Source: Muribaculaceae bacterium
GTDB taxonomy: Bacteria; Pseudomonadota; Alphaproteobacteria; Rs-D84
Direction of reading: 5' to 3'
Assembly (NCBI GenBank): GCA_023665245.1
Contig: JAMPEH010000002.1
Location: forward strand, 1-64,000
Length of the DNA stretch: 64,000 bases
Part shown: positions 1 to 64,000 of the stretch, piece by piece
Position numbering within the stretch: position 1 is the first letter of the stretch
How the letters are laid out: each line of letters opens with the position of its first letter
Made by a program: the position numbers and the translations under genes
Notes under the pieces: generated by a model
Database searches by the model: none
Told to the model about the DNA's origin: nothing
The model's input: only the letters and a program-made list of their open reading frames with translations

Positions 1-531
1 ACCGCTGTTATCCAGGGGCCGGATTTGGGCCGCGGGCAAAAGATTTCATATCTGATTATTGGTCAGGATTTAGCCCAGATTCGCGAAAAATATGGTGCGG
101 ATGCCGCCCAGACGATTATATCAACCACAGCGGCAAAAATCGTACTGCGCCAAAATGACCCGGAAACAGCCGACAGATTTTCCAAGATGATGGGGTACAA
201 GATGAAAGTCAAAACCGTCAAGGGTGCAGACGGCAAAGAAAAAGAAGAAACCGGCGAAGAATTATTATACACACCGATGGATATTATGAGACTTGGCAAG
301 GATAAAGAACTGATTATATATCAGGGATGGTACCACCGACCGATAGAGGCAGAACTAAAAATGGCATGGCAGGATTCGCGCCTGAAATCATATATGGACA
401 TGGGTGAAAGTTCGCCATTGCCAGAATTCTTGATACCATATCACCATGCCGCGATGGGATACGGTGGTGTACCACGCGTATACAACCCCAAAACGCGCGA
501 GATTAAAGTCTTGGAACCAATTAACGTTTAA
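1..531 (+). CDS. virD4: VirD4/TraG-type coupling protein, C-terminal part (5' end outside window)
   Basis: The reading frame is open from base 1 to a TAA at 529-531, so only the last 176 residues are present. The sequence has the usual end of a VirD4 coupling ATPase: a block ending in IIGQDLAQIREKYG, followed by a segment about recognising filaments of DNA or protein substrate, with TTAAKIVLRQND matching the conserved region after the second NTPase motif. VirD4 is an inner-membrane hexameric ATPase that brings substrates to a type IV secretion channel. Walker A and B are upstream of the window. Other parts of the same system (virB2, virB3, virB4) lie near 46-52 kb, so the secretion genes are dispersed. 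The family call is firm; effector versus DNA transport cannot be told from this piece. Confidence 0.85.
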   Translation, partial: TAVIQGPDLGRGQKISYLIIGQDLAQIREKYGADAAQTIISTTAAKIVLRQNDPETADRFSKMMGYKMKVKTVKGADGKEKEETGEELLYTPMDIMRLGKDKELIIYQGWYHRPIEAELKMAWQDSRLKSYMDMGESSPLPEFLIPYHHAAMGYGGVPRVYNPKTREIKVLEPINV

Positions 532-534
532 AAC

Positions 535-556
535 ACACCCGTTTGGGTGTTTTTTT
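535..556 (+). terminator. Intrinsic terminator of virD4
   Basis: Six-pair stem ACACCC/GGGTGT with loop GTTT and a run of seven T starts three bases after the virD4 stop codon. Confidence 0.85.
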
Positions 557-633
557 AGTGAACAATTGTTTGCATTACACATCAACAAACGTGTATCACA
601 CCCTATTCTTTTGGATTGCCACACTACTCACAT

Positions 634-772
634 GTCGTCATACCGGCACTGAATTTGAAAAACAATTGATAATTGTTTTTCAAAGAACCGGTATCCACTG
701 TGTGGCCTTTATACTCCTGGCGCTGGAACATTACAGAACACAATGGCCCCCGTTCTTTAACGGGATGACGAC
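634..772. repeat. Three-hairpin palindromic repeat, copy 1
   Basis: The copy begins with GTCGTCAT and ends with ATGACGAC, so its ends are inverted repeats. It has an outer CCGG-containing hairpin, a central palindrome (TCCTGGCGCTGGAA) and a second outer hairpin CCCGTTCTTTAACGGG. The left hairpin of this copy carries an extra long internal inverted repeat (TTTGAAAAACAATT/AATTGTTTTTCAAA). Related copies are at 829-930, 2204-2304, 21034-21135 and 48524-48621. No coding sequence is visible. The rest of the stretch from 557 to 965 holds nothing else I can support. Confidence 0.75.
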
Positions 773-828
773 ACGAGAGAAGTAGTCGGCTAATATCATA
801 ATCTGGGTACCATTCTTATAATTATCCC

Positions 829-930
829 GTCACACCGTCGAAGGACGGTGTCTACTGTGTTCCTCGGATTTCCTAGTACTAGGAAAATTCAGAACCCAAT
901 GGATGCCGTCGTAGGCCGGCATACTGCAGT
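829..930. repeat. Three-hairpin palindromic repeat, copy 2
   Basis: Outer hairpin ACCGTCGAAGGACGGT, central palindrome TCCTAGTACTAGGA and second outer hairpin GCCGTCGTAGGCCGGC, in the same order and spacing as the other copies. It lies just downstream of the cysteine-rich gene at 966-1655 and could also serve as its 3' end structure. Confidence 0.75.
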
Positions 931-965
931 GCCATGAGGCCTTGTGCGGGTGCCTGTGCACAATA

Positions 966-1655
966 TTACTTTTTATACTGGCAAGTGCTGCTGATTTTGA
1001 ATGTACCAGATACATCGTAATATGTGCCCGATGCAACATAACAACTGGTAATCACGGTCGCGCCGGCCGCACTGGTTCCACGTTTCAATGTTGTTTTTGC
1101 GGATGTTGTATAAACATCTGACCATGTTGGGCATTGTGTACATCCCGATGTGCCGTTTGTAGAACTGCCATAATATCCCGCGGCGCAACGATATTGGATT
1201 GACGCAACGCAATCTGCGTTATAGACGGTTCGCTTTTGATATCCGGTGCGGTATTCCGCCCAATCGGTGTCGTTTGGACAATTTTTATCTTTTACACATG
1301 TGTGATATAGATACGGGGCTTTGTTAATATCTTCATCTGGTTCATACCAGCAGAAATCATTATATGTAAATCTAGTTGCGTCAGCGTCAATATATTGCAG
1401 TGAATATCCCGACGGACATGATGCACATGATTGAACGTAATAACATTTGCCATCTGTTTCGTGCCACATAAAACTTTCGTATTGATTCATTGTGGCGCAA
1501 TTGTGCGTCATAAAGGATGCCGTCATGTCCGTACAATTGGAATACACGCCTTTCAGCTGCATATAATCACCCCAGTCATCGCAATATGCAATTGCATTGC
1601 CATGCACACTGAAAATCGTCAATATGGTGATAGGTATAATAAATTTTGTTTTCAT
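966..1655 (-). CDS. Cysteine-rich secreted protein, paralogue 1
   Basis: The protein has 229 residues. The start at 1655 is chosen because AGGAG lies nine bases upstream; the frame stays open further upstream into the leader, but that part has no signal peptide logic. Residues 1-22 form a Sec signal peptide ending AIA before YC. The mature part has about fifteen cysteines and short C-x-x-C-x-S-G-Y units (CASCPSGYSL) plus a C-terminal block ITSCYVASGTYYD followed by a final cysteine before YKK. The gene at 20128-20718 encodes the same arrangement with low overall identity, so the two are paralogues. Both are preceded by the same structured RNA leader. I do not recognise a catalytic motif; a disulfide-stabilised periplasmic or surface protein is the inference. 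Function unknown. Confidence 0.8.
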   Translation of the reverse strand: MKTKFIIPITILTIFSVHGNAIAYCDDWGDYMQLKGVYSNCTDMTASFMTHNCATMNQYESFMWHETDGKCYYVQSCASCPSGYSLQYIDADATRFTYNDFCWYEPDEDINKAPYLYHTCVKDKNCPNDTDWAEYRTGYQKRTVYNADCVASIQYRCAAGYYGSSTNGTSGCTQCPTWSDVYTTSAKTTLKRGTSAAGATVITSCYVASGTYYDVSGTFKISSTCQYKK

Positions 1656-1905
1656 TGTTTTGGTCTCCTGCGTTTTCGTAATGAAAAAACCACCCAAAAT
1701 AGAGTGGTCAGGAGGTTCGAAACAATCACAAGAATTGTGTGCTTATTGTGCGCGTGATGCGCATTATTCACAGCCCTCCTGACCCCATGTGGGACAGGAG
1801 TTTATTTTTCGTCGCAATATTAAAAACGGCGCAAACGCGCCTATAAATTATATTCCGACGCTTGTGAACGGGTTTCGACACCCCATCAATGGAAATCCCA
1901 TTGAC
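1656..1905 (-). ncRNA. Structured attenuator-like leader RNA (copy C) of the cysteine-rich gene
   Basis: Reading on the minus strand from the predicted start near 1905: a 5'-terminal hairpin TCAATGG/CCATTGA; a short GGGT/ACCC hairpin; a long stem of CGTCGGAATAT with AATATTGCGACG enclosing GGCGC/GCGCC; then segment 1 (CTCCTGTCCC, 1791-1800), segment 2 (GGTCAGGAGG, 1775-1784), a small hairpin ACAAT/ATTGT, segment 3 (CCTCCTGACC, 1706-1715) and segment 4 inside the terminator 1690-1708 with a six-T run. Segment 2 can pair with 1, leaving 3 free for the terminator, or with 3, which removes the terminator stem. The start codon of the cysteine-rich gene is 29 bases beyond the T run. Same plan as the copies at 5883, 19768 and 20719. 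Confidence 0.8.
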
Positions 1906-1911
1906 ACCGAT

Positions 1912-1940
1912 ATTATATAACGCAGCGTTATTAAATACAA
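1912..1940 (-). promoter_or_regulatory. Promoter of leader C
   Basis: On the minus strand, TTGTAT (1935-1940), a 17-base spacer and TATAAT (1912-1917). The first hairpin of the leader begins where transcription should start. Confidence 0.75.
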
Positions 1941-2097
1941 GTTTTATAAATGTATGGCATAAATCCAATTAAGTGCGAAAAGAATCAATGAATACCTAGC
2001 CACCCCCAGTCACACTGCGTGCGACAGCCCCCGCCAATGGCGGTGGCAATTAATCGTAACAACAATTATTGTAAAAAACTTAGAACATTATCTCTAT

Positions 2098-2192
2098 TGT
2101 CATTGCGAGCCCGTCAGGGCGTGGCAATCCAGCGAGTTATCAAATTATGCAATTTTAATAGCCCCACTCCTGCCTACGCAGGAGTGACAATT
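2098..2192. repeat. Palindromic repeat of a second type
   Basis: Starts TTGTCATTGCGAGCCCG with a hairpin GAGCCCGTCAGGGCGT and ends with hairpin CACTCCTGCCTACGCAGGAGTG followed by ACAATT, so the ends TTGTCA and TGACAAT are inverted repeats. It sits directly before copy 3 of the three-hairpin family. It may be a distant member of that family. Confidence 0.6.
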
Positions 2193-2203
2193 GTTCCCTT
2201 GTT

Positions 2204-2304
2204 TCGTCACCCCGACGAAGGTCGGGGACTATTGAGTTCCTCGATTCTCCTAGTGCTAGGACATTACTGAACACAGTGGATACCGGCCGCCGCCGGGGTG
2301 ACGA
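2204..2304. repeat. Three-hairpin palindromic repeat, copy 3
   Basis: CGTCACCCCGACGAAGGTCGGGG opens the element as its first hairpin (written here as CCCCGACGAAGGTCGGGG), followed by TCCTAGTGCTAGGA and a CCGGCCGCCGCCGG hairpin, then GTGACGA. Ends are inverted repeats. Confidence 0.75.
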
Positions 2305-2344
2305 TATTTTTTACATCTATTGTTAATTGTTATCTGTTCATTGA

Positions 2345-2369
2345 AAAATGCCCCAATGGGGCATTTTTA
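2345..2369. terminator. Bidirectional intrinsic terminator
   Basis: ATGCCCC/GGGGCAT stem with A run on one side and T run on the other. It overlaps the stop codon of the lipoprotein gene at 2367-3092 and would end its transcript. Confidence 0.75.
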
Positions 2370-3092
2370 TAACACTTTGCCTGTTTTGGCGTCAAACTTT
2401 TCACGGCCCACACTAATAACACCGTCACTATATTTTGGTGCCACCTGTTTATCAACAGATATGCGCCAATATACCGCGCCGTCATTGTCGCGAATGGCGT
2501 ATAAATTGCCATCGGTTGACACAACGTATGACACGTTATTTGCCACCAAGAACGGCAACCCGACACTGATATTCGCGCACCATTTTTTTGCGCCATCGAT
2601 ATTATTTATTTTGCAATATGCATCCCCTAAGCCCCCGGCATAAACATACGTGTCACCAACGACAATCGGCGCCGTGATATCAACAACCGATGCACCACCG
2701 GTCAGGTTGCTGGGGCGGTAAATATCCGACATCCATGCGATTACGCGGGTGCTTGGATTAACCTTGACCAATTCACCAGTGGTCAGGCCTGCATACACAT
2801 ATTTACCGTGGCAGACGGGGTGCTGGTCACTTTTGACAGAATTCGGGGTGGCAAAACCACTGAAAATCTTTCTGTCACCATGCCAGATAACGTTTGACGC
2901 ATCCTGGCGATATGGACAATCTGTGACATCTGAATTTATGAAATTTTCAGGTGCATCCGGCACCGGCGTATTTAGCACCGAAACATCATTTGTTGCAAAT
3001 ATAGCAGAACGCGTACCCGGCAAAATCGGGTCATGTTTGGCACATGCCGCCAATGCCAATAATGCAATCACAGATGTCAAAATTTTACGCAT
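2367..3092 (-). CDS. BamB-like PQQ beta-propeller lipoprotein, short form
   Basis: 241 residues. The signal peptide ends in a lipobox (LAACA, Cys17), so this is a lipoprotein with Ala at +2, which favours transfer to the outer membrane. The mature part contains beta-propeller strands with the typical repeated pattern of a PQQ-like blade, for example TTGELVKVNPSTRVIAW, STDGNLYAIRDNDGAVYW and KFDAKTGKVL. BamB is the accessory propeller of the Bam outer-membrane protein insertion complex. E. coli BamB has about 390 residues and eight blades, so this form can hold only about half as many. The upstream neighbour is a YfgM-like protein, and yfgM-bamB adjacency is a known arrangement, which supports the call. 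No intact eighth blade can be seen; a non-Bam propeller lipoprotein is the alternative. Confidence 0.65.
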   Translation of the reverse strand: MRKILTSVIALLALAACAKHDPILPGTRSAIFATNDVSVLNTPVPDAPENFINSDVTDCPYRQDASNVIWHGDRKIFSGFATPNSVKSDQHPVCHGKYVYAGLTTGELVKVNPSTRVIAWMSDIYRPSNLTGGASVVDITAPIVVGDTYVYAGGLGDAYCKINNIDGAKKWCANISVGLPFLVANNVSYVVSTDGNLYAIRDNDGAVYWRISVDKQVAPKYSDGVISVGREKFDAKTGKVL

Positions 3093-3110
3093 ATCATCCC
3101 CCCGTCAAAA

Positions 3111-3761
3111 TTAACGCAATGTCTGGGCTGCGGTCAAAATAGACGCCGGTGCATTTTTATCACTGATAATCTTGTCCAGCCATTTGTTCGCATTACCACG
3201 GTCGCCGGCGGCCAAATATTTCTGGGCGACAGTCAGGCGCGATGTGTAATAGAACGGTGATGATTTTGTATTCAATGGCGCCAGATATTTTTCCACCGCC
3301 GCGGCATCCATATCATCGCCAGTCAGTGCGATAACATGCAAACGTGCTAAATCACGGAAATCACGCGTTTTACCGTTATCTGCCAAATATTTCAGGTTTT
3401 CAATATTGTTATTTAACATATAAGACTGAAACAGTGCCAAATCTGCCGTGGCGCCCGATGTGTTTTTACCAATTGACGCCAGTGCATTTGCATTGACAGA
3501 TGAAATCGCAGTTTCGTAATTAATTGCGGCAGCAACTTTTCTGGTATGCCATGCGTTAACACCAATTTGAACGCCAGCCACGACAATGATAATTCCCGCC
3601 ACAGCACCAATGATATAGTTCTGATATTTTTTCAAGAAACGCATTGTCTTTTCGTTGTTGACGTCTTCCCAAACCTCGCGATAAAGTGCGTCTTCGGCAT
3701 AGTCTTCGCGTGTTTTCTTGGGCTGTTTTATTTTCTTTCTGTTTTCCAAAATTGATGCCAT
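3111..3761 (-). CDS. YfgM-like inner-membrane tetratricopeptide protein
   Basis: 216 residues. An N-terminal charged stretch of about 45 residues is followed by one membrane helix (IIGAVAGIIIVVAGVQIGV, about residues 50-68) and a periplasmic helical-repeat part ending in LDKIISDKNAPASILTAAQTLR-type TPR helices. This is the organisation of YfgM, an ancillary SecYEG/periplasmic chaperone-network protein that in E. coli is encoded next to bamB, as here (18 bases to the BamB-like gene). The stop and the next start are close enough for one transcript. Divergent from rpoH. Family call from architecture and context; sequence identity to enteric YfgM is evidently low. Confidence 0.65.
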   Translation of the reverse strand: MASILENRKKIKQPKKTREDYAEDALYREVWEDVNNEKTMRFLKKYQNYIIGAVAGIIIVVAGVQIGVNAWHTRKVAAAINYETAISSVNANALASIGKNTSGATADLALFQSYMLNNNIENLKYLADNGKTRDFRDLARLHVIALTGDDMDAAAVEKYLAPLNTKSSPFYYTSRLTVAQKYLAAGDRGNANKWLDKIISDKNAPASILTAAQTLR

Positions 3762-3790
3762 TGGAACAATCTCCTGCTGTTAAAGGTATC

Positions 3791-3818
3791 TTGATAATTC
3801 TTAATTTATTGCTATACT
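3791..3818 (+). promoter_or_regulatory. rpoH promoter, predicted leaderless
   Basis: TTGATA (3791-3796), 16-base spacer, TATACT (3813-3818). The -10 ends nine bases before the ATG at 3828, and no Shine-Dalgarno sequence lies between, so the transcript should begin within a few bases of the start codon. Confidence 0.6.
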
Positions 3819-3827
3819 ATAAAAGTT

Positions 3828-4742
3828 ATGAAAAAGCAAATCAAGAACGCTTTGCCGGTATCCACATCATCCCCCAGCATTATTGCCGCCCGCGGGATGA
3901 GTGATGACGCAGGCTTGGCGCAATATATCCAGACAATTCAAAAATTCCCGGTGTTAAGTGCCGAACAAGAATACGAATACGCGACCCAATGGGTTCAAAA
4001 TCAGGACAATGTCGCGGCAGAAAAATTAGTGGCCAGCCACCTGCGCCTGGTGGTGTCGGTTGCGTACGACTTTAAAAACTATGGTGTGCCGGTCGCAGAA
4101 TTGATTGCCAGCGGTAATATGGGCCTGATGCAGGCACTGCAAAAATTTGACCCAGAACGTGGATTTCGATTCTCGACATATGCAATGTTCTGGATAAAGG
4201 CTGAAATTTACGAAACTATTTTAAACAATTGGTCTATCGTTAAAATCGGGACATCGGCAAATCAAAAACGCGTGTTCTTTAATCTGGCGCGTGCGAAACG
4301 TGCCCTGGGGATAATGGATAATAATATGACCGATGATCAGACACGCGCAGTGGCAGAATACTTAAGTGTGCCAGAAAACGATGTAAAACGCATGTCAACA
4401 CGTGTGGCGGCACGCGATGTATCATTAAACGCGCCGGCACGCGGGGATGAAGATGCCGCGACAGATGTTCTGTCCAATATGGCAGATGACAAAGTAAACA
4501 TCGAAGAATCTATTGAACGATTGGAATTTCAGCGCCGCGGTTATGAATTACTGAAAAAGCATCTGGCGGCGATGCCAGAACGCGACCGCGAAATACTGCG
4601 GGCACGTCGTCTGACAGAACCTGCATTGACGTTAGAGGCACTGTCACAAAAATACGGCATATCACGCGAACGCGTGCGCCAAATTGAAGAACGCGCATAC
4701 ACCAAACTGCGCGATGCCATTTTAAAAGAAACGCAAGGATAG
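3828..4742 (+). CDS. rpoH: RNA polymerase sigma-32 factor RpoH
   Basis: 304 residues. Region 2 is clear (HLRLVVSVAYDFKNYG, then GNMGLMQALQKFDPERGFRFSTYAMFWIKAEI), followed by the RpoH box region (ANQKRVFFNLARAKRALG), which separates sigma-32 from the vegetative sigma factor, and region 4 with the helix-turn-helix LEALSQKYGISRERVRQIEE. It directs RNA polymerase to heat-shock promoters. The start at 3828 fits a promoter whose -10 ends nine bases before it; the next in-frame ATG at 3897 would leave a very short region 1.2. It is followed nine bases later by a porin gene. Confidence 0.93.
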   Translation: MKKQIKNALPVSTSSPSIIAARGMSDDAGLAQYIQTIQKFPVLSAEQEYEYATQWVQNQDNVAAEKLVASHLRLVVSVAYDFKNYGVPVAELIASGNMGLMQALQKFDPERGFRFSTYAMFWIKAEIYETILNNWSIVKIGTSANQKRVFFNLARAKRALGIMDNNMTDDQTRAVAEYLSVPENDVKRMSTRVAARDVSLNAPARGDEDAATDVLSNMADDKVNIEESIERLEFQRRGYELLKKHLAAMPERDREILRARRLTEPALTLEALSQKYGISRERVRQIEERAYTKLRDAILKETQG

Positions 4743-4751
4743 GTATTCAAT

Positions 4752-5777
4752 ATGCAATTAAAATATACATCTGTTGTGGCACTGGCGGTAATGCTGTGTG
4801 GTGCGGCGGCAAACGCGGCCATCGAATATAAAACAGGCCCGGTTGGATTTAAATTATCGGGATACGCCAATGGCGGATTGATAGAACCCGACTTTGACGA
4901 ACCAAAATGGCTGGGCGATTGGGCCGTACGTGGCCAAATGAACTATGCCCTGACAGACGGCCAGACACTGGGGCTGGTATATGCCATGGATCAGGCCGCA
5001 CTGGATGAAAATCATTTTGCACATGAAATGTTTGGTCTGTATGAAAATCGCGCATATGGCCGCATAGAGGTTGGTATGACACACAGCGTGGCACGAAAAT
5101 TAAGTGTCGGGTTGCCTGATGTTGGCGGACTGCGTGTAAATGAAACACCACTGTTTTATAAAAAGATTCGCCCAGATGGTGCCGTTATTGCCGACACCGC
5201 AATAATCAGTGGACACGAAGGATTACGCGCCAATATCGTGTCTGTGCCTGTAAATGGTGCGCAATATGGCCTGTCGGTTGCGGGTTTGGCGGATGAATAT
5301 GACTATGCATTTGATATGGGGCTGAAAATACGCCAGCCACACGGCAAATTAAAGACCGCATATTCGTTTGGCGCATCATTTATGGACAATCCAAAAAACT
5401 ATCGCCCAGAATCATACGCGCCGCGTGTAAATGCCGATTGGCGGGCGCAAGGATCAATGGGAATGAACCTGCAATACAACAGTTGGATTTGGGGTATGTC
5501 ACTGCGTGCGATATATGACAAAAACCCGGTGGGCGTCGTATCAGACGGTGTGTCGTTTGGCACGGGGGTCAGTTATGATTTATTGCGATACAGTCTGTCA
5601 TTGACATATATTTTATCAGATACCGGCATTTGGGACAGTGATGTCAAAGACTATGCCGACCATACGGTAATCGGTTCTTTTCGATATAAATACAGTGAAA
5701 ATGTCGATGGATGGATATCACTGGGGCTGACCAGTGATACACCATTTGTATCCGCCGGCGTCGGGTTATCGTTCTAA
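4752..5777 (+). CDS. Outer-membrane porin-like beta-barrel protein
   Basis: 341 residues with a signal peptide (VVALAVMLCGAAANA, cleavage near residue 23). The rest is alternating short beta strands rich in Tyr, Gly and aromatic girdle residues, and it ends with Phe (VGLSF), the terminal signature read by the Bam complex. This is the pattern of general gram-negative porins, which form 16-strand trimeric channels. The gene starts nine bases after rpoH and has its own terminator; it may be cotranscribed with rpoH. The substrate cannot be inferred. Confidence 0.75.
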   Translation: MQLKYTSVVALAVMLCGAAANAAIEYKTGPVGFKLSGYANGGLIEPDFDEPKWLGDWAVRGQMNYALTDGQTLGLVYAMDQAALDENHFAHEMFGLYENRAYGRIEVGMTHSVARKLSVGLPDVGGLRVNETPLFYKKIRPDGAVIADTAIISGHEGLRANIVSVPVNGAQYGLSVAGLADEYDYAFDMGLKIRQPHGKLKTAYSFGASFMDNPKNYRPESYAPRVNADWRAQGSMGMNLQYNSWIWGMSLRAIYDKNPVGVVSDGVSFGTGVSYDLLRYSLSLTYILSDTGIWDSDVKDYADHTVIGSFRYKYSENVDGWISLGLTSDTPFVSAGVGLSF

Positions 5778-5780
5778 AAA

Positions 5781-5802
5781 ATGCCCCAAATGGGGCATTT
5801 TT
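5781..5802 (+). terminator. Terminator of the porin gene
   Basis: ATGCCCC/GGGGCAT stem with loop AAAT and T run, beginning three bases after the stop codon. Confidence 0.85.
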
Positions 5803-5867
5803 CAAATAACAATTAACAAAGAACAGATAACAAATAATGAATTAATCCTAGATTTTAGATATTTATT

Positions 5868-5876
5868 TGTTATAAT
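5868..5876 (+). promoter_or_regulatory. Extended -10 promoter of RNA copy A
   Basis: TGTTATAAT, an extended -10. It is preceded by a block (CCTAGATTTT, 5847-5856) that is conserved in the copy at 19768-20014 and would lie near -35. Confidence 0.75.
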
Positions 5877-5882
5877 CTGCAT

Positions 5883-6121
5883 GCGTTGATGAATTATCAG
5901 CGTGAGGTGTGAATACCTCTCATAGAAAAAATCTCCAACCCGGGTTGGAGGGTTGTGATATATTTAAATAAACAATACTATTCTCTATGATAGTATTCAA
6001 CCTCCAACCACTTTAGATTTATCTTGGTGGTTTTGTTTTTGTTTGGAGATTGGAGCCCCCAGACAAAATAAGGAAAAGACCTATGTCAAGCAACGACACC
6101 GCCCAAATGGGCGGTGTTTTT
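5883..6121 (+). ncRNA. Structured attenuator-like RNA, stand-alone copy A
   Basis: The transcript is predicted to begin with hairpin GCGTTGAT/ATCAGCGT, then GAGGT/ACCTC. Segment 1 is CTCCAACC (5933-5940), segment 2 GGTTGGAGGGTTG (5943-5955), a hairpin AATACTAT/ATAGTATT follows, then segment 3 CAACCTCCAACC (5998-6009), whose last bases form the terminator stem AACCACT/GGTGGTT with TTTTGTTTTTG (6031-6041). Segment 2 pairs either with 1 (terminator forms) or with 3 (12 pairs, antiterminator). Beyond it come hairpin GTTTGG/CCAGAC (6041-6064), the conserved tail AAAAGACCTATGTCAAG and a second terminator (6096-6121). No gene follows in this direction, since gpsA converges. It is about 70 percent identical to the copy at 19768-20014 by eye. 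Confidence 0.8.
6096..6121. terminator. Bidirectional terminator between RNA copy A and gpsA
   Basis: ACACCGCCC/GGGCGGTGT stem followed by a T run. It ends RNA copy A on the plus strand and overlaps the gpsA stop codon on the other. Confidence 0.8.
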
Positions 6122-6986
6122 ATTTCAATCCCATCTTGTCACGCATTTCGCATAAAACAGGCGTTGCAATACCTATTTTCTGGGCGCGTGCAATCAATCC
6201 ATGCAGGGCAAATATCCCCTCTACCGTGCCGGCTGGTTCCTCGCCCTGGGCCAATGCCATGCCGCCAGAGAAATTACGACTGGTCGGTGACGTGGCGGAT
6301 AAAAACAAGTCCCCTATTCCGCATAGCCCCAAAAATGTTTCTGATTTCGCCCCCAGCGCATTGCCAATTTTTGCGATTTCGTTCCAAGCAAGCGTAAATA
6401 TCAATGCCCGTTCATTTTCACCGCGCCCGGCAACGGTGTTATATCCAGAAATCAATGCCACCGCATTTTTTCCAACACCGCACAATTCCGTACCAATCAC
6501 ATCATCAATCGGCGATAGGTACAGTTTATTTAATGCAATTTTTCCTGCATCTATCGCGTTTTGTGTACCGGCCAGTGTGGAACCTGTGGGGACGCCGGCG
6601 GCAACCTCGGCGGCGAATTGTGGACCGGATAAAACACCAAAATCTGTGCACACTGGCAACGCGTCATGTAAAACCTCTGACATGAATTTGCCGGTTGAAT
6701 ATTCCGCGCCCTTGGTACAGATTATAACAGGCTGGCCATTATAAAATTCACGTGCGGCGCCCATTGTATCGCGAAAAAATGATGCAGGTGTCACCATCAG
6801 CCACGTGTCCATACTATGCAAATCAGACATCTGACGTGTGACGGTTAAATTTGACGGCATATCAACACCATCAAAAACCTTGTATTCACCATCAAACGAC
6901 CATAAGGTCACATCAGAACCACCACGGGCCGAAATTATCCCCAACGCGGTGCCCCATGCACCGGCGCCAATTACACCGACTTTCAT
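6120..6986 (-). CDS. gpsA: Glycerol-3-phosphate dehydrogenase [NAD(P)+]
   Basis: 288 residues. The N-terminal Rossmann motif is GVIGAGAWGTALG, and the C-terminal domain has the catalytic lysine in GVGKNAVALISG and the substrate loop SPTSRNFSGG. The enzyme reduces dihydroxyacetone phosphate to sn-glycerol 3-phosphate for phospholipid synthesis in the cytoplasm. It is about 40 residues shorter than E. coli GpsA, mainly in the N-terminal domain, but all key motifs are present. Its start overlaps the stop of the upstream TPR gene by four bases (ATGA), so the two are translationally coupled. Confidence 0.93.
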   Translation of the reverse strand: MKVGVIGAGAWGTALGIISARGGSDVTLWSFDGEYKVFDGVDMPSNLTVTRQMSDLHSMDTWLMVTPASFFRDTMGAAREFYNGQPVIICTKGAEYSTGKFMSEVLHDALPVCTDFGVLSGPQFAAEVAAGVPTGSTLAGTQNAIDAGKIALNKLYLSPIDDVIGTELCGVGKNAVALISGYNTVAGRGENERALIFTLAWNEIAKIGNALGAKSETFLGLCGIGDLFLSATSPTSRNFSGGMALAQGEEPAGTVEGIFALHGLIARAQKIGIATPVLCEMRDKMGLK

Positions 6987-8596
6987 TTCAATTTCCTTAT
7001 CTTTCTTTTCACATGCGGAACGACTACCAATCCATCATCTGATAAATCAATTGCACGCGCATACGCAGAACGGGCTGCATCATTATCACCTATATTTACG
7101 TACAAATCCCCCAGGGTTTCAAACAGCGATGAACAACTGTCTGCGACATCACCAACACGCGCCAATAAATCCAAGGCTGCATCATCACCTTCACGGGCGG
7201 CAATAACACGCCCCAATGTGTCCCAGGCAATTAAATCAGATGGACTTTGCCGAACTAATGTCATTGCATATTCATACGCATTTTCAATCTCGCGCCGTTG
7301 CGCGGCCCAGATTTTTGCCTGTAAAGACAATATTTCTGCATCCGCAATTAACACGTCTGCCGCATCATGTAAATCAGATTGTGCCGCGTCCAAATCGCCA
7401 AATGCAAAATGGATTTGCGCCCTGCTCTTTAAGAAAAAGGCACGACCGGTATCTGACAAATTTTTATCTGACAATGCACGATTTACCCGACGTAATGCCG
7501 TGCGATGATTACCATTTTGGATATGATACGCAATAATATTATTTATCGCCGGCACAAATAACGGGTTGCTATCTGCAACACGTTCCATATCCCGAACATC
7601 CCCAGATTTTTCCGCACGACGCAATGTGGCAAACGAATAAAACGGACTGGATGGTTCAATTCTGTCAAAATAACGTGCCCAATCGCCATTATTATTAAAG
7701 AAAAACTGGCCCAGATAATAATTAATCGCATTGCTGTCGTATGGCGCTGTTGCTGTAATTTCGGCAAATCGCAATAATAACACCGCCAAATCGGAATACA
7801 TCATGATTTGTGTGTGTGATACGCTTTGAATCAAACTGAAAGACAATGCATTTTTATATCCAGAATACGTCGCCCAATCCGGCACACTGTCAAATTCTAA
7901 CATAAACATTCCACCCGGACGCATGGTAAAATTATCACGCAGACTGGCGGCGGCATCTGTCAGATTATTATGGCGATAAAATGACATTATATATAAATAA
8001 TCATTTATATTCATAAAGTCTGCATGCACGTTTGCAAACGCCTGGGCGGCCTGGTCTATATCGCCTGTTTCGGCATAAATTTGACCACGCACAAACGATT
8101 TATATGATGCATTTGTCGGCAAATTGTCGATAAACTTTAACGCATCTGTGACACGTTTTGTCGCAACAGATGACCATATACGCAATGGCGCAGATAATGC
8201 GGATTCATCCCCTTTGTGACGGCGATATAATTCATCCCAATTGCCGCTATCTACCAAATACGCATCATATATCAGACGGGCAGGCACAGACTTTTCATCG
8301 CCCAATGTTTTTGCATCGACCGGTAATTTGCCACTTAAAAATTCAGACATATACCGTACGCCCTGCACTGTTGTGTGCGCAACATCGGCAAACATGTTTG
8401 AAAATTCAACCGCCCGTTCAAAATCATTGACATAAATCGCATGCTGGGCCGCCAGAAATGCCCCATATTTTGTCGTGGGCTGTGCGGTGATTTCCGATGT
8501 TTTTTTATTAAAATCGTGTTTAAACATAATTGTGCCGGTCGCAACCAATGCCGCGATTAAACCAGCGCTGATAAATAAAGATTCTGTTTTTTTCAT
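6983..8596 (-). CDS. Membrane-anchored tetratricopeptide-repeat protein
   Basis: 537 residues. One N-terminal membrane helix (LFISAGLIAALVATGTIMF) is followed by a periplasmic part made almost entirely of helical repeats; the clearest TPR units are near residues 380-420, 420-455 and 495-525 (for example ETLGDLYVNIGDNDAARSAY). This fold scaffolds protein complexes, and I see no enzyme motif. It is translationally coupled to gpsA. The start lies 27 bases from the divergent rsmG start, so both promoters overlap. Function unknown. Confidence 0.75.
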   Translation of the reverse strand: MKKTESLFISAGLIAALVATGTIMFKHDFNKKTSEITAQPTTKYGAFLAAQHAIYVNDFERAVEFSNMFADVAHTTVQGVRYMSEFLSGKLPVDAKTLGDEKSVPARLIYDAYLVDSGNWDELYRRHKGDESALSAPLRIWSSVATKRVTDALKFIDNLPTNASYKSFVRGQIYAETGDIDQAAQAFANVHADFMNINDYLYIMSFYRHNNLTDAAASLRDNFTMRPGGMFMLEFDSVPDWATYSGYKNALSFSLIQSVSHTQIMMYSDLAVLLLRFAEITATAPYDSNAINYYLGQFFFNNNGDWARYFDRIEPSSPFYSFATLRRAEKSGDVRDMERVADSNPLFVPAINNIIAYHIQNGNHRTALRRVNRALSDKNLSDTGRAFFLKSRAQIHFAFGDLDAAQSDLHDAADVLIADAEILSLQAKIWAAQRREIENAYEYAMTLVRQSPSDLIAWDTLGRVIAAREGDDAALDLLARVGDVADSCSSLFETLGDLYVNIGDNDAARSAYARAIDLSDDGLVVVPHVKRKIRKLK

Positions 8597-8623
8597 TGCG
8601 AAAAATATGCTACAATAATATTC

Positions 8624-9184
8624 ATGAATAATAAAGCGAAATTTGACAGATATGCAGCCATGCTGCGTGATTGGTCGGATCGGATGAATCTGGTCGCCCC
8701 CAGCACATTAAACGACATCGAAACGCGGCATTTTGCCGACAGTGCACAATTGGCCGACGTATTACCACAGGACGTCAAAGTAATTGATTTAGGCAGTGGT
8801 GCCGGTTTCCCGGGCATTGTTTTGGCAATATTGGGTTGGGATGTGACGTGTATTGAATCAATCGGCAAAAAGGTATCGTTTTTACAGGCGGTCAAAGAAG
8901 ATTTAAAACTGGACAATCTGACAATTTATCATGGTCGGGTTGAAGATTTTGTCCGGCTTTTACCGGAAAATTCGACAAATTTTGTATTCACGGCACGCGC
9001 ATTTGCACCACTGATAAAAATTTTAGACTATGTTGCCAAGACAAAATGCCGGCTTTTTTTACTAAAAGGCCGGGAAATCGAGGTTGAGGTTGCAACCGCC
9101 AAACAGAAATATAAATTTGACTATAAATTAACCCCGTCACGCACGGGCGACGGGTTTATAATTTCTATTCAAAATTGCCGGTAA
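8624..9184 (+). CDS. rsmG: 16S rRNA (guanine-N7-)-methyltransferase RsmG
   Basis: 186 residues. The SAM-binding motif I is VIDLGSGAGFPGIVLAI and the acidic motif follows in VTCIESIGKKVSFLQAV, the standard layout of RsmG (GidB), which makes m7G527 in 16S rRNA. The segment RHFADSAQL near the N terminus is also typical. A -10 like TACAAT ends seven bases before the ATG, with no ribosome binding site, so the mRNA is probably leaderless. rsmG upstream of parA-parB is a common alphaproteobacterial order; here a parS-like site and an inverted lipoprotein gene lie between. Confidence 0.92.
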   Translation: MNNKAKFDRYAAMLRDWSDRMNLVAPSTLNDIETRHFADSAQLADVLPQDVKVIDLGSGAGFPGIVLAILGWDVTCIESIGKKVSFLQAVKEDLKLDNLTIYHGRVEDFVRLLPENSTNFVFTARAFAPLIKILDYVAKTKCRLFLLKGREIEVEVATAKQKYKFDYKLTPSRTGDGFIISIQNCR

Positions 9185-9197
9185 TTTCACGTGAAAT
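9184..9197. promoter_or_regulatory. parS-like ParB binding site
   Basis: ATTTCACGTGAAAT is a perfect 14-base palindrome. Its centre TTTCACGTGAAA equals the core of the bacterial parS consensus TGTTTCACGTGAAACA. It sits at the rsmG stop codon, about 1.1 kb from parA. No other copy was noticed in the window. Confidence 0.75.
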
Positions 9198-9216
9198 AAA
9201 AAATATCTGTATGATT

Positions 9217-10143
9217 TTACCGTGTAATTGCAAATCTGTTAAAAAATTGCATTTTATCCGTATCAACTGCCTTGGCAACGATAGAATTAATACTGTCAAT
9301 CAGGTTCTGACGACCCGCGAATGACGCACTGTTAAAAATATCCACATCGCCCAGCGTTGTTTCAAATGTCCACAACGGCCCCCACATATCCAGTGTTGGA
9401 TTATAAAACGACGATACGTGTGCCAGTGCCATCGGCGTATAAAAACTTTCATCCGGCGAATTATACGCCTTTTTCATAGTATGTGTATAATATCCGCGAT
9501 TAACCGCACCGGTCAGGCTTTCTAGCGAATATTTGATAACGGCATCTGCAATCATTGGATTGCAATAATTTACCGGCCACGACAGATTATATTTCTGCAT
9601 TATTGATGTGATTGCAGAATCTGCATGTACAATAAACATCTTTTTAGATGGATAACATTCACCTGTTTCGTAATGATAATCCATTGCCTCTATTATTTCA
9701 CTGGCCGGGGCCATTGTTTCGTTCATCGCAGCAATTTTTGCAGAAACAAACGGTGAATAAGGCTTCTTATTGTGCACATATTCATATTTTCTGGCATGTT
9801 CCATTTCATGACGCTTGTTCAAGCGAAACAAATCATTATTAACCTTGCAATAGCGTTTAATCAAAGCGTTTTTTGAATTCGTGCGAAAATATTTTACCGT
9901 CACAGTGTTTGACCCACTAAAATAAACACCGCCGGCCCCACGTTCACATAAATCCTTGAAATTATCATCCGTCACATCAATTGTATCAACACGAAATTTC
10001 AATTCGGGACGTTTATAAACATAAACTATATGTTTTTTGGGTTTTGCAGGTTGTTGTTTGTCATTATTATCACATGATGCCAACGGTCCAACACCAAACA
10101 GACCAAACGCAATTAATAAAGAGTATAAATATTTCTTTTTCAT
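9217..10143 (-). CDS. Lipoprotein with HExxH zinc-metalloprotease motif
   Basis: 308 residues. The signal peptide ends in lipobox LASC; the next residue is Asp, which in enterics retains lipoproteins at the inner membrane. Around residue 112 the sequence RHEMEHARKYEYVHNK contains HExxH, and an acidic stretch (APASEIIEAMDYHYETGE) about 35-55 residues later could give a third zinc ligand. A periplasmic peptidase is the inference; I do not recognise the family. A near-consensus promoter ends seven bases before the ATG. The gene is inverted relative to rsmG and parA-parB and interrupts that conserved group, so it is likely a later insertion. Confidence 0.65.
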   Translation of the reverse strand: MKKKYLYSLLIAFGLFGVGPLASCDNNDKQQPAKPKKHIVYVYKRPELKFRVDTIDVTDDNFKDLCERGAGGVYFSGSNTVTVKYFRTNSKNALIKRYCKVNNDLFRLNKRHEMEHARKYEYVHNKKPYSPFVSAKIAAMNETMAPASEIIEAMDYHYETGECYPSKKMFIVHADSAITSIMQKYNLSWPVNYCNPMIADAVIKYSLESLTGAVNRGYYTHTMKKAYNSPDESFYTPMALAHVSSFYNPTLDMWGPLWTFETTLGDVDIFNSASFAGRQNLIDSINSIVAKAVDTDKMQFFNRFAITR

Positions 10144-10150
10144 ACTGTAT

Positions 10151-10178
10151 ATTATAGCCCAAAATTATATTTTGTCAA
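10151..10178 (-). promoter_or_regulatory. Promoter of the lipoprotein protease, predicted leaderless
   Basis: On the minus strand TTGACA (10173-10178), 16-base spacer, TATAAT (10151-10156). The -10 ends seven bases before the ATG at 10143, and no Shine-Dalgarno sequence is present. Confidence 0.75.
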
Positions 10179-10268
10179 TTATTAAAATAACTATTTCACA
10201 CAAAATACCATATAATATATTGTTTTTATTATGATTTTTATTTTAAAAACATGTTATTGTTTAAACTC

Positions 10269-10297
10269 TTGACCGAATCGAGAGGTTTTAATATGGT
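10269..10297 (+). promoter_or_regulatory. parAB promoter
   Basis: TTGACC (10269-10274), 17-base spacer, TATGGT (10292-10297), about 38 bases before the parA start; an AAGGA sequence lies between. Confidence 0.6.
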
Positions 10298-10334
10298 ACC
10301 TGATATAAAAGACAAGGAACAGGATTTTATATAA

Positions 10335-11108
10335 ATGACACGTATAATTGCATTTGCAAATCAAAAGGGCGGGGTTGGAAAAACAACCACCGCAATTAAT
10401 ATTGGCGCATCATTGGCCGCCGTAAAAAAACGAGTATTATTAATAGATTTAGACTCACAAGGTAATGCAGGAACAGGCCTGGGATTTGTGCGCAGTGCAC
10501 ATCGCCAAAGTGTTTATGGTGTTATCATGGGTACCGCCAATGCGGCCGACAATATTTTAACGACTGCGGTTCCTGGCTTGCATTTTATGCCATCTACACA
10601 GGCGTTGGCCGGGGCCGAGGTTGATTTATTAGACATGGATAACCGTGAATACCGTTTGCGTGACGCACTGGCGACAATTTTACAGCATTATGATTATGTT
10701 TTATTAGACTGTCCGCCGGCATTGGGATATATAACACTGAACGCGTTAACAACCGCAGATTCTGTTATTGTACCGTTGCAATGCGAATTCTTTGCACTGG
10801 AAGGCGTGCAACACCTGGTTAACACCATTGGCGAAATTCAAAAGAAATGGAATCCAGGCTTAAATATATTGGGCATGCTGTTGACCATGTATACGAAAAA
10901 TCAGAGTCTGACACGTGCCGTTGAAGACGATGTGCGCAATACATTTGGCGATACCGTATTTAAAACAGTTATTCCGCGTAATGTTCGCGTATCAGAGGCA
11001 CCAAGCCACGGCAAGCCGGCCTTATTTTATGACTTTAATTCCACCGGCGCCCAGGCATATTTGCGTGTTGCGACAGAATTAATTAATAAATTAGAGCAGG
11101 GGGTATAA
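10335..11108 (+). CDS. parA: Chromosome partitioning ATPase ParA
   Basis: 257 residues. The deviant Walker A motif is KGGVGKTTTAINIG with the early lysine of the MinD/ParA group, Walker A' is LLIDLDSQGNAGTGLG and Walker B is YVLLDCPPALG. ParA dimers on the nucleoid form a gradient that moves ParB-parS complexes toward the pole. parB starts two bases after the stop, so they form one operon. A parS-like palindrome lies at 9184-9197. The length and lack of an N-terminal DNA-binding domain are typical of chromosomal, type Ib ParA. Confidence 0.95.
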   Translation: MTRIIAFANQKGGVGKTTTAINIGASLAAVKKRVLLIDLDSQGNAGTGLGFVRSAHRQSVYGVIMGTANAADNILTTAVPGLHFMPSTQALAGAEVDLLDMDNREYRLRDALATILQHYDYVLLDCPPALGYITLNALTTADSVIVPLQCEFFALEGVQHLVNTIGEIQKKWNPGLNILGMLLTMYTKNQSLTRAVEDDVRNTFGDTVFKTVIPRNVRVSEAPSHGKPALFYDFNSTGAQAYLRVATELINKLEQGV

Positions 11109-11110
11109 CC

Positions 11111-11998
11111 ATGGCAACAAAATTTGGATTGGGACGTGGTCTGTCAGATTTAAAAGAAGAAATGGGAACAATTCCAGATATTTCCATCCTGACAGGAACA
11201 GAACGCGTTGTTGTAAAACAAATTCCATTGGTACAAATTGGTGCAAACCCAGACCAGCCACGCAAGACGTTTACAGATAATGAATTGACGGAACTGGCCG
11301 CATCCATCCGCGAAAAGGGTGTTTTGTCCCCAATAATCTTGCGCAGTGTGACAGGTCGCCCGTACATGTATGAAATCGTGGCCGGCGAACGTCGCTATCG
11401 TGCCGCAAAAATGGCAGGACTGAACGAAATCCCGGCATTGGTAAAAACACTGTCTAATGAAAACGCGATGGAAATCGCATTAATTGAAAATGTACAGCGC
11501 GAAAACCTGAATCCGATAGAAGAGGGCGCGGCATACAAAAACTTGATGGAAAAATGCGGATATGAAATCGCCGACGTTTGCCGGCTGATTGGCAAATCTG
11601 AAAGTTATATTCGCAACAAAATGCGTCTGGACGGATTGCCAGATGATGTCAAAGAAATGGCCGCATCAGGCAAATTAACATCATCGCATATTACCGCAAT
11701 TGCTGTTGCAGATAATCCATCTGATCTGGCACACCAGATTATTGATGGTAATTTATCTGTGGCAGAAACATCCAAATTGGTAAAGCGTGCGCCACGTTCC
11801 AATTTGCGCCGTACATTTACGGACAAAACAATGAATCCGGACACGGTGCATGATATTGAATCACGGGTACGTGATGCATTGGGCGTGACGGTAAAACTGA
11901 TTGAACGTCGCGGTGGGGCAGGCCAATTGGTTTTGACGTTTGCGACGCGTGTCCAATTGCAAGAACTGGTTGAAAAAATAACCAATAAAATGAATTAA
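11111..11998 (+). CDS. parB: Chromosome partitioning protein ParB
   Basis: 295 residues. The CTPase/N-engagement region is near residues 38-140 with the conserved NPDQPRKTF and GERRYRAAKMAGL motifs and ENVQRENLNPIEE. The helix-turn-helix (DVCRLIGKSESYIRNKMRL) follows, and a C-terminal dimerisation domain ends the protein. ParB loads on parS, spreads as a CTP-dependent clamp and is moved by ParA. ATG follows the parA stop by two bases. An intrinsic terminator closes the operon. Confidence 0.95.
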   Translation: MATKFGLGRGLSDLKEEMGTIPDISILTGTERVVVKQIPLVQIGANPDQPRKTFTDNELTELAASIREKGVLSPIILRSVTGRPYMYEIVAGERRYRAAKMAGLNEIPALVKTLSNENAMEIALIENVQRENLNPIEEGAAYKNLMEKCGYEIADVCRLIGKSESYIRNKMRLDGLPDDVKEMAASGKLTSSHITAIAVADNPSDLAHQIIDGNLSVAETSKLVKRAPRSNLRRTFTDKTMNPDTVHDIESRVRDALGVTVKLIERRGGAGQLVLTFATRVQLQELVEKITNKMN

Positions 11999-12010
11999 AA
12001 ATATATCAAA

Positions 12011-12036
12011 AAAGGCCGGTAAATGCCGGCCTTTTT
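12011..12036 (+). terminator. parAB terminator
   Basis: AGGCCGG/CCGGCCT stem with a T run, 13 bases after the parB stop. Confidence 0.85.
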
Positions 12037-12116
12037 AGTGCCAAAATTTTTATGTTAAAATTGTTGCGAACCACGCCTTTATCGTGTATTGTTTATACAT
12101 AATAAAAGGGATTATT

Positions 12117-12317
12117 ATGGACGATAAAAAACTATCTTTTGAAGAAGCATACAAACAATTAATTGACCTGGTAAAAAAAATGGAATCTGGCGAATTGTCT
12201 TTGGCGGATTCTGTTGCCGCATATGAACAAGGTATTAAATTAAAAGCATATTGTGAACAATTATTAAAAGAAGCCGAATTAAAAATCGAAACATTAAAGG
12301 CACCAACAGCGGCATAA
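12117..12317 (+). CDS. xseB: Exodeoxyribonuclease VII small subunit
   Basis: 66 residues, starting MDDKKLSFEEAYKQLIDLVK, a clear XseB sequence (the usual motif is SFEEAL..LE.IV..LE.GEL.L), followed here by MESGELSLADSVAAYEQGIKLKAYC. The start at 12117 follows an AAAAGGG ribosome binding site; an upstream in-frame ATG at 12084 has none. XseB forms multiple copies on one XseA large subunit to degrade single-stranded DNA to oligonucleotides. xseA is not in the window. It is followed 15 bases later by mutS, so the two repair genes are probably cotranscribed. Confidence 0.88.
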   Translation: MDDKKLSFEEAYKQLIDLVKKMESGELSLADSVAAYEQGIKLKAYCEQLLKEAELKIETLKAPTAA

Positions 12318-12332
12318 AAAGGCTAATTTATC

Positions 12333-14888
12333 ATGGCGGATAAGACAAAATTAACCCCTGTCATGCAACAGTATGTTGATATGAAGGCGGAAAATCCAGA
12401 CGCTTTATTAATGTTTCGTCTGGGTGATTTTTACGAGGCATTTTTTGATGACGCCCGCATAATCAGTGAAACATTGTCATTGGTTTTGACGGCACGCGGC
12501 ACAGACGGGGCAGGGGAAAACATCCCGATGTGTGGTATACCATGGCACGCGGCGGATAATTATTTTGGTCGATTGGTTCGCAGTGGTTTTTCCGTTGCAT
12601 TGGTTGAACAAATGGAAACCCCAGCAGAAGCCAAGGCCCGTGGTCATAAAAATATAGAACGCAAGGTTGTTCGCGTTTTAACCCCAGGCACATTGACAGA
12701 TGAAAACTTACTGACACCCAAAAATTCAAATTTCTTGGTCGCAGTTGTCCCAATGCATGGTGACAGATTTGATATCGCGGGATGCGATATATCAACAGGG
12801 GAATTCTTTATCGGTCAAACGTCTGACGTTATTGATGACTTGGTTCGCATTGCCCCAGCCGAAGTTATATATCCAGAGTCTGCGGCAGAACAGGATACAA
12901 TACTGGCCATGCGCAGCGTGTTTAAAACGACACCTGTGTATGAACGCCTGTATGTCCGTGCAGATATTGATAAAATTGTATCGCGCGTATTTGGTGGTGC
13001 CACCAATGCACCATCAAATGCATCGGCAGATAAAAACTGTGATAATGCGATTTGCATGTTGGCAGGATATCTGTTTAACACGCAACGTGATGCAACAATG
13101 ACTTTTCGGGCACCATACGTATATAAATCCGGCCGGCAATTATTAATTGATTCTGCCACATGGAAAAGTCTGGAAATAGACGCCCCCATTAACGACGGTG
13201 GCATTGCATTGATTGATGTTTTGGATAATACCAAGACAGCGGCCGGCGCACGGCGCTTGCGTTCATATTTACGCAATTTATCGGCGGATATTTCTGTTAT
13301 CCAATCCCGCCAGACACATATTGGTCACATGTTGACTAATCCAGATATAATGGCCTCTGTTGGCGCAACATTGTCATCTGTGCCGGATGTTGGGCGCAGT
13401 TTGTCGCGTCTGTTATCAGGGCGGGGCACACCGCGCGATATGCGCAATATTTGTGATTTTCTGTTGGAACTGCCACATGCAAAAAACTTGGGCGCACGCC
13501 TGGATGCGAATTTGGCAGAAAAATTCAATGCAATATCAACACACGATGAATTGGCGTTGACTTTACGGTCGGCATTATCGGACGAATTACCAACATTTTT
13601 CCGTGATGGCGGCGTTATCCGGACTGGATTTGATTTGGCACTGGATAATATGCGCAGTCTGTCGCACGGTGCACGCGAAACGATTGCTGCATTACAATCT
13701 GAATACGCGGCATCAACAGGTGTTAATAATCTGAAAATAAAATACAATAATATTCTGGGATATTTTATAGAAGTGCCATCCGCACGTGCTGATGCGTTAA
13801 TGGTGCCAGATTCTGGATTTATCCACAGACAAAGCATGGCCGGCAATATTCGATTTACAACATCGCGATTGATTGATTTAGACAATGATGTTCGCAGTGC
13901 CGCAGAAAAAGCATCTGGGATAGAGGCAGAGATTATCGCCCGCTTTATCGCACAAATCCGTGATGTATCGGACAGTTTGCTGGCAACCGCAGAACTGTTG
14001 GCAGATTTGGATGTATGGTATTCACTGGCAGTGGTGTCAGACCGTTTTTCATGGGTTCGCCCCCATGTCACCGATGATGTTGCATTTGATATTATTGGCG
14101 GCCGACATCCGGTAATTGAATTTGCACTGCGGGGCCGTGGTGAAAACTTTGTTAAAAATGATTGCAATTTAAACAATCGCAGTATCGCATTGCTGACCGG
14201 GCCAAACATGGCAGGCAAATCAACATATTTGCGCCAAAATGCGTTATTGGTTGTCTTGGCACATCTGGGGTCGTTTGTACCTGCGCAAAGTGCGACAATT
14301 GGCATTTGTGACCAATTATTCAGTCGTGTTGGTGCATCTGACAATCTGGCTGCAGGTCAATCTACATTTATGGTAGAAATGAGCGAGACAGCCAATATCC
14401 TGCGTCGCGCCACAGAACGTTCATTTATAATATTTGATGAAATAGGGCGGGGCACCGCAACCTATGACGGCATGGCAATCGCCCAGGCGGTATTGGAATA
14501 TTTAAATCAAATGCAACCGCGTACATTGTTCGCAACACATTATCATGAACTGACCGCGTTGACGGGTGATACGCCAGATAAATTACAAAATGTATCGTGT
14601 TTGACTATTGATGTTCGCGAACATAACAACGAAATTATATTTATGCACAAAATCGTGGCCGGGGTTGCAAATCGCTCATACGGAATACATGTCGCAAAAA
14701 TGGCCGGGATGCCGGAATTTGTTGTTAAACGCGCAGAAGATGTGTTGGCCGGATTGGAATCACACGCGGTCGCGCTATCCGAAGATGCGCACACATCACA
14801 AACGCCTGCAAAAACTGCCACTGTGCAAAAGTCACGTGTATCAGAGACGCCACGTGGCAACACCGCGCAATTAAACCTGTTTGGATAA
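12333..14888 (+). CDS. mutS: DNA mismatch repair protein MutS
   Basis: 851 residues, standard for MutS1. The N-terminal mismatch-binding domain keeps the F-x-E-like intercalating motif in MFRLGDFYEAFFDDA. The C-terminal ATPase has Walker A in TGPNMAGKSTYLRQ, the signature region SQxTFMVEM type (AGQSTFMVEMSETANIL), Walker B FIIFDEIGRGTATYDG and the ATHYHELTAL switch. It recognises base mismatches and recruits MutL. The gene sits between xseB and truB, with truB starting four bases after the stop. Confidence 0.96.
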   Translation: MADKTKLTPVMQQYVDMKAENPDALLMFRLGDFYEAFFDDARIISETLSLVLTARGTDGAGENIPMCGIPWHAADNYFGRLVRSGFSVALVEQMETPAEAKARGHKNIERKVVRVLTPGTLTDENLLTPKNSNFLVAVVPMHGDRFDIAGCDISTGEFFIGQTSDVIDDLVRIAPAEVIYPESAAEQDTILAMRSVFKTTPVYERLYVRADIDKIVSRVFGGATNAPSNASADKNCDNAICMLAGYLFNTQRDATMTFRAPYVYKSGRQLLIDSATWKSLEIDAPINDGGIALIDVLDNTKTAAGARRLRSYLRNLSADISVIQSRQTHIGHMLTNPDIMASVGATLSSVPDVGRSLSRLLSGRGTPRDMRNICDFLLELPHAKNLGARLDANLAEKFNAISTHDELALTLRSALSDELPTFFRDGGVIRTGFDLALDNMRSLSHGARETIAALQSEYAASTGVNNLKIKYNNILGYFIEVPSARADALMVPDSGFIHRQSMAGNIRFTTSRLIDLDNDVRSAAEKASGIEAEIIARFIAQIRDVSDSLLATAELLADLDVWYSLAVVSDRFSWVRPHVTDDVAFDIIGGRHPVIEFALRGRGENFVKNDCNLNNRSIALLTGPNMAGKSTYLRQNALLVVLAHLGSFVPAQSATIGICDQLFSRVGASDNLAAGQSTFMVEMSETANILRRATERSFIIFDEIGRGTATYDGMAIAQAVLEYLNQMQPRTLFATHYHELTALTGDTPDKLQNVSCLTIDVREHNNEIIFMHKIVAGVANRSYGIHVAKMAGMPEFVVKRAEDVLAGLESHAVALSEDAHTSQTPAKTATVQKSRVSETPRGNTAQLNLFG

Positions 14889-14891
14889 AAA

Positions 14892-15770
14892 ATGTCACAG
14901 GGATGGATAATTTTGGATAAAACATCAGGGCTGTTTTCACGCACAGCCGGTGGACGTGTTGCGCGCATATTTGGCCAGCGTACGGCGGGCCATATTGGCA
15001 CCCTGGACCCAATGGCAACAGGCGTTCTGCCAATTGCAATTGGTTCGGCAACAAAAATAATTCCATTTGTCGAAGATATGCCAGGTGCCGATGAAAAAGA
15101 ATATGATTTTTCCATGCAGTTTGGGGTTGCAACAGACACCCTGGATATCACAGGACGTCAAACACAACGCAACGATTTTGTTCCCGCAGAATCTGACGTA
15201 ATTGCAATATTGGATAAATTTATTGGTGAAATAGACCAAATCCCGCCACAATACAGTGCCGTGCATGTATCTGGGCGCCGCGCGTATGAAATTGCACGGG
15301 GCGGGGCGGTTGCCGATATTCGGCCACGACGCATACGAATTATGTACCTAAAATTTACCGGCCGCCATGGTACATCATGGCATTTTCATGTCAAATGCGG
15401 GCGGGGCACATATGTACGTGCATTGGCACGTGATATCGCAACGAATGTCGGCGCAATCGCAACGGTTGACATGATACGACGAACCCGCACAGGCGCGTTT
15501 GATTTAAAAAATGCCGTACAACTTGATTTTTTGGAAAATCTGGTTAATAATGGCGATGACGTCAGTAAATACCTGATGTCAACAGATTCCGTACTGGGGG
15601 ACATTCCGGTTATGAATCTGAATGATAAATCGGCCAATTTGTATAGAAACGGCGGTTTTATCGAAACGGATGCAAATAATGGTTTAATGCGTGTCTATTC
15701 TGGTGATGTGTTCATTGGTATCGGATGCGTGTTGGACGGTATATTGCGGCCAAAACGAACAATAATATAA
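14892..15770 (+). CDS. truB: tRNA pseudouridine(55) synthase TruB
   Basis: 292 residues. The catalytic motif is intact: [19 protein letters not shown], with Asp38 in GTLDP as the nucleophile, and [11 protein letters not shown] and [15 protein letters not shown] correspond to the later TruB motifs. It makes the pseudouridine of the T loop in tRNAs. truB directly upstream of rpsO is a widespread arrangement and is kept here (19 bases apart). There is no rbfA or pnp neighbour; instead the cluster begins with mutS. Confidence 0.95.
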
Positions 15771-15789
15771 AAAAACAAAAGGAAAACAA

Positions 15790-16062
15790 ATGTCCGTGAC
15801 AAAAGAAAGAAATGCTGAACTGATTAAAGAATTCAAAACCACAGAAAATGACAATGGTGGTTCCGCCGCGGCCCAGGTTGCATTGCTGACAGAACGTATC
15901 CGCAATTTGACCGAACATATGAAGGCCAATCACAAGGATAAACATTCACGTCGTGGTTTGTTGTTGATGGTTAATCGCCGCAAGAAACTGTTGGCGTACA
16001 TCAAGAAAAACAGCGTTGCAGAATACGAAGATTTGATTAAGAAATTAGGTCTGCGTAAATAA
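15790..16062 (+). CDS. rpsO: Small ribosomal subunit protein uS15
   Basis: 90 residues, the normal length. The conserved core includes [18 protein letters not shown] [21 protein letters not shown] (central part), [22 protein letters not shown] and the C-terminal [12 protein letters not shown]. uS15 binds the three-way junction of 16S rRNA helices 20-22 and starts assembly of the platform. It has an AAAAGGAAAAC-type ribosome binding site and is followed by an intrinsic terminator shared with the convergent mreB. Confidence 0.97.
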
Positions 16063-16066
16063 AAAA

Positions 16067-16093
16067 ACGCCGGCAAAAATTGCCGGTGTTTTT

Positions 16094-16095
<2 letters not shown>
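16067..16095. terminator. Bidirectional terminator between rpsO and mreB
   Basis: GCCGGCAA/TTGCCGGT stem flanked by an A run and a run of seven T. Confidence 0.85.
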
Positions 16096-17173
<1,078 letters not shown>

Positions 17174-17244
17174 CTATAAAGCCTGCAAGATAAAAAATCA
17201 AGCGGGCCAGTGTCTTTTTTATTTGATTTGCCATATATTTTGAT

Positions 17245-17631
17245 ATGATAAGCCCTATGATAAGAGATACGATAAAAAATCATAAAGACTTTGCGACCAC
17301 CGACACCGACCCATCGGGTCGTTGCGCATTTTTCTTAATCCGGGCCAAGGCGACAAATTTTCCGGGCGATGCACGATACGGACTGGTTGTCACGAAAAAG
17401 AGTTTCCGGCACGCCGTCATGCGCAGTCGGGTTAAACGCATGTTGCGTGATTGGATTGCGTTTAACGAGAAATTAATGTGCCCCGATATGGATTATATCT
17501 TTATTGCGCGGCGCGCAATTGTTGATGCCACCCGCGATGATGGACGCGAGGCGATGCGCAAGGCCCTGGCATATATCCGCCACACCGTGCGTGATGCAAA
17601 ACGCAATGCAAAAAATGCAGACAAATCCTAA
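17245..17631 (+). CDS. rnpA: Ribonuclease P protein component
   Basis: 128 residues (or 124 if the second ATG at 17257 is used; that one follows a TATGAT hexamer by seven bases). The RNR signature is present as RSRVKRMLRDWIAFNE, preceded by ARYGLVVTKKSFRHAVMR, the central cleft region. RnpA binds the pre-tRNA leader and helps the RNase P RNA. The usual upstream partner rpmH is absent: the 100 bases between mreB and rnpA contain only the two divergent promoters. yidD overlaps its 3' end. Confidence 0.93.
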   Translation: MISPMIRDTIKNHKDFATTDTDPSGRCAFFLIRAKATNFPGDARYGLVVTKKSFRHAVMRSRVKRMLRDWIAFNEKLMCPDMDYIFIARRAIVDATRDDGREAMRKALAYIRHTVRDAKRNAKNADKS

Positions 17632-17851
17632 TATTTTTCAACGCATGGCGATATGCGCCATACGCATGTATCAGACGGCAATTTCACCGGTTATTGGTGG
17701 CCGTGCCGCATGCCGATTTACCCCCAGTTGCAGCGAATACACCCACACTGCTATTGAAAAATATGGCCTGTTGCGGGGTGGCATTATGGGTATACGCCGG
17801 ATATTACGCTGTCGGCCGGGCGGTGGATATGGCTATGACCCCGTCCCTTGA
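17615..17851 (+). CDS. yidD: Membrane protein insertion efficiency factor YidD
   Basis: 78 residues, the usual size. The hallmark sequence CRFTPSCSEYTHTAIEKYG is followed by GGIMGIRRILRCRPGGGYGYDPVP, both diagnostic for YidD. It is a small amphipathic inner-membrane protein that helps YidC. The gene overlaps the end of rnpA by 17 bases; ATG codons at 17606 and 17594 are alternative starts. yidC, usually next, is not here; accB follows. Confidence 0.93.
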   Translation: MQTNPNIFQRMAICAIRMYQTAISPVIGGRAACRFTPSCSEYTHTAIEKYGLLRGGIMGIRRILRCRPGGGYGYDPVP

Positions 17852-17921
17852 CATAGGCGTCATTTGTGGTAGAATTTCAAACACGAAAAATAAAACGATA
17901 TATTTATAAAAGGATAGAAAG

Positions 17922-18368
17922 ATGTCTTTTCGCGCAACCGTAGAATCCATGTCTAAAATTATGGATGAAATGGGGATTACAGAACTTGATTTAGAACGCC
18001 AGTTTTTGTTCGGTGTATACCGTAAACATATTCATTTATCAAAACAACAGGCCGCAGCCACCGTCGCAATGCCCAGTTTTCCCGTTTCTGATGCCAAACA
18101 GGCAACCAGTGCACCTGCGGATAACGCAATATCAGGATACGCATTAAAATCACCAATGGTGGGCGTTGTATACTTGGCACCAGAACCGGGTGCAAAGGCA
18201 TTTACAACCGTTGGTGCATCGATTAAGGCCGGCGACACTGTCGCATTGGTAGAAGCAATGAAAACATTTAACCCAATCAAATCTGACAAAGACGGCGTGG
18301 TCAAAGAAATATTGGTATCTGACGGCCAGGCGGTCGAATTTGACCAACCATTGATTGTTATTGAATAG
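17922..18368 (+). CDS. accB: Biotin carboxyl carrier protein of acetyl-CoA carboxylase
   Basis: 148 residues. The biotinyl domain fills the second half with the biotin-accepting lysine in VEAMKTFNPIKSD and the preceding turn SPMVGVVYLAPEPGAKAF. The N-terminal part is the usual poorly conserved helical anchor plus an Ala/Pro linker. Biotin on this protein carries carboxyl groups from AccC to the carboxyltransferase, the first step in fatty acid synthesis. AAAGGATAGAAAG precedes the ATG, and accC starts eight bases after the stop. Confidence 0.95.
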   Translation: MSFRATVESMSKIMDEMGITELDLERQFLFGVYRKHIHLSKQQAAATVAMPSFPVSDAKQATSAPADNAISGYALKSPMVGVVYLAPEPGAKAFTTVGASIKAGDTVALVEAMKTFNPIKSDKDGVVKEILVSDGQAVEFDQPLIVIE

Positions 18369-18375
18369 GCATAAC

Positions 18376-19764
18376 ATGTCACAGATAAAGAAAGTTTTAA
18401 TTGCAAACCGTGGTGAAATTGCACTGCGCATTATTCGTGCATGCCGCGATATGGGCATTCGCACGGTTGCGGTGTATTCAACAGTTGATAAAAACGCGAT
18501 GCATGTTCAATTGGCGGATGAATCTGTGTGTATCGGGCCGGGCCCGTCCAAGGATTCATACCTGAACGAATCCGCAATATTAACGGCGGCATTGCTGACA
18601 AATTCTGATGCGATTCACCCGGGGTACGGATTTTTATCTGAACGTGCAGACTTTGCGCAAAAGGTGCAAAATCATGGCATGATTTGGATTGGCCCAGAAC
18701 CAGAAATGATTGTCAAAATGGGTGACAAGGTTAATGCCAAACGCACCGCGATAGAGTGTGGCCTGCCGGTGGTGCCGGGGTCTGATGGCGCGGTTGAAAC
18801 ATTGGACGCGGCGTTAAAGTGCGCGGAAAAAATCGGCTATCCTGTTATGTTAAAGGCATCGGCCGGCGGCGGTGGTCGTGGTATGCGCCCGGTGATGGAC
18901 GCCACCCAAATGGCCGAGGCATTTAATATTACTAAGCAAGAGGCAAAGTCCGGTTTTGGTGACGATACACTGTATATGGAAAAATTGTTGCTGCATCCAC
19001 GTCACATTGAATTTCAGGTACTGGGGGACAAACACGGTCATGTCGTGATATTTGGTGAACGCGACTGTTCGCTGCAACGCAAAAATCAAAAGGTTATGGA
19101 AGAATGCCCGGCGGCTGCCCTGACCCAGAAACAGCGTGACGATATGATTGAAATTTGCAAGACTGCCGCCAAAAAAATGGGATACAGCAGTGCCGGTACA
19201 TTTGAATTCATGTTCGAGGATGGCAAATTCTATTTCTTGGAAATGAATACCCGTTTGCAGGTGGAACATCCTGTGACGGAAATGGTGTATGGTGTTGATT
19301 TGGTTCGCGAACAAATCAGAATCGCAGCCGGTGAAAAATTGGGCTATACACAATCAAATGTCGTACCACATGGACATGCGATTGAATTTCGTATCAATGC
19401 CGAAGATCCTGAAAACTTTATCCCAAATCCGGGCAAAATCACACTGTATGCACCGTCTGGTGGCATGGGTGTTCGTGTAGACAGTGCGGTTTATACTGGG
19501 TATACAATTCCGCCAACATATGATTCGATGATTGCGAAACTGATTGTTTACGCACAAAACAGACCGGCATGTATTATGCGTGCGGCACGTGCATTGGATG
19601 AATTTGTTATCGAAGGGGTAAAAACAACCATCCCATTACAGCAAAAACTGTTAAATAACCGGGATGTAAAGCAATTAAACTTTGATAACCATTGGCTGGA
19701 ATCATTTTTGAAAAAAGAAGCCGAGTCAAAAAAATCACCAGAGACAACGGCGGATAAAAAATAA
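18376..19764 (+). CDS. accC: Acetyl-CoA carboxylase biotin carboxylase subunit
   Basis: 462 residues. The N-terminal KVLIANRGEIALRIIRACRDMG, the ATP-grasp glycine-rich loop KASAGGGGRGMRPV, the HIEFQVLGDKHGHVVIFGERDCSLQRKNQK-type catalytic region and EMNTRLQVEHPVTEMV are all present. It carboxylates biotin on AccB with ATP and bicarbonate. Start 18376 is in a standard position for the family. The accB-accC pair is the common bacterial operon. The 3' end converges on RNA copy B across a shared terminator. Confidence 0.97.
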   Translation: MSQIKKVLIANRGEIALRIIRACRDMGIRTVAVYSTVDKNAMHVQLADESVCIGPGPSKDSYLNESAILTAALLTNSDAIHPGYGFLSERADFAQKVQNHGMIWIGPEPEMIVKMGDKVNAKRTAIECGLPVVPGSDGAVETLDAALKCAEKIGYPVMLKASAGGGGRGMRPVMDATQMAEAFNITKQEAKSGFGDDTLYMEKLLLHPRHIEFQVLGDKHGHVVIFGERDCSLQRKNQKVMEECPAAALTQKQRDDMIEICKTAAKKMGYSSAGTFEFMFEDGKFYFLEMNTRLQVEHPVTEMVYGVDLVREQIRIAAGEKLGYTQSNVVPHGHAIEFRINAEDPENFIPNPGKITLYAPSGGMGVRVDSAVYTGYTIPPTYDSMIAKLIVYAQNRPACIMRAARALDEFVIEGVKTTIPLQQKLLNNRDVKQLNFDNHWLESFLKKEAESKKSPETTADKK

Positions 19765-19765
19765 T

Positions 19766-19793
19766 AAAAAACACCGGCAAATGCCGGTGTTTT
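19766..19793. terminator. Bidirectional terminator of accC and RNA copy B
   Basis: ACACCGGCA/TGCCGGTGT stem flanked by an A run and a T run, within two bases of the accC stop codon. Confidence 0.8.
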
Positions 19794-20014
19794 ACTTGAC
19801 ATAGGTCTTTTCCGCATTTTGTCTGGGGCTCCAATCCCAAACAAAAAGAAAACCACTGTAATAAATCACAGAGGTTGGAGGTTAAAGACTATCTAATGGA
19901 ATAGTGTTGCTTATTTATTATTCGCAACCCTCCAACCCATTGGGTTGGAGTTATACGTCACTCAGACGCCATTAGTAGAGGTCTTTACACCCCACGTTGA
20001 CAATTCATCAACGC
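19768..20014 (-). ncRNA. Structured attenuator-like RNA, stand-alone copy B
   Basis: On the minus strand the order equals copy A: 5' hairpin GCGTTGAT/GTCAACGT, GGGGT/ACCTC hairpin, an extra small hairpin GCGTC/GACGT, segment 1 CTCCAACCC (19942-19950), segment 2 GGGTTGGAGGGTTG (19925-19938), hairpin ACTAT/ATAGT, segment 3 CCTCCAACC (19873-19881), terminator stem AACCTCTGT/ACAGTGGTT with TTTTCTTTTTG (19843-19852), then hairpin GTTTGGG/CCCAGAC, tail AAAAGACCTATGTCAAG and a second terminator. Several pairs differ from copy A but keep pairing (T-G to T-A in the first stem, A-T to G-T in the second). No gene follows in this direction. Confidence 0.8.
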
Positions 20015-20020
20015 ATGTGA

Positions 20021-20029
20021 ATTATAACA
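20021..20029 (-). promoter_or_regulatory. Extended -10 promoter of RNA copy B
   Basis: On the minus strand TGTTATAAT, as in copy A, with the conserved CCTAGATTTT block about 20 bases further upstream. Confidence 0.75.
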
Positions 20030-20057
20030 AATAAATACACAAAATCTAGGATTTTAT

Positions 20058-20134
20058 TAGAGTTTAGGTAATAGAGTATAGGTAGTAGTTAATGTGTGGC
20101 GCAATATGCGCCACGACTTATTTCTCTTCACTCT
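20058..20134. repeat. TAGAGT-type palindromic repeat, copy 1
   Basis: Central perfect hairpin GTGGCGCA/TGCGCCAC flanked by AT-rich arms built of TAGAGT, TAGTAG and CTTCACTCT pieces. Two further copies are at 30454-30552 and 33529-33627. This copy covers the last two codons and stop of the cysteine-rich gene at 20128-20718. Confidence 0.8.
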
Positions 20135-20718
20135 TTGTAATAACAGTTTCCTGTCAGTTCATAAATACCTGTTGCGCCACTGTACGTACCGGGCGTTAAA
20201 TAGCATGATGTAATCCCCATATTATTACCGGCATCTGATGTTCCGCCACCCGGGCATGTGCCGCATGACCAAGTGCAATTGGTTGGTTCTGTCTTGCCCA
20301 TATTATAAGTTCCTACCTTGCAACGGTATCCATAATCTCTATTGTTATAAACACATTTTTCTTCTTTTGGGTTTCCGTAATCGGTACATGCCACCCATGT
20401 GCAACTGCCGTAATCACCACCACTGCCGGTGGATTCGCATACACCGTATGATATGGTTCCAGAACAATTGTCAGTTGGATGTTGTGTTTTTAGTGTGTAT
20501 CCGGACTTGCAACTGGTGCAATCAATTAAGTGCCGGTATGCGCCCGCATTAAAATAATAACATTTGTGCACATAATTGCTGCATCCCTTGGTATCACCCA
20601 TAATACCATACGAATCACAGTCATTATTGTATGATTTTATTTCGCATTGTGTGGCGGAATTTGCAGATGTTATAAAGCCTGTGAAAATTACCGTACACAT
20701 TATTTTTGTTATTTTCAT
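20128..20718 (-). CDS. Cysteine-rich secreted protein, paralogue 2
   Basis: 196 residues from the ATG at 20718, which has AGGGGG seven bases upstream. The frame is open through the leader up to 20811, but that part overlaps the terminator structure and is not a credible N terminus. The signal peptide is MKITKIMCTVIFTGFITSANSA. The mature protein carries about eighteen cysteines, a CTSCKSGYTL unit and the C-terminal ITSCYLTPGTYSG block also seen in the protein encoded at 966-1655. A secreted disulfide-rich protein of unknown function. The stop codon lies inside a palindromic repeat, so the original C terminus may have been replaced. Expression is probably controlled by the leader RNA at 20719-20958. 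Confidence 0.8.
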   Translation of the reverse strand: MKITKIMCTVIFTGFITSANSATQCEIKSYNNDCDSYGIMGDTKGCSNYVHKCYYFNAGAYRHLIDCTSCKSGYTLKTQHPTDNCSGTISYGVCESTGSGGDYGSCTWVACTDYGNPKEEKCVYNNRDYGYRCKVGTYNMGKTEPTNCTWSCGTCPGGGTSDAGNNMGITSCYLTPGTYSGATGIYELTGNCYYKE

Positions 20719-20958
20719 TAGTATCCCCCTGATTATTTCTAAACAAAAACCACCCAAGATTTGAGTGGTCAGGAGGCTGATAACAATTCCAAGAATTGCG
20801 TGCTTATTCAATATATTCGCAACCCTCCTGACCAGGGTCCTGGTTCAGGAGTTATTTCGTCTGAATATAAAAAAAAGACGCATCAATCGCGCCACAGGTA
20901 GATATTCCGACGCTTGGATAGAGGTTATCAGGCCCCATCATGGCAACACACCATGACA
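20719..20958 (-). ncRNA. Structured attenuator-like leader RNA (copy D) of the cysteine-rich gene
   Basis: Minus strand: 5' hairpin TCATGG/CCATGA, a GGGG/CCTC hairpin, long stem CGTCGGAATAT with ATATTCAGACG enclosing GGCGC/GCGTC, segment 1 CTCCTGAACC (20842-20851), segment 2 GGTCAGGAGG (20824-20833), hairpin CAATT/AATTG, segment 3 CCTCCTGACC (20767-20776), and the terminator ACCACTC/GGGTGGT plus TTTTTG (20745-20769). As in the other copies, segment 2 can pair with either 1 or 3, and segment 3 shares bases with the terminator stem. The ribosome binding site and ATG of the cysteine-rich gene follow at once. Very similar to copy C, with paired changes in the first hairpin. Confidence 0.82.
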
Positions 20959-20964
20959 AGAATT

Positions 20965-20993
20965 ATTATATAATGCATTACAGCGTGTGTAAA
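20965..20993 (-). promoter_or_regulatory. Promoter of leader D
   Basis: On the minus strand TTTACA (20988-20993), 17-base spacer, TATAAT (20965-20970). Confidence 0.8.
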
Positions 20994-21033
20994 GAAAGGA
21001 TTTTCATTTTGTTGGATTATCTATCTCAAATCA

Positions 21034-21135
21034 CGTCACACCGTCGAAGGACGGTGTCCACTGTATTATTCGATTGTCCCAGTGCTAGAAACATATAAAA
21101 CACAATGGCCCCCGACCTTCGTCGGGGTGACGACG
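21034..21135. repeat. Three-hairpin palindromic repeat, copy 4
   Basis: CGTCACACCGTCGAAGGACG opens the copy (first hairpin ACCGTCGAAGGACGGT), then TCCCAGTGCTAGAA and hairpin CCCCGACCTTCGTCGGGG with GTGACGACG at the end. It lies just upstream of the promoter of leader D. Confidence 0.75.
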
Positions 21136-21152
21136 TTAGAAAAATTGTTCAT

Positions 21153-21180
21153 AAAAAAACGCCCCAAATGGGGCATTTTT
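21153..21180. terminator. infB terminator
   Basis: GCCCC/GGGGC stem with loop AAAT and runs of A and T on its two sides, touching the infB stop codon. Confidence 0.8.
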
Positions 21181-23585
21181 TACAGTTGTGCGCGAACCTC
21201 TTGCACTTCATAGCATTCGACGCGGTCGCCTTCTTTTAAATCGTTATATTTATCAAACGACATACCGAATTCAACACCACCGGATACTTCTTTAACCTCG
21301 TTCTTTTCACGACGCAATTCGCCAATTTTTCCGTCGTATATAACAACATTGTTGCGCAACAGGCGTACAAACGCATCTTTCTTTATCACACCTTCGGACA
21401 GGCGGCATCCGGCAACACGTGTGCCCTTGCCAACGGTAAACAATGCGATAACATCTGCATATCCAATAAAGTTTTCTTTTCTTTCCGGCGCCAATTTACC
21501 AGACAGAATTTCTTTGATTTCGTCTGTGATACGATACACAACACTGTGATAACGAATATCAACATTTGATGTGCGTGCCATATCACGAACCGCTGCATCC
21601 GCACGAACGTTGAACGCAATTATAACCGCGCCAGACGCTGATGCCAGACGGATATCACCTTCGGTAATTTGGCCGACACCAGATGACAGAATTTCAACCG
21701 CAGCCTTGTCTGTGTGAATATCTTTTAACATATCAACAATGGCTTCAACACTGCCCTGGACATCGGCACGTAAAACAATCGGCAATGTTAATTTTTTCGT
21801 TTCGTCACGACGGGCAAACAATTCTTCCAGTGATGAACGCTTAATCGCATTGGCTTTGTCTTTGGCCTTTTGCACACGATATGCCGCAACTTCACGGGTT
21901 TGTGCCTCGGTATCCATGACGCGTAATTCGTCACCTGCGGTTGGTACAGAATTCAAGCCCAATACGACAACAGGCTGGCCTGGTTTAACAGATTTTACAC
22001 GTTCACCGGTCGAATTTATCAGACCACGTACACGACCAAATGTTTCACCAACAACAAATACATCACCGATTTTTAATGTACCCTGGCGCATTAATATTGT
22101 GGCAGTGGCACCCAGACCACGTTCCATTTTTGCCTCTACTACAAATGCGACAGCCGGCATTTCGGCATCTGCCTTTAATTCCATCATATCGGCCTGCAAC
22201 AAGATTGCTTCTTCTAATTTATCCAGACCGATTTTCTTGGTTGCGGAAATTTCAACACACTGAACATCACCGCCCATTTCTTCAACCTGAACCTCTTGCT
22301 GCAACAGGTCGGTTTTTACACGGGTTGGATTAGCCTCTGGCAGATCACATTTGTTAATCGCAACAATAAAAGGAACCTTGGCCGCGCGGATATGGTTTAT
22401 CGCCTCGATAGTTTGGGGCATAATAGAATCATTTGCCGCCACAACCAGCACAACAATATCAGCCATTTGCGCACCACGTGCACGCATAGCAGTAAATGTT
22501 TCGTGACCGGGGGTATCTAAAAATGTAATCATTGGGCCAGTTTTGGTCTTAACCTCGTATGCAGAAACATGTTGGGTGATACCACCAGCCTCGGATGCAA
22601 CAACATTTGCGTTGCGGAACGCATCCAACAGGGATGTTTTACCATGATCAACGTGTCCCACAACGGTGACGACCGGTGCACGTGGGGTTAATTTTTCTGG
22701 GTCTGGTTCGCGTTCCATTTGGTCTGCATACGGTTTCATATCAACACGCTTTACCGTTGCACCAAATTCTGTGGCGATTAATTCGGCGGTATCTGCATCA
22801 ATAGACTGATTCTGGGATGCCATCATACCCATTTCCATCAATTTTTTGATAACATTGCCAACCTTTTCAGCCATGGCTGCCGCCAGGTCTTTGACAGTAA
22901 TCGTATCACCCAGTGTGACGACGTGTTCAACCTTTTGTGGGGCGGTAAATATTGCACGCGCCTTTTCACGGAAACGTTTTAGCGAAGCCTCGGACCGGCG
23001 ACGGTTCGCACCACGCAGACCGATTTCATCGTCATCATCGCCATCACCGATTACAATATCGTGAATTGATATTTTACCAGATTTCTTGAAATCCTTTTTA
23101 TAATTATTATTGCGGGATGTGCGCGTATCATCATCGTCGCCACCACGGGATGGTTTGTTATTATTGCGCGGGGCGAAATTTTGCGTGGCGGCAGGCTGCT
23201 TTTTCTGGGGTGCATTTTCACGTGGCGCCGCCGCAACAGCAGGTTCTGATTCTGTGGCAACATTTTCACGGGCAGCCAATTGTTCTTTGACCTGTTCGTA
23301 TTCACGTGATTCCCGTTCTATTTCCGCTGCACGGGCCGCCGCGGCAGCCGCCTCTTGCGCGGCACGTTGTTTACGTTCTTCTTCACGGGCACGTGCCGCT
23401 TCTAGCACGGCACGCAATTTTTCATCCGCTGCGTTATGTGCAGGTGCGACCGATTTTTCTTCTTCGCGTAATTCACGCGTACCCGGCGCGATAACGCGAC
23501 GACGACGTTCAACGAATACTGCGTCGCCCTTGCGGCTTTGTACCGCGTCCATTGTGACAGATTTTCCCAGTGTCAGTGTTGCCAT
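21180..23585 (-). CDS. infB: Translation initiation factor IF-2
   Basis: 801 residues. The first 290 are a charged, low-complexity region rich in Glu, Arg and Ala with a predicted coiled coil (residues 45-120). The GTPase domain follows with G1 [15 protein letters not shown]3 DTPGHET and G4 NKCDLP, then the domains that hold fMet-tRNA, ending at residue 801. IF-2 brings initiator tRNA to the 30S subunit and promotes subunit joining. It is downstream of nusA, as in the conserved rimP-nusA-infB operon, but rimP, ylxR and rbfA are missing from the group. Confidence 0.96.
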
Positions 23586-23607
23586 TTATTGTTGCCCCGT
23601 GTGTTTT

Positions 23608-23628
23608 GCCGCGGGACGCACCCGCGGC
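23608..23628 (-). promoter_or_regulatory. Hairpin between nusA and infB
   Basis: Perfect eight-pair stem GCCGCGGG/CCCGCGGC with a five-base loop, no T run. It occupies most of the 56-base gap where many bacteria carry ylxR. It may stabilise or process the mRNA. Confidence 0.5.
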
Positions 23629-23641
23629 ATAGTTTTATTAT

Positions 23642-25219
23642 TTATTCCTGAACATCCGTTGTTGCGTCAGATGTTTCCTTGGTATCGCGTACGATGCCGT
23701 ATGCGATTTCGCGTGCCTTCATGATGACGCGCCCTGCCAGTCTTGGGCTCATTGTGTCTTCGCCCAGGATTTCAACCAATTCATCAGATGCCAAATCCGC
23801 CAGGTCAGACAAAGACTTGATACCTGCCGCACCCAATTGCATGATTATCGGACGTTTGATAAAATCAAATCCCAACAGGTCGTCAGACATACCGTTTTTA
23901 TGACCCGTTTCGATATAATCTTTTTCAACATTGTCCAAATAGGCCTTGGCACGTGTTTGCAATTCTGTGGCCAGTTCTGCGTTGAAACCTTCGATAGATT
24001 CCAATTCGGTTGCATCCACAAATGCGATTTCTTCGATTGTGCGGAACCCTTCGGTAATCAACAGGTGCGCAATCATTTCATCAACATCCAGCCCCTTTAT
24101 AAACAGTTCTGTCTTTTCTTTGAATTCCTTGGCACGGCGTTCTTGTTCTTCGGCTTCGTTCATAACGTCAATGTTCCAGCCCGTCAATTGCGATGCCAAA
24201 CGTACGTTCTGGCCACGACGACCAATCGCCAAAGACTGTTGGTCTTCGTTAACAACAACGGCGGCACTGCGTGTATCTTCTTCGACGATGATTTTTGCGA
24301 CCTTGGCCGGTTGCATTGCATTAACAATGTATACCGCCGGGTCATCAGAATACAAGATAACGTCAATCTTTTCACCATGGCATTCGTTGATAACAGGCTG
24401 GATACGGGTACCCTTGATACCAACCGTCATACCAACCGCATCAATTGATGGGTCCTGGGTTTCAACCGCGATTTTTGCATGTGAACCCGGTGCACGTGAT
24501 ACAGATTTGATTTTGATAACGCCTTCATAAATTTCCGGCACTTCTTGGACAAACAGTTTTTCCATAAACATCGGATGTGTACGTGTCAAGAAGATTTGTG
24601 GGCCCGTATTTGAACGTTCAACATTCATAATCAGTGCACGTACACGGTCACCAACCGCCAGACGTTCGCCTGGGATTTGTTCATTGCTGCGGATATAACC
24701 TTCGGCCTTGCCGTTGATATCAACAAACACGTTGCCAAATTCAATACGCTTTACAACGCCTGATACGATATCACCAATATTATCCTTGAATTCTTCGTAT
24801 TGGCGACCCTTTTCTGCATCGCGAACACGTGCAGTCATAATTTGTTTTGCCGTCTGAAACGCCATGCGTCCAAATTCAGGTTCCGGCAGTGGGTCTTCGA
24901 CCACATCACCAACAACCGGATTTTTTGCATATTTTTTTGCCTGTTCCACGGTCAGCATGGTATTTGGGTCGTATTCTTCATCTTCGCCCAGTGCATCTGG
25001 TGACTTAATAACCTTGAACAAACGCTTTACATGGATTGCCCCATTATGACGGTCAATATCCGCCGTGATGTCAAATTCTTCGCCATATTTATGTTTGGCG
25101 ATTTTGGCGATTGCCGCCTCTAACGATTCAATAACAATTTCGCGGTCAATCAATTTTTCCTGGGCCAGTGAATCAATTGCCAACAGCAAATCCTGGCGGG
25201 GCATCGAAACAAAAGACAT
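23642..25219 (-). CDS. nusA: Transcription termination/antitermination factor NusA
   Basis: 525 residues. The N-terminal polymerase-binding domain (about 1-130) is followed by the S1 domain (GDIVSGVVKRIEFGNVFVDI), two KH domains (including the motif IGRRGQNVRLASQLTGW) and two C-terminal helix-hairpin-helix AR domains (EEIAFVDATELESIEGF and the later LSDLADLASDELVEILG). It binds elongating RNA polymerase and acts in pausing, termination and antitermination. Start is set by AAGGAG six bases upstream. A strong hairpin at 25274-25302 lies in its untranslated leader. Confidence 0.95.
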   Translation of the reverse strand: MSFVSMPRQDLLLAIDSLAQEKLIDREIVIESLEAAIAKIAKHKYGEEFDITADIDRHNGAIHVKRLFKVIKSPDALGEDEEYDPNTMLTVEQAKKYAKNPVVGDVVEDPLPEPEFGRMAFQTAKQIMTARVRDAEKGRQYEEFKDNIGDIVSGVVKRIEFGNVFVDINGKAEGYIRSNEQIPGERLAVGDRVRALIMNVERSNTGPQIFLTRTHPMFMEKLFVQEVPEIYEGVIKIKSVSRAPGSHAKIAVETQDPSIDAVGMTVGIKGTRIQPVINECHGEKIDVILYSDDPAVYIVNAMQPAKVAKIIVEEDTRSAAVVVNEDQQSLAIGRRGQNVRLASQLTGWNIDVMNEAEEQERRAKEFKEKTELFIKGLDVDEMIAHLLITEGFRTIEEIAFVDATELESIEGFNAELATELQTRAKAYLDNVEKDYIETGHKNGMSDDLLGFDFIKRPIIMQLGAAGIKSLSDLADLASDELVEILGEDTMSPRLAGRVIMKAREIAYGIVRDTKETSDATTDVQE

Positions 25220-25273
25220 ATGCTTTCTCCTTGTTTGTTTTGGGCGTCTTTTACTTACTTTCTTTTTATTTAC

Positions 25274-25302
25274 AAGGGCGGGACTTCTCAGCCCCGCCCT
25301 TA
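25274..25302. promoter_or_regulatory. Strong hairpin in the nusA leader
   Basis: AAGGGCGGG/CCCGCCCTT, nine pairs with an eleven-base loop, about 55 bases before the nusA start. Neither strand has an immediate T run, and no gene ends here, since nusA and lptF diverge from this gap. An autoregulatory structure of nusA is possible. Confidence 0.5.
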
Positions 25303-25361
25303 AAAAATCTTTTTAAGAACAATTCTATTATATATCCGAATCGCTAAAATGCAAGAATTAT

Positions 25362-25390
25362 TTGACGGTACCTGTTTTCCGATTTATACT
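25362..25390 (+). promoter_or_regulatory. lptF promoter, predicted leaderless
   Basis: TTGACG (25362-25367), 17-base spacer, TATACT (25385-25390), seven bases before the ATG at 25398; no Shine-Dalgarno sequence. Confidence 0.75.
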
Positions 25391-25397
25391 GCAAATC

Positions 25398-26459
25398 ATG
25401 AAGATTATTAATAAGTATTTTGCACGCCAGTTAATCGCGATATTTATCATGCTGTTGATGGTGCTGACGGGTTTGGCATGGATGATTCAAATCATGTCCA
25501 TGATGCGATTCCTGTTGAACTATGGCGTGGCATTGGACAGTTTTATCGGACTTACCGTTTTAATGGTGCCGTTTATTATTTCTATCATTATACCATTTGT
25601 ATGCTTTATCGCCGTTATATTCGTGTACAATAAATTGATTTCTGATAATGAAATCACGGTTATGAGCGCATCCAGTCTGTCGCCAGGCCAAATTGCAAAA
25701 CCGGCATTGGTGTTGGCGGTTATATTAACGCTGGCGCATTTGGCGTTGAATCTGTGGATTGTACCATCAACCCAGGCACGATTTTATAATACGCAATGGA
25801 ATCTGCGATATGGCCTGGCGCATATGAAATTACAAGAATCCGCATTTACAGAAATAACAGACGGCCTGGTTGTATATGTGGACAAGGTATCAGGCCATGA
25901 TTTAAGTCAGGTAATGTTATCCGACACACGTGAAGACGCATCCCAGATGATAATCTTTGCAGAAAAGGGAAAACTGGTATCAACCACACGTGGGCTGTCA
26001 ATTGTGATGACAAATGGTTCATTACAGGCCACCGGTGATGCCATGACAACGGGTACATTTGAAACATTTGATATGGATTTAAATGTATCAGACAATGGTG
26101 GTGATAACGCGTTCAAGGTACGCCGGATTCCAACATCCGACCTGGTGCGTGATATACTGAACACCCCGACACAAAAGCAGCATAAAAAGGTATTGGCCGA
26201 ATTATGCACCCGTTTTTTAAGTCCGATTATGAATCTGATTCTGGCGGCGTTGTGTGCATGCATATTGTTACGCTCATCGTTGTTGCGTCGCCGTGCCAGT
26301 TTTGCGCCCGCGATGGCGGTGCTGGCAATGGCGGTGGCAATGGCGACATTCATGACGGCATCAAATATGATAGGCAGTCTGACACAATTTGGCGTGCTGG
26401 CCATTGCACAAATTGTTGTATTGGTCGTAATTTTATCTATACTGTTTAGCAAGAAATAA
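25398..26459 (+). CDS. lptF: Lipopolysaccharide export permease LptF
   Basis: 353 residues from the ATG at 25398. The earlier in-frame TTG at 25362 is part of the -35 hexamer, so it cannot be translated from this promoter. The LptF/LptG fold is visible: three N-terminal membrane helices up to about residue 110, a periplasmic beta-jellyroll domain (about 130-260) and three C-terminal helices. With LptB and LptG it extracts LPS from the inner membrane. The usual partner lptG is absent from the cluster; lptD follows directly with stop and start overlapping by one base (TAATG). Confidence 0.85.
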   Translation: MKIINKYFARQLIAIFIMLLMVLTGLAWMIQIMSMMRFLLNYGVALDSFIGLTVLMVPFIISIIIPFVCFIAVIFVYNKLISDNEITVMSASSLSPGQIAKPALVLAVILTLAHLALNLWIVPSTQARFYNTQWNLRYGLAHMKLQESAFTEITDGLVVYVDKVSGHDLSQVMLSDTREDASQMIIFAEKGKLVSTTRGLSIVMTNGSLQATGDAMTTGTFETFDMDLNVSDNGGDNAFKVRRIPTSDLVRDILNTPTQKQHKKVLAELCTRFLSPIMNLILAALCACILLRSSLLRRRASFAPAMAVLAMAVAMATFMTASNMIGSLTQFGVLAIAQIVVLVVILSILFSKK

Positions 26460-28477
26460 TGAAAAAAACGTCATTGATTTTCATCATGTGTATGATTGCC
26501 CAATCCGGATACGGGATGGGATTTGATGTGAATGCGCCAAAAACAATCACGGCCGATAAAATTGAATATGATGTAAAATCTGAAACAATAAAGACATCTG
26601 GAAAAACAGAAATCACCAATGCATCCGGCCAGCGAATGACACTGACAGATTCATACATATCGCAAAAAGGTGCAAATCTGTCGGGGGATGATATTCGCAT
26701 TTGGCTGGGCCAGCATGTGTATATTGAATCAGATTCTATCAGTCGCGATGGCGATCTGACAATCGCGCGCGGCGCAGAATTTACCGCGTGTGATGATTGC
26801 GACCCATACGGTGACGCATGGACGGTGACAGCAACGAAAATCGTGCATAATATGGATACCCGAATGCTGCGATTTTATAATCCGGTATTATGGGTATATG
26901 ACAGGTTACCAATATTCTGGTTTCCGTTCTTTGAAATGCCAGACCCGGGTGTAAAATATAAATCTGGTCTGTTGATGCCAACATTTGGGTCTACTAATAA
27001 AATGGGAACCCAAATAAATATTCCGATTTATATAAATATTTCGGATACACATGATATTACATTTACACCGTCTATATTAACCCAGGAAAATCCATTATTC
27101 CAATTGGAACACCGATTAAATATTGACCATGGCGAATTCAGAACCCAGGGTTCGTTCACCCATAACAAAGAAGGTGAAAACCGCTGGCACGTATTTAATG
27201 ATGATGTAATTGAATTGGGTGAAAATGCACGTGCAACAATATTTTTGGAACGTGCATCTGACAAGACATATCTGCAGAAATACGGATTCTATGATGCGCA
27301 ACCATATTTGGATTCTGGGGCGAAACTGGAATTATTTGGCCAGACAGGATATGCTGTTGCAGACGCGCACATATTCCAAGAACTGCGCAGTACATATAAT
27401 TACAATGATACAGTGCCATCTGGTAATATTTTACCAAACGTGCATGGTGTTTATCAGACCACACCAATATTTGGTGAAACGTATGCACTGTTTAACGCGG
27501 ATGTGTTGGGAATTTCGGGGTCTGATGTCGCATCCCAGCGTGTGATTGGTGATGCACGCATCGTATCACCATGGACACTGTGGGGTGGAAACCGTTTAAC
27601 ATTAAGTCTGGATGCCAGATACGATATCTATAATTTTGATAACGCCGAAATGATTGACGGAACAATATATTCAGGTATGAAAAGTCGTTTCCTGCCAAGC
27701 GTATATGCAGAGTGGGGATTGCCAATGTTCCGGGCGGGCCGCAAATGGACCCAGATAATAGAGCCACGTGCCCGATTAACAATCATGCGCCACACAGACG
27801 AAGATGAATTCGCAATGAACAATGATTCTGCCGGTACATTTTTATCTGACAGCACATTATTTTCTGATAACCGGTTTGCAGGATATGACCTGTGGGAAAA
27901 TGGAACATTTGCAGACTATGGTATGCGTTGGGCGGCATTTAATGATGATGGACGTCGGATTGAATTATTCTTGGGCCAATCATACGATTTCTCAGATAAA
28001 ACAGAAGTAGATCCAAACAGTGGATTCAGACATGGCGCATCAGACTATGTGGGACGTGTTGAATTCAGCAACAGTTCTTGGTTAAATCTGAACAGTCGTT
28101 TCCGCATGAACCAGGATGATTTCGCACTGCGCCATACAGAAACAACGGCAAATATTGGTACATCGCGTAATTATTTTACAATTGGACATATGTGGTCACA
28201 ACACTTTATTGATGCATTGACTGTTGGTGACGATATTAACGAGGCGATGACCGGAATCGGCATCCAACTGACAGACCGATGGGCCGTGCGTTGGAACGCA
28301 ATATATAACATAACATACAAACAATTCCAACGTCATACGGGCGGTATATTCTATACGCATCCGTGTTATTATTTTTCAATTGAATACAAACGGGATAACG
28401 CAATCAAAGAAGACTATGTCGGTAATACAACTTTTCAGTTCAGAATTGGGATGAGTATTGACGGCCAACAGTATTAA
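26459..28477 (+). CDS. lptD: LPS assembly protein LptD
   Basis: 672 residues. The signal peptide (FIMCMIAQSGYG) is followed by the periplasmic OstA jellyroll (KTITADKIEYDVKSETIKTSG) and a large outer-membrane beta barrel with the family landmark PVLWVYDRLPIFWFPFFEMP and the later GLLMPTFG. It inserts LPS into the outer leaflet with LptE. Four cysteines near the N terminus (CDDC around residue 112) may replace the widely spaced disulfides of E. coli LptD. It is shorter than the E. coli protein (784 residues). Translationally coupled to lptF. Confidence 0.92.
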   Translation: MKKTSLIFIMCMIAQSGYGMGFDVNAPKTITADKIEYDVKSETIKTSGKTEITNASGQRMTLTDSYISQKGANLSGDDIRIWLGQHVYIESDSISRDGDLTIARGAEFTACDDCDPYGDAWTVTATKIVHNMDTRMLRFYNPVLWVYDRLPIFWFPFFEMPDPGVKYKSGLLMPTFGSTNKMGTQINIPIYINISDTHDITFTPSILTQENPLFQLEHRLNIDHGEFRTQGSFTHNKEGENRWHVFNDDVIELGENARATIFLERASDKTYLQKYGFYDAQPYLDSGAKLELFGQTGYAVADAHIFQELRSTYNYNDTVPSGNILPNVHGVYQTTPIFGETYALFNADVLGISGSDVASQRVIGDARIVSPWTLWGGNRLTLSLDARYDIYNFDNAEMIDGTIYSGMKSRFLPSVYAEWGLPMFRAGRKWTQIIEPRARLTIMRHTDEDEFAMNNDSAGTFLSDSTLFSDNRFAGYDLWENGTFADYGMRWAAFNDDGRRIELFLGQSYDFSDKTEVDPNSGFRHGASDYVGRVEFSNSSWLNLNSRFRMNQDDFALRHTETTANIGTSRNYFTIGHMWSQHFIDALTVGDDINEAMTGIGIQLTDRWAVRWNAIYNITYKQFQRHTGGIFYTHPCYYFSIEYKRDNAIKEDYVGNTTFQFRIGMSIDGQQY

Positions 28478-28497
28478 AAGGATAAAGGAAAGAGAAT

Positions 28498-29322
28498 ATG
28501 AAAAGGTTTGCATATTTTGTAATCGGTGCTGTTTGCATGATTGGCAATGCATTTGGTGCAACGGTTGTGGCGACTGTTAATGGTGAACCAATCACAGATA
28601 CAGATGTGACGGCACGCGTAAACCTGATGGCACGCCAGGGCAAGACATCAACCGATAATCGTCGGGTCGCGCTGCAAAATATTATTGATGACAATATTAA
28701 AATAAAATATGCATCAAACTTTAATGCAGTACCAGATGACAAGGTTGTGGACAAAGAATTAGCCACAATGAAATTGGGTGACATGGATGCATCAATGCGT
28801 GTCATGGCAAAAAATGCAGTGCGTGCAGATATCGCATGGCAAATTGTCGTTGCGCGTACGGTATTACCGACAATTGATATCGCCGATGAAGACATAAACA
28901 CAGAGAAAAATAGTCTGGCACGTGAACACGGCCTGCCAATTGAAATGACAATTGTACGCCTGGCAAATATCCCGGCGGATGTGGCAAAAAAACTGACCAA
29001 GCCCAAGACATGTGATGACGCCATAAAAATGGCAGAAGACCTGGGCGGCGTGCCGCAAAAGTTCACAGCCATGCAATATGAGTTATCGGCCGATATCCGT
29101 GAACGCGTCGCGACATTACCAACACTTACATGGTCACCCCGCCAAGACGACAGTGTATTACTGGTATGCAGTGCAAAAAAAACATCTGAATACGGTAAAC
29201 TGGATAATGTGATTAAACAAAATGCTATGTACAAACGCGCCATGTTTATGGCTGACCAACAACTAAAACAATTACGGCGCAAAGCGGTAGTTGTAATCAA
29301 CGACGACAGATACAAGTTATAA
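28498..29322 (+). CDS. surA: SurA-like periplasmic chaperone with degenerate PPIase domain
   Basis: 274 residues with a signal peptide ending NAFG-A. The N-terminal chaperone part has the SurA opening (VVATVNGEPITDTDVTARV) and the LQNIIDDNIKIKYA helix. The second half aligns with a parvulin domain only loosely (AIKMAEDLGGVP), and the catalytic and aromatic residues of active parvulins are not obvious, so only chaperone activity is inferred. SurA escorts outer-membrane proteins to the Bam complex. lptD-surA is a conserved gene order. RlmN follows five bases later in place of the usual pdxA-rsmA. Confidence 0.75.
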   Translation: MKRFAYFVIGAVCMIGNAFGATVVATVNGEPITDTDVTARVNLMARQGKTSTDNRRVALQNIIDDNIKIKYASNFNAVPDDKVVDKELATMKLGDMDASMRVMAKNAVRADIAWQIVVARTVLPTIDIADEDINTEKNSLAREHGLPIEMTIVRLANIPADVAKKLTKPKTCDDAIKMAEDLGGVPQKFTAMQYELSADIRERVATLPTLTWSPRQDDSVLLVCSAKKTSEYGKLDNVIKQNAMYKRAMFMADQQLKQLRRKAVVVINDDRYKL

Positions 29323-29326
29323 AAAC

Positions 29327-30427
29327 ATGAAACCGATTTTATTTAATTTTACAGACGCAGAACTGGAACAATTTATTGTAAACATGGGCCAGCCGAAATT
29401 CCGCGCCAAACAACTGCGCGAGTGGCTAAATCGTGGTGCGCCTGATTTTGCGTCGATGCGTAATCTGCCGGAAAAATTGCGTTCTGATTTGGACAATGTG
29501 GCACAGACATTGCCGGTGCGTATTATAAAAAAATTAGAATCACGCGATGGTGAAACAACAAAATTCTTGTTGGAATTAAATGACGGTGAACAGATAGAGT
29601 GTGTTTTAATGCGCACCACATACGGCAACAGTGTCTGTGTCAGTTCCCAGGCCGGTTGCGCGATGGGATGCCGTTTTTGCGCGTCAACACTGTTGGGGTT
29701 AAAACGTAATTTGACCGTGAACGAAATATATTCACAGATTCTGACTGCACAATGGGAATTGAGAGGGGACAAGTTCAAGGAAAAGCCAATCCGTCCAAAT
29801 GGCGATGCAAACAATGATGATGTATCACATATTGTAATTATGGGAACGGGTGAACCATTGCAGAATACAGAAAATGTAATCGGATTTATGGAACGTGCAA
29901 ACAGTGACATGGGCATTGGATGGCGACGAATAACACTGTCAACATGCGGAATTGTGCTGGGTATACAGGAACTGATAAAATGGGGGCGACCGATTAATTT
30001 GGCAATTTCACTGCATGCACCAACAGATGAATTACGCAGTCAAATCATGCCGATTAATAATAAATATAAATTAAGTGAGGTCTTGGCCGCCGCAGATGAA
30101 TTTACACGTGCACATAATCGCCAGTTAATGATTGAATACATTTTACTGGGACGTAAAAACGGGGCAGGGGATACAGAATTATTTAACGCGACACCCGAAT
30201 ACGCGGAAAAATTGTCTGAATTACTGCGTGGCAAAAATTGCATGGTAAATTTAATTCCATGGAACGCGGTTGATGAACGTGACTTTGCGTCACCGTCTGG
30301 TAATGCGGTACACCGTTTCCAAGACATCCTGATAAAAAATGGCATCCATACACGTATCAGACGTGAACGCGGTACAGACATCGGCAGTGCCTGCGGACAA
30401 TTACGTCTAAACAACGCCAAGAAATAA
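29327..30427 (+). CDS. rlmN: Dual-specificity rRNA/tRNA adenine C2-methyltransferase RlmN
   Basis: 366 residues. The radical SAM cluster motif is CAMGCRFCAS, with GxGEP as GTGEPLQN. The resolving cysteine is in GSACGQL near the C terminus and the other methyl-carrying cysteine follows the LSTCGIV region. It methylates A2503 of 23S rRNA and A37 of some tRNAs. The N-terminal helical domain GQPKFRAKQLREWL is typical. It is the last gene of the lptF-lptD-surA-rlmN run and is closed by a terminator. Confidence 0.95.
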   Translation: MKPILFNFTDAELEQFIVNMGQPKFRAKQLREWLNRGAPDFASMRNLPEKLRSDLDNVAQTLPVRIIKKLESRDGETTKFLLELNDGEQIECVLMRTTYGNSVCVSSQAGCAMGCRFCASTLLGLKRNLTVNEIYSQILTAQWELRGDKFKEKPIRPNGDANNDDVSHIVIMGTGEPLQNTENVIGFMERANSDMGIGWRRITLSTCGIVLGIQELIKWGRPINLAISLHAPTDELRSQIMPINNKYKLSEVLAAADEFTRAHNRQLMIEYILLGRKNGAGDTELFNATPEYAEKLSELLRGKNCMVNLIPWNAVDERDFASPSGNAVHRFQDILIKNGIHTRIRRERGTDIGSACGQLRLNNAKK

Positions 30428-30428
30428 A

Positions 30429-30453
30429 AACTGCCCCGTTGGGGCAGTTTTTA
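30429..30453 (+). terminator. rlmN terminator
   Basis: ACTGCCCC/GGGGCAGT stem, two-base loop GTT region, followed by a T run; two bases after the stop codon. Confidence 0.85.
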
Positions 30454-30552
30454 TAGAGTGAAGATAGTAGAGTTTAGTTAGTAGTTAATGTGTGGCGCAA
30501 TATGCGCCACGACCTATTTATCTTCACTCTAATACCTACTACCTAAACTCTA
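30454..30552. repeat. TAGAGT-type palindromic repeat, copy 2
   Basis: TAGAGTGAAGATA at the left matches TATCTTCACTCTA further on, and TAGAGTTTAG matches CTAAACTCTA at the right. The central hairpin is GTGGCGCA/TGCGCCAC. The element sits between two terminators. Confidence 0.85.
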
Positions 30553-30553
30553 A

Positions 30554-30581
30554 AAACCACCGGCAAATGCCGGTGGTTTTT
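30554..30581. terminator. Terminator of the OmpA-like lipoprotein gene
   Basis: AAACCACCGGCA/TGCCGGTGGTTT stem flanked by short A and T runs, directly after the stop codon on the minus strand. Confidence 0.8.
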
Positions 30582-30583
30582 AA

Positions 30584-31231
30584 TTATTTATTTGGGATAA
30601 TTTTGATTTCAACACGGCGATTTTGTGCGCGGCCCGCCGCGGTATCATTTGGTGCGATTGGGTTTGTTGGCCCCATGCCCATGATTTCAAAACGGTTTGC
30701 CTTGACACCCTGGCCCTGCAAGTATGCAGAAACAGCCTGGGCACGTTGCTGGGACAATGTCATGTTATATGCATCAGACCCGGTGTTATCCGTATATCCC
30801 AAAACCATAACGGTTGAATTGTCGTATTTATTCAGGACTTTTGCCACAGAATTCAATGTTGGATAGAATCCGGCTGCAATCGCCGCTGAATCGGTATTAA
30901 ATGTAATGTTGCCCGGCATAATCAGACGAATACTGTCGTCGGTACGAACAACACTGACACCGGTTTGTGCCAATTCTTGGCGTAATTCTGCCTCTTGCAC
31001 GTCCAGATAGTATCCGGTGCCACCACCAACTGCTGCGCCCGCCAATGCGCCGACCAATGCACCTTTGCCACTGTCTTTGGCAACCAATGCACCAACGCCC
31101 GCACCCGCGGCCGTACCAATTGCAGTGCCCCATACCGCCTTGGACGTTTGGGTTTGACCAGTATATGGATTTACAGTTGTGCATCCGGCCAGAAAGGCGG
31201 TCAAAACTAATAAAGATAATAATTTGTTCAT
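30584..31231 (-). CDS. OmpA-family lipoprotein with glycine-zipper domain
   Basis: 215 residues. Lipobox LAGC at residue 17, then a glycine-zipper region (GTAIGTAAGAGVGALVAKD and GALVGALAGAAVGGGTGYYL, about residues 35-75) and a C-terminal OmpA domain (about 100-215) with the peptidoglycan-binding pattern GYTDNTGSDAYNMTLSQQRA and RAQNRRVEI. This is the layout of E. coli YiaD. It would tie the outer membrane to the wall. AGGAG precedes the start. Pal, another OmpA-family lipoprotein, is encoded 400 bases away on the same strand. Confidence 0.88.
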   Translation of the reverse strand: MNKLLSLLVLTAFLAGCTTVNPYTGQTQTSKAVWGTAIGTAAGAGVGALVAKDSGKGALVGALAGAAVGGGTGYYLDVQEAELRQELAQTGVSVVRTDDSIRLIMPGNITFNTDSAAIAAGFYPTLNSVAKVLNKYDNSTVMVLGYTDNTGSDAYNMTLSQQRAQAVSAYLQGQGVKANRFEIMGMGPTNPIAPNDTAAGRAQNRRVEIKIIPNK

Positions 31232-31294
31232 CTATTTTTCTCCTTTGCGTAGGTATATTTTAGAATAAATATCCTGAAACGCAAACGCAATTTT

Positions 31295-31516
31295 TTATCT
31301 TTGGTGTTTTAACTGTTTTACATTATTTAATGCATGATTGGCGATTGTATCCTGGGGGGCGACAGGTTTTATATTTTCTGTCTGTACCTGTTTTGTATCA
31401 TTGTCTTTGTTTGATGAAAACATCCCATTTACATGCAAAACAACTATTCCTGAAAGGACGGTCATCGCAATCAGTTCCAGCCACTCTTTTATTTCCTTTT
31501 TTACTTTTTGATTCAT
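31295..31516 (-). CDS. Small single-pass membrane protein
   Basis: 73 residues. A charged N terminus (MNQKVKKEIKEW) precedes one hydrophobic segment (LIAMTVLSGIVVLHVNGMF, about residues 14-33); the rest is polar and probably periplasmic. AGGA lies nine bases before the ATG. It lies between pal and the YiaD-like gene, transcribed in the same direction. I do not recognise the family. Confidence 0.6.
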   Translation of the reverse strand: MNQKVKKEIKEWLELIAMTVLSGIVVLHVNGMFSSNKDNDTKQVQTENIKPVAPQDTIANHALNNVKQLKHQR

Positions 31517-31582
31517 TTTATATCGTCCTGTTTATTAACAAAAAAACGATTGATGATATCCATATGGTATAAAAAGTCAAAT

Positions 31583-31607
31583 AAAAAACGTCCCGAATTC
31601 GGGACGT
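31583..31607 (-). terminator. pal terminator
   Basis: Ten-pair perfect palindrome ACGTCCCGAATTCGGGACGT followed on the minus strand by six T. Confidence 0.85.
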
Positions 31608-31631
31608 ATAAATTTGCAAAACATGCCGATA

Positions 31632-32048
31632 TTATTTAACGGTTGTTGTCGCGTTACGATTCCATTTCCAAACAGATTCGCCGGTACCTTTGACCAATGG
31701 GCGTTCTTTACCATAAGAAATTGTGGAAATACGTTTTGCATCAACACCGTCGTTTACGATAACAGCCTTGGCTGCGTTTGCACGACGTGCACCCAATGCC
31801 AAGTTGTATTCAACGGAACCACGTTCGTCGCAATTACCTGCGATTTGGATTTTTGTATCTTCGTGGTTTTTCAGATACAGGGCCTGGCCCAACAAGTTGT
31901 CTTTCGCTTCCTGTGAAATTTCAGAAGAATTGAAGCCAAAGAATACGCGCTGATCGTTCAAATCAGCCGGTTCAACGATACTGGAACCACCACATGCAGC
32001 CAGCAATCCAGCAATACCTGCCAACATAGCAAAGTTTTTAATTTTCAT
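31632..32048 (-). CDS. pal: Peptidoglycan-associated lipoprotein Pal
   Basis: 138 residues. Lipobox LAAC at residue 19. The OmpA-type domain is complete: VFFGFNSSEIS, GNCDERGSVEYNLALGARRA and ISYGKERPLV, all typical for Pal. It binds peptidoglycan and, with TolB, holds the outer membrane to the wall during division. The tolQRAB genes are not adjacent. GGGAG eight bases before ATG. Divergent from the UDG-like gene with about 80 bases between. Confidence 0.95.
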   Translation of the reverse strand: MKIKNFAMLAGIAGLLAACGGSSIVEPADLNDQRVFFGFNSSEISQEAKDNLLGQALYLKNHEDTKIQIAGNCDERGSVEYNLALGARRANAAKAVIVNDGVDAKRISTISYGKERPLVKGTGESVWKWNRNATTTVK

Positions 32049-32126
32049 GAAAATACTCCCTTGAGTTTCTGTTGCTCGTGGTTTAGTCTATAATAAAAGG
32101 TTTGAAAAATCAAGGGAAAACTAATT

Positions 32127-32903
32127 ATGCATGACTATGATTTGCGTGATTTGAAATTGGCCGGTGTTCAATGGGAATTAACAGATTTACCGATGGCCGT
32201 GTTATCCGCACAAAAGGCGATGGCGGCCCCAGCACCGGCATCCGACGCATCACGTGGCACGCCAAATGCGGCCGGCCGTGTTGCAACGGCAATTGTGCCA
32301 CCGATTGCGCCAATTCAGACAATATCATTAGATACGGCGGTCGCCATGGCGGCGCGACCTGTGGATATATCATCACTGATGCGGATGATTTCCGAATTTA
32401 ATCACCCGTTGCGCGGGGCGGCAACAAATGTAGTATTGCCATCTGTGGCGACAAATCCAAACGGCGTTGTTATCGTGACAGATATGCCAGGCGCAGACGA
32501 CGATGCGGCGGCAACTATTATGTCGGGTGCGGCGGGCGAATTACTGGATAAAATGATTGGTGCAATCGGCATGTCACGCGAAAGCGTATCTATTGTGCCA
32601 ATGCTGTTTTGGCGCACACCCGGGGGCCGGGCACCAACGCGGGAAGAACTGGATTTGGCGCGTCCATTTGTTGACCGCGTATTACAAATGTTAAATCCGC
32701 GTATAATTATCACATTTGGTACGTTGGCCGCATCTGAAATTGCCGGTGTCACATTGCCACGCGGGCACGGGGTTGTGGTTGATAAAGATAACATCAAAAT
32801 TATACCAATATTTCATCCAAATTATTTACTGTTAAAGCCAGCAGCAAAACGTGATGCGTGGGTTGCACTGCAATCCGTGCAAAATTTGTTGAAAAATCAA
32901 TAA
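32127..32903 (+). CDS. Uracil-DNA glycosylase family protein without iron-sulfur cysteines
   Basis: 258 residues. The first 80 are a variable Ala/Pro-rich extension. The later part follows family 4-like UDG order: a degenerate first motif TDMPGADDD, the PWRPPGNRTPT-like segment MLFWRTPGGRAPTREE, and the second motif IFHPNYLLLKPAAKRDAW, where His-Pro is the usual leaving-group motif. The whole protein has no cysteine, so the 4Fe-4S cluster of family 4 enzymes is absent, and the acidic catalytic residue of motif 1 is not in its usual context. It may be an active variant of alphaproteobacterial UDGs or an inactive DNA-binding relative. Confidence 0.75.
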   Translation: MHDYDLRDLKLAGVQWELTDLPMAVLSAQKAMAAPAPASDASRGTPNAAGRVATAIVPPIAPIQTISLDTAVAMAARPVDISSLMRMISEFNHPLRGAATNVVLPSVATNPNGVVIVTDMPGADDDAAATIMSGAAGELLDKMIGAIGMSRESVSIVPMLFWRTPGGRAPTREELDLARPFVDRVLQMLNPRIIITFGTLAASEIAGVTLPRGHGVVVDKDNIKIIPIFHPNYLLLKPAAKRDAWVALQSVQNLLKNQ

Positions 32904-32946
32904 ATATAATGAATAATCAAAATACTTAATATCAAAGGAGCATACC

Positions 32947-33501
32947 ATTAGACCAAATTTTAACCGTGATAATCGCCGGGATATGGGCCCGCGCATGAAC
33001 AATCGGATTTTTGCAAAAACAGTTCAGGTAATCAGTAATACTGGCCAAAATCTGGGCATTATGCCAACACCCCAGGCATTGCAGATGGCAATGGATGCAG
33101 AATTGGACTTGGTTGAAATCAATGCCAATGGCGCAGTGCCAATTGTAAAGATTATGGATTATGGCAAATTCAAATACGAACAGAAAAAACGCGCGAACGA
33201 GGCCAGAAAAAACCAAAAAACTGTCGAGATGAAGGAAGTTTGGGTAAAACCGTTTATTGAAGAAAACGATTTAAATACCAAAATGAAAAAAGTTTTTGAA
33301 TTCTTGGGCGACGGGGACAAGGTGAAAATTTCTGTTATGACCAAGGGTTCAAAAAAAGTATTGGCCCGTGGCAAAGATGCAGTTCCAGAACTGTTTGCCC
33401 GTATATTGGAAATCATCGGGGATAAAGGAACACTTGAATCAAAATCAAAACCCGATGAACGAACAAAATCAATTATTGTCGCCCCAACCAAGGCGAAATA
33501 A
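32947..33501 (+). CDS. infC: Translation initiation factor IF-3, AUU start
   Basis: 184 residues when read from the ATT at 32947, which has AAAGGAG six bases upstream. The first in-frame ATG (32983) has no ribosome binding site. The reading from ATT gives RPNFNRDNRRDMGPRMNNRI, the basic N-terminal extension normal for IF-3. Later motifs are LDLVEINANGAVPIVKIMDYGKFKYEQ and VKISVMTKGS near the C-terminal RNA-binding domain. IF-3 checks the initiator codon and prevents early subunit joining. An AUU start allows IF-3 to repress its own mRNA, as known in E. coli. It is separated from rpmI-rplT, which lie inverted 4 kb away. Confidence 0.92.
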   Translation: MRPNFNRDNRRDMGPRMNNRIFAKTVQVISNTGQNLGIMPTPQALQMAMDAELDLVEINANGAVPIVKIMDYGKFKYEQKKRANEARKNQKTVEMKEVWVKPFIEENDLNTKMKKVFEFLGDGDKVKISVMTKGSKKVLARGKDAVPELFARILEIIGDKGTLESKSKPDERTKSIIVAPTKAK

Positions 33502-33503
33502 AA

Positions 33504-33527
33504 ACAGCCCCGTTTGGGGCCGTTTTT
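33504..33527 (+). terminator. infC terminator
   Basis: GCCCC/GGGGC stem with loop GTTT and a T run, three bases after the stop. Confidence 0.8.
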
Positions 33528-33528
33528 A

Positions 33529-33627
33529 TAGAGTGAAGGTAGTAAGTATTAGAGTGTAGAGAAATAAGATGTGGCGCATATTGCGCCACACATTAACTAC
33601 TACCTAAACTCTAATACCTAAACTCTA
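33529..33627. repeat. TAGAGT-type palindromic repeat, copy 3
   Basis: Same plan as copies 1 and 2, but the central hairpin reads GTGGCGCATATTGCGCCAC and the right arm carries two CTAAACTCTAATA units in tandem. It lies between the infC and pheT terminators. Confidence 0.85.
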
Positions 33628-33631
33628 ATAA

Positions 33632-33660
33632 AAAATACCGGCCGTGGCCGGTGTTTTTTT
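33632..33660. terminator. pheT terminator (bidirectional)
   Basis: ACCGGCC/GGCCGGT stem with two-base loop, with A run on one side and T run on the other. Confidence 0.8.
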
Positions 33661-33661
33661 A

Positions 33662-35965
33662 TTACTTATCACGGATTTTTGCATTACATTTCTTTTCAAC
33701 GTTTGCAATAACCACGTTTTGTACTGCCATAATATCTGCATCTGACATTTTATCTGTTGGCGTTATTGTGATTGTAAACGCCACAGATTTTTTACCATCA
33801 CCCATATCAAATGCGTCAAATACAACAATGTCTGTAATACGCGCGTCCGCCGACATGGCCGCCGATGTCAGTTTTACCGCCGGCGTGTCACAATCTGTGA
33901 TAAATGCGAAATCACGTGTAATCGGCTGAAATTCAGATAATGCGTCATGTCGCACGCGACGTGCCCCCGGCAGATTATCCGTATTTTCAACAATCGCGAT
34001 ATTTACGTTTGTCTTGATACGCAATTTCTTGGCAACCATCGGATGCAATTGTCCGAATTCTGCAATTACTTTTTTACCCTGGACAATTTTTCCATATCTG
34101 TAAGGATGTGCCCAAAGTGGCGGATTTGATACATCCACCGTAAATTTTTGACCGTGCATTAATGCAACCAAATCTGATTTTACATCATAAATATCTGTGG
34201 TGCGATTACGCGATGACCAATGACGCGGGGCAGTGTTTCCAGTGCGCACAATACATATTGATGTATGCTGATTACCCGGCATATCGCCAGTAAAGACCGT
34301 ACCCAGTTCAAACAAGGCTAAATCCGGATAGCCACGCTTTTCATTATCAGACACAACATTTAACATATTACCCAGTAATGTTGAACGCGCAACATCCATT
34401 TCAACAGTAATTGGATTTGCAATTTTTACAGGTGGCGCGTCTGTTAAAATGGATTCTGTCTGACTGTTGGCAAAGCCGAATGTTTTAACCTCGTTCAGGC
34501 CACGGGCCGCCAATTCCATTTTTGTATCAAAGAAATAATCACTGTGTGCCACAGGTGTTGCGGCCGTATGATGTGCGTTTGCCGCAATATTATCGTATCC
34601 ATATATACGCACCAGTTCGGAAACAATGTTTTCTGGTATTTCAATATCCACGCGGGTCGATGTCGGTGTGATGCGCCATATGTCACCACAGTCATCCACA
34701 TCAAAATTCAGGCCACGTAAAATTTCCGCCTGGCGGGCATTATCCATTTCAATACCTGTCTTTTGTTTAAAGAGTGTCGGCGTATATTTTATTGGTTTGC
34801 GTTTTTCTATACCCGCGCCACCGTGACCTGTACCCACAATTTGACCACCACATGCTGTCATAATAATATCAGATGCATATTTCAGTGCCACGCCCGTTAT
34901 CGTGGGATCAATACCACGTTCATATCTGTATGACGCATCGGTTGATATACCCAAACGTTTTGATGTCTTGCGAACAGATACAGGGTCAAAATATGCACTT
35001 TCTAAAATTATATTTTTTGTGCTGTCGGATGTTGCGCCGCGTGCACCACCAATCACACCCGCCAATGCCAAAATACCATCATTATCTGTGATAACAATAT
35101 CGGTGTCTTTTAATTCGTGGGTGGTTCCAAACAGGTCTGTGAACTGTTCACCATTTTGTGCCATGCGAACAACAATATCACCGTTTATTTGGTCTGCGTC
35201 AAAGCAATGCATGGGTTGGCCCATGTCATAACAAATATAGTTTGTTGCGTCAATCGGCGCATTTTTCGGATTAATACCAATTGCGGCCAGACGTGACTTT
35301 ATTTTGTCAGAACTGGATGCGATTGTAATATTGTTAATTTCTGCAAACCGATATTCCGGACATTTGTCTGTTTTTACAATCACGCGACGACTTGTGGTAA
35401 TGGGTTCAATTTTATCGCATGTTGGTGCAATATACGCGCCCGCGCCATTTGCCGCCAGGTCACGCGCAATACCACGTACCGCCAGATAATCCGGACGATT
35501 TGGGGTGATACCGGCCTCAAACACAGTTTTTACATCCATAACCGGTGTACCAGGTTTTGTATCGGTGTCCAATTCAATAATGCCACTGTGGTCATCACCG
35601 ATACCCAGTTCACGCGCACTGCACATCATACCATCTGACATCACACCACGCAGTTTACCTGATTGTATTTCATGCCCATCAATAACACACCCCGGCGTCG
35701 CCAGCGCAGATACCAATCCCACGCGTGCATTTGGGGCACCACATACAACCTGACGCAGGGTACCGGTGCCGTCGTCTACCTTTAATACATGCAGATGGTC
35801 ACTGTTTTCATGCGCGGTGCACTCAACTATTTTTGCGGCAATTGGGGATATTGGTTTGATGATATCATCCACCTCTAGCCCGGTGCGCGTTAATACATCG
35901 CCAATTTCATCAGGTGATAATTTTGTATCCAAGTATTCTGTTAACCAATCATATGTCCATTTCAT
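33662..35965 (-). CDS. pheT: Phenylalanyl-tRNA synthetase beta subunit
   Basis: 767 residues. The N-terminal region (MKWTYDWLTEYLDTKLS) leads into an EMAP-like tRNA-binding domain (CTAHENSDHLHVLKVDDG), the B3/B4 editing domain, B5 (about 400-470) and the C-terminal anticodon-binding ferredoxin-like domain (LSEFQPITRDFAFITD). With PheS it forms the heterotetramer that charges tRNA-Phe; beta also removes mischarged tyrosine. AGGGG lies eight bases before ATG, 15 bases after pheS. Confidence 0.95.
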   Translation of the reverse strand: MKWTYDWLTEYLDTKLSPDEIGDVLTRTGLEVDDIIKPISPIAAKIVECTAHENSDHLHVLKVDDGTGTLRQVVCGAPNARVGLVSALATPGCVIDGHEIQSGKLRGVMSDGMMCSARELGIGDDHSGIIELDTDTKPGTPVMDVKTVFEAGITPNRPDYLAVRGIARDLAANGAGAYIAPTCDKIEPITTSRRVIVKTDKCPEYRFAEINNITIASSSDKIKSRLAAIGINPKNAPIDATNYICYDMGQPMHCFDADQINGDIVVRMAQNGEQFTDLFGTTHELKDTDIVITDNDGILALAGVIGGARGATSDSTKNIILESAYFDPVSVRKTSKRLGISTDASYRYERGIDPTITGVALKYASDIIMTACGGQIVGTGHGGAGIEKRKPIKYTPTLFKQKTGIEMDNARQAEILRGLNFDVDDCGDIWRITPTSTRVDIEIPENIVSELVRIYGYDNIAANAHHTAATPVAHSDYFFDTKMELAARGLNEVKTFGFANSQTESILTDAPPVKIANPITVEMDVARSTLLGNMLNVVSDNEKRGYPDLALFELGTVFTGDMPGNQHTSICIVRTGNTAPRHWSSRNRTTDIYDVKSDLVALMHGQKFTVDVSNPPLWAHPYRYGKIVQGKKVIAEFGQLHPMVAKKLRIKTNVNIAIVENTDNLPGARRVRHDALSEFQPITRDFAFITDCDTPAVKLTSAAMSADARITDIVVFDAFDMGDGKKSVAFTITITPTDKMSDADIMAVQNVVIANVEKKCNAKIRDK

Positions 35966-35980
35966 GTCAAAATCCCCTAA

Positions 35981-36928
35981 TTAAATACCACTGTTTTTTA
36001 ACCAGCGCACATCACCATCATAGAATTTACGAATATCGTTCAATCCGTACTTTAACATGGCAAGTCTGTCCCAACCAAAACCAAATGCGAATCCTTGATA
36101 AACATCTGGGTCAATGCCACAATTGCGCAATACGTTTGGATGCACCATACCAGCCCCCATTATTTCCAACCATTTATCACCGGCCCATTTTATATCAATT
36201 TCAATACTGGGTTCGGTAAATGGAAAGTATGACGGACGAATACGCAAATCAACATTTTCCATTTCAAAAAAACGCTGCAAGAATTCTTTGACATCACCAA
36301 TCAGGTCGGACATTGTCACGCCTTTGTCTATGTATAATCCTTCGATTTGATGAAACATTGGCGCATGTGTTGCGTCCATCTCTTTACGATATGTGGCACC
36401 GATACCAAACATTTTAATTGGTACGCCTTTTTCTTCCATGGCACGAATTTGTATCGCCGATGTTTGTGTTCGCAACACGTTGCCATTTTCAAAAAAGAAC
36501 GTATCTTGCATATCACGGGCAGGGTGATGGGCCGGTGTATTTAATGCGGTAAAGTTATGCCAGTCATCTTCAACCTCGGGCCCGGTGAACATTGTATATC
36601 CAAAAGATTCCAGTATCCGTGATATTTCATCCAGCGCACGTGTCTGTGGATGTAATGTACCACGATTTTCAGGACATGCATCTAATGTGACATCTAATGA
36701 TTCTGACTTTAATTGCGCCAGCAAAGTTGCATCTTCTATTTCATTTTGGCGTGTTTTAAACGCATCACGCAGTGCGACATTTTCTGCATTTAATGCGGCG
36801 CGTTGTTCATTGTCCATGTCTTTCATTTGGCGCAGACGTGCCGTCATTGTGCCATTTTTACCAAATACAGATGCATACAGCGCCTGCAAGTCTTGTAAAT
36901 TATCAATATTTTTAATCTGTTCCAACAT
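35981..36928 (-). CDS. pheS: Phenylalanyl-tRNA synthetase alpha subunit
   Basis: 315 residues. The N-terminal coiled coil (about 1-85) is shortened, and the class II core is complete: motif 1 around GPEVEDDWHNFTALNTPAHHPAR, motif 2 FGIGATYRKEMDATHAPMF and motif 3 AFGFGWDRLAMLKYG. It carries the aminoacylation site for Phe and ATP. It follows rplT and precedes pheT, in the known rpmI-rplT-pheS-pheT order without infC at its head. Confidence 0.95.
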   Translation of the reverse strand: MLEQIKNIDNLQDLQALYASVFGKNGTMTARLRQMKDMDNEQRAALNAENVALRDAFKTRQNEIEDATLLAQLKSESLDVTLDACPENRGTLHPQTRALDEISRILESFGYTMFTGPEVEDDWHNFTALNTPAHHPARDMQDTFFFENGNVLRTQTSAIQIRAMEEKGVPIKMFGIGATYRKEMDATHAPMFHQIEGLYIDKGVTMSDLIGDVKEFLQRFFEMENVDLRIRPSYFPFTEPSIEIDIKWAGDKWLEIMGAGMVHPNVLRNCGIDPDVYQGFAFGFGWDRLAMLKYGLNDIRKFYDGDVRWLKNSGI

Positions 36929-36951
36929 ACGATTTTACCTGTATTAAATAT

Positions 36952-36979
36952 AAAAGGCCATCATTTGACGGCCTTTCTT
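36952..36979 (-). terminator. Possible attenuating terminator after rplT
   Basis: GGCCGTCA/TGATGGCC-type hairpin between rplT and pheS with short flanking A/T runs. It could partly terminate transcripts before pheS-pheT. Confidence 0.45.
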
Positions 36980-37009
36980 TATTACATAACAATTATTGCC
37001 GCCAATGGG

Positions 37010-37378
37010 TTATTTTGCATCGCCGCCAATAAATCGTTTTGCAGTGTCAACCAATGTGACAAAATTTGCATCCGCATCATACGCCATTTGCGCCAAAACC
37101 TTGCGGTCCAGTGCAATGCCAGCCTTTTTCAGGCCGTTCATGAATTGGCTGTATGTGATACCATGTGGACGGACAGCCGCATTAATACGAACAATCCACA
37201 ACCCACGGAATTCGCGTTTTTTAACGCGACGGTCGCGATATGCATACTGACCCGCCTTTTCGGTCTTTTCACGTGCGGCACGATATGTTGTGCTGTGACG
37301 ACCCAAATAACCCTTGGCACGGGCCAAAATTTTATTATGTTTCTGTTTTACGGTTGTTCCGCGTTTTACTCTTGCCAT
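37010..37378 (-). CDS. rplT: Large ribosomal subunit protein bL20
   Basis: 122 residues, basic throughout. Conserved pieces are [44 protein letters not shown] and [24 protein letters not shown]. bL20 binds 23S rRNA early in 50S assembly and, in some bacteria, represses its own operon. GGGGG lies eight bases before the ATG; rpmI is 16 bases upstream. Confidence 0.97.
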
Positions 37379-37394
37379 AATTCGACCCCCTTGC

Positions 37395-37598
37395 TTATTT
37401 CAGTCCATATGGCGCCAAGATTTTCGCCTGACCAACCATGTTTTCGTTTAAATACTGTGGTTTTGAACCTGCATTGTTTGCACGTGCAGATTTTTTACGC
37501 AGCAATTTTTTGTGGGCGTTTCTGGCAACACGGATTTTGCCGGTTGCAGTCATAGATGCGCGCTTTTTCAAGTACGACTTTGTCTTTAATTTTGGCAT
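37395..37598 (-). CDS. rpmI: Large ribosomal subunit protein bL35
   Basis: 67 residues starting [22 protein letters not shown], the standard bL35 N terminus, then [15 protein letters not shown]. It precedes rplT as in most bacteria. An AGAGG sequence lies six bases before the ATG. The gene is divergent from mreC. Confidence 0.96.
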
Positions 37599-37699
37599 TT
37601 TTTACCTCTTTATTTTATCCTGATGGCAGCCAATTGCCACTTTGGATGTCTTGTATGCGGATATATTCTGCCAGATTTAAATGAAAAATCAAGTTTTTA

Positions 37700-37728
37700 T
37701 TGAATATTGACTTTTAAGGGGTTAAAAT
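37700..37728 (+). promoter_or_regulatory. mreC promoter, predicted leaderless
   Basis: TTGAAT (37700-37705), 17-base spacer, TAAAAT (37723-37728), seven bases before the ATG at 37736. A GGGG/CCCC inverted repeat overlaps it. Confidence 0.65.
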
Positions 37729-37735
37729 CCCCCCG

Positions 37736-38557
37736 ATGAACCAAAATAAATTATCTTCCCGGGCATACACACTGATAAAATCTGCCATCGCAGCGGCGGT
37801 ATTACCAGTATTGTTCATATATATAATGATTGCAAAGCCTGATTATACCATCATGCGGATGGCGGGCCATGTTGTTGTACCGGTGGCAAACGTTATGGGT
37901 GATGTTATCACATGGCCAATACGCGCGATTGGTGATTTGTTTGTTGGTATCCATGAAATATCAACAATTCGCGCAGAAAATGAAGAATTGCGTGCACGAT
38001 TGGATGCGGCACTGGCAAACAAAAATGCATGTGACGTTGCAATTGCTGAAAATCAAAAACTGGCGCGTGAATTGGATATAATACAAAGCCAGCCTTATGA
38101 TGCTGTCTTGGCCGATGTACAGTATGATAACAGTGCATTTGGTCATAATACTTATTTAATAAATCGTGGCGCGGCACGCGGGATTGAACCGGGCATGGTT
38201 GTGACGACCACGGACGGCATGCTGGCCGGTGTTGTGATTGATGCGGGTGTGAACTTTGCCCGTGTGCGTGCTGTGACTGATGCAGATACAAATATCGCCG
38301 TACGTGTTGTCGGGTCCGAAGTTTATGGATTCTTAAAGGGTGATGGAACATCCACACCATCAATGGGATTTTTCAGTGACCCAGAATTTCAGGCGGGCGC
38401 GGGCGCAAAACTTGTCACCAGTAATATCAGTGGTATTCTGCCGGCGGGAATTATTGTAGGTACCATGAAAAACGATACAGATGTGGATGTCATATCCCCG
38501 AAACAGTTATCACGCGTGATGGTTTTAAAGTTTGACGCAGTGGATAAATATAAATGA
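37736..38557 (+). CDS. mreC: Rod-shape determining protein MreC
   Basis: 273 residues. One N-terminal membrane helix (AAAVLPVLFIYIMIA), a coiled coil (about 78-115, IRAENEELRARLDAAL) and the periplasmic double beta-barrel (LINRGAARGIEPGMVVTTTDG, GLLV-like loops). MreC links MreB filaments to PBP2 in the elongasome. Its stop overlaps the mreD start by four bases (ATGA). The start has no free ribosome binding site and is probably leaderless. Confidence 0.92.
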   Translation: MNQNKLSSRAYTLIKSAIAAAVLPVLFIYIMIAKPDYTIMRMAGHVVVPVANVMGDVITWPIRAIGDLFVGIHEISTIRAENEELRARLDAALANKNACDVAIAENQKLARELDIIQSQPYDAVLADVQYDNSAFGHNTYLINRGAARGIEPGMVVTTTDGMLAGVVIDAGVNFARVRAVTDADTNIAVRVVGSEVYGFLKGDGTSTPSMGFFSDPEFQAGAGAKLVTSNISGILPAGIIVGTMKNDTDVDVISPKQLSRVMVLKFDAVDKYK

Positions 38558-39009
38558 CAGAAAACTTAATTAAATTTTTAAGGGCGGCGTTCCCATTTCT
38601 GTTGACAATCGCATTGTGGCGATTGTCGTCGCCGTTTTGGAATCCAGGCGGCATATTGGCATTGATACCCGTATGGTATTATGTATTTGTACGGCGTGTG
38701 CCATGGTTCGGACTGTTTGGTTTGATTGTATGTTTTTTAATAGACTATAAATTCAACACCATATTTTTATGGACATCGATTTATTGCCTGTTCTATGCGG
38801 CAAACGGTTTTCAATCGGTTGTCGATATGACCCAAATGGAACGTGATGCGGTGGCGGCGTTTATGGTCTTTATCGGATTTGGTATTTTAATTGCTGTGGG
38901 CACCGCGTTTTCATTTACAAACATTTTACGTGGCGTATGGATGTTTTTGTTTGCCAGCGCATTGTACATACCGATTATACAATTAACAAAAAGGGTACGC
39001 CATGATTGA
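38554..39009 (+). CDS. mreD: MreD-like rod-shape membrane protein
   Basis: 151 residues with four or five hydrophobic helices and few charged residues, the size and hydropathy of MreD. Sequence motifs of MreD are weak, so the call rests mainly on its exact position between mreC and mrdA, with overlaps of four and eight bases on the two sides. It is thought to regulate PBP2-RodA through MreC. Confidence 0.75.
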   Translation: MTENLIKFLRAAFPFLLTIALWRLSSPFWNPGGILALIPVWYYVFVRRVPWFGLFGLIVCFLIDYKFNTIFLWTSIYCLFYAANGFQSVVDMTQMERDAVAAFMVFIGFGILIAVGTAFSFTNILRGVWMFLFASALYIPIIQLTKRVRHD

Positions 39010-40777
39010 TACCGAAGTAGGGCGTACATTTGACCGACGGTCTGCATTATTTTTAACCGGTGGCGCGATACTGACATCGGCACTTGTTCTGCGTATGTTG
39101 CAGATGCAGGTGTTCAGTTATAAAACATACCTGAAAAAAAGCGAAAATAATTCGTTTCGTATTCAATTAAATATGCCTGAACGTGGTAAAATATTGTCAC
39201 GCAGTGGTTCGGCGATTTCACGTGATACACCAATTTATCGTATATATGTTATCCCCGAAGAAACAGACGATATTGATGGATTGATTAAAATAGTGGCGGC
39301 GGATTTAAATCTGTCCCAGAAAAGAATAGACCGCATTTATAAAAAAATAAAAAAGCAACCACGCTTTCAACCAACGCTTATCAGTCAAAATACAGATTGG
39401 AACACACTGGCGCGGATTCAGGCAAAAAATCTGCCGGGGCTACGTATTGATGCAGGATTTTCACGTTTCTATGAATTGGGGCCGGCGGGCTCGCATGTTT
39501 TTGGATATGTTGGTGCACCAGACACACCTGTTGCAAATGCACCGTTTTATACAACGGGTATTACAGGATTAGAAAAGCGTTTTAACGATGTAATGTGTGG
39601 CGTGCCCGGTCAAACAGTTATGATTACAAATGCCGTTGGACGCGTGACAGGCGAAGATAAATCACAATACATCGCCCCCGTCATTGGTGATAATGTTGCA
39701 ACAACAATAAATGATGCCGCCCAGCGCACATTGTACGATGCCTTGACTTTGCACAGGGCCGGATGTGGCGTCGCATTGGATATTGAAACAGGTGATATTC
39801 TGGCGATGGTATCGACCCCCAGTTTTGACCCAAACATGTTTAACGAAGATGATGCCGAAGAATATCTGGCCGAACTGCGCAAGGATCCGGCAAAGCCGTT
39901 TATGAATAAAACGATAGAGGGATTATATCCGCCTGGTTCAACATTTAAAATTGTTGTTGCATTGGCTGGATTGGAATCAGGTGCAATATCACCAAATGAA
40001 AAAATATTCTGTCCGGGACACTGGACATACGGTGACCATAAATATCACTGTTGGGAATCCAAGGGTCATGGCCATGTTAATTTGGTTGGTGCATTAAAAC
40101 ATTCTTGTGACATATATTTTTATCAAATGGCATTACGTATTGGTATTGATGCAATAAAGGCAATGGCATTAAAACTGGGGCTGAATGAAACGTATATGGA
40201 TGATATTTTGGCACGTGAAATGCCGGGTGTTATTCCAGACCGAAAATGGAAAGAAAAAAATACAGGCACAAAATGGGTGCACGGTGATACGGTTATATCT
40301 GGTATCGGCCAGGGATTTATCCTGACAAACTGTCTGCAATTGGCAGTGATGATTTCACGTGCTGTATCGAATAGACAGGTTATACCACATATAATAAAAT
40401 CTGATAAACCACCAACATTTGCGAATCTGGGACTGCAACGAAAAAATATGGATGTTGTTATGCAGGGCCTGGCCGAGGTGACGCGCCCCGGTGGTACTGC
40501 CGCTGGCAGTGCGGTTAATATAAACGGCAAAAAAATGGGCGGTAAAACCGGTACATCCCAGGTGCGCAGTATTTCCAAGGCGGAACGTATGCGCGGTGTG
40601 TTGACCAATGAACAATTGCAATGGCACATGCGAAACCATGGCTTATTTGTTGGATTTGCCCCACTGGACAATCCAAAATATGCAGTATGTGTCGTCACAG
40701 AACATTCAGGGGGATCCGGCCCGGCGGCACGTACGGCGGCGGCAACAATGCGAACACTGTTGCGGGGGGATGTATAA
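39002..40777 (+). CDS. mrdA: Penicillin-binding protein 2 (elongasome transpeptidase)
   Basis: 591 residues. One membrane anchor near residues 18-35, the pedestal domain (RIQLNMPERGKILSRSG), and a transpeptidase domain with SxxK as STFK, the SxN-like SCD in ALKHSCDIYFYQ, and KTGT in GGKTGTSQVRS. It cross-links new lateral-wall peptidoglycan with RodA. The start overlaps mreD by eight bases. Length and motifs are those of class B PBPs of the MrdA type. Confidence 0.95.
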   Translation: MIDTEVGRTFDRRSALFLTGGAILTSALVLRMLQMQVFSYKTYLKKSENNSFRIQLNMPERGKILSRSGSAISRDTPIYRIYVIPEETDDIDGLIKIVAADLNLSQKRIDRIYKKIKKQPRFQPTLISQNTDWNTLARIQAKNLPGLRIDAGFSRFYELGPAGSHVFGYVGAPDTPVANAPFYTTGITGLEKRFNDVMCGVPGQTVMITNAVGRVTGEDKSQYIAPVIGDNVATTINDAAQRTLYDALTLHRAGCGVALDIETGDILAMVSTPSFDPNMFNEDDAEEYLAELRKDPAKPFMNKTIEGLYPPGSTFKIVVALAGLESGAISPNEKIFCPGHWTYGDHKYHCWESKGHGHVNLVGALKHSCDIYFYQMALRIGIDAIKAMALKLGLNETYMDDILAREMPGVIPDRKWKEKNTGTKWVHGDTVISGIGQGFILTNCLQLAVMISRAVSNRQVIPHIIKSDKPPTFANLGLQRKNMDVVMQGLAEVTRPGGTAAGSAVNINGKKMGGKTGTSQVRSISKAERMRGVLTNEQLQWHMRNHGLFVGFAPLDNPKYAVCVVTEHSGGSGPAARTAAATMRTLLRGDV

Positions 40778-40778
40778 T

Positions 40779-41924
40779 ATGGCCAGACAGACACGTGTTT
40801 CAAATGCAAATATGATGACTTTTTCTGAAAAGTTATCACGTTTTTCATGGGCAATGTTTATACCAATGTGTATGGTATTGGCGATATCTATCATGGTACT
40901 GTATTCGGCGGGTGGTGGCGCATGGCGCCCGTTTGCATTATCACAATTGGTAAAAATTGTTTTAGGATTTGTTGTATTTTTTGTGGCGGCCTTTACAAAT
41001 ATCAAGACATGGGTTAAATCTGCATATTTATTTTATGTAATCGCATTGATTATGATTGTTATGGTGACATTTTTCGGTCATACAGGCATGGGGGCCCAGC
41101 GTTGGTTGAATCTGGGGATTATTCATATTCAACCATCAGAATTGATAAAAATTGCGCTGGTTATGGCACTGGGGCGTTATTTTGCATGGATGAATTCCGT
41201 AGAATTAACACAACTGAAAAACTATGTTGTGCCGGCATGCATGTTGCTGGTGCCATTTATGCTGATTGTGATGCAACCAGATTTAGGCACTGGTTTATCA
41301 TTGGGAATGATAACGGTTGGGATGTTCTATATCGTTGGTGCACAAAAGAAATGGTTTATCATCGCGATGATATTGGGTGTGTTGGCGGCGCCTGTTATGT
41401 GGTTTGGCGGATTGCATGATTATCAGCGTGACCGTATCATCACATTTATAAATCCAGACCATGATGCCCAGGGGGCTGGATACCAAATAAATCAGGCAAA
41501 AATCGCATTTGGTTCGGGTGGTCTGTTGGGTCAGGGATATATGAAAGGCTCGCAATCCCAGCAATCGTTTCTGCCAGAAAAGCAGACAGATTTTATATTT
41601 ACCATGTTGGGTGAAGAAATGGGATTTTTTGGTGCGTTCGGATTACTGGTAATATACAGTTGGATTGTAATTGTACTATTTTGGTGTGCAAAAACATGCC
41701 GCAACAGGTTTGGGCAATTAATCTGCTTTGGTTTTATGTTGAACTTTTTTATTTATTATTTTATAAATATTTCTATGGTCTTGGGACTGATGCCAACTGT
41801 TGGGGTACCACTGCCATTAATGTCTTTTGGCGGCAGCAGTTTATTATCCCTGATGTTTGGATTTGGGCTATGTCAAAATGCACATATTCACAAAGACCAA
41901 CAGTTATCTGCCAAAGGAAGTTAA
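40779..41924 (+). CDS. rodA: Peptidoglycan glycosyltransferase RodA
   Basis: 381 residues from the ATG at 40779, which has GGGGGGA eight bases upstream; it begins two bases after the mrdA stop. Ten membrane helices of the SEDS family are visible, with HTGMGAQRWLNLGIIHIQPSELIKIA, QPDLGTGLS and the late motif PTVGVPLPLMSFGGSSLLSLMFG. RodA polymerises glycan strands with PBP2. The frame is open upstream inside mrdA, but that part is not membrane-like. Confidence 0.95.
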   Translation: MARQTRVSNANMMTFSEKLSRFSWAMFIPMCMVLAISIMVLYSAGGGAWRPFALSQLVKIVLGFVVFFVAAFTNIKTWVKSAYLFYVIALIMIVMVTFFGHTGMGAQRWLNLGIIHIQPSELIKIALVMALGRYFAWMNSVELTQLKNYVVPACMLLVPFMLIVMQPDLGTGLSLGMITVGMFYIVGAQKKWFIIAMILGVLAAPVMWFGGLHDYQRDRIITFINPDHDAQGAGYQINQAKIAFGSGGLLGQGYMKGSQSQQSFLPEKQTDFIFTMLGEEMGFFGAFGLLVIYSWIVIVLFWCAKTCRNRFGQLICFGFMLNFFIYYFINISMVLGLMPTVGVPLPLMSFGGSSLLSLMFGFGLCQNAHIHKDQQLSAKGS

Positions 41925-41927
41925 GAA

Positions 41928-44204
41928 ATGAACCTTTTAATCGTTGAATCACCGTCAAAGGCAAAAACAATTGAAAAATATCTGGGGGCTGGGTGGCGTG
42001 TTATTGCGTCTGTCGGACATGTTCGCGATTTGGTTCCAGAAAATGGCAGTGTTGATACAGAAAATGATTTTGCAATGCGCTGGCAAATAATGCCGGGCAA
42101 AGAAAAACAAATAAAACTGATAACAGACGAATTAAAAAAAGCAGATGCAGTATACTTGGCAAGCGACCCGGATAGAGAGGGCGAGGCCATTGCATGGCAT
42201 ATACTTGATATATTACGTGCGAAACGCGCACTGGCTGGGAAAAAAGTATATCGTGTTGCATTTCACGAAATTACAAAACGCGCAGTTCAAGAGGCGATTG
42301 CAAATCCACGTGAAATTGATACAAACCTGGTTGATGCATATCTGGTACGTCGTGCATTGGATTATTTAATTGGATTTGGTATTTCACCATTATTGTGGCG
42401 CAGAAATTTGGGTAGATCTGCGGGTCGTGTTCAATCTGTTGCGGTAAAATTGGTTGTTGATCGCGAACGCGAAATAGAAGCATTTAAGCCAGTTGAATAT
42501 TGGTCACTGACAGCGGGGATTAATGCATCGGGCAGTACGGAATTTAATGCGAATTTAACATCGGTGCGTGGCGAAAAAATTGAAAAAATGACAATTGGTA
42601 ACCAATCGCAGATGGACAGTATTATGTCTGCAATTGGCACGCCGGATATTGCAGGCCGCGTTATAACAATTGATAAAAAGAAAACATCGCGTCGGGCGGC
42701 CGCACCTTTTACCACCAGTACTCTGCAGCAAGAAGCCGCACGAAAATTATACTTTTCATCAAAACGTACTATGGGGGTTGCCCAGAAATTATATGAACAA
42801 GGTTTGATTACATATATGCGTACGGATGCGACTAATTTATCGGCTGATGCAGTATCGGCAATCCGCGATTTTATCGGTAAAAACTATGGTGATAAATTTG
42901 TACCACGTACACCCAATGTATATGTGACTAAATCTAAAAATGCCCAAGAAGCACACGAAGCCATCCGTCCAACACACTTTGATGGCACGGCCCCAAATCT
43001 ATCCGGGGATGAGGCAAAGTTATATGATTTAATCTGGAAACGTACCATTGCATGTCAAATGTGTAATGCAGAATTTGACAGTGTATCGGCAGATATTGAA
43101 ACACAAAATAAGGTCGCAATTTTTCATGCCGTGGGTACAACCCGCACATTTGATGGTTTTATGCGTATGTATATCGAAGACCGCGATGATGACAAAGATG
43201 ATGCAGACGCAAAATTACCACCATTAAATGTCGGCGACGATGTGACAATAAAAAAATTAAATCCAGAACAGCACTTTACGCAACCACCCGCCAGATATAC
43301 CGAGGCATCACTGGTAAAAAAGTTAGAAGAACTGGGTATCGGCCGACCATCAACGTATGCGACAATTATGTCTACAATTGTTGACCGTAAATATGTTGAA
43401 CAGGATAAACAACGTCGTTTTCATCCAACACCAGGCGGTTGGGTTATTGCATCGTATTTATCAAAATATTTTACAGATTTGGTTGATGTGAACTTCACTG
43501 CAAAAACCGAAGATACACTGGACGATGTGTCAAATGGCAAGCAAGAAAAACTGGCGGCATTGCGTGGATTCTGGGGTCCAACAAAAACAATGATTGATGG
43601 TGCCACAGGCGTTAAAACAACTGAAATAATTGATGCAATAAATGATATTATGCACAATCACTTGTTTGGTGATGGCGATGATAAATGCCCGCAATGTGGT
43701 GGAAAACTGGGGATAAAATTATCAAAGTATGGTGCATTTGTTGGATGTGCCAATTACCCAACATGTAATTATACAAAACATTTATCAGATGAAAAATCTG
43801 ATGCAGAAACAGATGCAGAAAAATCCGCCAATGCCGCAGCCACAGCCACATACGTCGATTTAGGTGATGGGATTTCTTTCCGTGTTGGACGCTTTGGCCC
43901 ATACGTGACAGATGGTACAAAAAATGTTGCAGCACGTGGTCAAACAACCGACACAATTACAATTGATATTGCACGCGAATTATTAGCAGGTGGTACCCAG
44001 AAACTAGAACCAATTGAAATTGGCGAAAATCCAAAAACAGGGCATAAAATTTATTATTATCCAACCGGACGTTATGGTGCATATATTTCATCAAACAAGG
44101 TTAATGTCAGTGTGAAATCACAACCTGATTTAGAAACCGCGATTGAATTAATCAACAATAAAAAACCGGCAACACGATTTACAAAAAAGACTACTAAGAA
44201 ATAA
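41928..44204 (+). CDS. topA: DNA topoisomerase I
   Basis: 758 residues. The TOPRIM motif is at the start (LLIVESPSKAKTIEKYLG, later DPDREGEAIAWH), and the active-site tyrosine lies in YEQGLITYMRTDATNLS. One zinc-ribbon with four cysteines (CPQCGGKL ... GCANYPTC) follows near residues 585-615, then a Lys-rich end. It relaxes negative supercoils. Start at 41928 follows GGAAG; dnaG overlaps its stop by one base. Confidence 0.96.
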   Translation: MNLLIVESPSKAKTIEKYLGAGWRVIASVGHVRDLVPENGSVDTENDFAMRWQIMPGKEKQIKLITDELKKADAVYLASDPDREGEAIAWHILDILRAKRALAGKKVYRVAFHEITKRAVQEAIANPREIDTNLVDAYLVRRALDYLIGFGISPLLWRRNLGRSAGRVQSVAVKLVVDREREIEAFKPVEYWSLTAGINASGSTEFNANLTSVRGEKIEKMTIGNQSQMDSIMSAIGTPDIAGRVITIDKKKTSRRAAAPFTTSTLQQEAARKLYFSSKRTMGVAQKLYEQGLITYMRTDATNLSADAVSAIRDFIGKNYGDKFVPRTPNVYVTKSKNAQEAHEAIRPTHFDGTAPNLSGDEAKLYDLIWKRTIACQMCNAEFDSVSADIETQNKVAIFHAVGTTRTFDGFMRMYIEDRDDDKDDADAKLPPLNVGDDVTIKKLNPEQHFTQPPARYTEASLVKKLEELGIGRPSTYATIMSTIVDRKYVEQDKQRRFHPTPGGWVIASYLSKYFTDLVDVNFTAKTEDTLDDVSNGKQEKLAALRGFWGPTKTMIDGATGVKTTEIIDAINDIMHNHLFGDGDDKCPQCGGKLGIKLSKYGAFVGCANYPTCNYTKHLSDEKSDAETDAEKSANAAATATYVDLGDGISFRVGRFGPYVTDGTKNVAARGQTTDTITIDIARELLAGGTQKLEPIEIGENPKTGHKIYYYPTGRYGAYISSNKVNVSVKSQPDLETAIELINNKKPATRFTKKTTKK

Positions 44205-45817
44205 TGGCAAATTATGGTAATTTTACCGATGAACTGCGTGCACGACTCTCTATCGTGGATGTGGTATCGCGGCGTGTACCATTAACTAAAAAAGGGTTAA
44301 ATTATTGGGGTTGTTGCCCATTTCATAATGAAAAAACCCCCAGTTTTTCCGTTAATGAAGAAAAAGGTTTTTATCATTGTTTTGGATGTGGTGAACATGG
44401 CGACATAATATCGTTTGTAATGAAATCTGAAAATATGGATTTCCGTGCGGCGATTGCAGAACTGGCCAATATGGCTGGGTTAAAATTACCAGAATACAAA
44501 CCAAAGTCAGAGGCCCAGGTAAAACGCGAAGAATCATATTTTGATATCACAACACGCGCGGCGACCGCATATCACAAACGATTGTTTGAACCAGATGGCG
44601 CAGCCGCTTTGGAATATATCCGTGGCCGCGGATTCACCGATGAAATGATAAAAAAATATAAACTGGGGTACGCACCAAAAAATAATTTTATCGCAAATAC
44701 ATTTACAAATATACGCCCTGAAAATTTAATATTATCGGGGCTGTGCCGGCGTGGCGAGTTTGGATTATATGATTTCTTTCGCGATAAATTGATGTTTCCA
44801 ATATTCAATCCAAATGGCCAGATTGTCGCGTTTTCAGGGCGCGCAATGGATGGCCGCGAACCCAAATATATTAATACCACAGATACAGAATTATTTCATA
44901 AACGTAAAACTGTGTTTGGTCTGAATTTTGCCCGTGACGCAATTCATCGTGCAAACCGCAGCATTGTAGTAGAGGGTCAAATTGATGCAATCCAAATGCA
45001 ATGCAGTGGCTTTGGTGAAACGGTGGCACCATTGGGTACTGCATTAACCGAAGATCATATTGGATTGTTATGCAAATCAAACCGCAATATCACATTTTGC
45101 TTTGATGGTGATAATGCCGGTCAAAAGGCGGCGGCACGTGCAGCAGGCCTGGTATTGCCATTTGTGCGCGATAATTCAGAAATTAAATTTGCGTTCGTCA
45201 CAGGTGGAAAAGACCCAGATGAAGTTTTGAAAACAGGTGGTGCGGACGCTATGCGTAAAATAATTGATAATGCGACACCACTGTTTGATTTTATGTGGAA
45301 AAACTTAAATGCACAATTTGTCACATCAACACCCGGCGGACGCAGTCAGGCAGAAAAATTTTTAAAAAAAGAACTGGAAAAAATTACTGATACCGATTTG
45401 CGTCGCGAATATGACAAGGCGTTTGCACAATTAAAATATCAAAACTGGCATAAATGGCGCCGTGATAAAGATACACAAAACATTTCATTACCACCGGTGG
45501 ATGCGGTGACGAAAAACACACTGATTTATATAACAAATGCATTTCCAGATATCACTGAACGATATGGTGATTTTTTGGCATCATTAAATATTGACTTTGA
45601 TGGCGTATCACCTGATTTAGGATGGAAGGCAAATGATGCGGAAAAATATATTGTATCGTTAAAACTGCAACGACACTTGGCACGATTGCGTATTCAGAAA
45701 AAAGAATTATTAACAATGGCACTGGCAGGGGATGCGGGTGCAACTGCCAAAGTTTCAGAAATTGATGCAGATATTGTCAAATACAGTGAAAAATTAGAAA
45801 CGCTGATATCTATTTAA
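44204..45817 (+). CDS. dnaG: DNA primase DnaG
   Basis: 537 residues. The CHC2 zinc finger is CPFHNEKTPSFSV with CFGCG further on; the primase core follows with RGFTDEMIKKYKLGYAP, ending in the TOPRIM region (VEGQIDAIQMQ and FDGDNAGQKAA). The C-terminal DnaB-binding domain is shorter than usual. It makes RNA primers for replication. It starts on the topA stop (TAATG), so the two are coupled. rpoD, the usual next gene, is absent. Confidence 0.95.
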   Translation: MANYGNFTDELRARLSIVDVVSRRVPLTKKGLNYWGCCPFHNEKTPSFSVNEEKGFYHCFGCGEHGDIISFVMKSENMDFRAAIAELANMAGLKLPEYKPKSEAQVKREESYFDITTRAATAYHKRLFEPDGAAALEYIRGRGFTDEMIKKYKLGYAPKNNFIANTFTNIRPENLILSGLCRRGEFGLYDFFRDKLMFPIFNPNGQIVAFSGRAMDGREPKYINTTDTELFHKRKTVFGLNFARDAIHRANRSIVVEGQIDAIQMQCSGFGETVAPLGTALTEDHIGLLCKSNRNITFCFDGDNAGQKAAARAAGLVLPFVRDNSEIKFAFVTGGKDPDEVLKTGGADAMRKIIDNATPLFDFMWKNLNAQFVTSTPGGRSQAEKFLKKELEKITDTDLRREYDKAFAQLKYQNWHKWRRDKDTQNISLPPVDAVTKNTLIYITNAFPDITERYGDFLASLNIDFDGVSPDLGWKANDAEKYIVSLKLQRHLARLRIQKKELLTMALAGDAGATAKVSEIDADIVKYSEKLETLISI

Positions 45818-45875
45818 TATTTCTGCACATAAAAAAGCATAGATTTTTTATCATTTTTATTATATCATAATTACT

Positions 45876-46104
45876 GAATCCAAAGGGATTTGGGTTCGGG
45901 GCTGTGGTAAGCCTTCATAAAAGCGGCATAAAAAACATGTCGAAATCCGCCGATACAGGGCGCGATATGCGTCTTTTATTGTGTCCCCGCCAGTTTGGGT
46001 CGGGGGGCCGTCAGTTATAAAACAGGGTTTCCCAAAGACTGGCGGAATCATCCTTTTATGTGATTTACCAACTGCCCCGGCCGTCAAATTATTGACGGTT
46101 TTTT
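45876..46104 (+). ncRNA. Structured RNA upstream of virB2, unidentified
   Basis: A hairpin GAATCCAAA/TTTGGGTTC (45876-45897) is followed by a domain closed by a long-range helix: GGGGCTGTGGTAA (45898-45910) with TTACCAACTGCCCC (46065-46078), twelve pairs with one mismatch and one bulge. Inside lie CGGCAT/ATGTCG, GATACA/TGTGTC around GGCGC/GCGTC, and CGCCAGT/ACTGGCG extended by TTGGG/CCCAA. It ends in an intrinsic terminator (46081-46104). The closed domain is 181 bases, close to 6S RNA, but I cannot confirm that family; RNase P, SRP and tmRNA signatures are absent. Since virB2 starts 25 bases after the T run, a cis-acting attenuator is equally possible. A -10 like CATAAT is at 45866-45871. 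Confidence 0.6.
46081..46104 (+). terminator. Terminator between the structured RNA and virB2
   Basis: CCGTCAA/TTGACGG stem with a four-base loop and six T. Confidence 0.85.
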
Positions 46105-46128
46105 ATAAAAAAACAAAGGGGATATACG

Positions 46129-46512
46129 ATGAAAAAACTTTTTTCATTTAACAACAAATGGTTATTTACCATGCTGGCATTATCAATATTGATAACCAAC
46201 GCATCCATGGCGGCAGACCCGACATTTACAGTCGGTAAAGAAATGTGCGACATGATTAAAGAATTACAAGTTGTATTTAAAACACTGCGTACATTGGCAT
46301 TTCTGGGTGCTGGATTTCTTTTGGCCAAATACGGATGGGAGGCCATTTCAACCGGCAAACTGAACGGTAAAGATTTAATAGAAGGTGTAAAAACAACCGG
46401 CATATCAATGATTGTCGGATTCGCGTTGTTGTTTGCAATCGGTGTTATTTTAAGTGTGTTGATAAATGGCCGTATTACCGGATGCCCTGAGTTAACACAA
46501 GGTTGGATTTAA
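46129..46512 (+). CDS. virB2: VirB2-like type IV secretion pilin
   Basis: 127 residues. A long signal peptide ends SMAA near residue 28, and two hydrophobic helices follow (LAFLGAGFLLAKYGWEAIS and SMIVGFALLFAIGVILSVLI) with a short polar loop between, the structure of VirB2/TrbC pilins. Two cysteines near the ends of the mature protein could form a disulfide. The ribosome binding site is AAAGGGG. It stands apart from virB3-virB4, as is usual for the dispersed P-type systems of Rickettsiales-like bacteria, and is preceded by a structured RNA. Confidence 0.85.
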   Translation: MKKLFSFNNKWLFTMLALSILITNASMAADPTFTVGKEMCDMIKELQVVFKTLRTLAFLGAGFLLAKYGWEAISTGKLNGKDLIEGVKTTGISMIVGFALLFAIGVILSVLINGRITGCPELTQGWI

Positions 46513-46529
46513 ATAAAAGGATATGTCAC

Positions 46530-46610
46530 ATGAAAATAAAAATAGAACATATAGTATTTGTATTTATGGTATTGGCAATACTGGCATGCGGGTACATGAT
46601 TGGACAATAA
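46530..46610 (+). CDS. Very small lipoprotein downstream of virB2
   Basis: 26 residues, preceded by AAAAGG nine bases before the ATG and 17 bases after virB2. The signal peptide is MKIKIEHIVFVFMVLAILAC with lipobox ILAC; only CGYMIGQ would remain after processing. A VirB7-like role is the inference, because VirB7 is a short lipoprotein of the outer core, but at seven mature residues it would be exceptionally small. It could also be an entericidin-type peptide. Confidence 0.5.
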   Translation: MKIKIEHIVFVFMVLAILACGYMIGQ

Positions 46611-46627
46611 AAAATCAAAATAAAATA

Positions 46628-46662
46628 CCGGCCTTTTTGAACATTTTTATCAAAAAAGCCGG
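46628..46662. terminator. Palindrome between the virB2 unit and ychF
   Basis: CCGGCCTTTTTGA/TCAAAAAAGCCGG with an A/T loop, followed by GAAATTTTTT. It probably ends both converging transcripts. Nearly the same palindrome occurs inside a coding sequence at 48020-48055. Confidence 0.65.
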
Positions 46663-46673
46663 GAAATTTTTTA

Positions 46674-47753
46674 TTAATTATTAAACAAGAAGTGGCAGAT
46701 GTCGCCGTCGACCATGACATAATCTTTGCCGACGGTGCGCATACGGCCGGCCTCTTTTACAGCCAATTCACCGCCCAATTCCAAGAAATCAGATGGTGTG
46801 ATTATTTCCGCACGGATAAATCCCTTTTCAAAATCGGTGTGGATTTTACCCGCGGCCTGGGGGGCGGTCATGCCGCGCGTTATTGTCCAGGCGTGCGCTT
46901 CTTTGGGCCCGACAGTATAAAACGTTTGCAGGCCCAGTGTCGCATATCCTGTTTTTATTACCTGTTGCAGGCCGGATTCAGATAATCCCAATTCATCCAA
47001 AAACATTTTGCGTTCGTCCGGGTCTATAATTTGTGCGATTTCCATTTCTATCTTGGATGATATTACCAGAACCGCATTTGTTGCACCAAATTTATCGCGC
47101 ACAGCGTCAGAATATTTATTGCCGGTGGCGGCGGACGCTTCATCCACATTGCAGACATAAATAACAGGTTTGGCCGTTAACAAATTAAATGGCGATGCAT
47201 CAACGCCTGAATTGCGTGCAGGTACGCCTGATTCCAATCCTTTTTTCACTGTATTTGCATCCGCCAATAATTTTGCGGCGTCTTTATCCAGACCACGTGC
47301 CTTTTTTTCCAGATTTTTAATCTGTTTATCCAGTGATTCTAAATCCGCCAGCATTAATTCTGTTTCAATTGTATCAATGTCTGAAATAGGGTCTATGTGG
47401 CCGTTTACATGGACAATATCATCATTTTCAAAGCAGCGAACAACATGTATTATCGCATCAGTAGACAAAATATTGCCCAAGAATTTATTACCCAATCCTT
47501 CACCGGCGGACGCACCCTTAACCAGGCCCGCAATATCAACAATTTCCAGTTGTGTTGGTATTATTTTGACAGATTTCGCCATATCGGCCAATTTATGCAG
47601 TGTTGCATCTGGCACAACCACGCGTCCCGTATTCGGTTCGATTGTACAGAACGGATAGTTCTGGGCGTCGGCCGCCGCACTTTGTGTTAATGCATTAAAC
47701 AGTGTTGATTTACCAACATTTGGCAATCCAACAATTCCACAATTGAATCCCAT
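46674..47753 (-). CDS. ychF: Ribosome-binding ATPase YchF
   Basis: 359 residues. The N-terminal G domain has GIVGLPNVGKSTLFNALTQ, DIAGLVKGASAGEGLGNKFL and, in place of NKxD, the altered G4 that gives ATP preference (CNVDE). A coiled coil (about 125-190) and a TGS domain (ITRGMTAPQAAGKIHTDFEKGFIRAE) complete the family layout. It binds ribosomes and acts in stress responses. AGGA lies eight bases before ATG. Divergent from the SufD-like gene. Confidence 0.95.
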   Translation of the reverse strand: MGFNCGIVGLPNVGKSTLFNALTQSAAADAQNYPFCTIEPNTGRVVVPDATLHKLADMAKSVKIIPTQLEIVDIAGLVKGASAGEGLGNKFLGNILSTDAIIHVVRCFENDDIVHVNGHIDPISDIDTIETELMLADLESLDKQIKNLEKKARGLDKDAAKLLADANTVKKGLESGVPARNSGVDASPFNLLTAKPVIYVCNVDEASAATGNKYSDAVRDKFGATNAVLVISSKIEMEIAQIIDPDERKMFLDELGLSESGLQQVIKTGYATLGLQTFYTVGPKEAHAWTITRGMTAPQAAGKIHTDFEKGFIRAEIITPSDFLELGGELAVKEAGRMRTVGKDYVMVDGDICHFLFNN

Positions 47754-47771
47754 CTTAAAATCCTTTATAAT
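47743..47771 (+). promoter_or_regulatory. Promoter of the SufD-like gene, predicted leaderless
   Basis: TTGAAT (47743-47748), 17-base spacer, TATAAT (47766-47771), nine bases before the ATG at 47781. The -35 lies inside the first codons of ychF on the other strand. Confidence 0.7.
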
Positions 47772-47780
47772 GCGTTTAAT

Positions 47781-48461
47781 ATGTCATACATGTGGAATGA
47801 ATTCAATATAAAAACCTTTGTGGCGGAAACAGTTGTTTTTCGCGATGGCATGTATTGCCCGGAACTGTCCACATTAAAAAATACAGATATTGATAAAAAA
47901 TATGATAAACCCGTCCATATTATTTATGTGGGCGAAATTGCCGGGAAAAATACATTGGAAATCAATATCGGCGCATCAAATCAGCCGGTATTTTTAAGTG
48001 TGGATATAAAAAATAAAAAGCCGGCATTTTTGAACATTTTTATCAAAAATGCCGGTGAAAATTCTGAACTGCGCGGGCATGTACGTCTGGAAAACGCCGA
48101 CCGTTTGGAATATGATTGTGCAGCCACACATTATGTAAAAAATACCGGTATTTTGGTTCAGACAAAATTGATGGCCGGACGCAACAGTCTATCAAAACTG
48201 CGCGGTACGGCGATTATAAAGCCAGATGCGGATAACGCAATATCAGATATTTCATTAAATGCGATGGCAGATGATGGGGCACGTATTGAATTTTTGCCGG
48301 CACAACGAATATCTGCCGTGCCAAATGCGGCCGACCACAGTGCGGCAATATATAAACCAGGCGATAATCAGATTTTATACCTGCGTTCGGCAGGATTATC
48401 CGGGGCCGAGGTTGACACTGCCCTGCGCGAGGCATTTTTAAATTCATTTACATTATTTTAA
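47781..48461 (+). CDS. SufB/SufD-like iron-sulfur assembly scaffold protein
   Basis: 226 residues rich in beta strands, fitting the right-handed beta helix of the SufBD core. The C-terminal part ADHSAAIYKPGDNQILYLRSAGLSGAEVDTALREAFLNSF follows the family end (short segments YLRSAGLSGAEVDTALREAF match the usual YLRSRG...A...L..AF). The His of the HGA motif is kept as DHSAA. It is much shorter than SufD (about 400) and lacks most of the N-terminal region. sufC, sufS and sufB are not nearby. Residues KPAFLNIFIKNAGE come from a palindrome that also occurs in a noncoding gap, so part of the protein may be an insertion. Confidence 0.55.
   Translation: MSYMWNEFNIKTFVAETVVFRDGMYCPELSTLKNTDIDKKYDKPVHIIYVGEIAGKNTLEINIGASNQPVFLSVDIKNKKPAFLNIFIKNAGENSELRGHVRLENADRLEYDCAATHYVKNTGILVQTKLMAGRNSLSKLRGTAIIKPDADNAISDISLNAMADDGARIEFLPAQRISAVPNAADHSAAIYKPGDNQILYLRSAGLSGAEVDTALREAFLNSFTLF
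48020..48055. repeat. Palindrome inside the SufD-like coding sequence
   Basis: GCCGGCATTTTTGA/TCAAAAATGCCGG with the same loop as 46628-46662; about 34 of 36 positions agree. It is in frame and adds about twelve codons. Confidence 0.7.
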
Positions 48462-48523
48462 GAAAATGCCGGCATTTTTTTATTTTTGCAGACTTAAGCT
48501 GAGGGTGTTTTACTTTTAATATT

Positions 48524-48621
48524 GTCATGCCGTTGAAGAACGGCATCCATTGCGTTTTATAATATCCTAGCACTAGGAAAATTAAGGAACACAGTGGCTG
48601 CCGACCTGCGTCGGCATAACG
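48524..48621. repeat. Three-hairpin palindromic repeat, copy 5
   Basis: GTCATGCCGTTGAAGAACGG begins the first hairpin, then TCCTAGCACTAGGA, then GCCGACCTGCGTCGGC. It fills most of the gap between the SufD-like gene and the secreted protease; the remaining bases contain a likely terminator TGCCGGCA region near 48466-48482. Confidence 0.75.
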
Positions 48622-48667
48622 CTGTGATGGTATAACCGCTATACCGTCCCTGATAGAATTGGATTAT

Positions 48668-49297
48668 TTATTTTTTCAATATATCGGTCAGGCACTTGTT
48701 CATGTCACTGCCGTCTTCATCAGTGTCTATTTTTTTATTTTTTATTTCCAGTTCGCCGTTTATCTTTTGCAAAACCAAAACCACATCGGGGTGCGTGTTT
48801 AACTGATTGCCAATGCCATCAATAACATCGTTTATATTTTCAATGTCATCAATAAATACCGGCATAATTGAATCGGCGGCACTGTAATATGTGTCATGCA
48901 AATCTTTCTTGTGATTATCCAATACGGATAAATATGTGTTTATATGCTTGTTTTCATGCGTCAAGACCGCATTATAAAAACAAGAATCTGGTTTATATTT
49001 TTTATCAATTTTTACATCAAATTCTTTATAACCAATCTTGGTATCCACAGATGTCAATATAACGCACCATCCGCCCAGTACAGACCGAATACTGACATTT
49101 ATTCCGTTTTCCTGGCGCAGGGATGTTTGCACATGCCCGTGTTCTGCCAAATAATTTTCAGGTTGGGATATTTTTGTTTGCGCGTCATATGTTGCGATAT
49201 CAACACGTGGGCGAACCTTGTATTCAATACAATCATCCGCCACCGCCCCATAAATGGGCAATAATATCGACGCCGCAAAGCACAATCGCCGTATCAC
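48668..49297 (-). CDS. Secreted protein with HExxH motif, in the virB3-virB4 operon
   Basis: 209 residues with a signal peptide ending GAVA-D. The motif VLTHENKHINTYLSVLDNH contains HExxH at about residues 114-118, with further acidic and His residues downstream, so a periplasmic zinc peptidase is likely. Five cysteines are present. Its start overlaps the virB4 stop by four bases (ATGA), which ties it to the secretion operon; a role in opening the wall or processing secretion components is the inference. I do not recognise a named family. Confidence 0.6.
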   Translation of the reverse strand: MIRRLCFAASILLPIYGAVADDCIEYKVRPRVDIATYDAQTKISQPENYLAEHGHVQTSLRQENGINVSIRSVLGGWCVILTSVDTKIGYKEFDVKIDKKYKPDSCFYNAVLTHENKHINTYLSVLDNHKKDLHDTYYSAADSIMPVFIDDIENINDVIDGIGNQLNTHPDVVLVLQKINGELEIKNKKIDTDEDGSDMNKCLTDILKK

Positions 49298-51708
49298 AGT
49301 GTACCAGCCCCCTGTTTTTTCAGGTATTCGGATACAAATGCATTTCCATACTGTTTATATAATTCTTCGGCCAATAAAACGGATGAACGCCCCGATTCAA
49401 ACAATCGCAGCAAGTTCCCGAGGCCACCCAGTTCTGTATTCAAAATCACAGATTCGCCCGTGACGGGTCGTGACAACAGTGCCGCACGTTTCAGGTTTGG
49501 ATATGCGCGCCCTTGAATAAATGCCATTTCCAGTGGGTTTAAATTCCAATGTTCATAATCGCGTGCATCGGCCGCAGGGTTGCGGAAAAACAACACGGTT
49601 TGCGCCTGGCCACGGACAACGTCGCCAATGCCCAATTTATCCAACACGTTTGCACGCTGAAATGCGGCCATATATGCCTGGCGGTTTTTGCGTCCTTCTT
49701 GCAGGCCAACAATAAAATTATCACGGAACATCTTGTTTTCCAACATAGGCGCCGTTTCGTCAATCATAATCAGTGACGGATTTCCACCCGATACAGTGAT
49801 ATTATTAATACGATGCAAAATATATGATATAACCGCCGGGGCCAGTTCCGTATCATTTAATATTTCTGTGAAATCAAATGTGGTCAATCTGGATTGTAAA
49901 TCCAACGTATCGGATGTTTCATTGAACATATCACCATATTGTAATGAGTCAATCCACTTTTTCAGCGCCGGACGCATATTACCAGATGATGAAAAACAAC
50001 TTTCCCACAGGTTTTTCAACAATCTGTCTTTGTCTGGTAAATAGTCAAAATTTACCGAAACTGCACGCGCGATTTCATCGGCCGCGGCCGCATCATTTTG
50101 ATTTGAAATAATCGCAAACCACCGACGCAGGAACGCACGGTTTTGGGCCGTATCCGGCATTTTTAACGGGTTCAAACGTGTTTGAAAATCAATTCCATCC
50201 GTATTTTTATCTTTGCCGTGCATCGTCACATACTTTCCACCAACAGACAGTGTAAATATTTCGGCACCCTTGTTCCGGTCAAAGAAAAACGCCTTTAATT
50301 TACGATGACGCAATGATTGTGCAATCAAGAAACTGAACAAAGTTGTTTTACCACCACCGGTTGGCCCAATTGTTAATGTATGTGCCACTGCGGCCTGGGC
50401 ATCTGATACATGGAACTGGAATTGATACGGTGTGCCCTGGGCGGTTGGGAATATAACCAGCGGGCCCGGGCCCCAGTCTGAATTTGCAACACCACGCGGT
50501 GTTGTATCCATTGGAATACTGATTGCGGCCGTACGTGACAGCATCTTGAAACTGCGCGGGAAAACATCAAATCCTGGAATCTGGGCAAAGAAAGATACCT
50601 TGGACGCAAATGTTTCAACAATTGGCGATACGCCGTATTGTGCGGCAATCTTTTTAAATTCATCAATATATTTATTTAATTCATCAACAGTTGCACCGAA
50701 TATTGCAAACAGCGGATAATAATTTACCAATGTCTGATTGCCGGATATGTTTTCATCCATCGCACTTTCTGCGGCATATAACTGTTCGGTGGCCGATGTT
50801 TGCGTTTCGTCTGCGGTGGTACGACGTTGACGCATTGCAACCTCTACATCCGCGGCCCCCATAATATGAAACGCGTTCATACAAATCATTTCTGTTTGGA
50901 TTGTCGAAATAGATGTAAAGAAATCTTCATCCAAATAATCCGGCGATACCTTAAATGAAATCATGGTGGCAAAAGATTGACGGTCACCACCAATATATTT
51001 AATCAATCCATTTTTCACAAATTCAACATCATCAACCGTTGCAACATCTGCGATTGATCCATCACATACAATCGGATGCGGCTTGGTTATCGGGGATAAA
51101 ATACGCCCAAAAAAACGCGCCATGTTATCGTGCCCATCATTGCGCAAGACACGTGGCTGATATGCGGCCAACATTGATTCAACAAAGTTGCCATATTGAT
51201 TTAATTTATCACGGTTGGACGCCCCACCCACGGTCAGCACAACATAATAATTATTCAAAAATATCCGCAGGCCCTGGGATTTCCATTTATCATAAATTTT
51301 TTGCAGGACAGGCTGGTCAAATTCATAGTTCGTATTTTCATCAGCCGCATCACGAACCGTAAAGAAACGTAATACTACATTTGGGTCACGAATCTGGTTA
51401 AACAGTTGCGTGCGCAAATCCAGAAATTTTTCTTTGGTCGCGTCATCCTGCATACTGGTTTGAACACCACGCACATGCCATACGCGAATTAAATCGCCAT
51501 TGGTTAATTCAATTGAATTATCGTTATAAACAGTTTTAAACGGCAAATATTGTGAATAACGCGCATATCCAAATTTTGGTAGTATTTTGCGCGCCAATAC
51601 AGGCAGATATATCATCATCAAAACAAAAACCAAAACCGCAACCATTGCCATTATGGTTGTTGTTAATGGAAATCCACTGCCGGCGAAATAATTAAAGAAA
51701 TCTGACAT
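49294..51708 (-). CDS. virB4: Type IV secretion ATPase VirB4
   Basis: 804 residues. An N-terminal membrane helix (TTTIMAMVAVLVFVLMMIYL) precedes the VirB4 N-domain and the C-terminal ATPase: Walker A HTLTIGPTGGGKTTLFSFL, Walker B SLIMIDETAPML, and the later arginine-rich motif QEGRKNRQAY. VirB4 powers pilus biogenesis and substrate transfer. It starts one base before the virB3 stop region (virB3 ends 51710) and is followed by the secreted HExxH protein. An N-terminal membrane segment of this kind is what a VirB3-VirB4 fusion would have, but here virB3 is separate. Confidence 0.93.
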   Translation of the reverse strand: MSDFFNYFAGSGFPLTTTIMAMVAVLVFVLMMIYLPVLARKILPKFGYARYSQYLPFKTVYNDNSIELTNGDLIRVWHVRGVQTSMQDDATKEKFLDLRTQLFNQIRDPNVVLRFFTVRDAADENTNYEFDQPVLQKIYDKWKSQGLRIFLNNYYVVLTVGGASNRDKLNQYGNFVESMLAAYQPRVLRNDGHDNMARFFGRILSPITKPHPIVCDGSIADVATVDDVEFVKNGLIKYIGGDRQSFATMISFKVSPDYLDEDFFTSISTIQTEMICMNAFHIMGAADVEVAMRQRRTTADETQTSATEQLYAAESAMDENISGNQTLVNYYPLFAIFGATVDELNKYIDEFKKIAAQYGVSPIVETFASKVSFFAQIPGFDVFPRSFKMLSRTAAISIPMDTTPRGVANSDWGPGPLVIFPTAQGTPYQFQFHVSDAQAAVAHTLTIGPTGGGKTTLFSFLIAQSLRHRKLKAFFFDRNKGAEIFTLSVGGKYVTMHGKDKNTDGIDFQTRLNPLKMPDTAQNRAFLRRWFAIISNQNDAAAADEIARAVSVNFDYLPDKDRLLKNLWESCFSSSGNMRPALKKWIDSLQYGDMFNETSDTLDLQSRLTTFDFTEILNDTELAPAVISYILHRINNITVSGGNPSLIMIDETAPMLENKMFRDNFIVGLQEGRKNRQAYMAAFQRANVLDKLGIGDVVRGQAQTVLFFRNPAADARDYEHWNLNPLEMAFIQGRAYPNLKRAALLSRPVTGESVILNTELGGLGNLLRLFESGRSSVLLAEELYKQYGNAFVSEYLKKQGAGTL

Positions 51709-51709
51709 G

Positions 51710-52006
51710 TTATGCTGCTAGTCTCCCTGGGATTTTATTTTTTAACATTTGTAATTTTGCGGCGATAATTTGCCCCAGTTGCGGGTCTTTTTTTGAAAAA
51801 GACGCCCAAATCGCATGCGTTATAATTAATATAACCAGAAAATACAGCGGATCTGTAAAATCATTACCGCCACTTAAAATCATTTGCGCAACCGCCACGG
51901 CAATATAAATTATAAACAGCACGGCAAAATTCATCACCGCCAACGTGTATGGCACATAAAATATGCGCGCGGGATTTGCCAATGCCTTTAATACCTGCTG
52001 TTTCAT
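51710..52006 (-). CDS. virB3: VirB3-like type IV secretion protein
   Basis: 98 residues with two adjacent membrane helices near residues 22-42 and 52-70 (VMNFAVLFIIYIAVAVAQMI and LYFLVILIITHAIWASF) and the typical early motif KALANPARIFYVPYTLAVMN, equivalent to the conserved GLTRP-like start of VirB3. It joins VirB4 at the inner membrane. AGGA lies about nine bases before the ATG. First gene of the virB3-virB4-protease operon. Confidence 0.85.
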   Translation of the reverse strand: MKQQVLKALANPARIFYVPYTLAVMNFAVLFIIYIAVAVAQMILSGGNDFTDPLYFLVILIITHAIWASFSKKDPQLGQIIAAKLQMLKNKIPGRLAA

Positions 52007-52042
52007 AACTACTCTGTCCTCTGGATGTTTAAAATTATAACA

Positions 52043-52238
52043 ATTTCAACAATTTTCAACAAGCACAAAAAGCAAATCCCCAAAACTGTTAAAAACGTTG
52101 AAAACAGATGTATTTTTCAACTGTTAATTTAACATATGACTTTTTCAACAACAGAACATAAACATCCGGAAATCTGGCAAATAATTATTGAAAAACTGTC
52201 GATAAAAATTTAATAACCGTTTTCAACAGTTTCAACGG
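52043..52238. other. AT-rich gap with a cluster of TTTTCAAC / GTTGAAAA motifs
   Basis: The 318-base gap between virB3 and rpmJ has eight copies of TTTCAAC-like sequence on the two strands (at about 52043, 52053, 52097, 52115, 52142, 52187, 52219 and 52230), several within ACTGTT or CAACAG contexts. No ORF is visible. A multi-site binding region or a replication-related region is possible; nothing more can be claimed. Confidence 0.5.
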
Positions 52239-52273
52239 GGCTAACTACTACTACTAAAAAAATAATATATTAT

Positions 52274-52301
52274 TTGATTTTTCATAAAAAGTGTTTATAA
52301 T
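52274..52301 (+). promoter_or_regulatory. rpmJ promoter
   Basis: TTGATT (52274-52279), 16-base spacer, TATAAT (52296-52301), 23 bases before the rpmJ ATG, with AAAAAGGA as ribosome binding site. Confidence 0.7.
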
Positions 52302-52324
52302 CACCCCTGTAAAAAGGATTTGAT

Positions 52325-52459
52325 ATGAAATTTTTAAGTTCATTAAAGGCCTGGAAAAAACGCGGTAATGTAAAACAAATCCGTCGTGGCAAACAGATTA
52401 TCTTGATTGATCCAGATAATCCAAAGTTGAAAGCGAAACAAGGCTTTAAGAAAAAATAA
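52325..52459 (+). CDS. rpmJ: Large ribosomal subunit protein bL36, zinc-free form
   Basis: 44 residues: MKFLSSLKAWKKRGNVKQIR then RGKQIILIDPDNPKLKAKQGFKKK. The pattern of basic N terminus, RRGK and the end PxxKAKQG is that of bL36. All three cysteines and the histidine that bind zinc in E. coli bL36 are missing, so this is a C-minus form. It has its own promoter and terminator and lies away from other ribosomal genes. Confidence 0.88.
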   Translation: MKFLSSLKAWKKRGNVKQIRRGKQIILIDPDNPKLKAKQGFKKK

Positions 52460-52486
52460 TCGCGAATTGCGTTTATGCTTTTTTTT

Positions 52487-52518
52487 GGCGTGTCAGTTTT
52501 GACGCGTCTTTTTTTTTA
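52487..52518 (+). terminator. rpmJ terminator
   Basis: GGCGTGTCA/TGACGCGTC, nine pairs with G-T pairs allowed, and a ten-T run. Confidence 0.85.
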
Positions 52519-54132
52519 ATTCTTGGTTGTGTTTACGTTGTAATAGTATTCCAGCAAGTCATGGTCATAATCGCGTATGTGACCGTCTGGCAATGTCAGC
52601 ATGCGTGTAATACCGATTTGTTCAACAAAGTCTGGATTATGACTGACGGCGATAATTGTACCTGGAAAATCGTGGAAATTATCACCAATTATTGCCTGGG
52701 TATCTGGGTCCAAGTGGTTTGTCGGTTCATCCAATATCAGCATATTTGCACGTTTCAACAACATTTTGCACAATGCAACGCGGGCCTGTTCGCCGGGTGA
52801 TAAGACAGATAATTTCTTGAATACATCAGTATCATAGAACAAGAAATTTGCCAAAATACTGCGCAATTGTAATTCGGTATATTCATCAGACGATACATTT
52901 TCCAATATCGTTTTATCTTTATCCAGTAATTCCAGTTCCTGGGCATAGTATGCGATGTCTGTTTTAGGATTAATTGAAATTGTGCCGCGTTCAGGGGTAT
53001 ATAATCCCATAATCAGTTTTAATAATGTGGATTTGCCGGTACCATTTTCACCAACGATTAAAAATCGTTCGCCACCTGTTATATAAAATGATAATTTGCG
53101 ATACAGCAATCGCGCACCCGGAAACCTAAACCACAGGTCGTCCACTTGTATCGGGTGGGTGGCACCGGTTGTGCGAGGGGACAAATCCATTTTGATTTTT
53201 TTATATGTTTGTTCACGCAGAGTGCGATTTGCCAATATTTTTTCCAATAATTTTTCACGGGTTTTACCAACGCGTTTAATACTGTGGTTTGTGGGACTGG
53301 CGGCATTTGCACGGGCAACAAATTCAGACAGATTTTTTATTTGGCGTTCCTCGGATGCGATTTTTACATTTCGTGCATGGCGCATGGCGGCGGATTTTCG
53401 TTTATAATCGTCATAGTTTCCATCAAATACACTGATTTTATGTGTGGTTTTATCAATATATAAAATGCGGTTTACAATTTGATTCAAAAATTCATTATCA
53501 TGACTGATTATCAATACGCATCCGCGATATTTTTTCAGATATGTGGCAACCCAGTCCTTGGTTTTTATATCCAGATGATTTGTTGGTTCGTCTAGTAATA
53601 ACATCGATGCCCTGGAATACAGCATGCGGGCAAATGCAACCTTGGACTTTTGGCCACCAGATAGATTCTGTAATTTCATATCCAGCATGTCTGAATCAAT
53701 ATCCATATTGGATATTATATCCAATAATTGGTCTTCGGCATTATATATGTCATAATATTCCAGGCGTTCCTGGGTTTCTGAAATTTGTGTTGCGATTTGG
53801 GCGTTATCCGGGCTATCTGCCAATTGTATATATAAATCGTTTAATTTGTTTTGCAGTGCATCAATAGGTCGCCCTGACAATAAAAAATCCCATACTGTTA
53901 TATTTGGGTCATCAAATACGATTTGTTGGGGCAGGTATGCAATATTTGCGTTATCTGTATTAATTTGTCCCATATCAGGGGAAATTTGTCCCATAATTAA
54001 TCGGAACAGGGTGGTCTTGCCCGCGCCATTTACACCAATAATTCCACATTTATCATTATTGCCTATATTAAATTCGGCGTTGTCATAAATAACGCTTGCG
54101 CCAAATGATAAAGATAATCCACGTGCATACAT
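52516..54132 (-). CDS. ABC-F family ATPase
   Basis: 538 residues with two ABC domains: first Walker A GVNGAGKTTLFRL and signature LSGGQKSKVAFAR, then second Walker A GENGTGKSTLLKL and signature LSPGEQARVALCK, both with DEPTNHLD. The linker between them (about 235-310) is the P-site tRNA interaction arm. There are no membrane helices. ABC-F proteins act on ribosomes to relieve stalls or resist antibiotics. Subfamily (EttA, Uup or YheS) is not clear. A promoter TTGCAC-17-TAGAAT ends nine bases before the ATG, so it is probably leaderless. Confidence 0.92.
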   Translation of the reverse strand: MYARGLSLSFGASVIYDNAEFNIGNNDKCGIIGVNGAGKTTLFRLIMGQISPDMGQINTDNANIAYLPQQIVFDDPNITVWDFLLSGRPIDALQNKLNDLYIQLADSPDNAQIATQISETQERLEYYDIYNAEDQLLDIISNMDIDSDMLDMKLQNLSGGQKSKVAFARMLYSRASMLLLDEPTNHLDIKTKDWVATYLKKYRGCVLIISHDNEFLNQIVNRILYIDKTTHKISVFDGNYDDYKRKSAAMRHARNVKIASEERQIKNLSEFVARANAASPTNHSIKRVGKTREKLLEKILANRTLREQTYKKIKMDLSPRTTGATHPIQVDDLWFRFPGARLLYRKLSFYITGGERFLIVGENGTGKSTLLKLIMGLYTPERGTISINPKTDIAYYAQELELLDKDKTILENVSSDEYTELQLRSILANFLFYDTDVFKKLSVLSPGEQARVALCKMLLKRANMLILDEPTNHLDPDTQAIIGDNFHDFPGTIIAVSHNPDFVEQIGITRMLTLPDGHIRDYDHDLLEYYYNVNTTKN

Positions 54133-54141
54133 TTTATATGT

Positions 54142-54170
54142 ATTCTACGAATTTACCGTTTTTTGTGCAA
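54142..54170 (-). promoter_or_regulatory. Promoter of the ABC-F gene, predicted leaderless
   Basis: On the minus strand TTGCAC (54165-54170), 17-base spacer, TAGAAT (54142-54147), nine bases before the ATG at 54132. Confidence 0.65.
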
Positions 54171-54183
54171 GTCTGATATGATT

Positions 54184-55131
54184 TTATCGCATAAATTGTG
54201 ATTCTATCATATATTGACGATATGCAGCGTTAAATAATTCTAATTTTATTTGATTCAGATTTTTTATTCTGCCCTTGTTATCATGATATGGTGTAGTGAT
54301 GCCAAAATCATTACATGCAAACAGTGTTGCAACACCATTTGAATCAAACTGAATTGGTCTTATGTTTTCAGTGCTGTTAATAATTTGGGTCAGACCTGTG
54401 TATCTGTTGCCGATATTATTATCTTTTGCACGACCGACATTATCGATACCGTCGTATGGTTGTGGGTATATGTATTTTTCGTGGCCACGTATTTTCCATA
54501 GTGGTACTGATTTAAAACATTCAGGAAGTGGTACTTTATAATCAACCAATATATTATCGCGGCCCGCCATATCAACCAACATATCAGCCAAGCGATGATA
54601 ATCATCATAGAAAATATGAATCAGGTTTTTATATGTCATATTTGGGTTTTCAACAAACCATTTTATGATATTTGCCGTGGTAATGTCTGAATTCGGGTGG
54701 AATTTATCCAATGACAGATGATATCCGATTATGCTTTTGGGATATTTTGTATAAATTGAATTTAAATCACTGAATATCTGACCGGCGTTTTTACCCATTG
54801 TCCATGCGCCGTTGGTTTTTAATTCTATCATATATCCGCGTTTGATAGCGGATGCCAGTATTGTTGGTATATAATGTGATGAAACTTTGTCATATGCCGT
54901 CATTGGTTCACCACCGGTGACTATTGCAATATTTACATTTTTCGGTGATTTGATAAACATATCCAATATATATTTTATATCTGCGATTGGAATAAATTTA
55001 GGTTCGGCATTTGGGCCTGATTTTTCACAACAATGTGCACAGCTGTAATTACACAGGTTGGTTAATTTGAAAAATGGTACCCAGCGGAACTTTTGTTCCA
55101 TGTATTTTATAAATTCATTATTTGTTAACAT
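54184..55131 (-). CDS. Radical SAM protein of a three-gene module
   Basis: 315 residues. The 4Fe-4S/SAM motif CNYSCAHCC (CxxxCxxC) is near residue 27, with the glycine-rich SAM region TGGEPMTAYD, so it is a radical SAM enzyme of the general MoaA/SPASM-like class. Further cysteines (residues 208, about 272) are too few for a full SPASM domain. It follows the HNH gene by five bases. Substrate unknown; peptide or nucleic acid modification are both possible. It is the last gene of the operon 57682-54184. Confidence 0.75.
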   Translation of the reverse strand: MLTNNEFIKYMEQKFRWVPFFKLTNLCNYSCAHCCEKSGPNAEPKFIPIADIKYILDMFIKSPKNVNIAIVTGGEPMTAYDKVSSHYIPTILASAIKRGYMIELKTNGAWTMGKNAGQIFSDLNSIYTKYPKSIIGYHLSLDKFHPNSDITTANIIKWFVENPNMTYKNLIHIFYDDYHRLADMLVDMAGRDNILVDYKVPLPECFKSVPLWKIRGHEKYIYPQPYDGIDNVGRAKDNNIGNRYTGLTQIINSTENIRPIQFDSNGVATLFACNDFGITTPYHDNKGRIKNLNQIKLELFNAAYRQYMIESQFMR

Positions 55132-55136
55132 TATTA

Positions 55137-56309
55137 TTACCTTTGTTCGCGCAGATAATTATTTAATCTGTCAAATTTTGCCGTGGTGTATTGGCGTATT
55201 GATTGTTTCAGATTTTTATTTGCCATTAATTGTGATAGTGTGTCTGGATATGATATAACTGTGCGATTGTTTGGTGCGTATGTAATTGCACGAAATGTGT
55301 TATCACACAGGCAATCGTATTTATCAAAATACATGTGCATATGTAATCCGGTAGATACGATTTCATCGGCCGGTATATTCAGCGGGTTTGTAAATGCCTG
55401 GCGTAGTTTTGATTTGAAAATTTCGTTCATTTGCTTTTTTTGTGATTTTGTACGAATTGCATTTTCAATGCGACGACGTATATCGGCCATACTGCCGTGC
55501 AGATTGATATTATATTCCGCAGCATAGATTGATAAATCTTTGGGACTGCAATGTTCCAGATTTGGGATTGTATGGTCTATTTTTTGTAATGATTGGATAT
55601 ACGTTTTATATATTGGATTTGCTGGGTTATATTGTTCTGATAGTAATACATAATATTGAAATGTATTAAATAAATCAATATAACACCATAAACGATTTTC
55701 TTGGTTGAATAGTATCATATTATGATACAGCGACATATCTGTGTTTAGTTCAATACCCATATCAACAGGATTTAATGGAACAAACGGAATTATTGGATTG
55801 GTGAAATAAATGTTTTTTATATCGCAGCCTGTGCGTTCAACATTTAATCCTTGATTTAAAATATTCAGATTGATGCCCATGTCCAGTGCATAATTAAATG
55901 CAATTTTTACAATTCCGTTTTGAAATGCAGCATTATCAATATTAAAATCGTATGATATGATTTTCATATCCAGTTTTGATACATCGCATCGCAATTTTTT
56001 TGCCAGTTCTGGACAGGATATTTTACCATTTTTAATTGTGACATGATATTGTTGGCCATCGTATTCAGCAATACCTGTAAATGGTGGAATGCTGGATTCA
56101 CGACTGCGTGAAAAATCTTTGATTCGACCGATTATTGGGTTAAATGTGCGTGTAAATGGTGCATCTATATATTTACTGATATAGTTATTACATTGTGGAC
56201 AACAAATATCAGTCGATTCATACAGACCGCCAATCGCATTTTGAATAACATGCTCGCGACTGCATGTGTCTATTTTATTTCCGCAATAAACGCAGTTTTC
56301 CAATGCCAT
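55137..56309 (-). CDS. HNH-type endonuclease-like protein of a three-gene module
   Basis: 390 residues. The N terminus has CVYCGNKIDTCSREHVIQNA followed by IGG and CCPQCNNYISKYIDA, the pattern of the HNH_5 group: two CxxC zinc knuckles and the EH catalytic pair. Residues 60-390 have no recognised domain, with a SAP-like segment possible near 265-290 (CSPKDLSIYAAEYNINLHGS). It lies five bases after the membrane-protein gene and five before the radical SAM gene, so the three are one operon. Nuclease activity is inferred from the motif only. Confidence 0.7.
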   Translation of the reverse strand: MALENCVYCGNKIDTCSREHVIQNAIGGLYESTDICCPQCNNYISKYIDAPFTRTFNPIIGRIKDFSRSRESSIPPFTGIAEYDGQQYHVTIKNGKISCPELAKKLRCDVSKLDMKIISYDFNIDNAAFQNGIVKIAFNYALDMGINLNILNQGLNVERTGCDIKNIYFTNPIIPFVPLNPVDMGIELNTDMSLYHNMILFNQENRLWCYIDLFNTFQYYVLLSEQYNPANPIYKTYIQSLQKIDHTIPNLEHCSPKDLSIYAAEYNINLHGSMADIRRRIENAIRTKSQKKQMNEIFKSKLRQAFTNPLNIPADEIVSTGLHMHMYFDKYDCLCDNTFRAITYAPNNRTVISYPDTLSQLMANKNLKQSIRQYTTAKFDRLNNYLREQR

Positions 56310-56314
56310 TGTAT

Positions 56315-57682
56315 TTATCTTTGGTTCTGTGATTGTTTTTGCATTGTGAATTTCATTTGTGCAATGTGGCCTGCAACAAATGCATCCAGTTCTGCGCGCT
56401 GGATGGCGGTTAAATTGTTATTGGTTAAGTATTTAATAATTTCATGTGTTGTTGGGCGAATATTAAATTTTGTAAAATTGTTTAACGCGTATGGTGCGGT
56501 TATGCCTGTTAATATAACATTGTATGCGTCGCGGCCAAATTGTTCATATAATTTGTTTGCAGTTGCAATAACATCCATGTCTTTATCAGTTGGATTGGTT
56601 TCTTTTAATTGTTGCAATCGTTTGATTGATTTTTGTAAAACATCGTTTGCAGCGGTATTGGTTGGTGTGGAAACGTTCTGTGGTTTTTGAACATTTACAC
56701 TTGATGATTGGGTTTCGTTAACGCGCTGTTGAATGTCTAATTTTTTTGTTGTATCTGTATTATATACAGTGTTTGATGTTGTTTGTTGAAAATATTCTTG
56801 TGCAACCTGGGGTTGATGATTTTCTGATTCAATAAAATCTGCGGCTTTTTTGCCACCAAAAATTGCAGCCCCAAAAATTCCGATAACTAATACCGGTTTT
56901 TTTACCGCATTAAGTACAGATTTTGTTGTATTACTGATTTTATTACTCAGTTTTTTGAAAAATCCACCTTTGGATTTATTTTCTTTTGGCTTTATTTGTG
57001 TCACTTTTACAGGTGTTTTTTGTACCGGTTGTTTTTGTGGAACATGGTGCAATGTTGTTTTGTTTGATATAATATTTGTATATCGTTTTATCTGGTGTGG
57101 TGTACCATACTTCTTTAATAATACAGGGAAATCTGTATCAATTGGCATTTTCCCCATCAGAACTAATTCAATTCTGTATGAAACAAAACTGGCAAATTTA
57201 CTTTTTATTTTTGTGGTATTAAATTCGTGTTCATTATTTATTGCGTCACCTAATGCACAGATGTCAGTGCATGACATCATTAGCATTTTCTTTTTATTGG
57301 CCAGTACAGAAAATTTGTTAACCCCGGGGGTATTTAAATTTGTTGGTCGTACAGCGTCTGCCGCTGCGATGCGTGCGCGTTGCGCAATTAACATGTTGTC
57401 GAATTTTTTTACGGCCATTGGTAATAATTTTTTTATCGGTTTGTATCCGGAACGACGCAGAATAAACAGCAGATTTCGAACCAGTTCATAATGTCGTGGC
57501 AAAACAATTGCAGTGCCATTTACAAAATCATATAAAAATGATGCGGTTTGTTCTTCTTGTATGCGCATGCATCCGCCAAAGTAATCGCGTACATCGTATT
57601 TATGCGGAATATGTTGCTGGGATTGGACCAGTGATGATAGTAAATATGAATTTGTATAATAAGGTGTCTTGTTATTTGCCAT
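56315..57682 (-). CDS. Membrane-anchored protein of unknown function, first gene of the module
   Basis: 455 residues. The N-terminal half (1-200) is soluble and basic; a Lys-rich linker (about 215-250) precedes one membrane helix (KPVLVIGIFGAAIFGG, about 266-281). A Gln/Asn/Thr-rich linker (about 290-350) follows, then a helical C-terminal domain. No family was recognised. It has a strong promoter (TTGACA at 57734-57739) and heads the operon with the HNH and radical SAM genes, next to the initiator tRNA gene. The long polar linkers suggest a scaffold or surface-linked protein. Confidence 0.6.
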   Translation of the reverse strand: MANNKTPYYTNSYLLSSLVQSQQHIPHKYDVRDYFGGCMRIQEEQTASFLYDFVNGTAIVLPRHYELVRNLLFILRRSGYKPIKKLLPMAVKKFDNMLIAQRARIAAADAVRPTNLNTPGVNKFSVLANKKKMLMMSCTDICALGDAINNEHEFNTTKIKSKFASFVSYRIELVLMGKMPIDTDFPVLLKKYGTPHQIKRYTNIISNKTTLHHVPQKQPVQKTPVKVTQIKPKENKSKGGFFKKLSNKISNTTKSVLNAVKKPVLVIGIFGAAIFGGKKAADFIESENHQPQVAQEYFQQTTSNTVYNTDTTKKLDIQQRVNETQSSSVNVQKPQNVSTPTNTAANDVLQKSIKRLQQLKETNPTDKDMDVIATANKLYEQFGRDAYNVILTGITAPYALNNFTKFNIRPTTHEIIKYLTNNNLTAIQRAELDAFVAGHIAQMKFTMQKQSQNQR

Positions 57683-57710
57683 TTTAAACCTGTTTTTTAT
57701 TTTGTGTATA

Positions 57711-57739
57711 GATATATACTAAAAATATATATTTGTCAA
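57711..57739 (-). promoter_or_regulatory. Promoter of the three-gene module
   Basis: On the minus strand TTGACA (57734-57739), 17-base spacer, TATATC (57711-57716), 28 bases before the ATG. Confidence 0.7.
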
Positions 57740-57762
57740 TATTTTGTATTTGATAAAATTAT

Positions 57763-57866
57763 GGGAATTGGATTTTGCTCGACACTTTGTGTCTGCGCAC
57801 AAATTTGTAGTTATTCGAACTTCGTTTTCACTCGTTCTCATATACAAATTTTGAACCAAGGCAACA
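57763..57866. other. Structured noncoding gap with a fragment like the tRNA 3' end
   Basis: GGGAATTGGATTT (57765-57777) repeats bases 57947-57959 of the adjacent tRNA gene. Further on, CAAATTTGTA and TACAAATTTTG form a ten-pair stem enclosing CGAAC/GTTC. No credible ORF. The first part could be a relic of integration at the tRNA; the hairpin could be a terminator or repeat. Confidence 0.4.
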
Positions 57867-57907
57867 TATGTTGCATGTTTCACCAAAAGACCACAAACAG
57901 TTAAAAA

Positions 57908-57931
57908 AATACCACCGATATGGTGGTATTT
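57908..57931 (-). terminator. Terminator of the initiator tRNA gene
   Basis: ATACCACC/GGTGGTAT with a four- or five-base loop and T run on the minus strand, nine bases past the tRNA 3' end. Confidence 0.8.
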
Positions 57932-57939
57932 TTTGAAAC

Positions 57940-58016
<77 letters not shown>

Positions 58017-58168
58017 TTCACGTAAGTACGGTGTGTATTATTATAGTATTTTTCTGTTATGTCAAGAATTTTGTATCATGTCACTGGGATGTATTTCCTA
58101 GGTCGTTCTTGAATTATATTTTTTTTGTTGCTATTATCTGCCTGGTTATAAAAAAGGTTATTCTGTTT

Positions 58169-58975
58169 ATGAGTCGTGAAAAAAAGAGTTTATTTCGTCG
58201 TCTGTGGAAAGGTTTTTGGGAACCTGTGTTGCATTTGTCTGTGATTCAGTGGTTTGTTGCGGGTGTTATGGCACTGTGTATTTGGTTTATTTATTTTACC
58301 AGTTGGGTCAAATTTACAAATATAGAAACGTTTAGAAAATACAAGAAAAAGCCGGCGATATTCGTATTCTGGCATGGGCGCAGCATGATGTTGTCGCCGG
58401 TTGTTTGTTTGCGTGGCATGAAATCATATGCGGTTGCATCACGACATCAAGACGGCCGTATGATGGCAAAATTACAGCGTTTATTTGGTTTAAAGACTAT
58501 ATATGGCAGTACGTCAGAGGGTGGTTTATCCGTTCTGCGTCAGGGTGTGCGTGTGTTGCGCTTGGGCGATTATTCGGTGTGTATATCCCCGGATGGCCCC
58601 GGTGGGCCGTCATTACGTGTTCAAGAAGGTGCGTTATATTTTGCAAAAATGTCGGGTGCGCCGATTATACCGGTATGTTTTTCTGCATCAAATGGGTGGC
58701 TGCAAAATCGATGGGATAGGTATTTGGTCGCATTACCTTTTTCAAAAATTAGGTGTAAGGTAGGAGAACCTGTATTTGTTGATTCAAAAGCGAGTGGTGA
58801 TGAATTTGAACGTATTCGCAAAAATCTGGAAGATTATATGGTGCGTCAGGTTCATGAAATGGATGCAGAATTTGGCCTGCCTGCGGTAGAACAGGATTTA
58901 AAAGCAGCAGAATTCAAACAAGCATTGCGTGATGCGCGTGCGGCCCGGCGTAATGCATGCAAAAAGTGCAAATAA
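58169..58975 (+). CDS. Lysophospholipid acyltransferase-like protein (DUF374 type)
   Basis: 268 residues from the ATG at 58169; a longer frame reaches upstream through the tRNA region and is not credible. A membrane helix (about 27-48, WFVAGVMALCIWFIYFTSWV) is followed by the acyltransferase-like HGRSMM in FWHGRSMMLSPV (in place of HxxxxD), ISPDGPGGPSL and PIIPVCFSASNGW. The family adds acyl groups to lipid A precursors or related lipids. lpxK follows ten bases later, so it belongs to an LPS operon. The usual name in this context is a KDO transferase-adjacent acyltransferase; substrate not determined. Confidence 0.8.
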   Translation: MSREKKSLFRRLWKGFWEPVLHLSVIQWFVAGVMALCIWFIYFTSWVKFTNIETFRKYKKKPAIFVFWHGRSMMLSPVVCLRGMKSYAVASRHQDGRMMAKLQRLFGLKTIYGSTSEGGLSVLRQGVRVLRLGDYSVCISPDGPGGPSLRVQEGALYFAKMSGAPIIPVCFSASNGWLQNRWDRYLVALPFSKIRCKVGEPVFVDSKASGDEFERIRKNLEDYMVRQVHEMDAEFGLPAVEQDLKAAEFKQALRDARAARRNACKKCK

Positions 58976-58984
58976 GGATAAAAT

Positions 58985-59887
58985 ATGAAAACACCGTGGT
59001 GGTTTTTACATAAAACACCGATTGCGATTTTATTATTGCCGGTGTCTGGTTTGTACTATTTAATTGGGCGCCTGGTGTATTTTTTTCGCAAATTTGGTGC
59101 ATATAAATCACGGCGCCAGATAATTTGTGTCGGTAATATTTTGGCGGGTGGGGTTGGTAAAACGCCAATTGTACGTGCGATTGCAATGCGTTTAAATGCA
59201 CCGGTTGTTATGCGTGGATATAAAAAGACCGCCCAAACAAATGGTGCCGGGGACGAGGCATTAATGCTGGCCCGGGATGGTATTCAGGTGCATACCGGAC
59301 ATCGTAAAAGTAATATTATTTTATTAAACAGACAATCTGATAACACGCCGATTGTTATGGATGATGGTTTGCAAAACCCGTCGATTAAGAAAGATGTATC
59401 TATATTGGTGTTTGATGAAGGGTTGGGTTATGGTAATGGATTTTTGTTGCCGTCTGGGCCACTGCGTACACCAAAGAAATCTGTGGCGCGGGCAGATGCA
59501 ATCATTGTAATTCGGTCAGGTACGCCACGCAAAAAGTTTAAATTGCCTGAAAATGTTCCGGTGTTTTATGCGCATAATAAAACAGTATCCCCATATAATA
59601 ATGGACAAAAATTGTTTGCATTTGCAGGTATTGGATATCCAAAAAAGTTCTTTGCGGCGTTGTCCGGTGTTGTGGGGCGTCGTGCGTTTGCAGACCATTA
59701 TCAATATACTGATGAAGATATTGAGGCACTGCGGCAAATGGCGGCACGGCGTGGTGCAAAACTGGTGACCACAGAAAAAGACTGGGTACGGTTGCCTGAA
59801 AATGTGCGAGAAGAGATAAAATTTGCAAAACTGGAAACGGTTATTGATGAACAATTCTTTACATGGCTGGCAGGGAAAATAAAATGA
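58985..59887 (+). CDS. lpxK: Tetraacyldisaccharide 4'-kinase
   Basis: 300 residues. An N-terminal membrane segment (ILLLPVSGLYYLIGRLVYFF), then the P-loop CVGNILAGGVGKTP and the family motifs GDEALMLA, VMDDGLQNPSI and LVTTEKDWVRLP. It phosphorylates the lipid A disaccharide at the 4' position at the inner membrane. AAGGATAAAAT precedes the ATG; lpxC starts on its last codons (ATGA). Confidence 0.95.
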   Translation: MKTPWWFLHKTPIAILLLPVSGLYYLIGRLVYFFRKFGAYKSRRQIICVGNILAGGVGKTPIVRAIAMRLNAPVVMRGYKKTAQTNGAGDEALMLARDGIQVHTGHRKSNIILLNRQSDNTPIVMDDGLQNPSIKKDVSILVFDEGLGYGNGFLLPSGPLRTPKKSVARADAIIVIRSGTPRKKFKLPENVPVFYAHNKTVSPYNNGQKLFAFAGIGYPKKFFAALSGVVGRRAFADHYQYTDEDIEALRQMAARRGAKLVTTEKDWVRLPENVREEIKFAKLETVIDEQFFTWLAGKIK

Positions 59888-60819
59888 CAACATTAAAAAA
59901 ACAAGTAAAACTGGCAGGGTGCGGAATTCATTCGGGGGCACCTGTTAATATTGTAATAAAGCCGTCTGATGTACCGGGTATATTTTTTCGACGTATTGAT
60001 TTACCTGGTTCTGATTTAATACCTGCGCGTTTTGATAATGTTGGTGATACCAAGATGCGCAATACCACGATTGGTGACCCAAATGGGGCACATGTTCAGA
60101 CGATTGAACATTTAATGGCAACGTTGTTTGTTGTTGGTATTGATAGTGCGATTATTGAAATCAATGGGCCAGAGACACCAATCTTGGATGGCAGTGCGTC
60201 TGTATTTTTTGATGCGTTGCATTTGGTGGTGGATAAAAAAACGCCGATGCGTCGTATTGTTGTACGACGCGAAGTTATTGCAACCGCGCGCGAGGTTATG
60301 CGTACGTTGCCAATTATGACGCGTATAAAATTATGGATTGTTAATACAATGGCGGGTCGCAAAAGTAATGGTTATGTTAAGTTATCGCCAACCGATGGGC
60401 GTCAATTAGATATAACGGCGACACTGATATATCCGGAAAAAATCATTGGCTCGCAGACATATCAATATAAATTTGATGGGTCGAAAAAATCTGTATCTGA
60501 TTTTGTGCGCAATATCGCACGTGCACGTACTTTTGGAAAGTATTCTGAATGGGAATATCTGAAAGCGCATGGTATGGGTCGTGGGGCGGATGAAACAAAT
60601 GTTATTGCGTTAAATGATGCGGGTGATGGTACGTTGAATAAGACTATTTGGCCCGATGAATTTGTTCGTCACAAGATTATTGATGTGTTGGGTGATATGT
60701 ATACCAGTGGCGGGTTTGTTATCGGAAATTTGGTATCGTACAAGGGCAGTCATGCAATGAACAATTTGGTATTGAAAAAGTTGTTCAGCAATCCGGCTAA
60801 TTATGATATAGTTGAATAA
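59884..60819 (+). CDS. lpxC: UDP-3-O-acyl-N-acetylglucosamine deacetylase
   Basis: 311 residues from the ATG at 59884, which overlaps the lpxK stop by four bases. LpxC hallmarks: KLAGCGIHSGAPVNI, zinc ligand region TIEHLMATLF, GPETPILDGSA, and RHKIIDVLGDMY with the later zinc Asp. It removes acetate from UDP-3-O-acyl-GlcNAc, the committed step of lipid A synthesis. Pairing of lpxK and lpxC is not the common order. Confidence 0.95.
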   Translation: MTTLKKQVKLAGCGIHSGAPVNIVIKPSDVPGIFFRRIDLPGSDLIPARFDNVGDTKMRNTTIGDPNGAHVQTIEHLMATLFVVGIDSAIIEINGPETPILDGSASVFFDALHLVVDKKTPMRRIVVRREVIATAREVMRTLPIMTRIKLWIVNTMAGRKSNGYVKLSPTDGRQLDITATLIYPEKIIGSQTYQYKFDGSKKSVSDFVRNIARARTFGKYSEWEYLKAHGMGRGADETNVIALNDAGDGTLNKTIWPDEFVRHKIIDVLGDMYTSGGFVIGNLVSYKGSHAMNNLVLKKLFSNPANYDIVE

Positions 60820-60834
60820 AACAAGGATGTTTAA

Positions 60835-61275
60835 ATGAAAAAATATTTTGGTTTGATTTTTGCATTTGCATTATGTGCATGCGGAAATATGATTAAAAAC
60901 GAAAATAATAGTCAGTTTTTGACTCAGTTAGATGCTGAACCGATTGGTTGTACTTTTTTGTATAAAATAGAATCAGAGGTATCTGTCTATGATGCTGATG
61001 ATGCGCGCAGATATCTGGAAAACCGTATTGCAGACCAGGCGCGTGGTGGTAATGCATATTGGATTGTGTCCCAACGTACACGTCCGAACGAATGGGTTAT
61101 ATTTGGCCCGGAACGTTCATTTGTGTTGACTGCAAATGTGTATGATTGTCCATATCCAAACAAAGTGCGCACTGCACGTGATGGTGGGTCGTCTATGACT
61201 GTGGCACCTGTTGTGGTCAGCAGCAGCGGATGCTATAACACAGGATATAGTGACCCGGCAGTTGTGTGTCGTTAA
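60835..61275 (+). CDS. Small lipoprotein
   Basis: 146 residues. Lipobox LCAC at residue 16, followed by GNMIKNENN. The mature part has two pairs of cysteines, a central YDADDARRYLENRIADQARGGNAYW-like alpha/beta segment (shorter pieces DARRYLENRIADQARGG) and a flexible end. It resembles the DUF4156 type of small outer-membrane lipoprotein in length and in the GGNAYWIVSQ motif, but I am not sure. ATG follows AAGG. It could be transcribed with lpxC. Confidence 0.6.
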   Translation: MKKYFGLIFAFALCACGNMIKNENNSQFLTQLDAEPIGCTFLYKIESEVSVYDADDARRYLENRIADQARGGNAYWIVSQRTRPNEWVIFGPERSFVLTANVYDCPYPNKVRTARDGGSSMTVAPVVVSSSGCYNTGYSDPAVVCR

Positions 61276-61289
61276 TTTGAATTTGTAAA

Positions 61290-61326
61290 AACAAATACGT
61301 CGCTGATTTTTCGGCGACGTTTGTTT
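61290..61326 (+). terminator. Terminator after the lipoprotein gene
   Basis: ACGTCGC/GCGACGT stem, extended by AAACAAA/TTTGTTT, 22 bases after the stop. Confidence 0.75.
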
Positions 61327-61335
61327 ATTCTGTGT

Positions 61336-61365
61336 TTGCCATGACATGTATTTTTGTGTTATAAT
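61336..61365 (+). promoter_or_regulatory. Promoter of the pilus operon
   Basis: TTGCCA (61336-61341), 18-base spacer, TATAAT (61360-61365), 25 bases before the TTG start. Confidence 0.65.
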
Positions 61366-61389
61366 TACACACAGTAGTAGAGAGAGAAA

Positions 61390-62649
61390 TTGGCAAATCA
61401 GGTCATAACAGTTCACAGAAAAAAATATGCTGTCGGTTTATTTTGGCAACCAACAGGTGTTGGTCAACGTGTACGCAATTATGCGCGTGTGTTGGCGCGG
61501 TCTGTTGATAAAAAGTTAAATTTATATACAGAATACCGGGCAATGACGGGATTGGGTGCGCGTCGTAATGGTTTACGTGCAGGAATGCCATCCGCCGCAG
61601 CCGAGGTTGTAGATTCACTGTCGGAATATTCTTCTTTCTTGGCCGTATTCGATATAGGTGGGCTGTTTTATCTGGTTGCAGTACGCAATGGCGTTATTTT
61701 GGAAGATAAGTTGTTTCAAGATGCGGCGACCGCCCGTGCAGAATATGCGCGTTTGTTTGAAATACCTGATTGGTCTGCATTAATTGCACCTGCATCTTGG
61801 GCAATGCCACGTGCGATAGAGCGCAAGGTGTCGGATATTATTACCGGCCGGGCGCGTGCGATTTTGCGTCCAATTAGTCATTTGCGCGGAATTGTTTTTT
61901 CTGGGATTTTGTTGGTTGTGTTTCTGGCACTGTTTTTAGGTGTCTTTCGCGGTGAATTGGGACAAATGATGCATCGTCCCCAGGTGGCGCAAATTGACCC
62001 AGAATTAGCCGCGGAATACAGACGCCAAATCGAAGAAAAGAATAAGCAATTAGATGCAGAATTTGATATTCAAAAGCCAGTAGAGCCTGAACCATTGGTT
62101 ATGCCATACGATAATCTGCCAGATGTGATGGGGCGTGCGAACGTTTGTTTCCAAGCAATTGGATTTTTAATGCAACCAATTCCGGGTTGGAATCAGGTTT
62201 CTGCATCTTGTAATGAATCAGACGCAACGGCAAATATCCGTCGCAGTTTTGGAACACTGGGGGATTTTTATGCGATTGCAGGCAATAAAATGCCAAATGC
62301 GTTTGTTGATGAATTAGGTGAAGATAATCTGGTTGTACATGCCGTATTACCAACAGTCAAGACAGTTGCATCACAGGACGCGCGTGATGCAGAAAGTATT
62401 GTTCGTGACTTGACTACAATATTTCAAGGCATGGGTACAGACGTCGATATTGATATAGTATCTGATACATTAACCAATGGGGTTGATGTGGCCGAATTGC
62501 ATATTGTCGAAGTTGCTGCATCTTCTAAGTTGGTGCCGATGCAGTTTATGGAAATATTTTCAGAATTTGGCGGTGTCTATATGGCTAAATGCACATGGGA
62601 TGCTGCACGTCGCACATGGAACTATGAGGTAATAATCTATGCAAAGTAA
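61390..62649 (+). CDS. pilO: PilO-like type IVb pilus accessory protein, TTG start
   Basis: 419 residues. The start is TTG, since an in-frame stop lies 12 bases upstream and the next ATG is 50 codons in; AGAGAGA serves as ribosome binding site. The N-terminal soluble domain (1-150) resembles the PilO_2/R64 PilO actin-like part, then one membrane helix (about 172-190, GIVFSGILLVVFLALFLG), a coiled coil and a periplasmic domain with two cysteines (ANVCFQ ... SASCNE). In R64 it belongs to the thin-pilus assembly platform. pilP overlaps its 3' end by 11 bases. Confidence 0.75.
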   Translation: MANQVITVHRKKYAVGLFWQPTGVGQRVRNYARVLARSVDKKLNLYTEYRAMTGLGARRNGLRAGMPSAAAEVVDSLSEYSSFLAVFDIGGLFYLVAVRNGVILEDKLFQDAATARAEYARLFEIPDWSALIAPASWAMPRAIERKVSDIITGRARAILRPISHLRGIVFSGILLVVFLALFLGVFRGELGQMMHRPQVAQIDPELAAEYRRQIEEKNKQLDAEFDIQKPVEPEPLVMPYDNLPDVMGRANVCFQAIGFLMQPIPGWNQVSASCNESDATANIRRSFGTLGDFYAIAGNKMPNAFVDELGEDNLVVHAVLPTVKTVASQDARDAESIVRDLTTIFQGMGTDVDIDIVSDTLTNGVDVAELHIVEVAASSKLVPMQFMEIFSEFGGVYMAKCTWDAARRTWNYEVIIYAK

Positions 62650-63358
62650 GTTCAATTTAAATTGTTTGTTTATTGTTGGCGCAATGTTCGCATGTGCCTT
62701 TGGGGGGCCATCATATGCTGCGACTGTGGTTGATGAAATTGAATTAGTCGAAGAATTTGATGATGATATGGATGATGTAAATATGTCTGCGGCGGATAAA
62801 GCGTCGGCAGATGCAGTGTCTGAATATCAGGTTGAGGGTTCACTGTTTGAACAAATAACAACATTAGAACAAGAAAAAGTTTTAATGCAATTGGAAAAAG
62901 AACGTGCCCAATTGGATTTAGAACTGGACAGATTGGCGGCAGAAAAAATCAAGTTGCATATGGAAATTGATACTCTGTCAGGTCGGGCCGAGCAGGCACA
63001 ACAGGAATTAGAGACCCAAAAGGCCAAATTAGAAGCCGAGGCAGCAGCAATCGCACGTCAAAAAGAAGAACTATCACGTCCGGTTGAACCTGCAAAATCC
63101 AGCCCGTCGCGTTCTTCCAGTAAAGAACAGGCAGATGATGATCCGATTTCAGATAAATATCGATTAGTTAATGTTGTTGGTGCAGGAAATCAATTGCAGG
63201 CAACGGTTGAAGATTTAGCCACAGGTCAGAATAAGCGTGTATCTGTGGGTAAAACCCTTGCAGGATATACGGTTAAATCAATATCACTGGATGAAGGTGT
63301 GGTATTTGTAAAAGATGGTGTGACCGAAAATTTAAATATTTCTTCATCATCACGATAA
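62639..63358 (+). CDS. pilP: PilP-like type IVb pilus protein
   Basis: 239 residues with a signal peptide ending SYAA. An acidic stretch, a long coiled coil (about 70-150, rich in Glu, Leu and Ala), a Ser/Pro linker and a C-terminal PilP-type beta domain (LVNVVGAGNQLQATVEDLAT and VGKTLAGYTVKSISLDEGVV). It connects inner-membrane and outer-membrane parts of the pilus machine. The operon is pilO-pilP-pilQ as in plasmid R64. Confidence 0.8.
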   Translation: MQSKFNLNCLFIVGAMFACAFGGPSYAATVVDEIELVEEFDDDMDDVNMSAADKASADAVSEYQVEGSLFEQITTLEQEKVLMQLEKERAQLDLELDRLAAEKIKLHMEIDTLSGRAEQAQQELETQKAKLEAEAAAIARQKEELSRPVEPAKSSPSRSSSKEQADDDPISDKYRLVNVVGAGNQLQATVEDLATGQNKRVSVGKTLAGYTVKSISLDEGVVFVKDGVTENLNISSSSR

Positions 63359-63382
63359 GTAACTTGTGGGAAACATATACAG

Positions 63383-64000
63383 ATGGACAACGAAAACGAT
63401 ATTTTAAATAATCTGGGGGGGCAATCCGTACGACCTTCTGTGCCGGCGGGTTTGGAAAATGCCCAAAACAAAGAAATTGTTGATTATCTGTTTTCAAATG
63501 GCAATCGCTTGATGACGGCAACTGGTGGTGCATTGGCATTGCCGACGGATACGCAAAGTTTGATTGCATATTTTTCCGGTGGTGAAATCATTATTTCTCG
63601 TACGCATCGTTATGATGGTCGCGTATTGGCGTTTTTAGATTTATTACAACGGCGTGGTCGTGCAATGCGAACACCGTTCTATTCTGATTTGGGATTGGTT
63701 TCCGCGATATATAAAGCGTACGAAGGAAACTTGGGCGCAGACAGCCATGGACATCAAGATTATGATAACCAAATGCAAAAAGACTTTGTCGATATAATCG
63801 CCAAGGCCGCTGCACAAAAGGTATCAGATGTTCATATTGAAGTGGCGGATCAAACTACGATTTATTTTCGTATTGATGGTAGTATGCAGCCTGTGTTGGA
63901 ATATAATTCAGGTTGGGGTGAATCGTTTGTTCGTGCGGCGTTTGCGTCGTCAGATATGTCGAATTCAAACTATGCCCAAAATGAATATCAGTCTGCACAA
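63383..64000 (+). CDS. pilQ: PilQ/GspE-type pilus assembly ATPase, N-terminal part (3' end outside window)
   Basis: 206 codons are visible, in frame to the window end. After a variable N terminus the segment DIIAKAAAQKVSDVHIEVAD matches the start of the GspE/PilB/R64 PilQ ATPase core (AvSDIHIE motif), and IYFRIDGSM is the next conserved strand. Walker A would be beyond the window. It drives pilus polymerisation. GGGAA lies upstream of the ATG, 25 bases after pilP. Confidence 0.8.
   Translation, partial: MDNENDILNNLGGQSVRPSVPAGLENAQNKEIVDYLFSNGNRLMTATGGALALPTDTQSLIAYFSGGEIIISRTHRYDGRVLAFLDLLQRRGRAMRTPFYSDLGLVSAIYKAYEGNLGADSHGHQDYDNQMQKDFVDIIAKAAAQKVSDVHIEVADQTTIYFRIDGSMQPVLEYNSGWGESFVRAAFASSDMSNSNYAQNEYQSAQ

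Follow-up and report, generated by a model that had tools for sequence, protein, structure and literature searches.

The window, which is the whole 64,000-nt stretch of DNA analysed, contains five copies of a structured RNA (c1 to c5, Table 1), of which c4 and c3 lie on either side of a gene for a secreted-looking Cys-rich protein. Copies c1 to c4 have in common a promoter, the hairpins H1 and H2, a variable stem, segments 1 to 4 and a U-tailed terminator hairpin, and the original prediction of four copies with the same order of elements at 1656-1905 (-), 5883-6121 (+), 19768-20014 (-) and 20719-20958 (-) was borne out. The exact core pattern GGAGGGYTGYGAWWWN{1,25}AATAARCA occurs four times in the window, against 0 of 100 shuffles. 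Segments 1, 2 and 3 read, as claimed, CTCCAACC/GGTTGGAGG/CCTCCAACC in two copies and CTCCTG../GGTCAGGAGG/CCTCCTGACC in the other two. The number four stands for these copies and not for the total, which includes a fifth, divergent copy at 45877-46104 (+). The core, described before as kept unpaired, is in part paired, being closed by UGY/RCA pairs, and two long-range pairings, which involve the H2 loop and the strand 3' of H2, are absent from the earlier description.

Table 1. Copies of the RNA in the 64,000-nt window, their elements and the genes after them (R1 and R2 are the covariance models described in the text)
Feature	Positions	Strand	Context	Elements
c1	1684..1917	-	Leader of Cys-rich gene; R1/R2 match 1707-1783	-10 1912-1917; H1 1885-1905; H2 with a1 1870-1884; b1 1861-1866; segment 1 1791-1800; segment 2 1775-1784; core 1740-1776; P5 1723-1737; a' 1717-1723; segment 3 1706-1715; T1 1684-1708
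Gene after c1	966..1655	-	229-aa secreted-looking Cys-rich protein, 15 Cys; no Pfam family	
c2	5871..6121	+	No gene after; R1/R2 match 5943-6009	-10 5871-5876; H1 5883-5903; H2 with a1 5904-5919; b1 5921-5926; segment 1 5933-5941; segment 2 5943-5951; core 5950-5974; P5 5977-5994; a' 5993-5999; segment 3 6001-6009; T1 6006-6040; second terminator 6096-6121
c3	19766..20026	-	No gene after; evidence from sequence, R1/R2 match 19873-19937 and fold	-10 20021-20026; H1 19994-20014; H2 with a1 19978-19993; b1 19969-19975; P3 19955-19969; segment 1 19942-19950; segment 2 19929-19937; core 19908-19930; P5 19888-19905 with b' 19893-19899; a' 19883-19889; segment 3 19873-19881; T1 19843-19876; second terminator 19766-19791
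c4	20719..20970	-	Leader of Cys-rich gene; R1/R2 match 20768-20832	-10 20965-20970; H1 20939-20955; H2 with a1 20921-20936; b1 20913-20917; segment 1 20842-20851; segment 2 20824-20833; core 20801-20825; P5 20784-20798; a' 20777-20784; segment 3 20767-20776; T1 20741-20769
Gene after c4	20128..20718	-	196-aa secreted-looking Cys-rich protein, 18 Cys; no Pfam family over cut-off	
c5	45863..46104	+	sRNA-Xcc1-like core; R1 17.2 bits, E 0.08	Possible -10 TATCAT 45863-45868; H1 45877-45896; H2 with a1 45900-45913; b1 45916-45923; segment 2 45998-46005; P5 46046-46065 with b' 46053-46060; a' 46065-46070; segment 3 46075-46082; T1 46080-46104
Gene after c5	46129..46512	+	127-aa small membrane protein, VirB2-like by eye; no Pfam match	

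No gene was seen 3' of c2 (5883-6121) and c3 (19768-20014), which end at a second terminator. These two gene-less copies have a common conserved tail 3' of T1, at 6040-6121 (+) and 19766-19843 (-), made of a TTTGTTTGG..CCAGACAAA stem and GGAAAAGACCTATGTCAAG followed by the second terminator, and two exact patterns from the tail were absent from the 227 loci searched. About 3 kb from c5 and its membrane protein gene lies a VirB4/TrbE-type secretion ATPase gene (PF03135, 49294-51708 (-)). An intergenic inverted-repeat-like sequence with sub-gathering microRNA matches in Rfam is present at 21024-21140 (-), between infB (assigned by eye) and c4.

The compact part of the RNA is described by the covariance model R1, which was made from 37 sequences. 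The covariance model and covariation check proposed with the original prediction gave a 2:3 helix that covaries and copies in further genomes. Column pair 4/91 of this helix is UA in 27 of the 37 copies, AU in 7, GC in 2 and CG in 1. Covariation extends over the 2:3 helix, the core pairs and the P5 hairpin: 98.0% of cells are paired, compensatory changes are present in all three counted helices, both sides have changed in 60 cells (17.1 in shuffles), and the covariation score of the whole structure was matched or exceeded by 0 of 500 shuffles; at the level of sequence, these statistics demonstrate the 2:3 helix. Support was also obtained for the alternative pairing of segment 2 with segment 1 or segment 3 and for a U-tailed hairpin that begins in segment 3. 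In nested folding, which takes no account of the a1:a' and b1:b' pairings described below, so that these go unscored, the fold with 1:2 and the terminator was equal to or better than the 2:3 fold by 0.0 (c1), 4.4 (c2), 4.0 (c3) and 3.2 (c4) kcal/mol. Since the former is equal or favoured in all four copies, the 2:3 state would need extra help. Among the 43 copies of genome G007, a run of at least five U follows segment 3 in 40 (5.2 expected) and a -10-like box is present in all 43 (25.7 expected), while bases of segment 3 are drawn into a downstream fold in 38, which is not clearly above chance (30.4 in shuffles, maximum 38).

The long-range pairings join a1, in the H2 loop, with a', the strand before segment 3, and b1, the strand after H2, with b' in the P5 loop. 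A long-range helix was hinted at by the MFE folds, and comparison of the copies split it into these two pairings. Parsing of five genomes gave 170 copies (G007 43/43, G019 34/47, G017 31/46, G004 31/37, G005 31/55), and in the 168 of them that were used, a perfect 7-nt upstream complement of a' was found in 139 copies and an upstream complement of b' in 154, against 7.6 (maximum 16) and 54.1 (maximum 70) when partners were swapped. At 100 loci from the motif scan, which are partly the same copies, 0 of 1000 permutations gave an upstream a'/b' match as strong. This set comprises 100 of 127 parsed copies and leaves out L002, L080, L094, the window, repeats and copies lacking a start codon at the usual distance; in 3 of 130 pattern matches segment 3 was missing by the search string. 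The 13 c5-like copies (c5 and 12 RF02221 matches from sister genomes) also have a' and b' that match upstream (0 of 2000 permutations each). The a1:a' and b1:b' complementarity is thus demonstrated in statistics over many copies, and its support comes from the family, since single-locus shuffles of the five window copies are weak alone (10-55 of 500 for a' and 32-321 of 500 for b').

An exact motif scan of genome contigs found at least 119 stretches. Uncultured assemblies account for nearly all of those listed, under the titles Alphaproteobacteria, proteobacterium or Rickettsiales and in many cases with isolate names that refer to the animal gut; several bear the name Candidatus Enterousia, and one is Neisseria sicca. 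The same scan of viral contigs gave four stretches, of which L003 and L004 are identical in sequence; the partner segment is present in L002, L003 and L004 but not in L001. R1 found 2-55 copies per genome in each of 25 genomes, most of them of 0.7-1.1 Mb, which had been selected for holding the motif. Under a stricter filter, R1 had matches in 16 of 289 genomes from the wider class, and a second scan with a stricter filter gave 20 of 274. To our knowledge, dozens of copies in small genomes are unusual for a leader RNA. Some compact RNAs lie only about 90-100 nt apart (C4:27580/27670 in G004, C24:1060/1157 and C33:4773/4868 in G017), which leaves too little room between them for a separate a1/b1 module.

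The claim of a new, unrelated family of four copies was not supported, given that the Rfam family RF02221 (sRNA-Xcc1) matches relatives of the copies and, below its cut-off, c5, and that the layout is that of the C4 RNA of phage P1. RF02221 exceeds its gathering threshold (53 bits) at L002, a viral contig (77.6 bits), and at L080 from Neisseria sicca (61.8 bits), whereas c5, searched within 301 bases, stays below that threshold with 28.0 bits and E 0.005. Of 24 sister genomes, 21 have a match to RF02221 at E<=0.001, and one of the 24 exceeds the cut-off. None of the window copies matched RF02221 at gathering, the only level used for c1 and c2, and the stretch with c3 and c4 gave no match to it at E<=5. 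For this stretch, Rfam with E up to 5 gave 16 matches. None of these reached gathering (the best were mir-515, E 0.00065, and rimP, E 0.037), and no riboswitch, RF02221 or C4 was among them. The link of c1 to c4 with RF02221 runs through relatives. As the original prediction had it, T-box, SAM and TPP do not apply, and membership of these or other riboswitch families was rejected because the window copies match no Rfam family at gathering.

A second covariance model, R2, was built without L002, L080 and L094 to avoid circularity. Of 30 RF02221 loci it recovered 11 at E<=1, each at the position given by RF02221, and missed 19; seven of the 11 have E<=3e-5, with L130, L134, L152, L153, L124 and L126 among them, and one of these seven is the L080 locus again. 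It gave no match to c5 at E<=1. The copies have the outer helix around a core hairpin and the second hairpin that mark RF02221. The family link of the copies with sRNA-Xcc1 and their architecture are well supported, RF02221 being the nearest named sequence family. Among the RF02221 loci, L126 has a group II intron (RF02001, 138 bits) at 2210-2374 (-) on the same contig as its sRNA-Xcc1 copy, and this copy is followed by a gene for a SymE-like small protein, assigned by eye. An early-terminator-like module of a hairpin and a U-run, GCGGxxAACCGC..GCGGTTTTTTTGTGCC, was observed upstream in L124-L135 and in P1 (L155); in many sRNA-Xcc1 loci it separates b1 from segment 2, and in P1 it precedes C4.

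In the P1 record the order is a1, b1, the 77-nt C4 RNA, a2, b2 and icd, and C4 folds into an outer helix, a hairpin, a hairpin with b' in its loop, a' and the outer strand, which is the order in the window copies. For C4, the accessible text of one study (PMC5320573) describes RNase P cleavage where the outer helix has its 5' end, with b' lying over the ribosome site and a' providing specificity. The C4 feature of upstream a1 and b1 that are complementary to a' and b' is present in the family. Direct membership of C4 was rejected: RF01695 and RF03163 have no match in the window, RF01695 on P1 itself scores 68.8 bits, and R2 does not find the P1 C4. The 43 copies of G007 are compatible in sequence with RNase P cleavage, with G as the first base of segment 2 in 42 and RCC at the model end or one base past it in 41 by recount (25 in a stricter test).

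The targets of a' and b' at the downstream start codon, a2 and b2, were also compared. Taken as a group, 25 RF02221 loci show complementarity of a' and b' to two places, the upstream sequence and the last 45 nt ahead of the downstream start (as strong in 0 of 1000 permutations for each). Here a2 lies at -31..-24 (near -27) in 12 of 25 loci, against 2.7 (maximum 8) with swapped partners, and b2 lies over the SD in 15 of 25, against 4.6 (maximum 10), in position bins that were set after an earlier look at the data. These 25 of 30 loci exclude L136, L141 and L147 (no start), L145 (wrong start) and L150 (duplicate of L136), and L140 was kept despite a misread segment 3. For the window group, permutations were as strong in 132 of 1000 cases for a' and 993 of 1000 for b', and exact matches at the start site, 1 of 123 for a' and 11 of 123 for b', are at the level of chance; the c5-like copies gave 567 and 77 of 2000 permutations (n=9). 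Targeting of the start site was rejected for the window group, and its statistics establish that an a2/b2 start-site target is absent here.

Taken together, the sequence comparisons suggest that the copies are probably a C4-type self-recognising leader RNA which has expanded genome-wide and has been rewired towards transcription termination. The mechanism, signal and direction of control are what we infer. Each copy would be its own transcription unit, with a promoter, H1, a target-like module (a1 and b1), the compact RNA and a terminator. The compact RNA would be closed by the 2:3 helix, with b' in a hairpin loop and a' single-stranded, and the terminator would start in the end of segment 3. 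In one predicted fold, segments 1 and 2 pair and the terminator forms; in the other, segments 2 and 3 pair and the terminator would be weakened. The compact RNA, perhaps freed by RNase P by analogy with C4, may pair with a1 and b1 of new transcripts from its own or a sister locus and so determine how much read-through occurs. For C4, and for about half of the 25 RF02221 loci outside the group, what these strands match is instead the downstream gene's start site.

In 19 tandem pairs from five genomes, with starts 200-480 nt apart, the two copies resemble each other in a' and in b' more than the copies of 2838 other pairs do (4 and 1 of 20000 random sets, respectively), which is not so for the core (7288 of 20000) and H1 (1009 of 20000); the pairs include triplets and so are not independent, and two pairs less than 120 nt apart were treated separately. 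The statistics thus establish, for these pairs, that tandem copies share their code. The first copy has no gene in 18 of the 19 pairs and the second has a gene in 11, a gene being counted when a start codon with an SD-like box and at least 40 codons was found within 130 nt. Two pairs have an identical loop with an H2 stem changed on both sides (C2:621/821, GGGG..CCCC and CAGG..CCTG; C2:55133/54907, GGGG..CCCC and GAGG..CCTC), which is what RNA-RNA recognition would leave and to which duplication with a constrained code would be similar. The sharing of codes could also stem from duplication with a slowly changing code. A general orthogonality of codes within a genome was rejected, codes being shared in 115 of 2835 comparisons within and 431 of 11506 between genomes. 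The absence of start-site targets and the retention of terminators would suit a plain cis attenuator, a C4-type remnant that works by transcription speed and folding with no action in trans; this is rather unlikely, as code sharing between tandem copies with a usually gene-less first copy is hard to explain without recognition in trans. Tentatively, and with some doubt, the C4-type reading can be taken one step further: in this lineage of ~1-Mb genomes, an RNA code of dozens of C4-type leaders could include gene-less copies as trans antisense RNAs, which would pair with a1 and b1 of sister copies and set the terminators of accessory genes.

The start codon lies 42-58 nt after segment 3 in 111 of 125 copies with a gene. 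In all, 106 downstream proteins were compared with Pfam: 85 of 115 listed, near-duplicates being omitted by eye, 20 of 27 that belong to RF02221 loci, and the one encoded after c5. Most have no family; among the matches are helix-turn-helix families (with as many as 9 members), two to SymE_toxin, two to outer-membrane barrels, one to a DNA methylase and one to a UvrD helicase. The protein after L002 has a KilA-N domain, and P22_AR_N was found in one of the 106, by eye the protein after L080. By eye, many further downstream proteins are secreted and Cys-rich. The SD sequence depends on the type of copy: among 37 copies of type B, CAGG occurs in 20 and TGG[AG]G in 1, and among 80 of type A, CAGG occurs in 5 and TGG[AG]G in 30, where type A includes L002, L080, L094 and c2 of the window. 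A type-specific SD would fit pairing of segments 1 and 3 with the SD, and shared descent explains it equally well.

This near-fixed distance to the genes, the leader position, the U-runs after segment 3 and a constant core with variable supporting stems are also what a ligand-sensing riboswitch would have. In such an RNA the core GGGYUGYGAAUA..AAUAARCA would bind a small molecule, the 1:2, 2:3 and terminator structures would be the expression platform, and a1:a' and b1:b' would be ordinary tertiary contacts. It is, however, distinctly improbable, because the nearest relatives resemble an antisense system, tandem copies share the a'/b' code and not the core, and 2-55 copies per genome stand ahead of unrelated gene types or have no gene. 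Debris of repeats or mobile elements with terminators, as the multicopy, intergenic and partly gene-less copies might suggest, is very hard to credit in view of the compensatory changes in all three helices, the upstream complements of a' and b', the near-fixed start spacing and the copies' own promoters.

With the C4-type reading preferred here, sRNA-Xcc1, trans-acting in the literature, would be joined to the logic of C4, which names its likely target as the start site of its own downstream gene, and small genomes would hold a C4-type RNA that has multiplied to dozens of copies and whose pairing code lends itself to swap experiments. The sRNA-Xcc1 of Xanthomonas was mapped by RACE as an 88-nt RNA, according to the accessible part of the report (PMC2996969), and it is called a trans-acting sRNA in a title from 2011. 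In integron cassettes it is placed upstream of symE, and the accessible text speaks of a divergent regulatory mechanism (PMC12444791). Within the accessible text of the literature searched, no paper was found that describes sRNA-Xcc1 as C4-like, and one with both names lists them separately. The window copies resemble RF02221 in the closed outer helix, the core hairpin and the b' hairpin in the same order, and upstream a1/b1 complementarity is also found at RF02221 loci, although the Rfam model spans only the 87-nt 3' part; they differ in that RF02221 loci outside the group carry a start-site target in about half of 25.

Like the C4 RNAs of P1 and P7 (RF01695; c4-a1b1, RF03163), the window copies have a promoter, a1, b1 and a compact RNA with a b' loop followed by a'; unlike C4, they have a different core hairpin, no covariance match and no a2 or b2. 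Group 1 sRNAs of Acinetobacter baumannii are C4-like RNAs present in multiple copies in one genome, some with an extra 5' region, in the description available (PMC5320573), and they are set apart by that description only, as processed sRNAs that match the Rfam C4 motif (PMC5320573). IsrK of Gifsy-1 (RF01394) gave only sub-threshold Rfam matches, to L135, to the window and, with 35.1 bits, to the a1/b1 stretch of P1. In the accessible text on IsrK, one promoter serves both a short RNA and a read-through mRNA, and the short RNA acts on the longer one in trans (PMC4825925).
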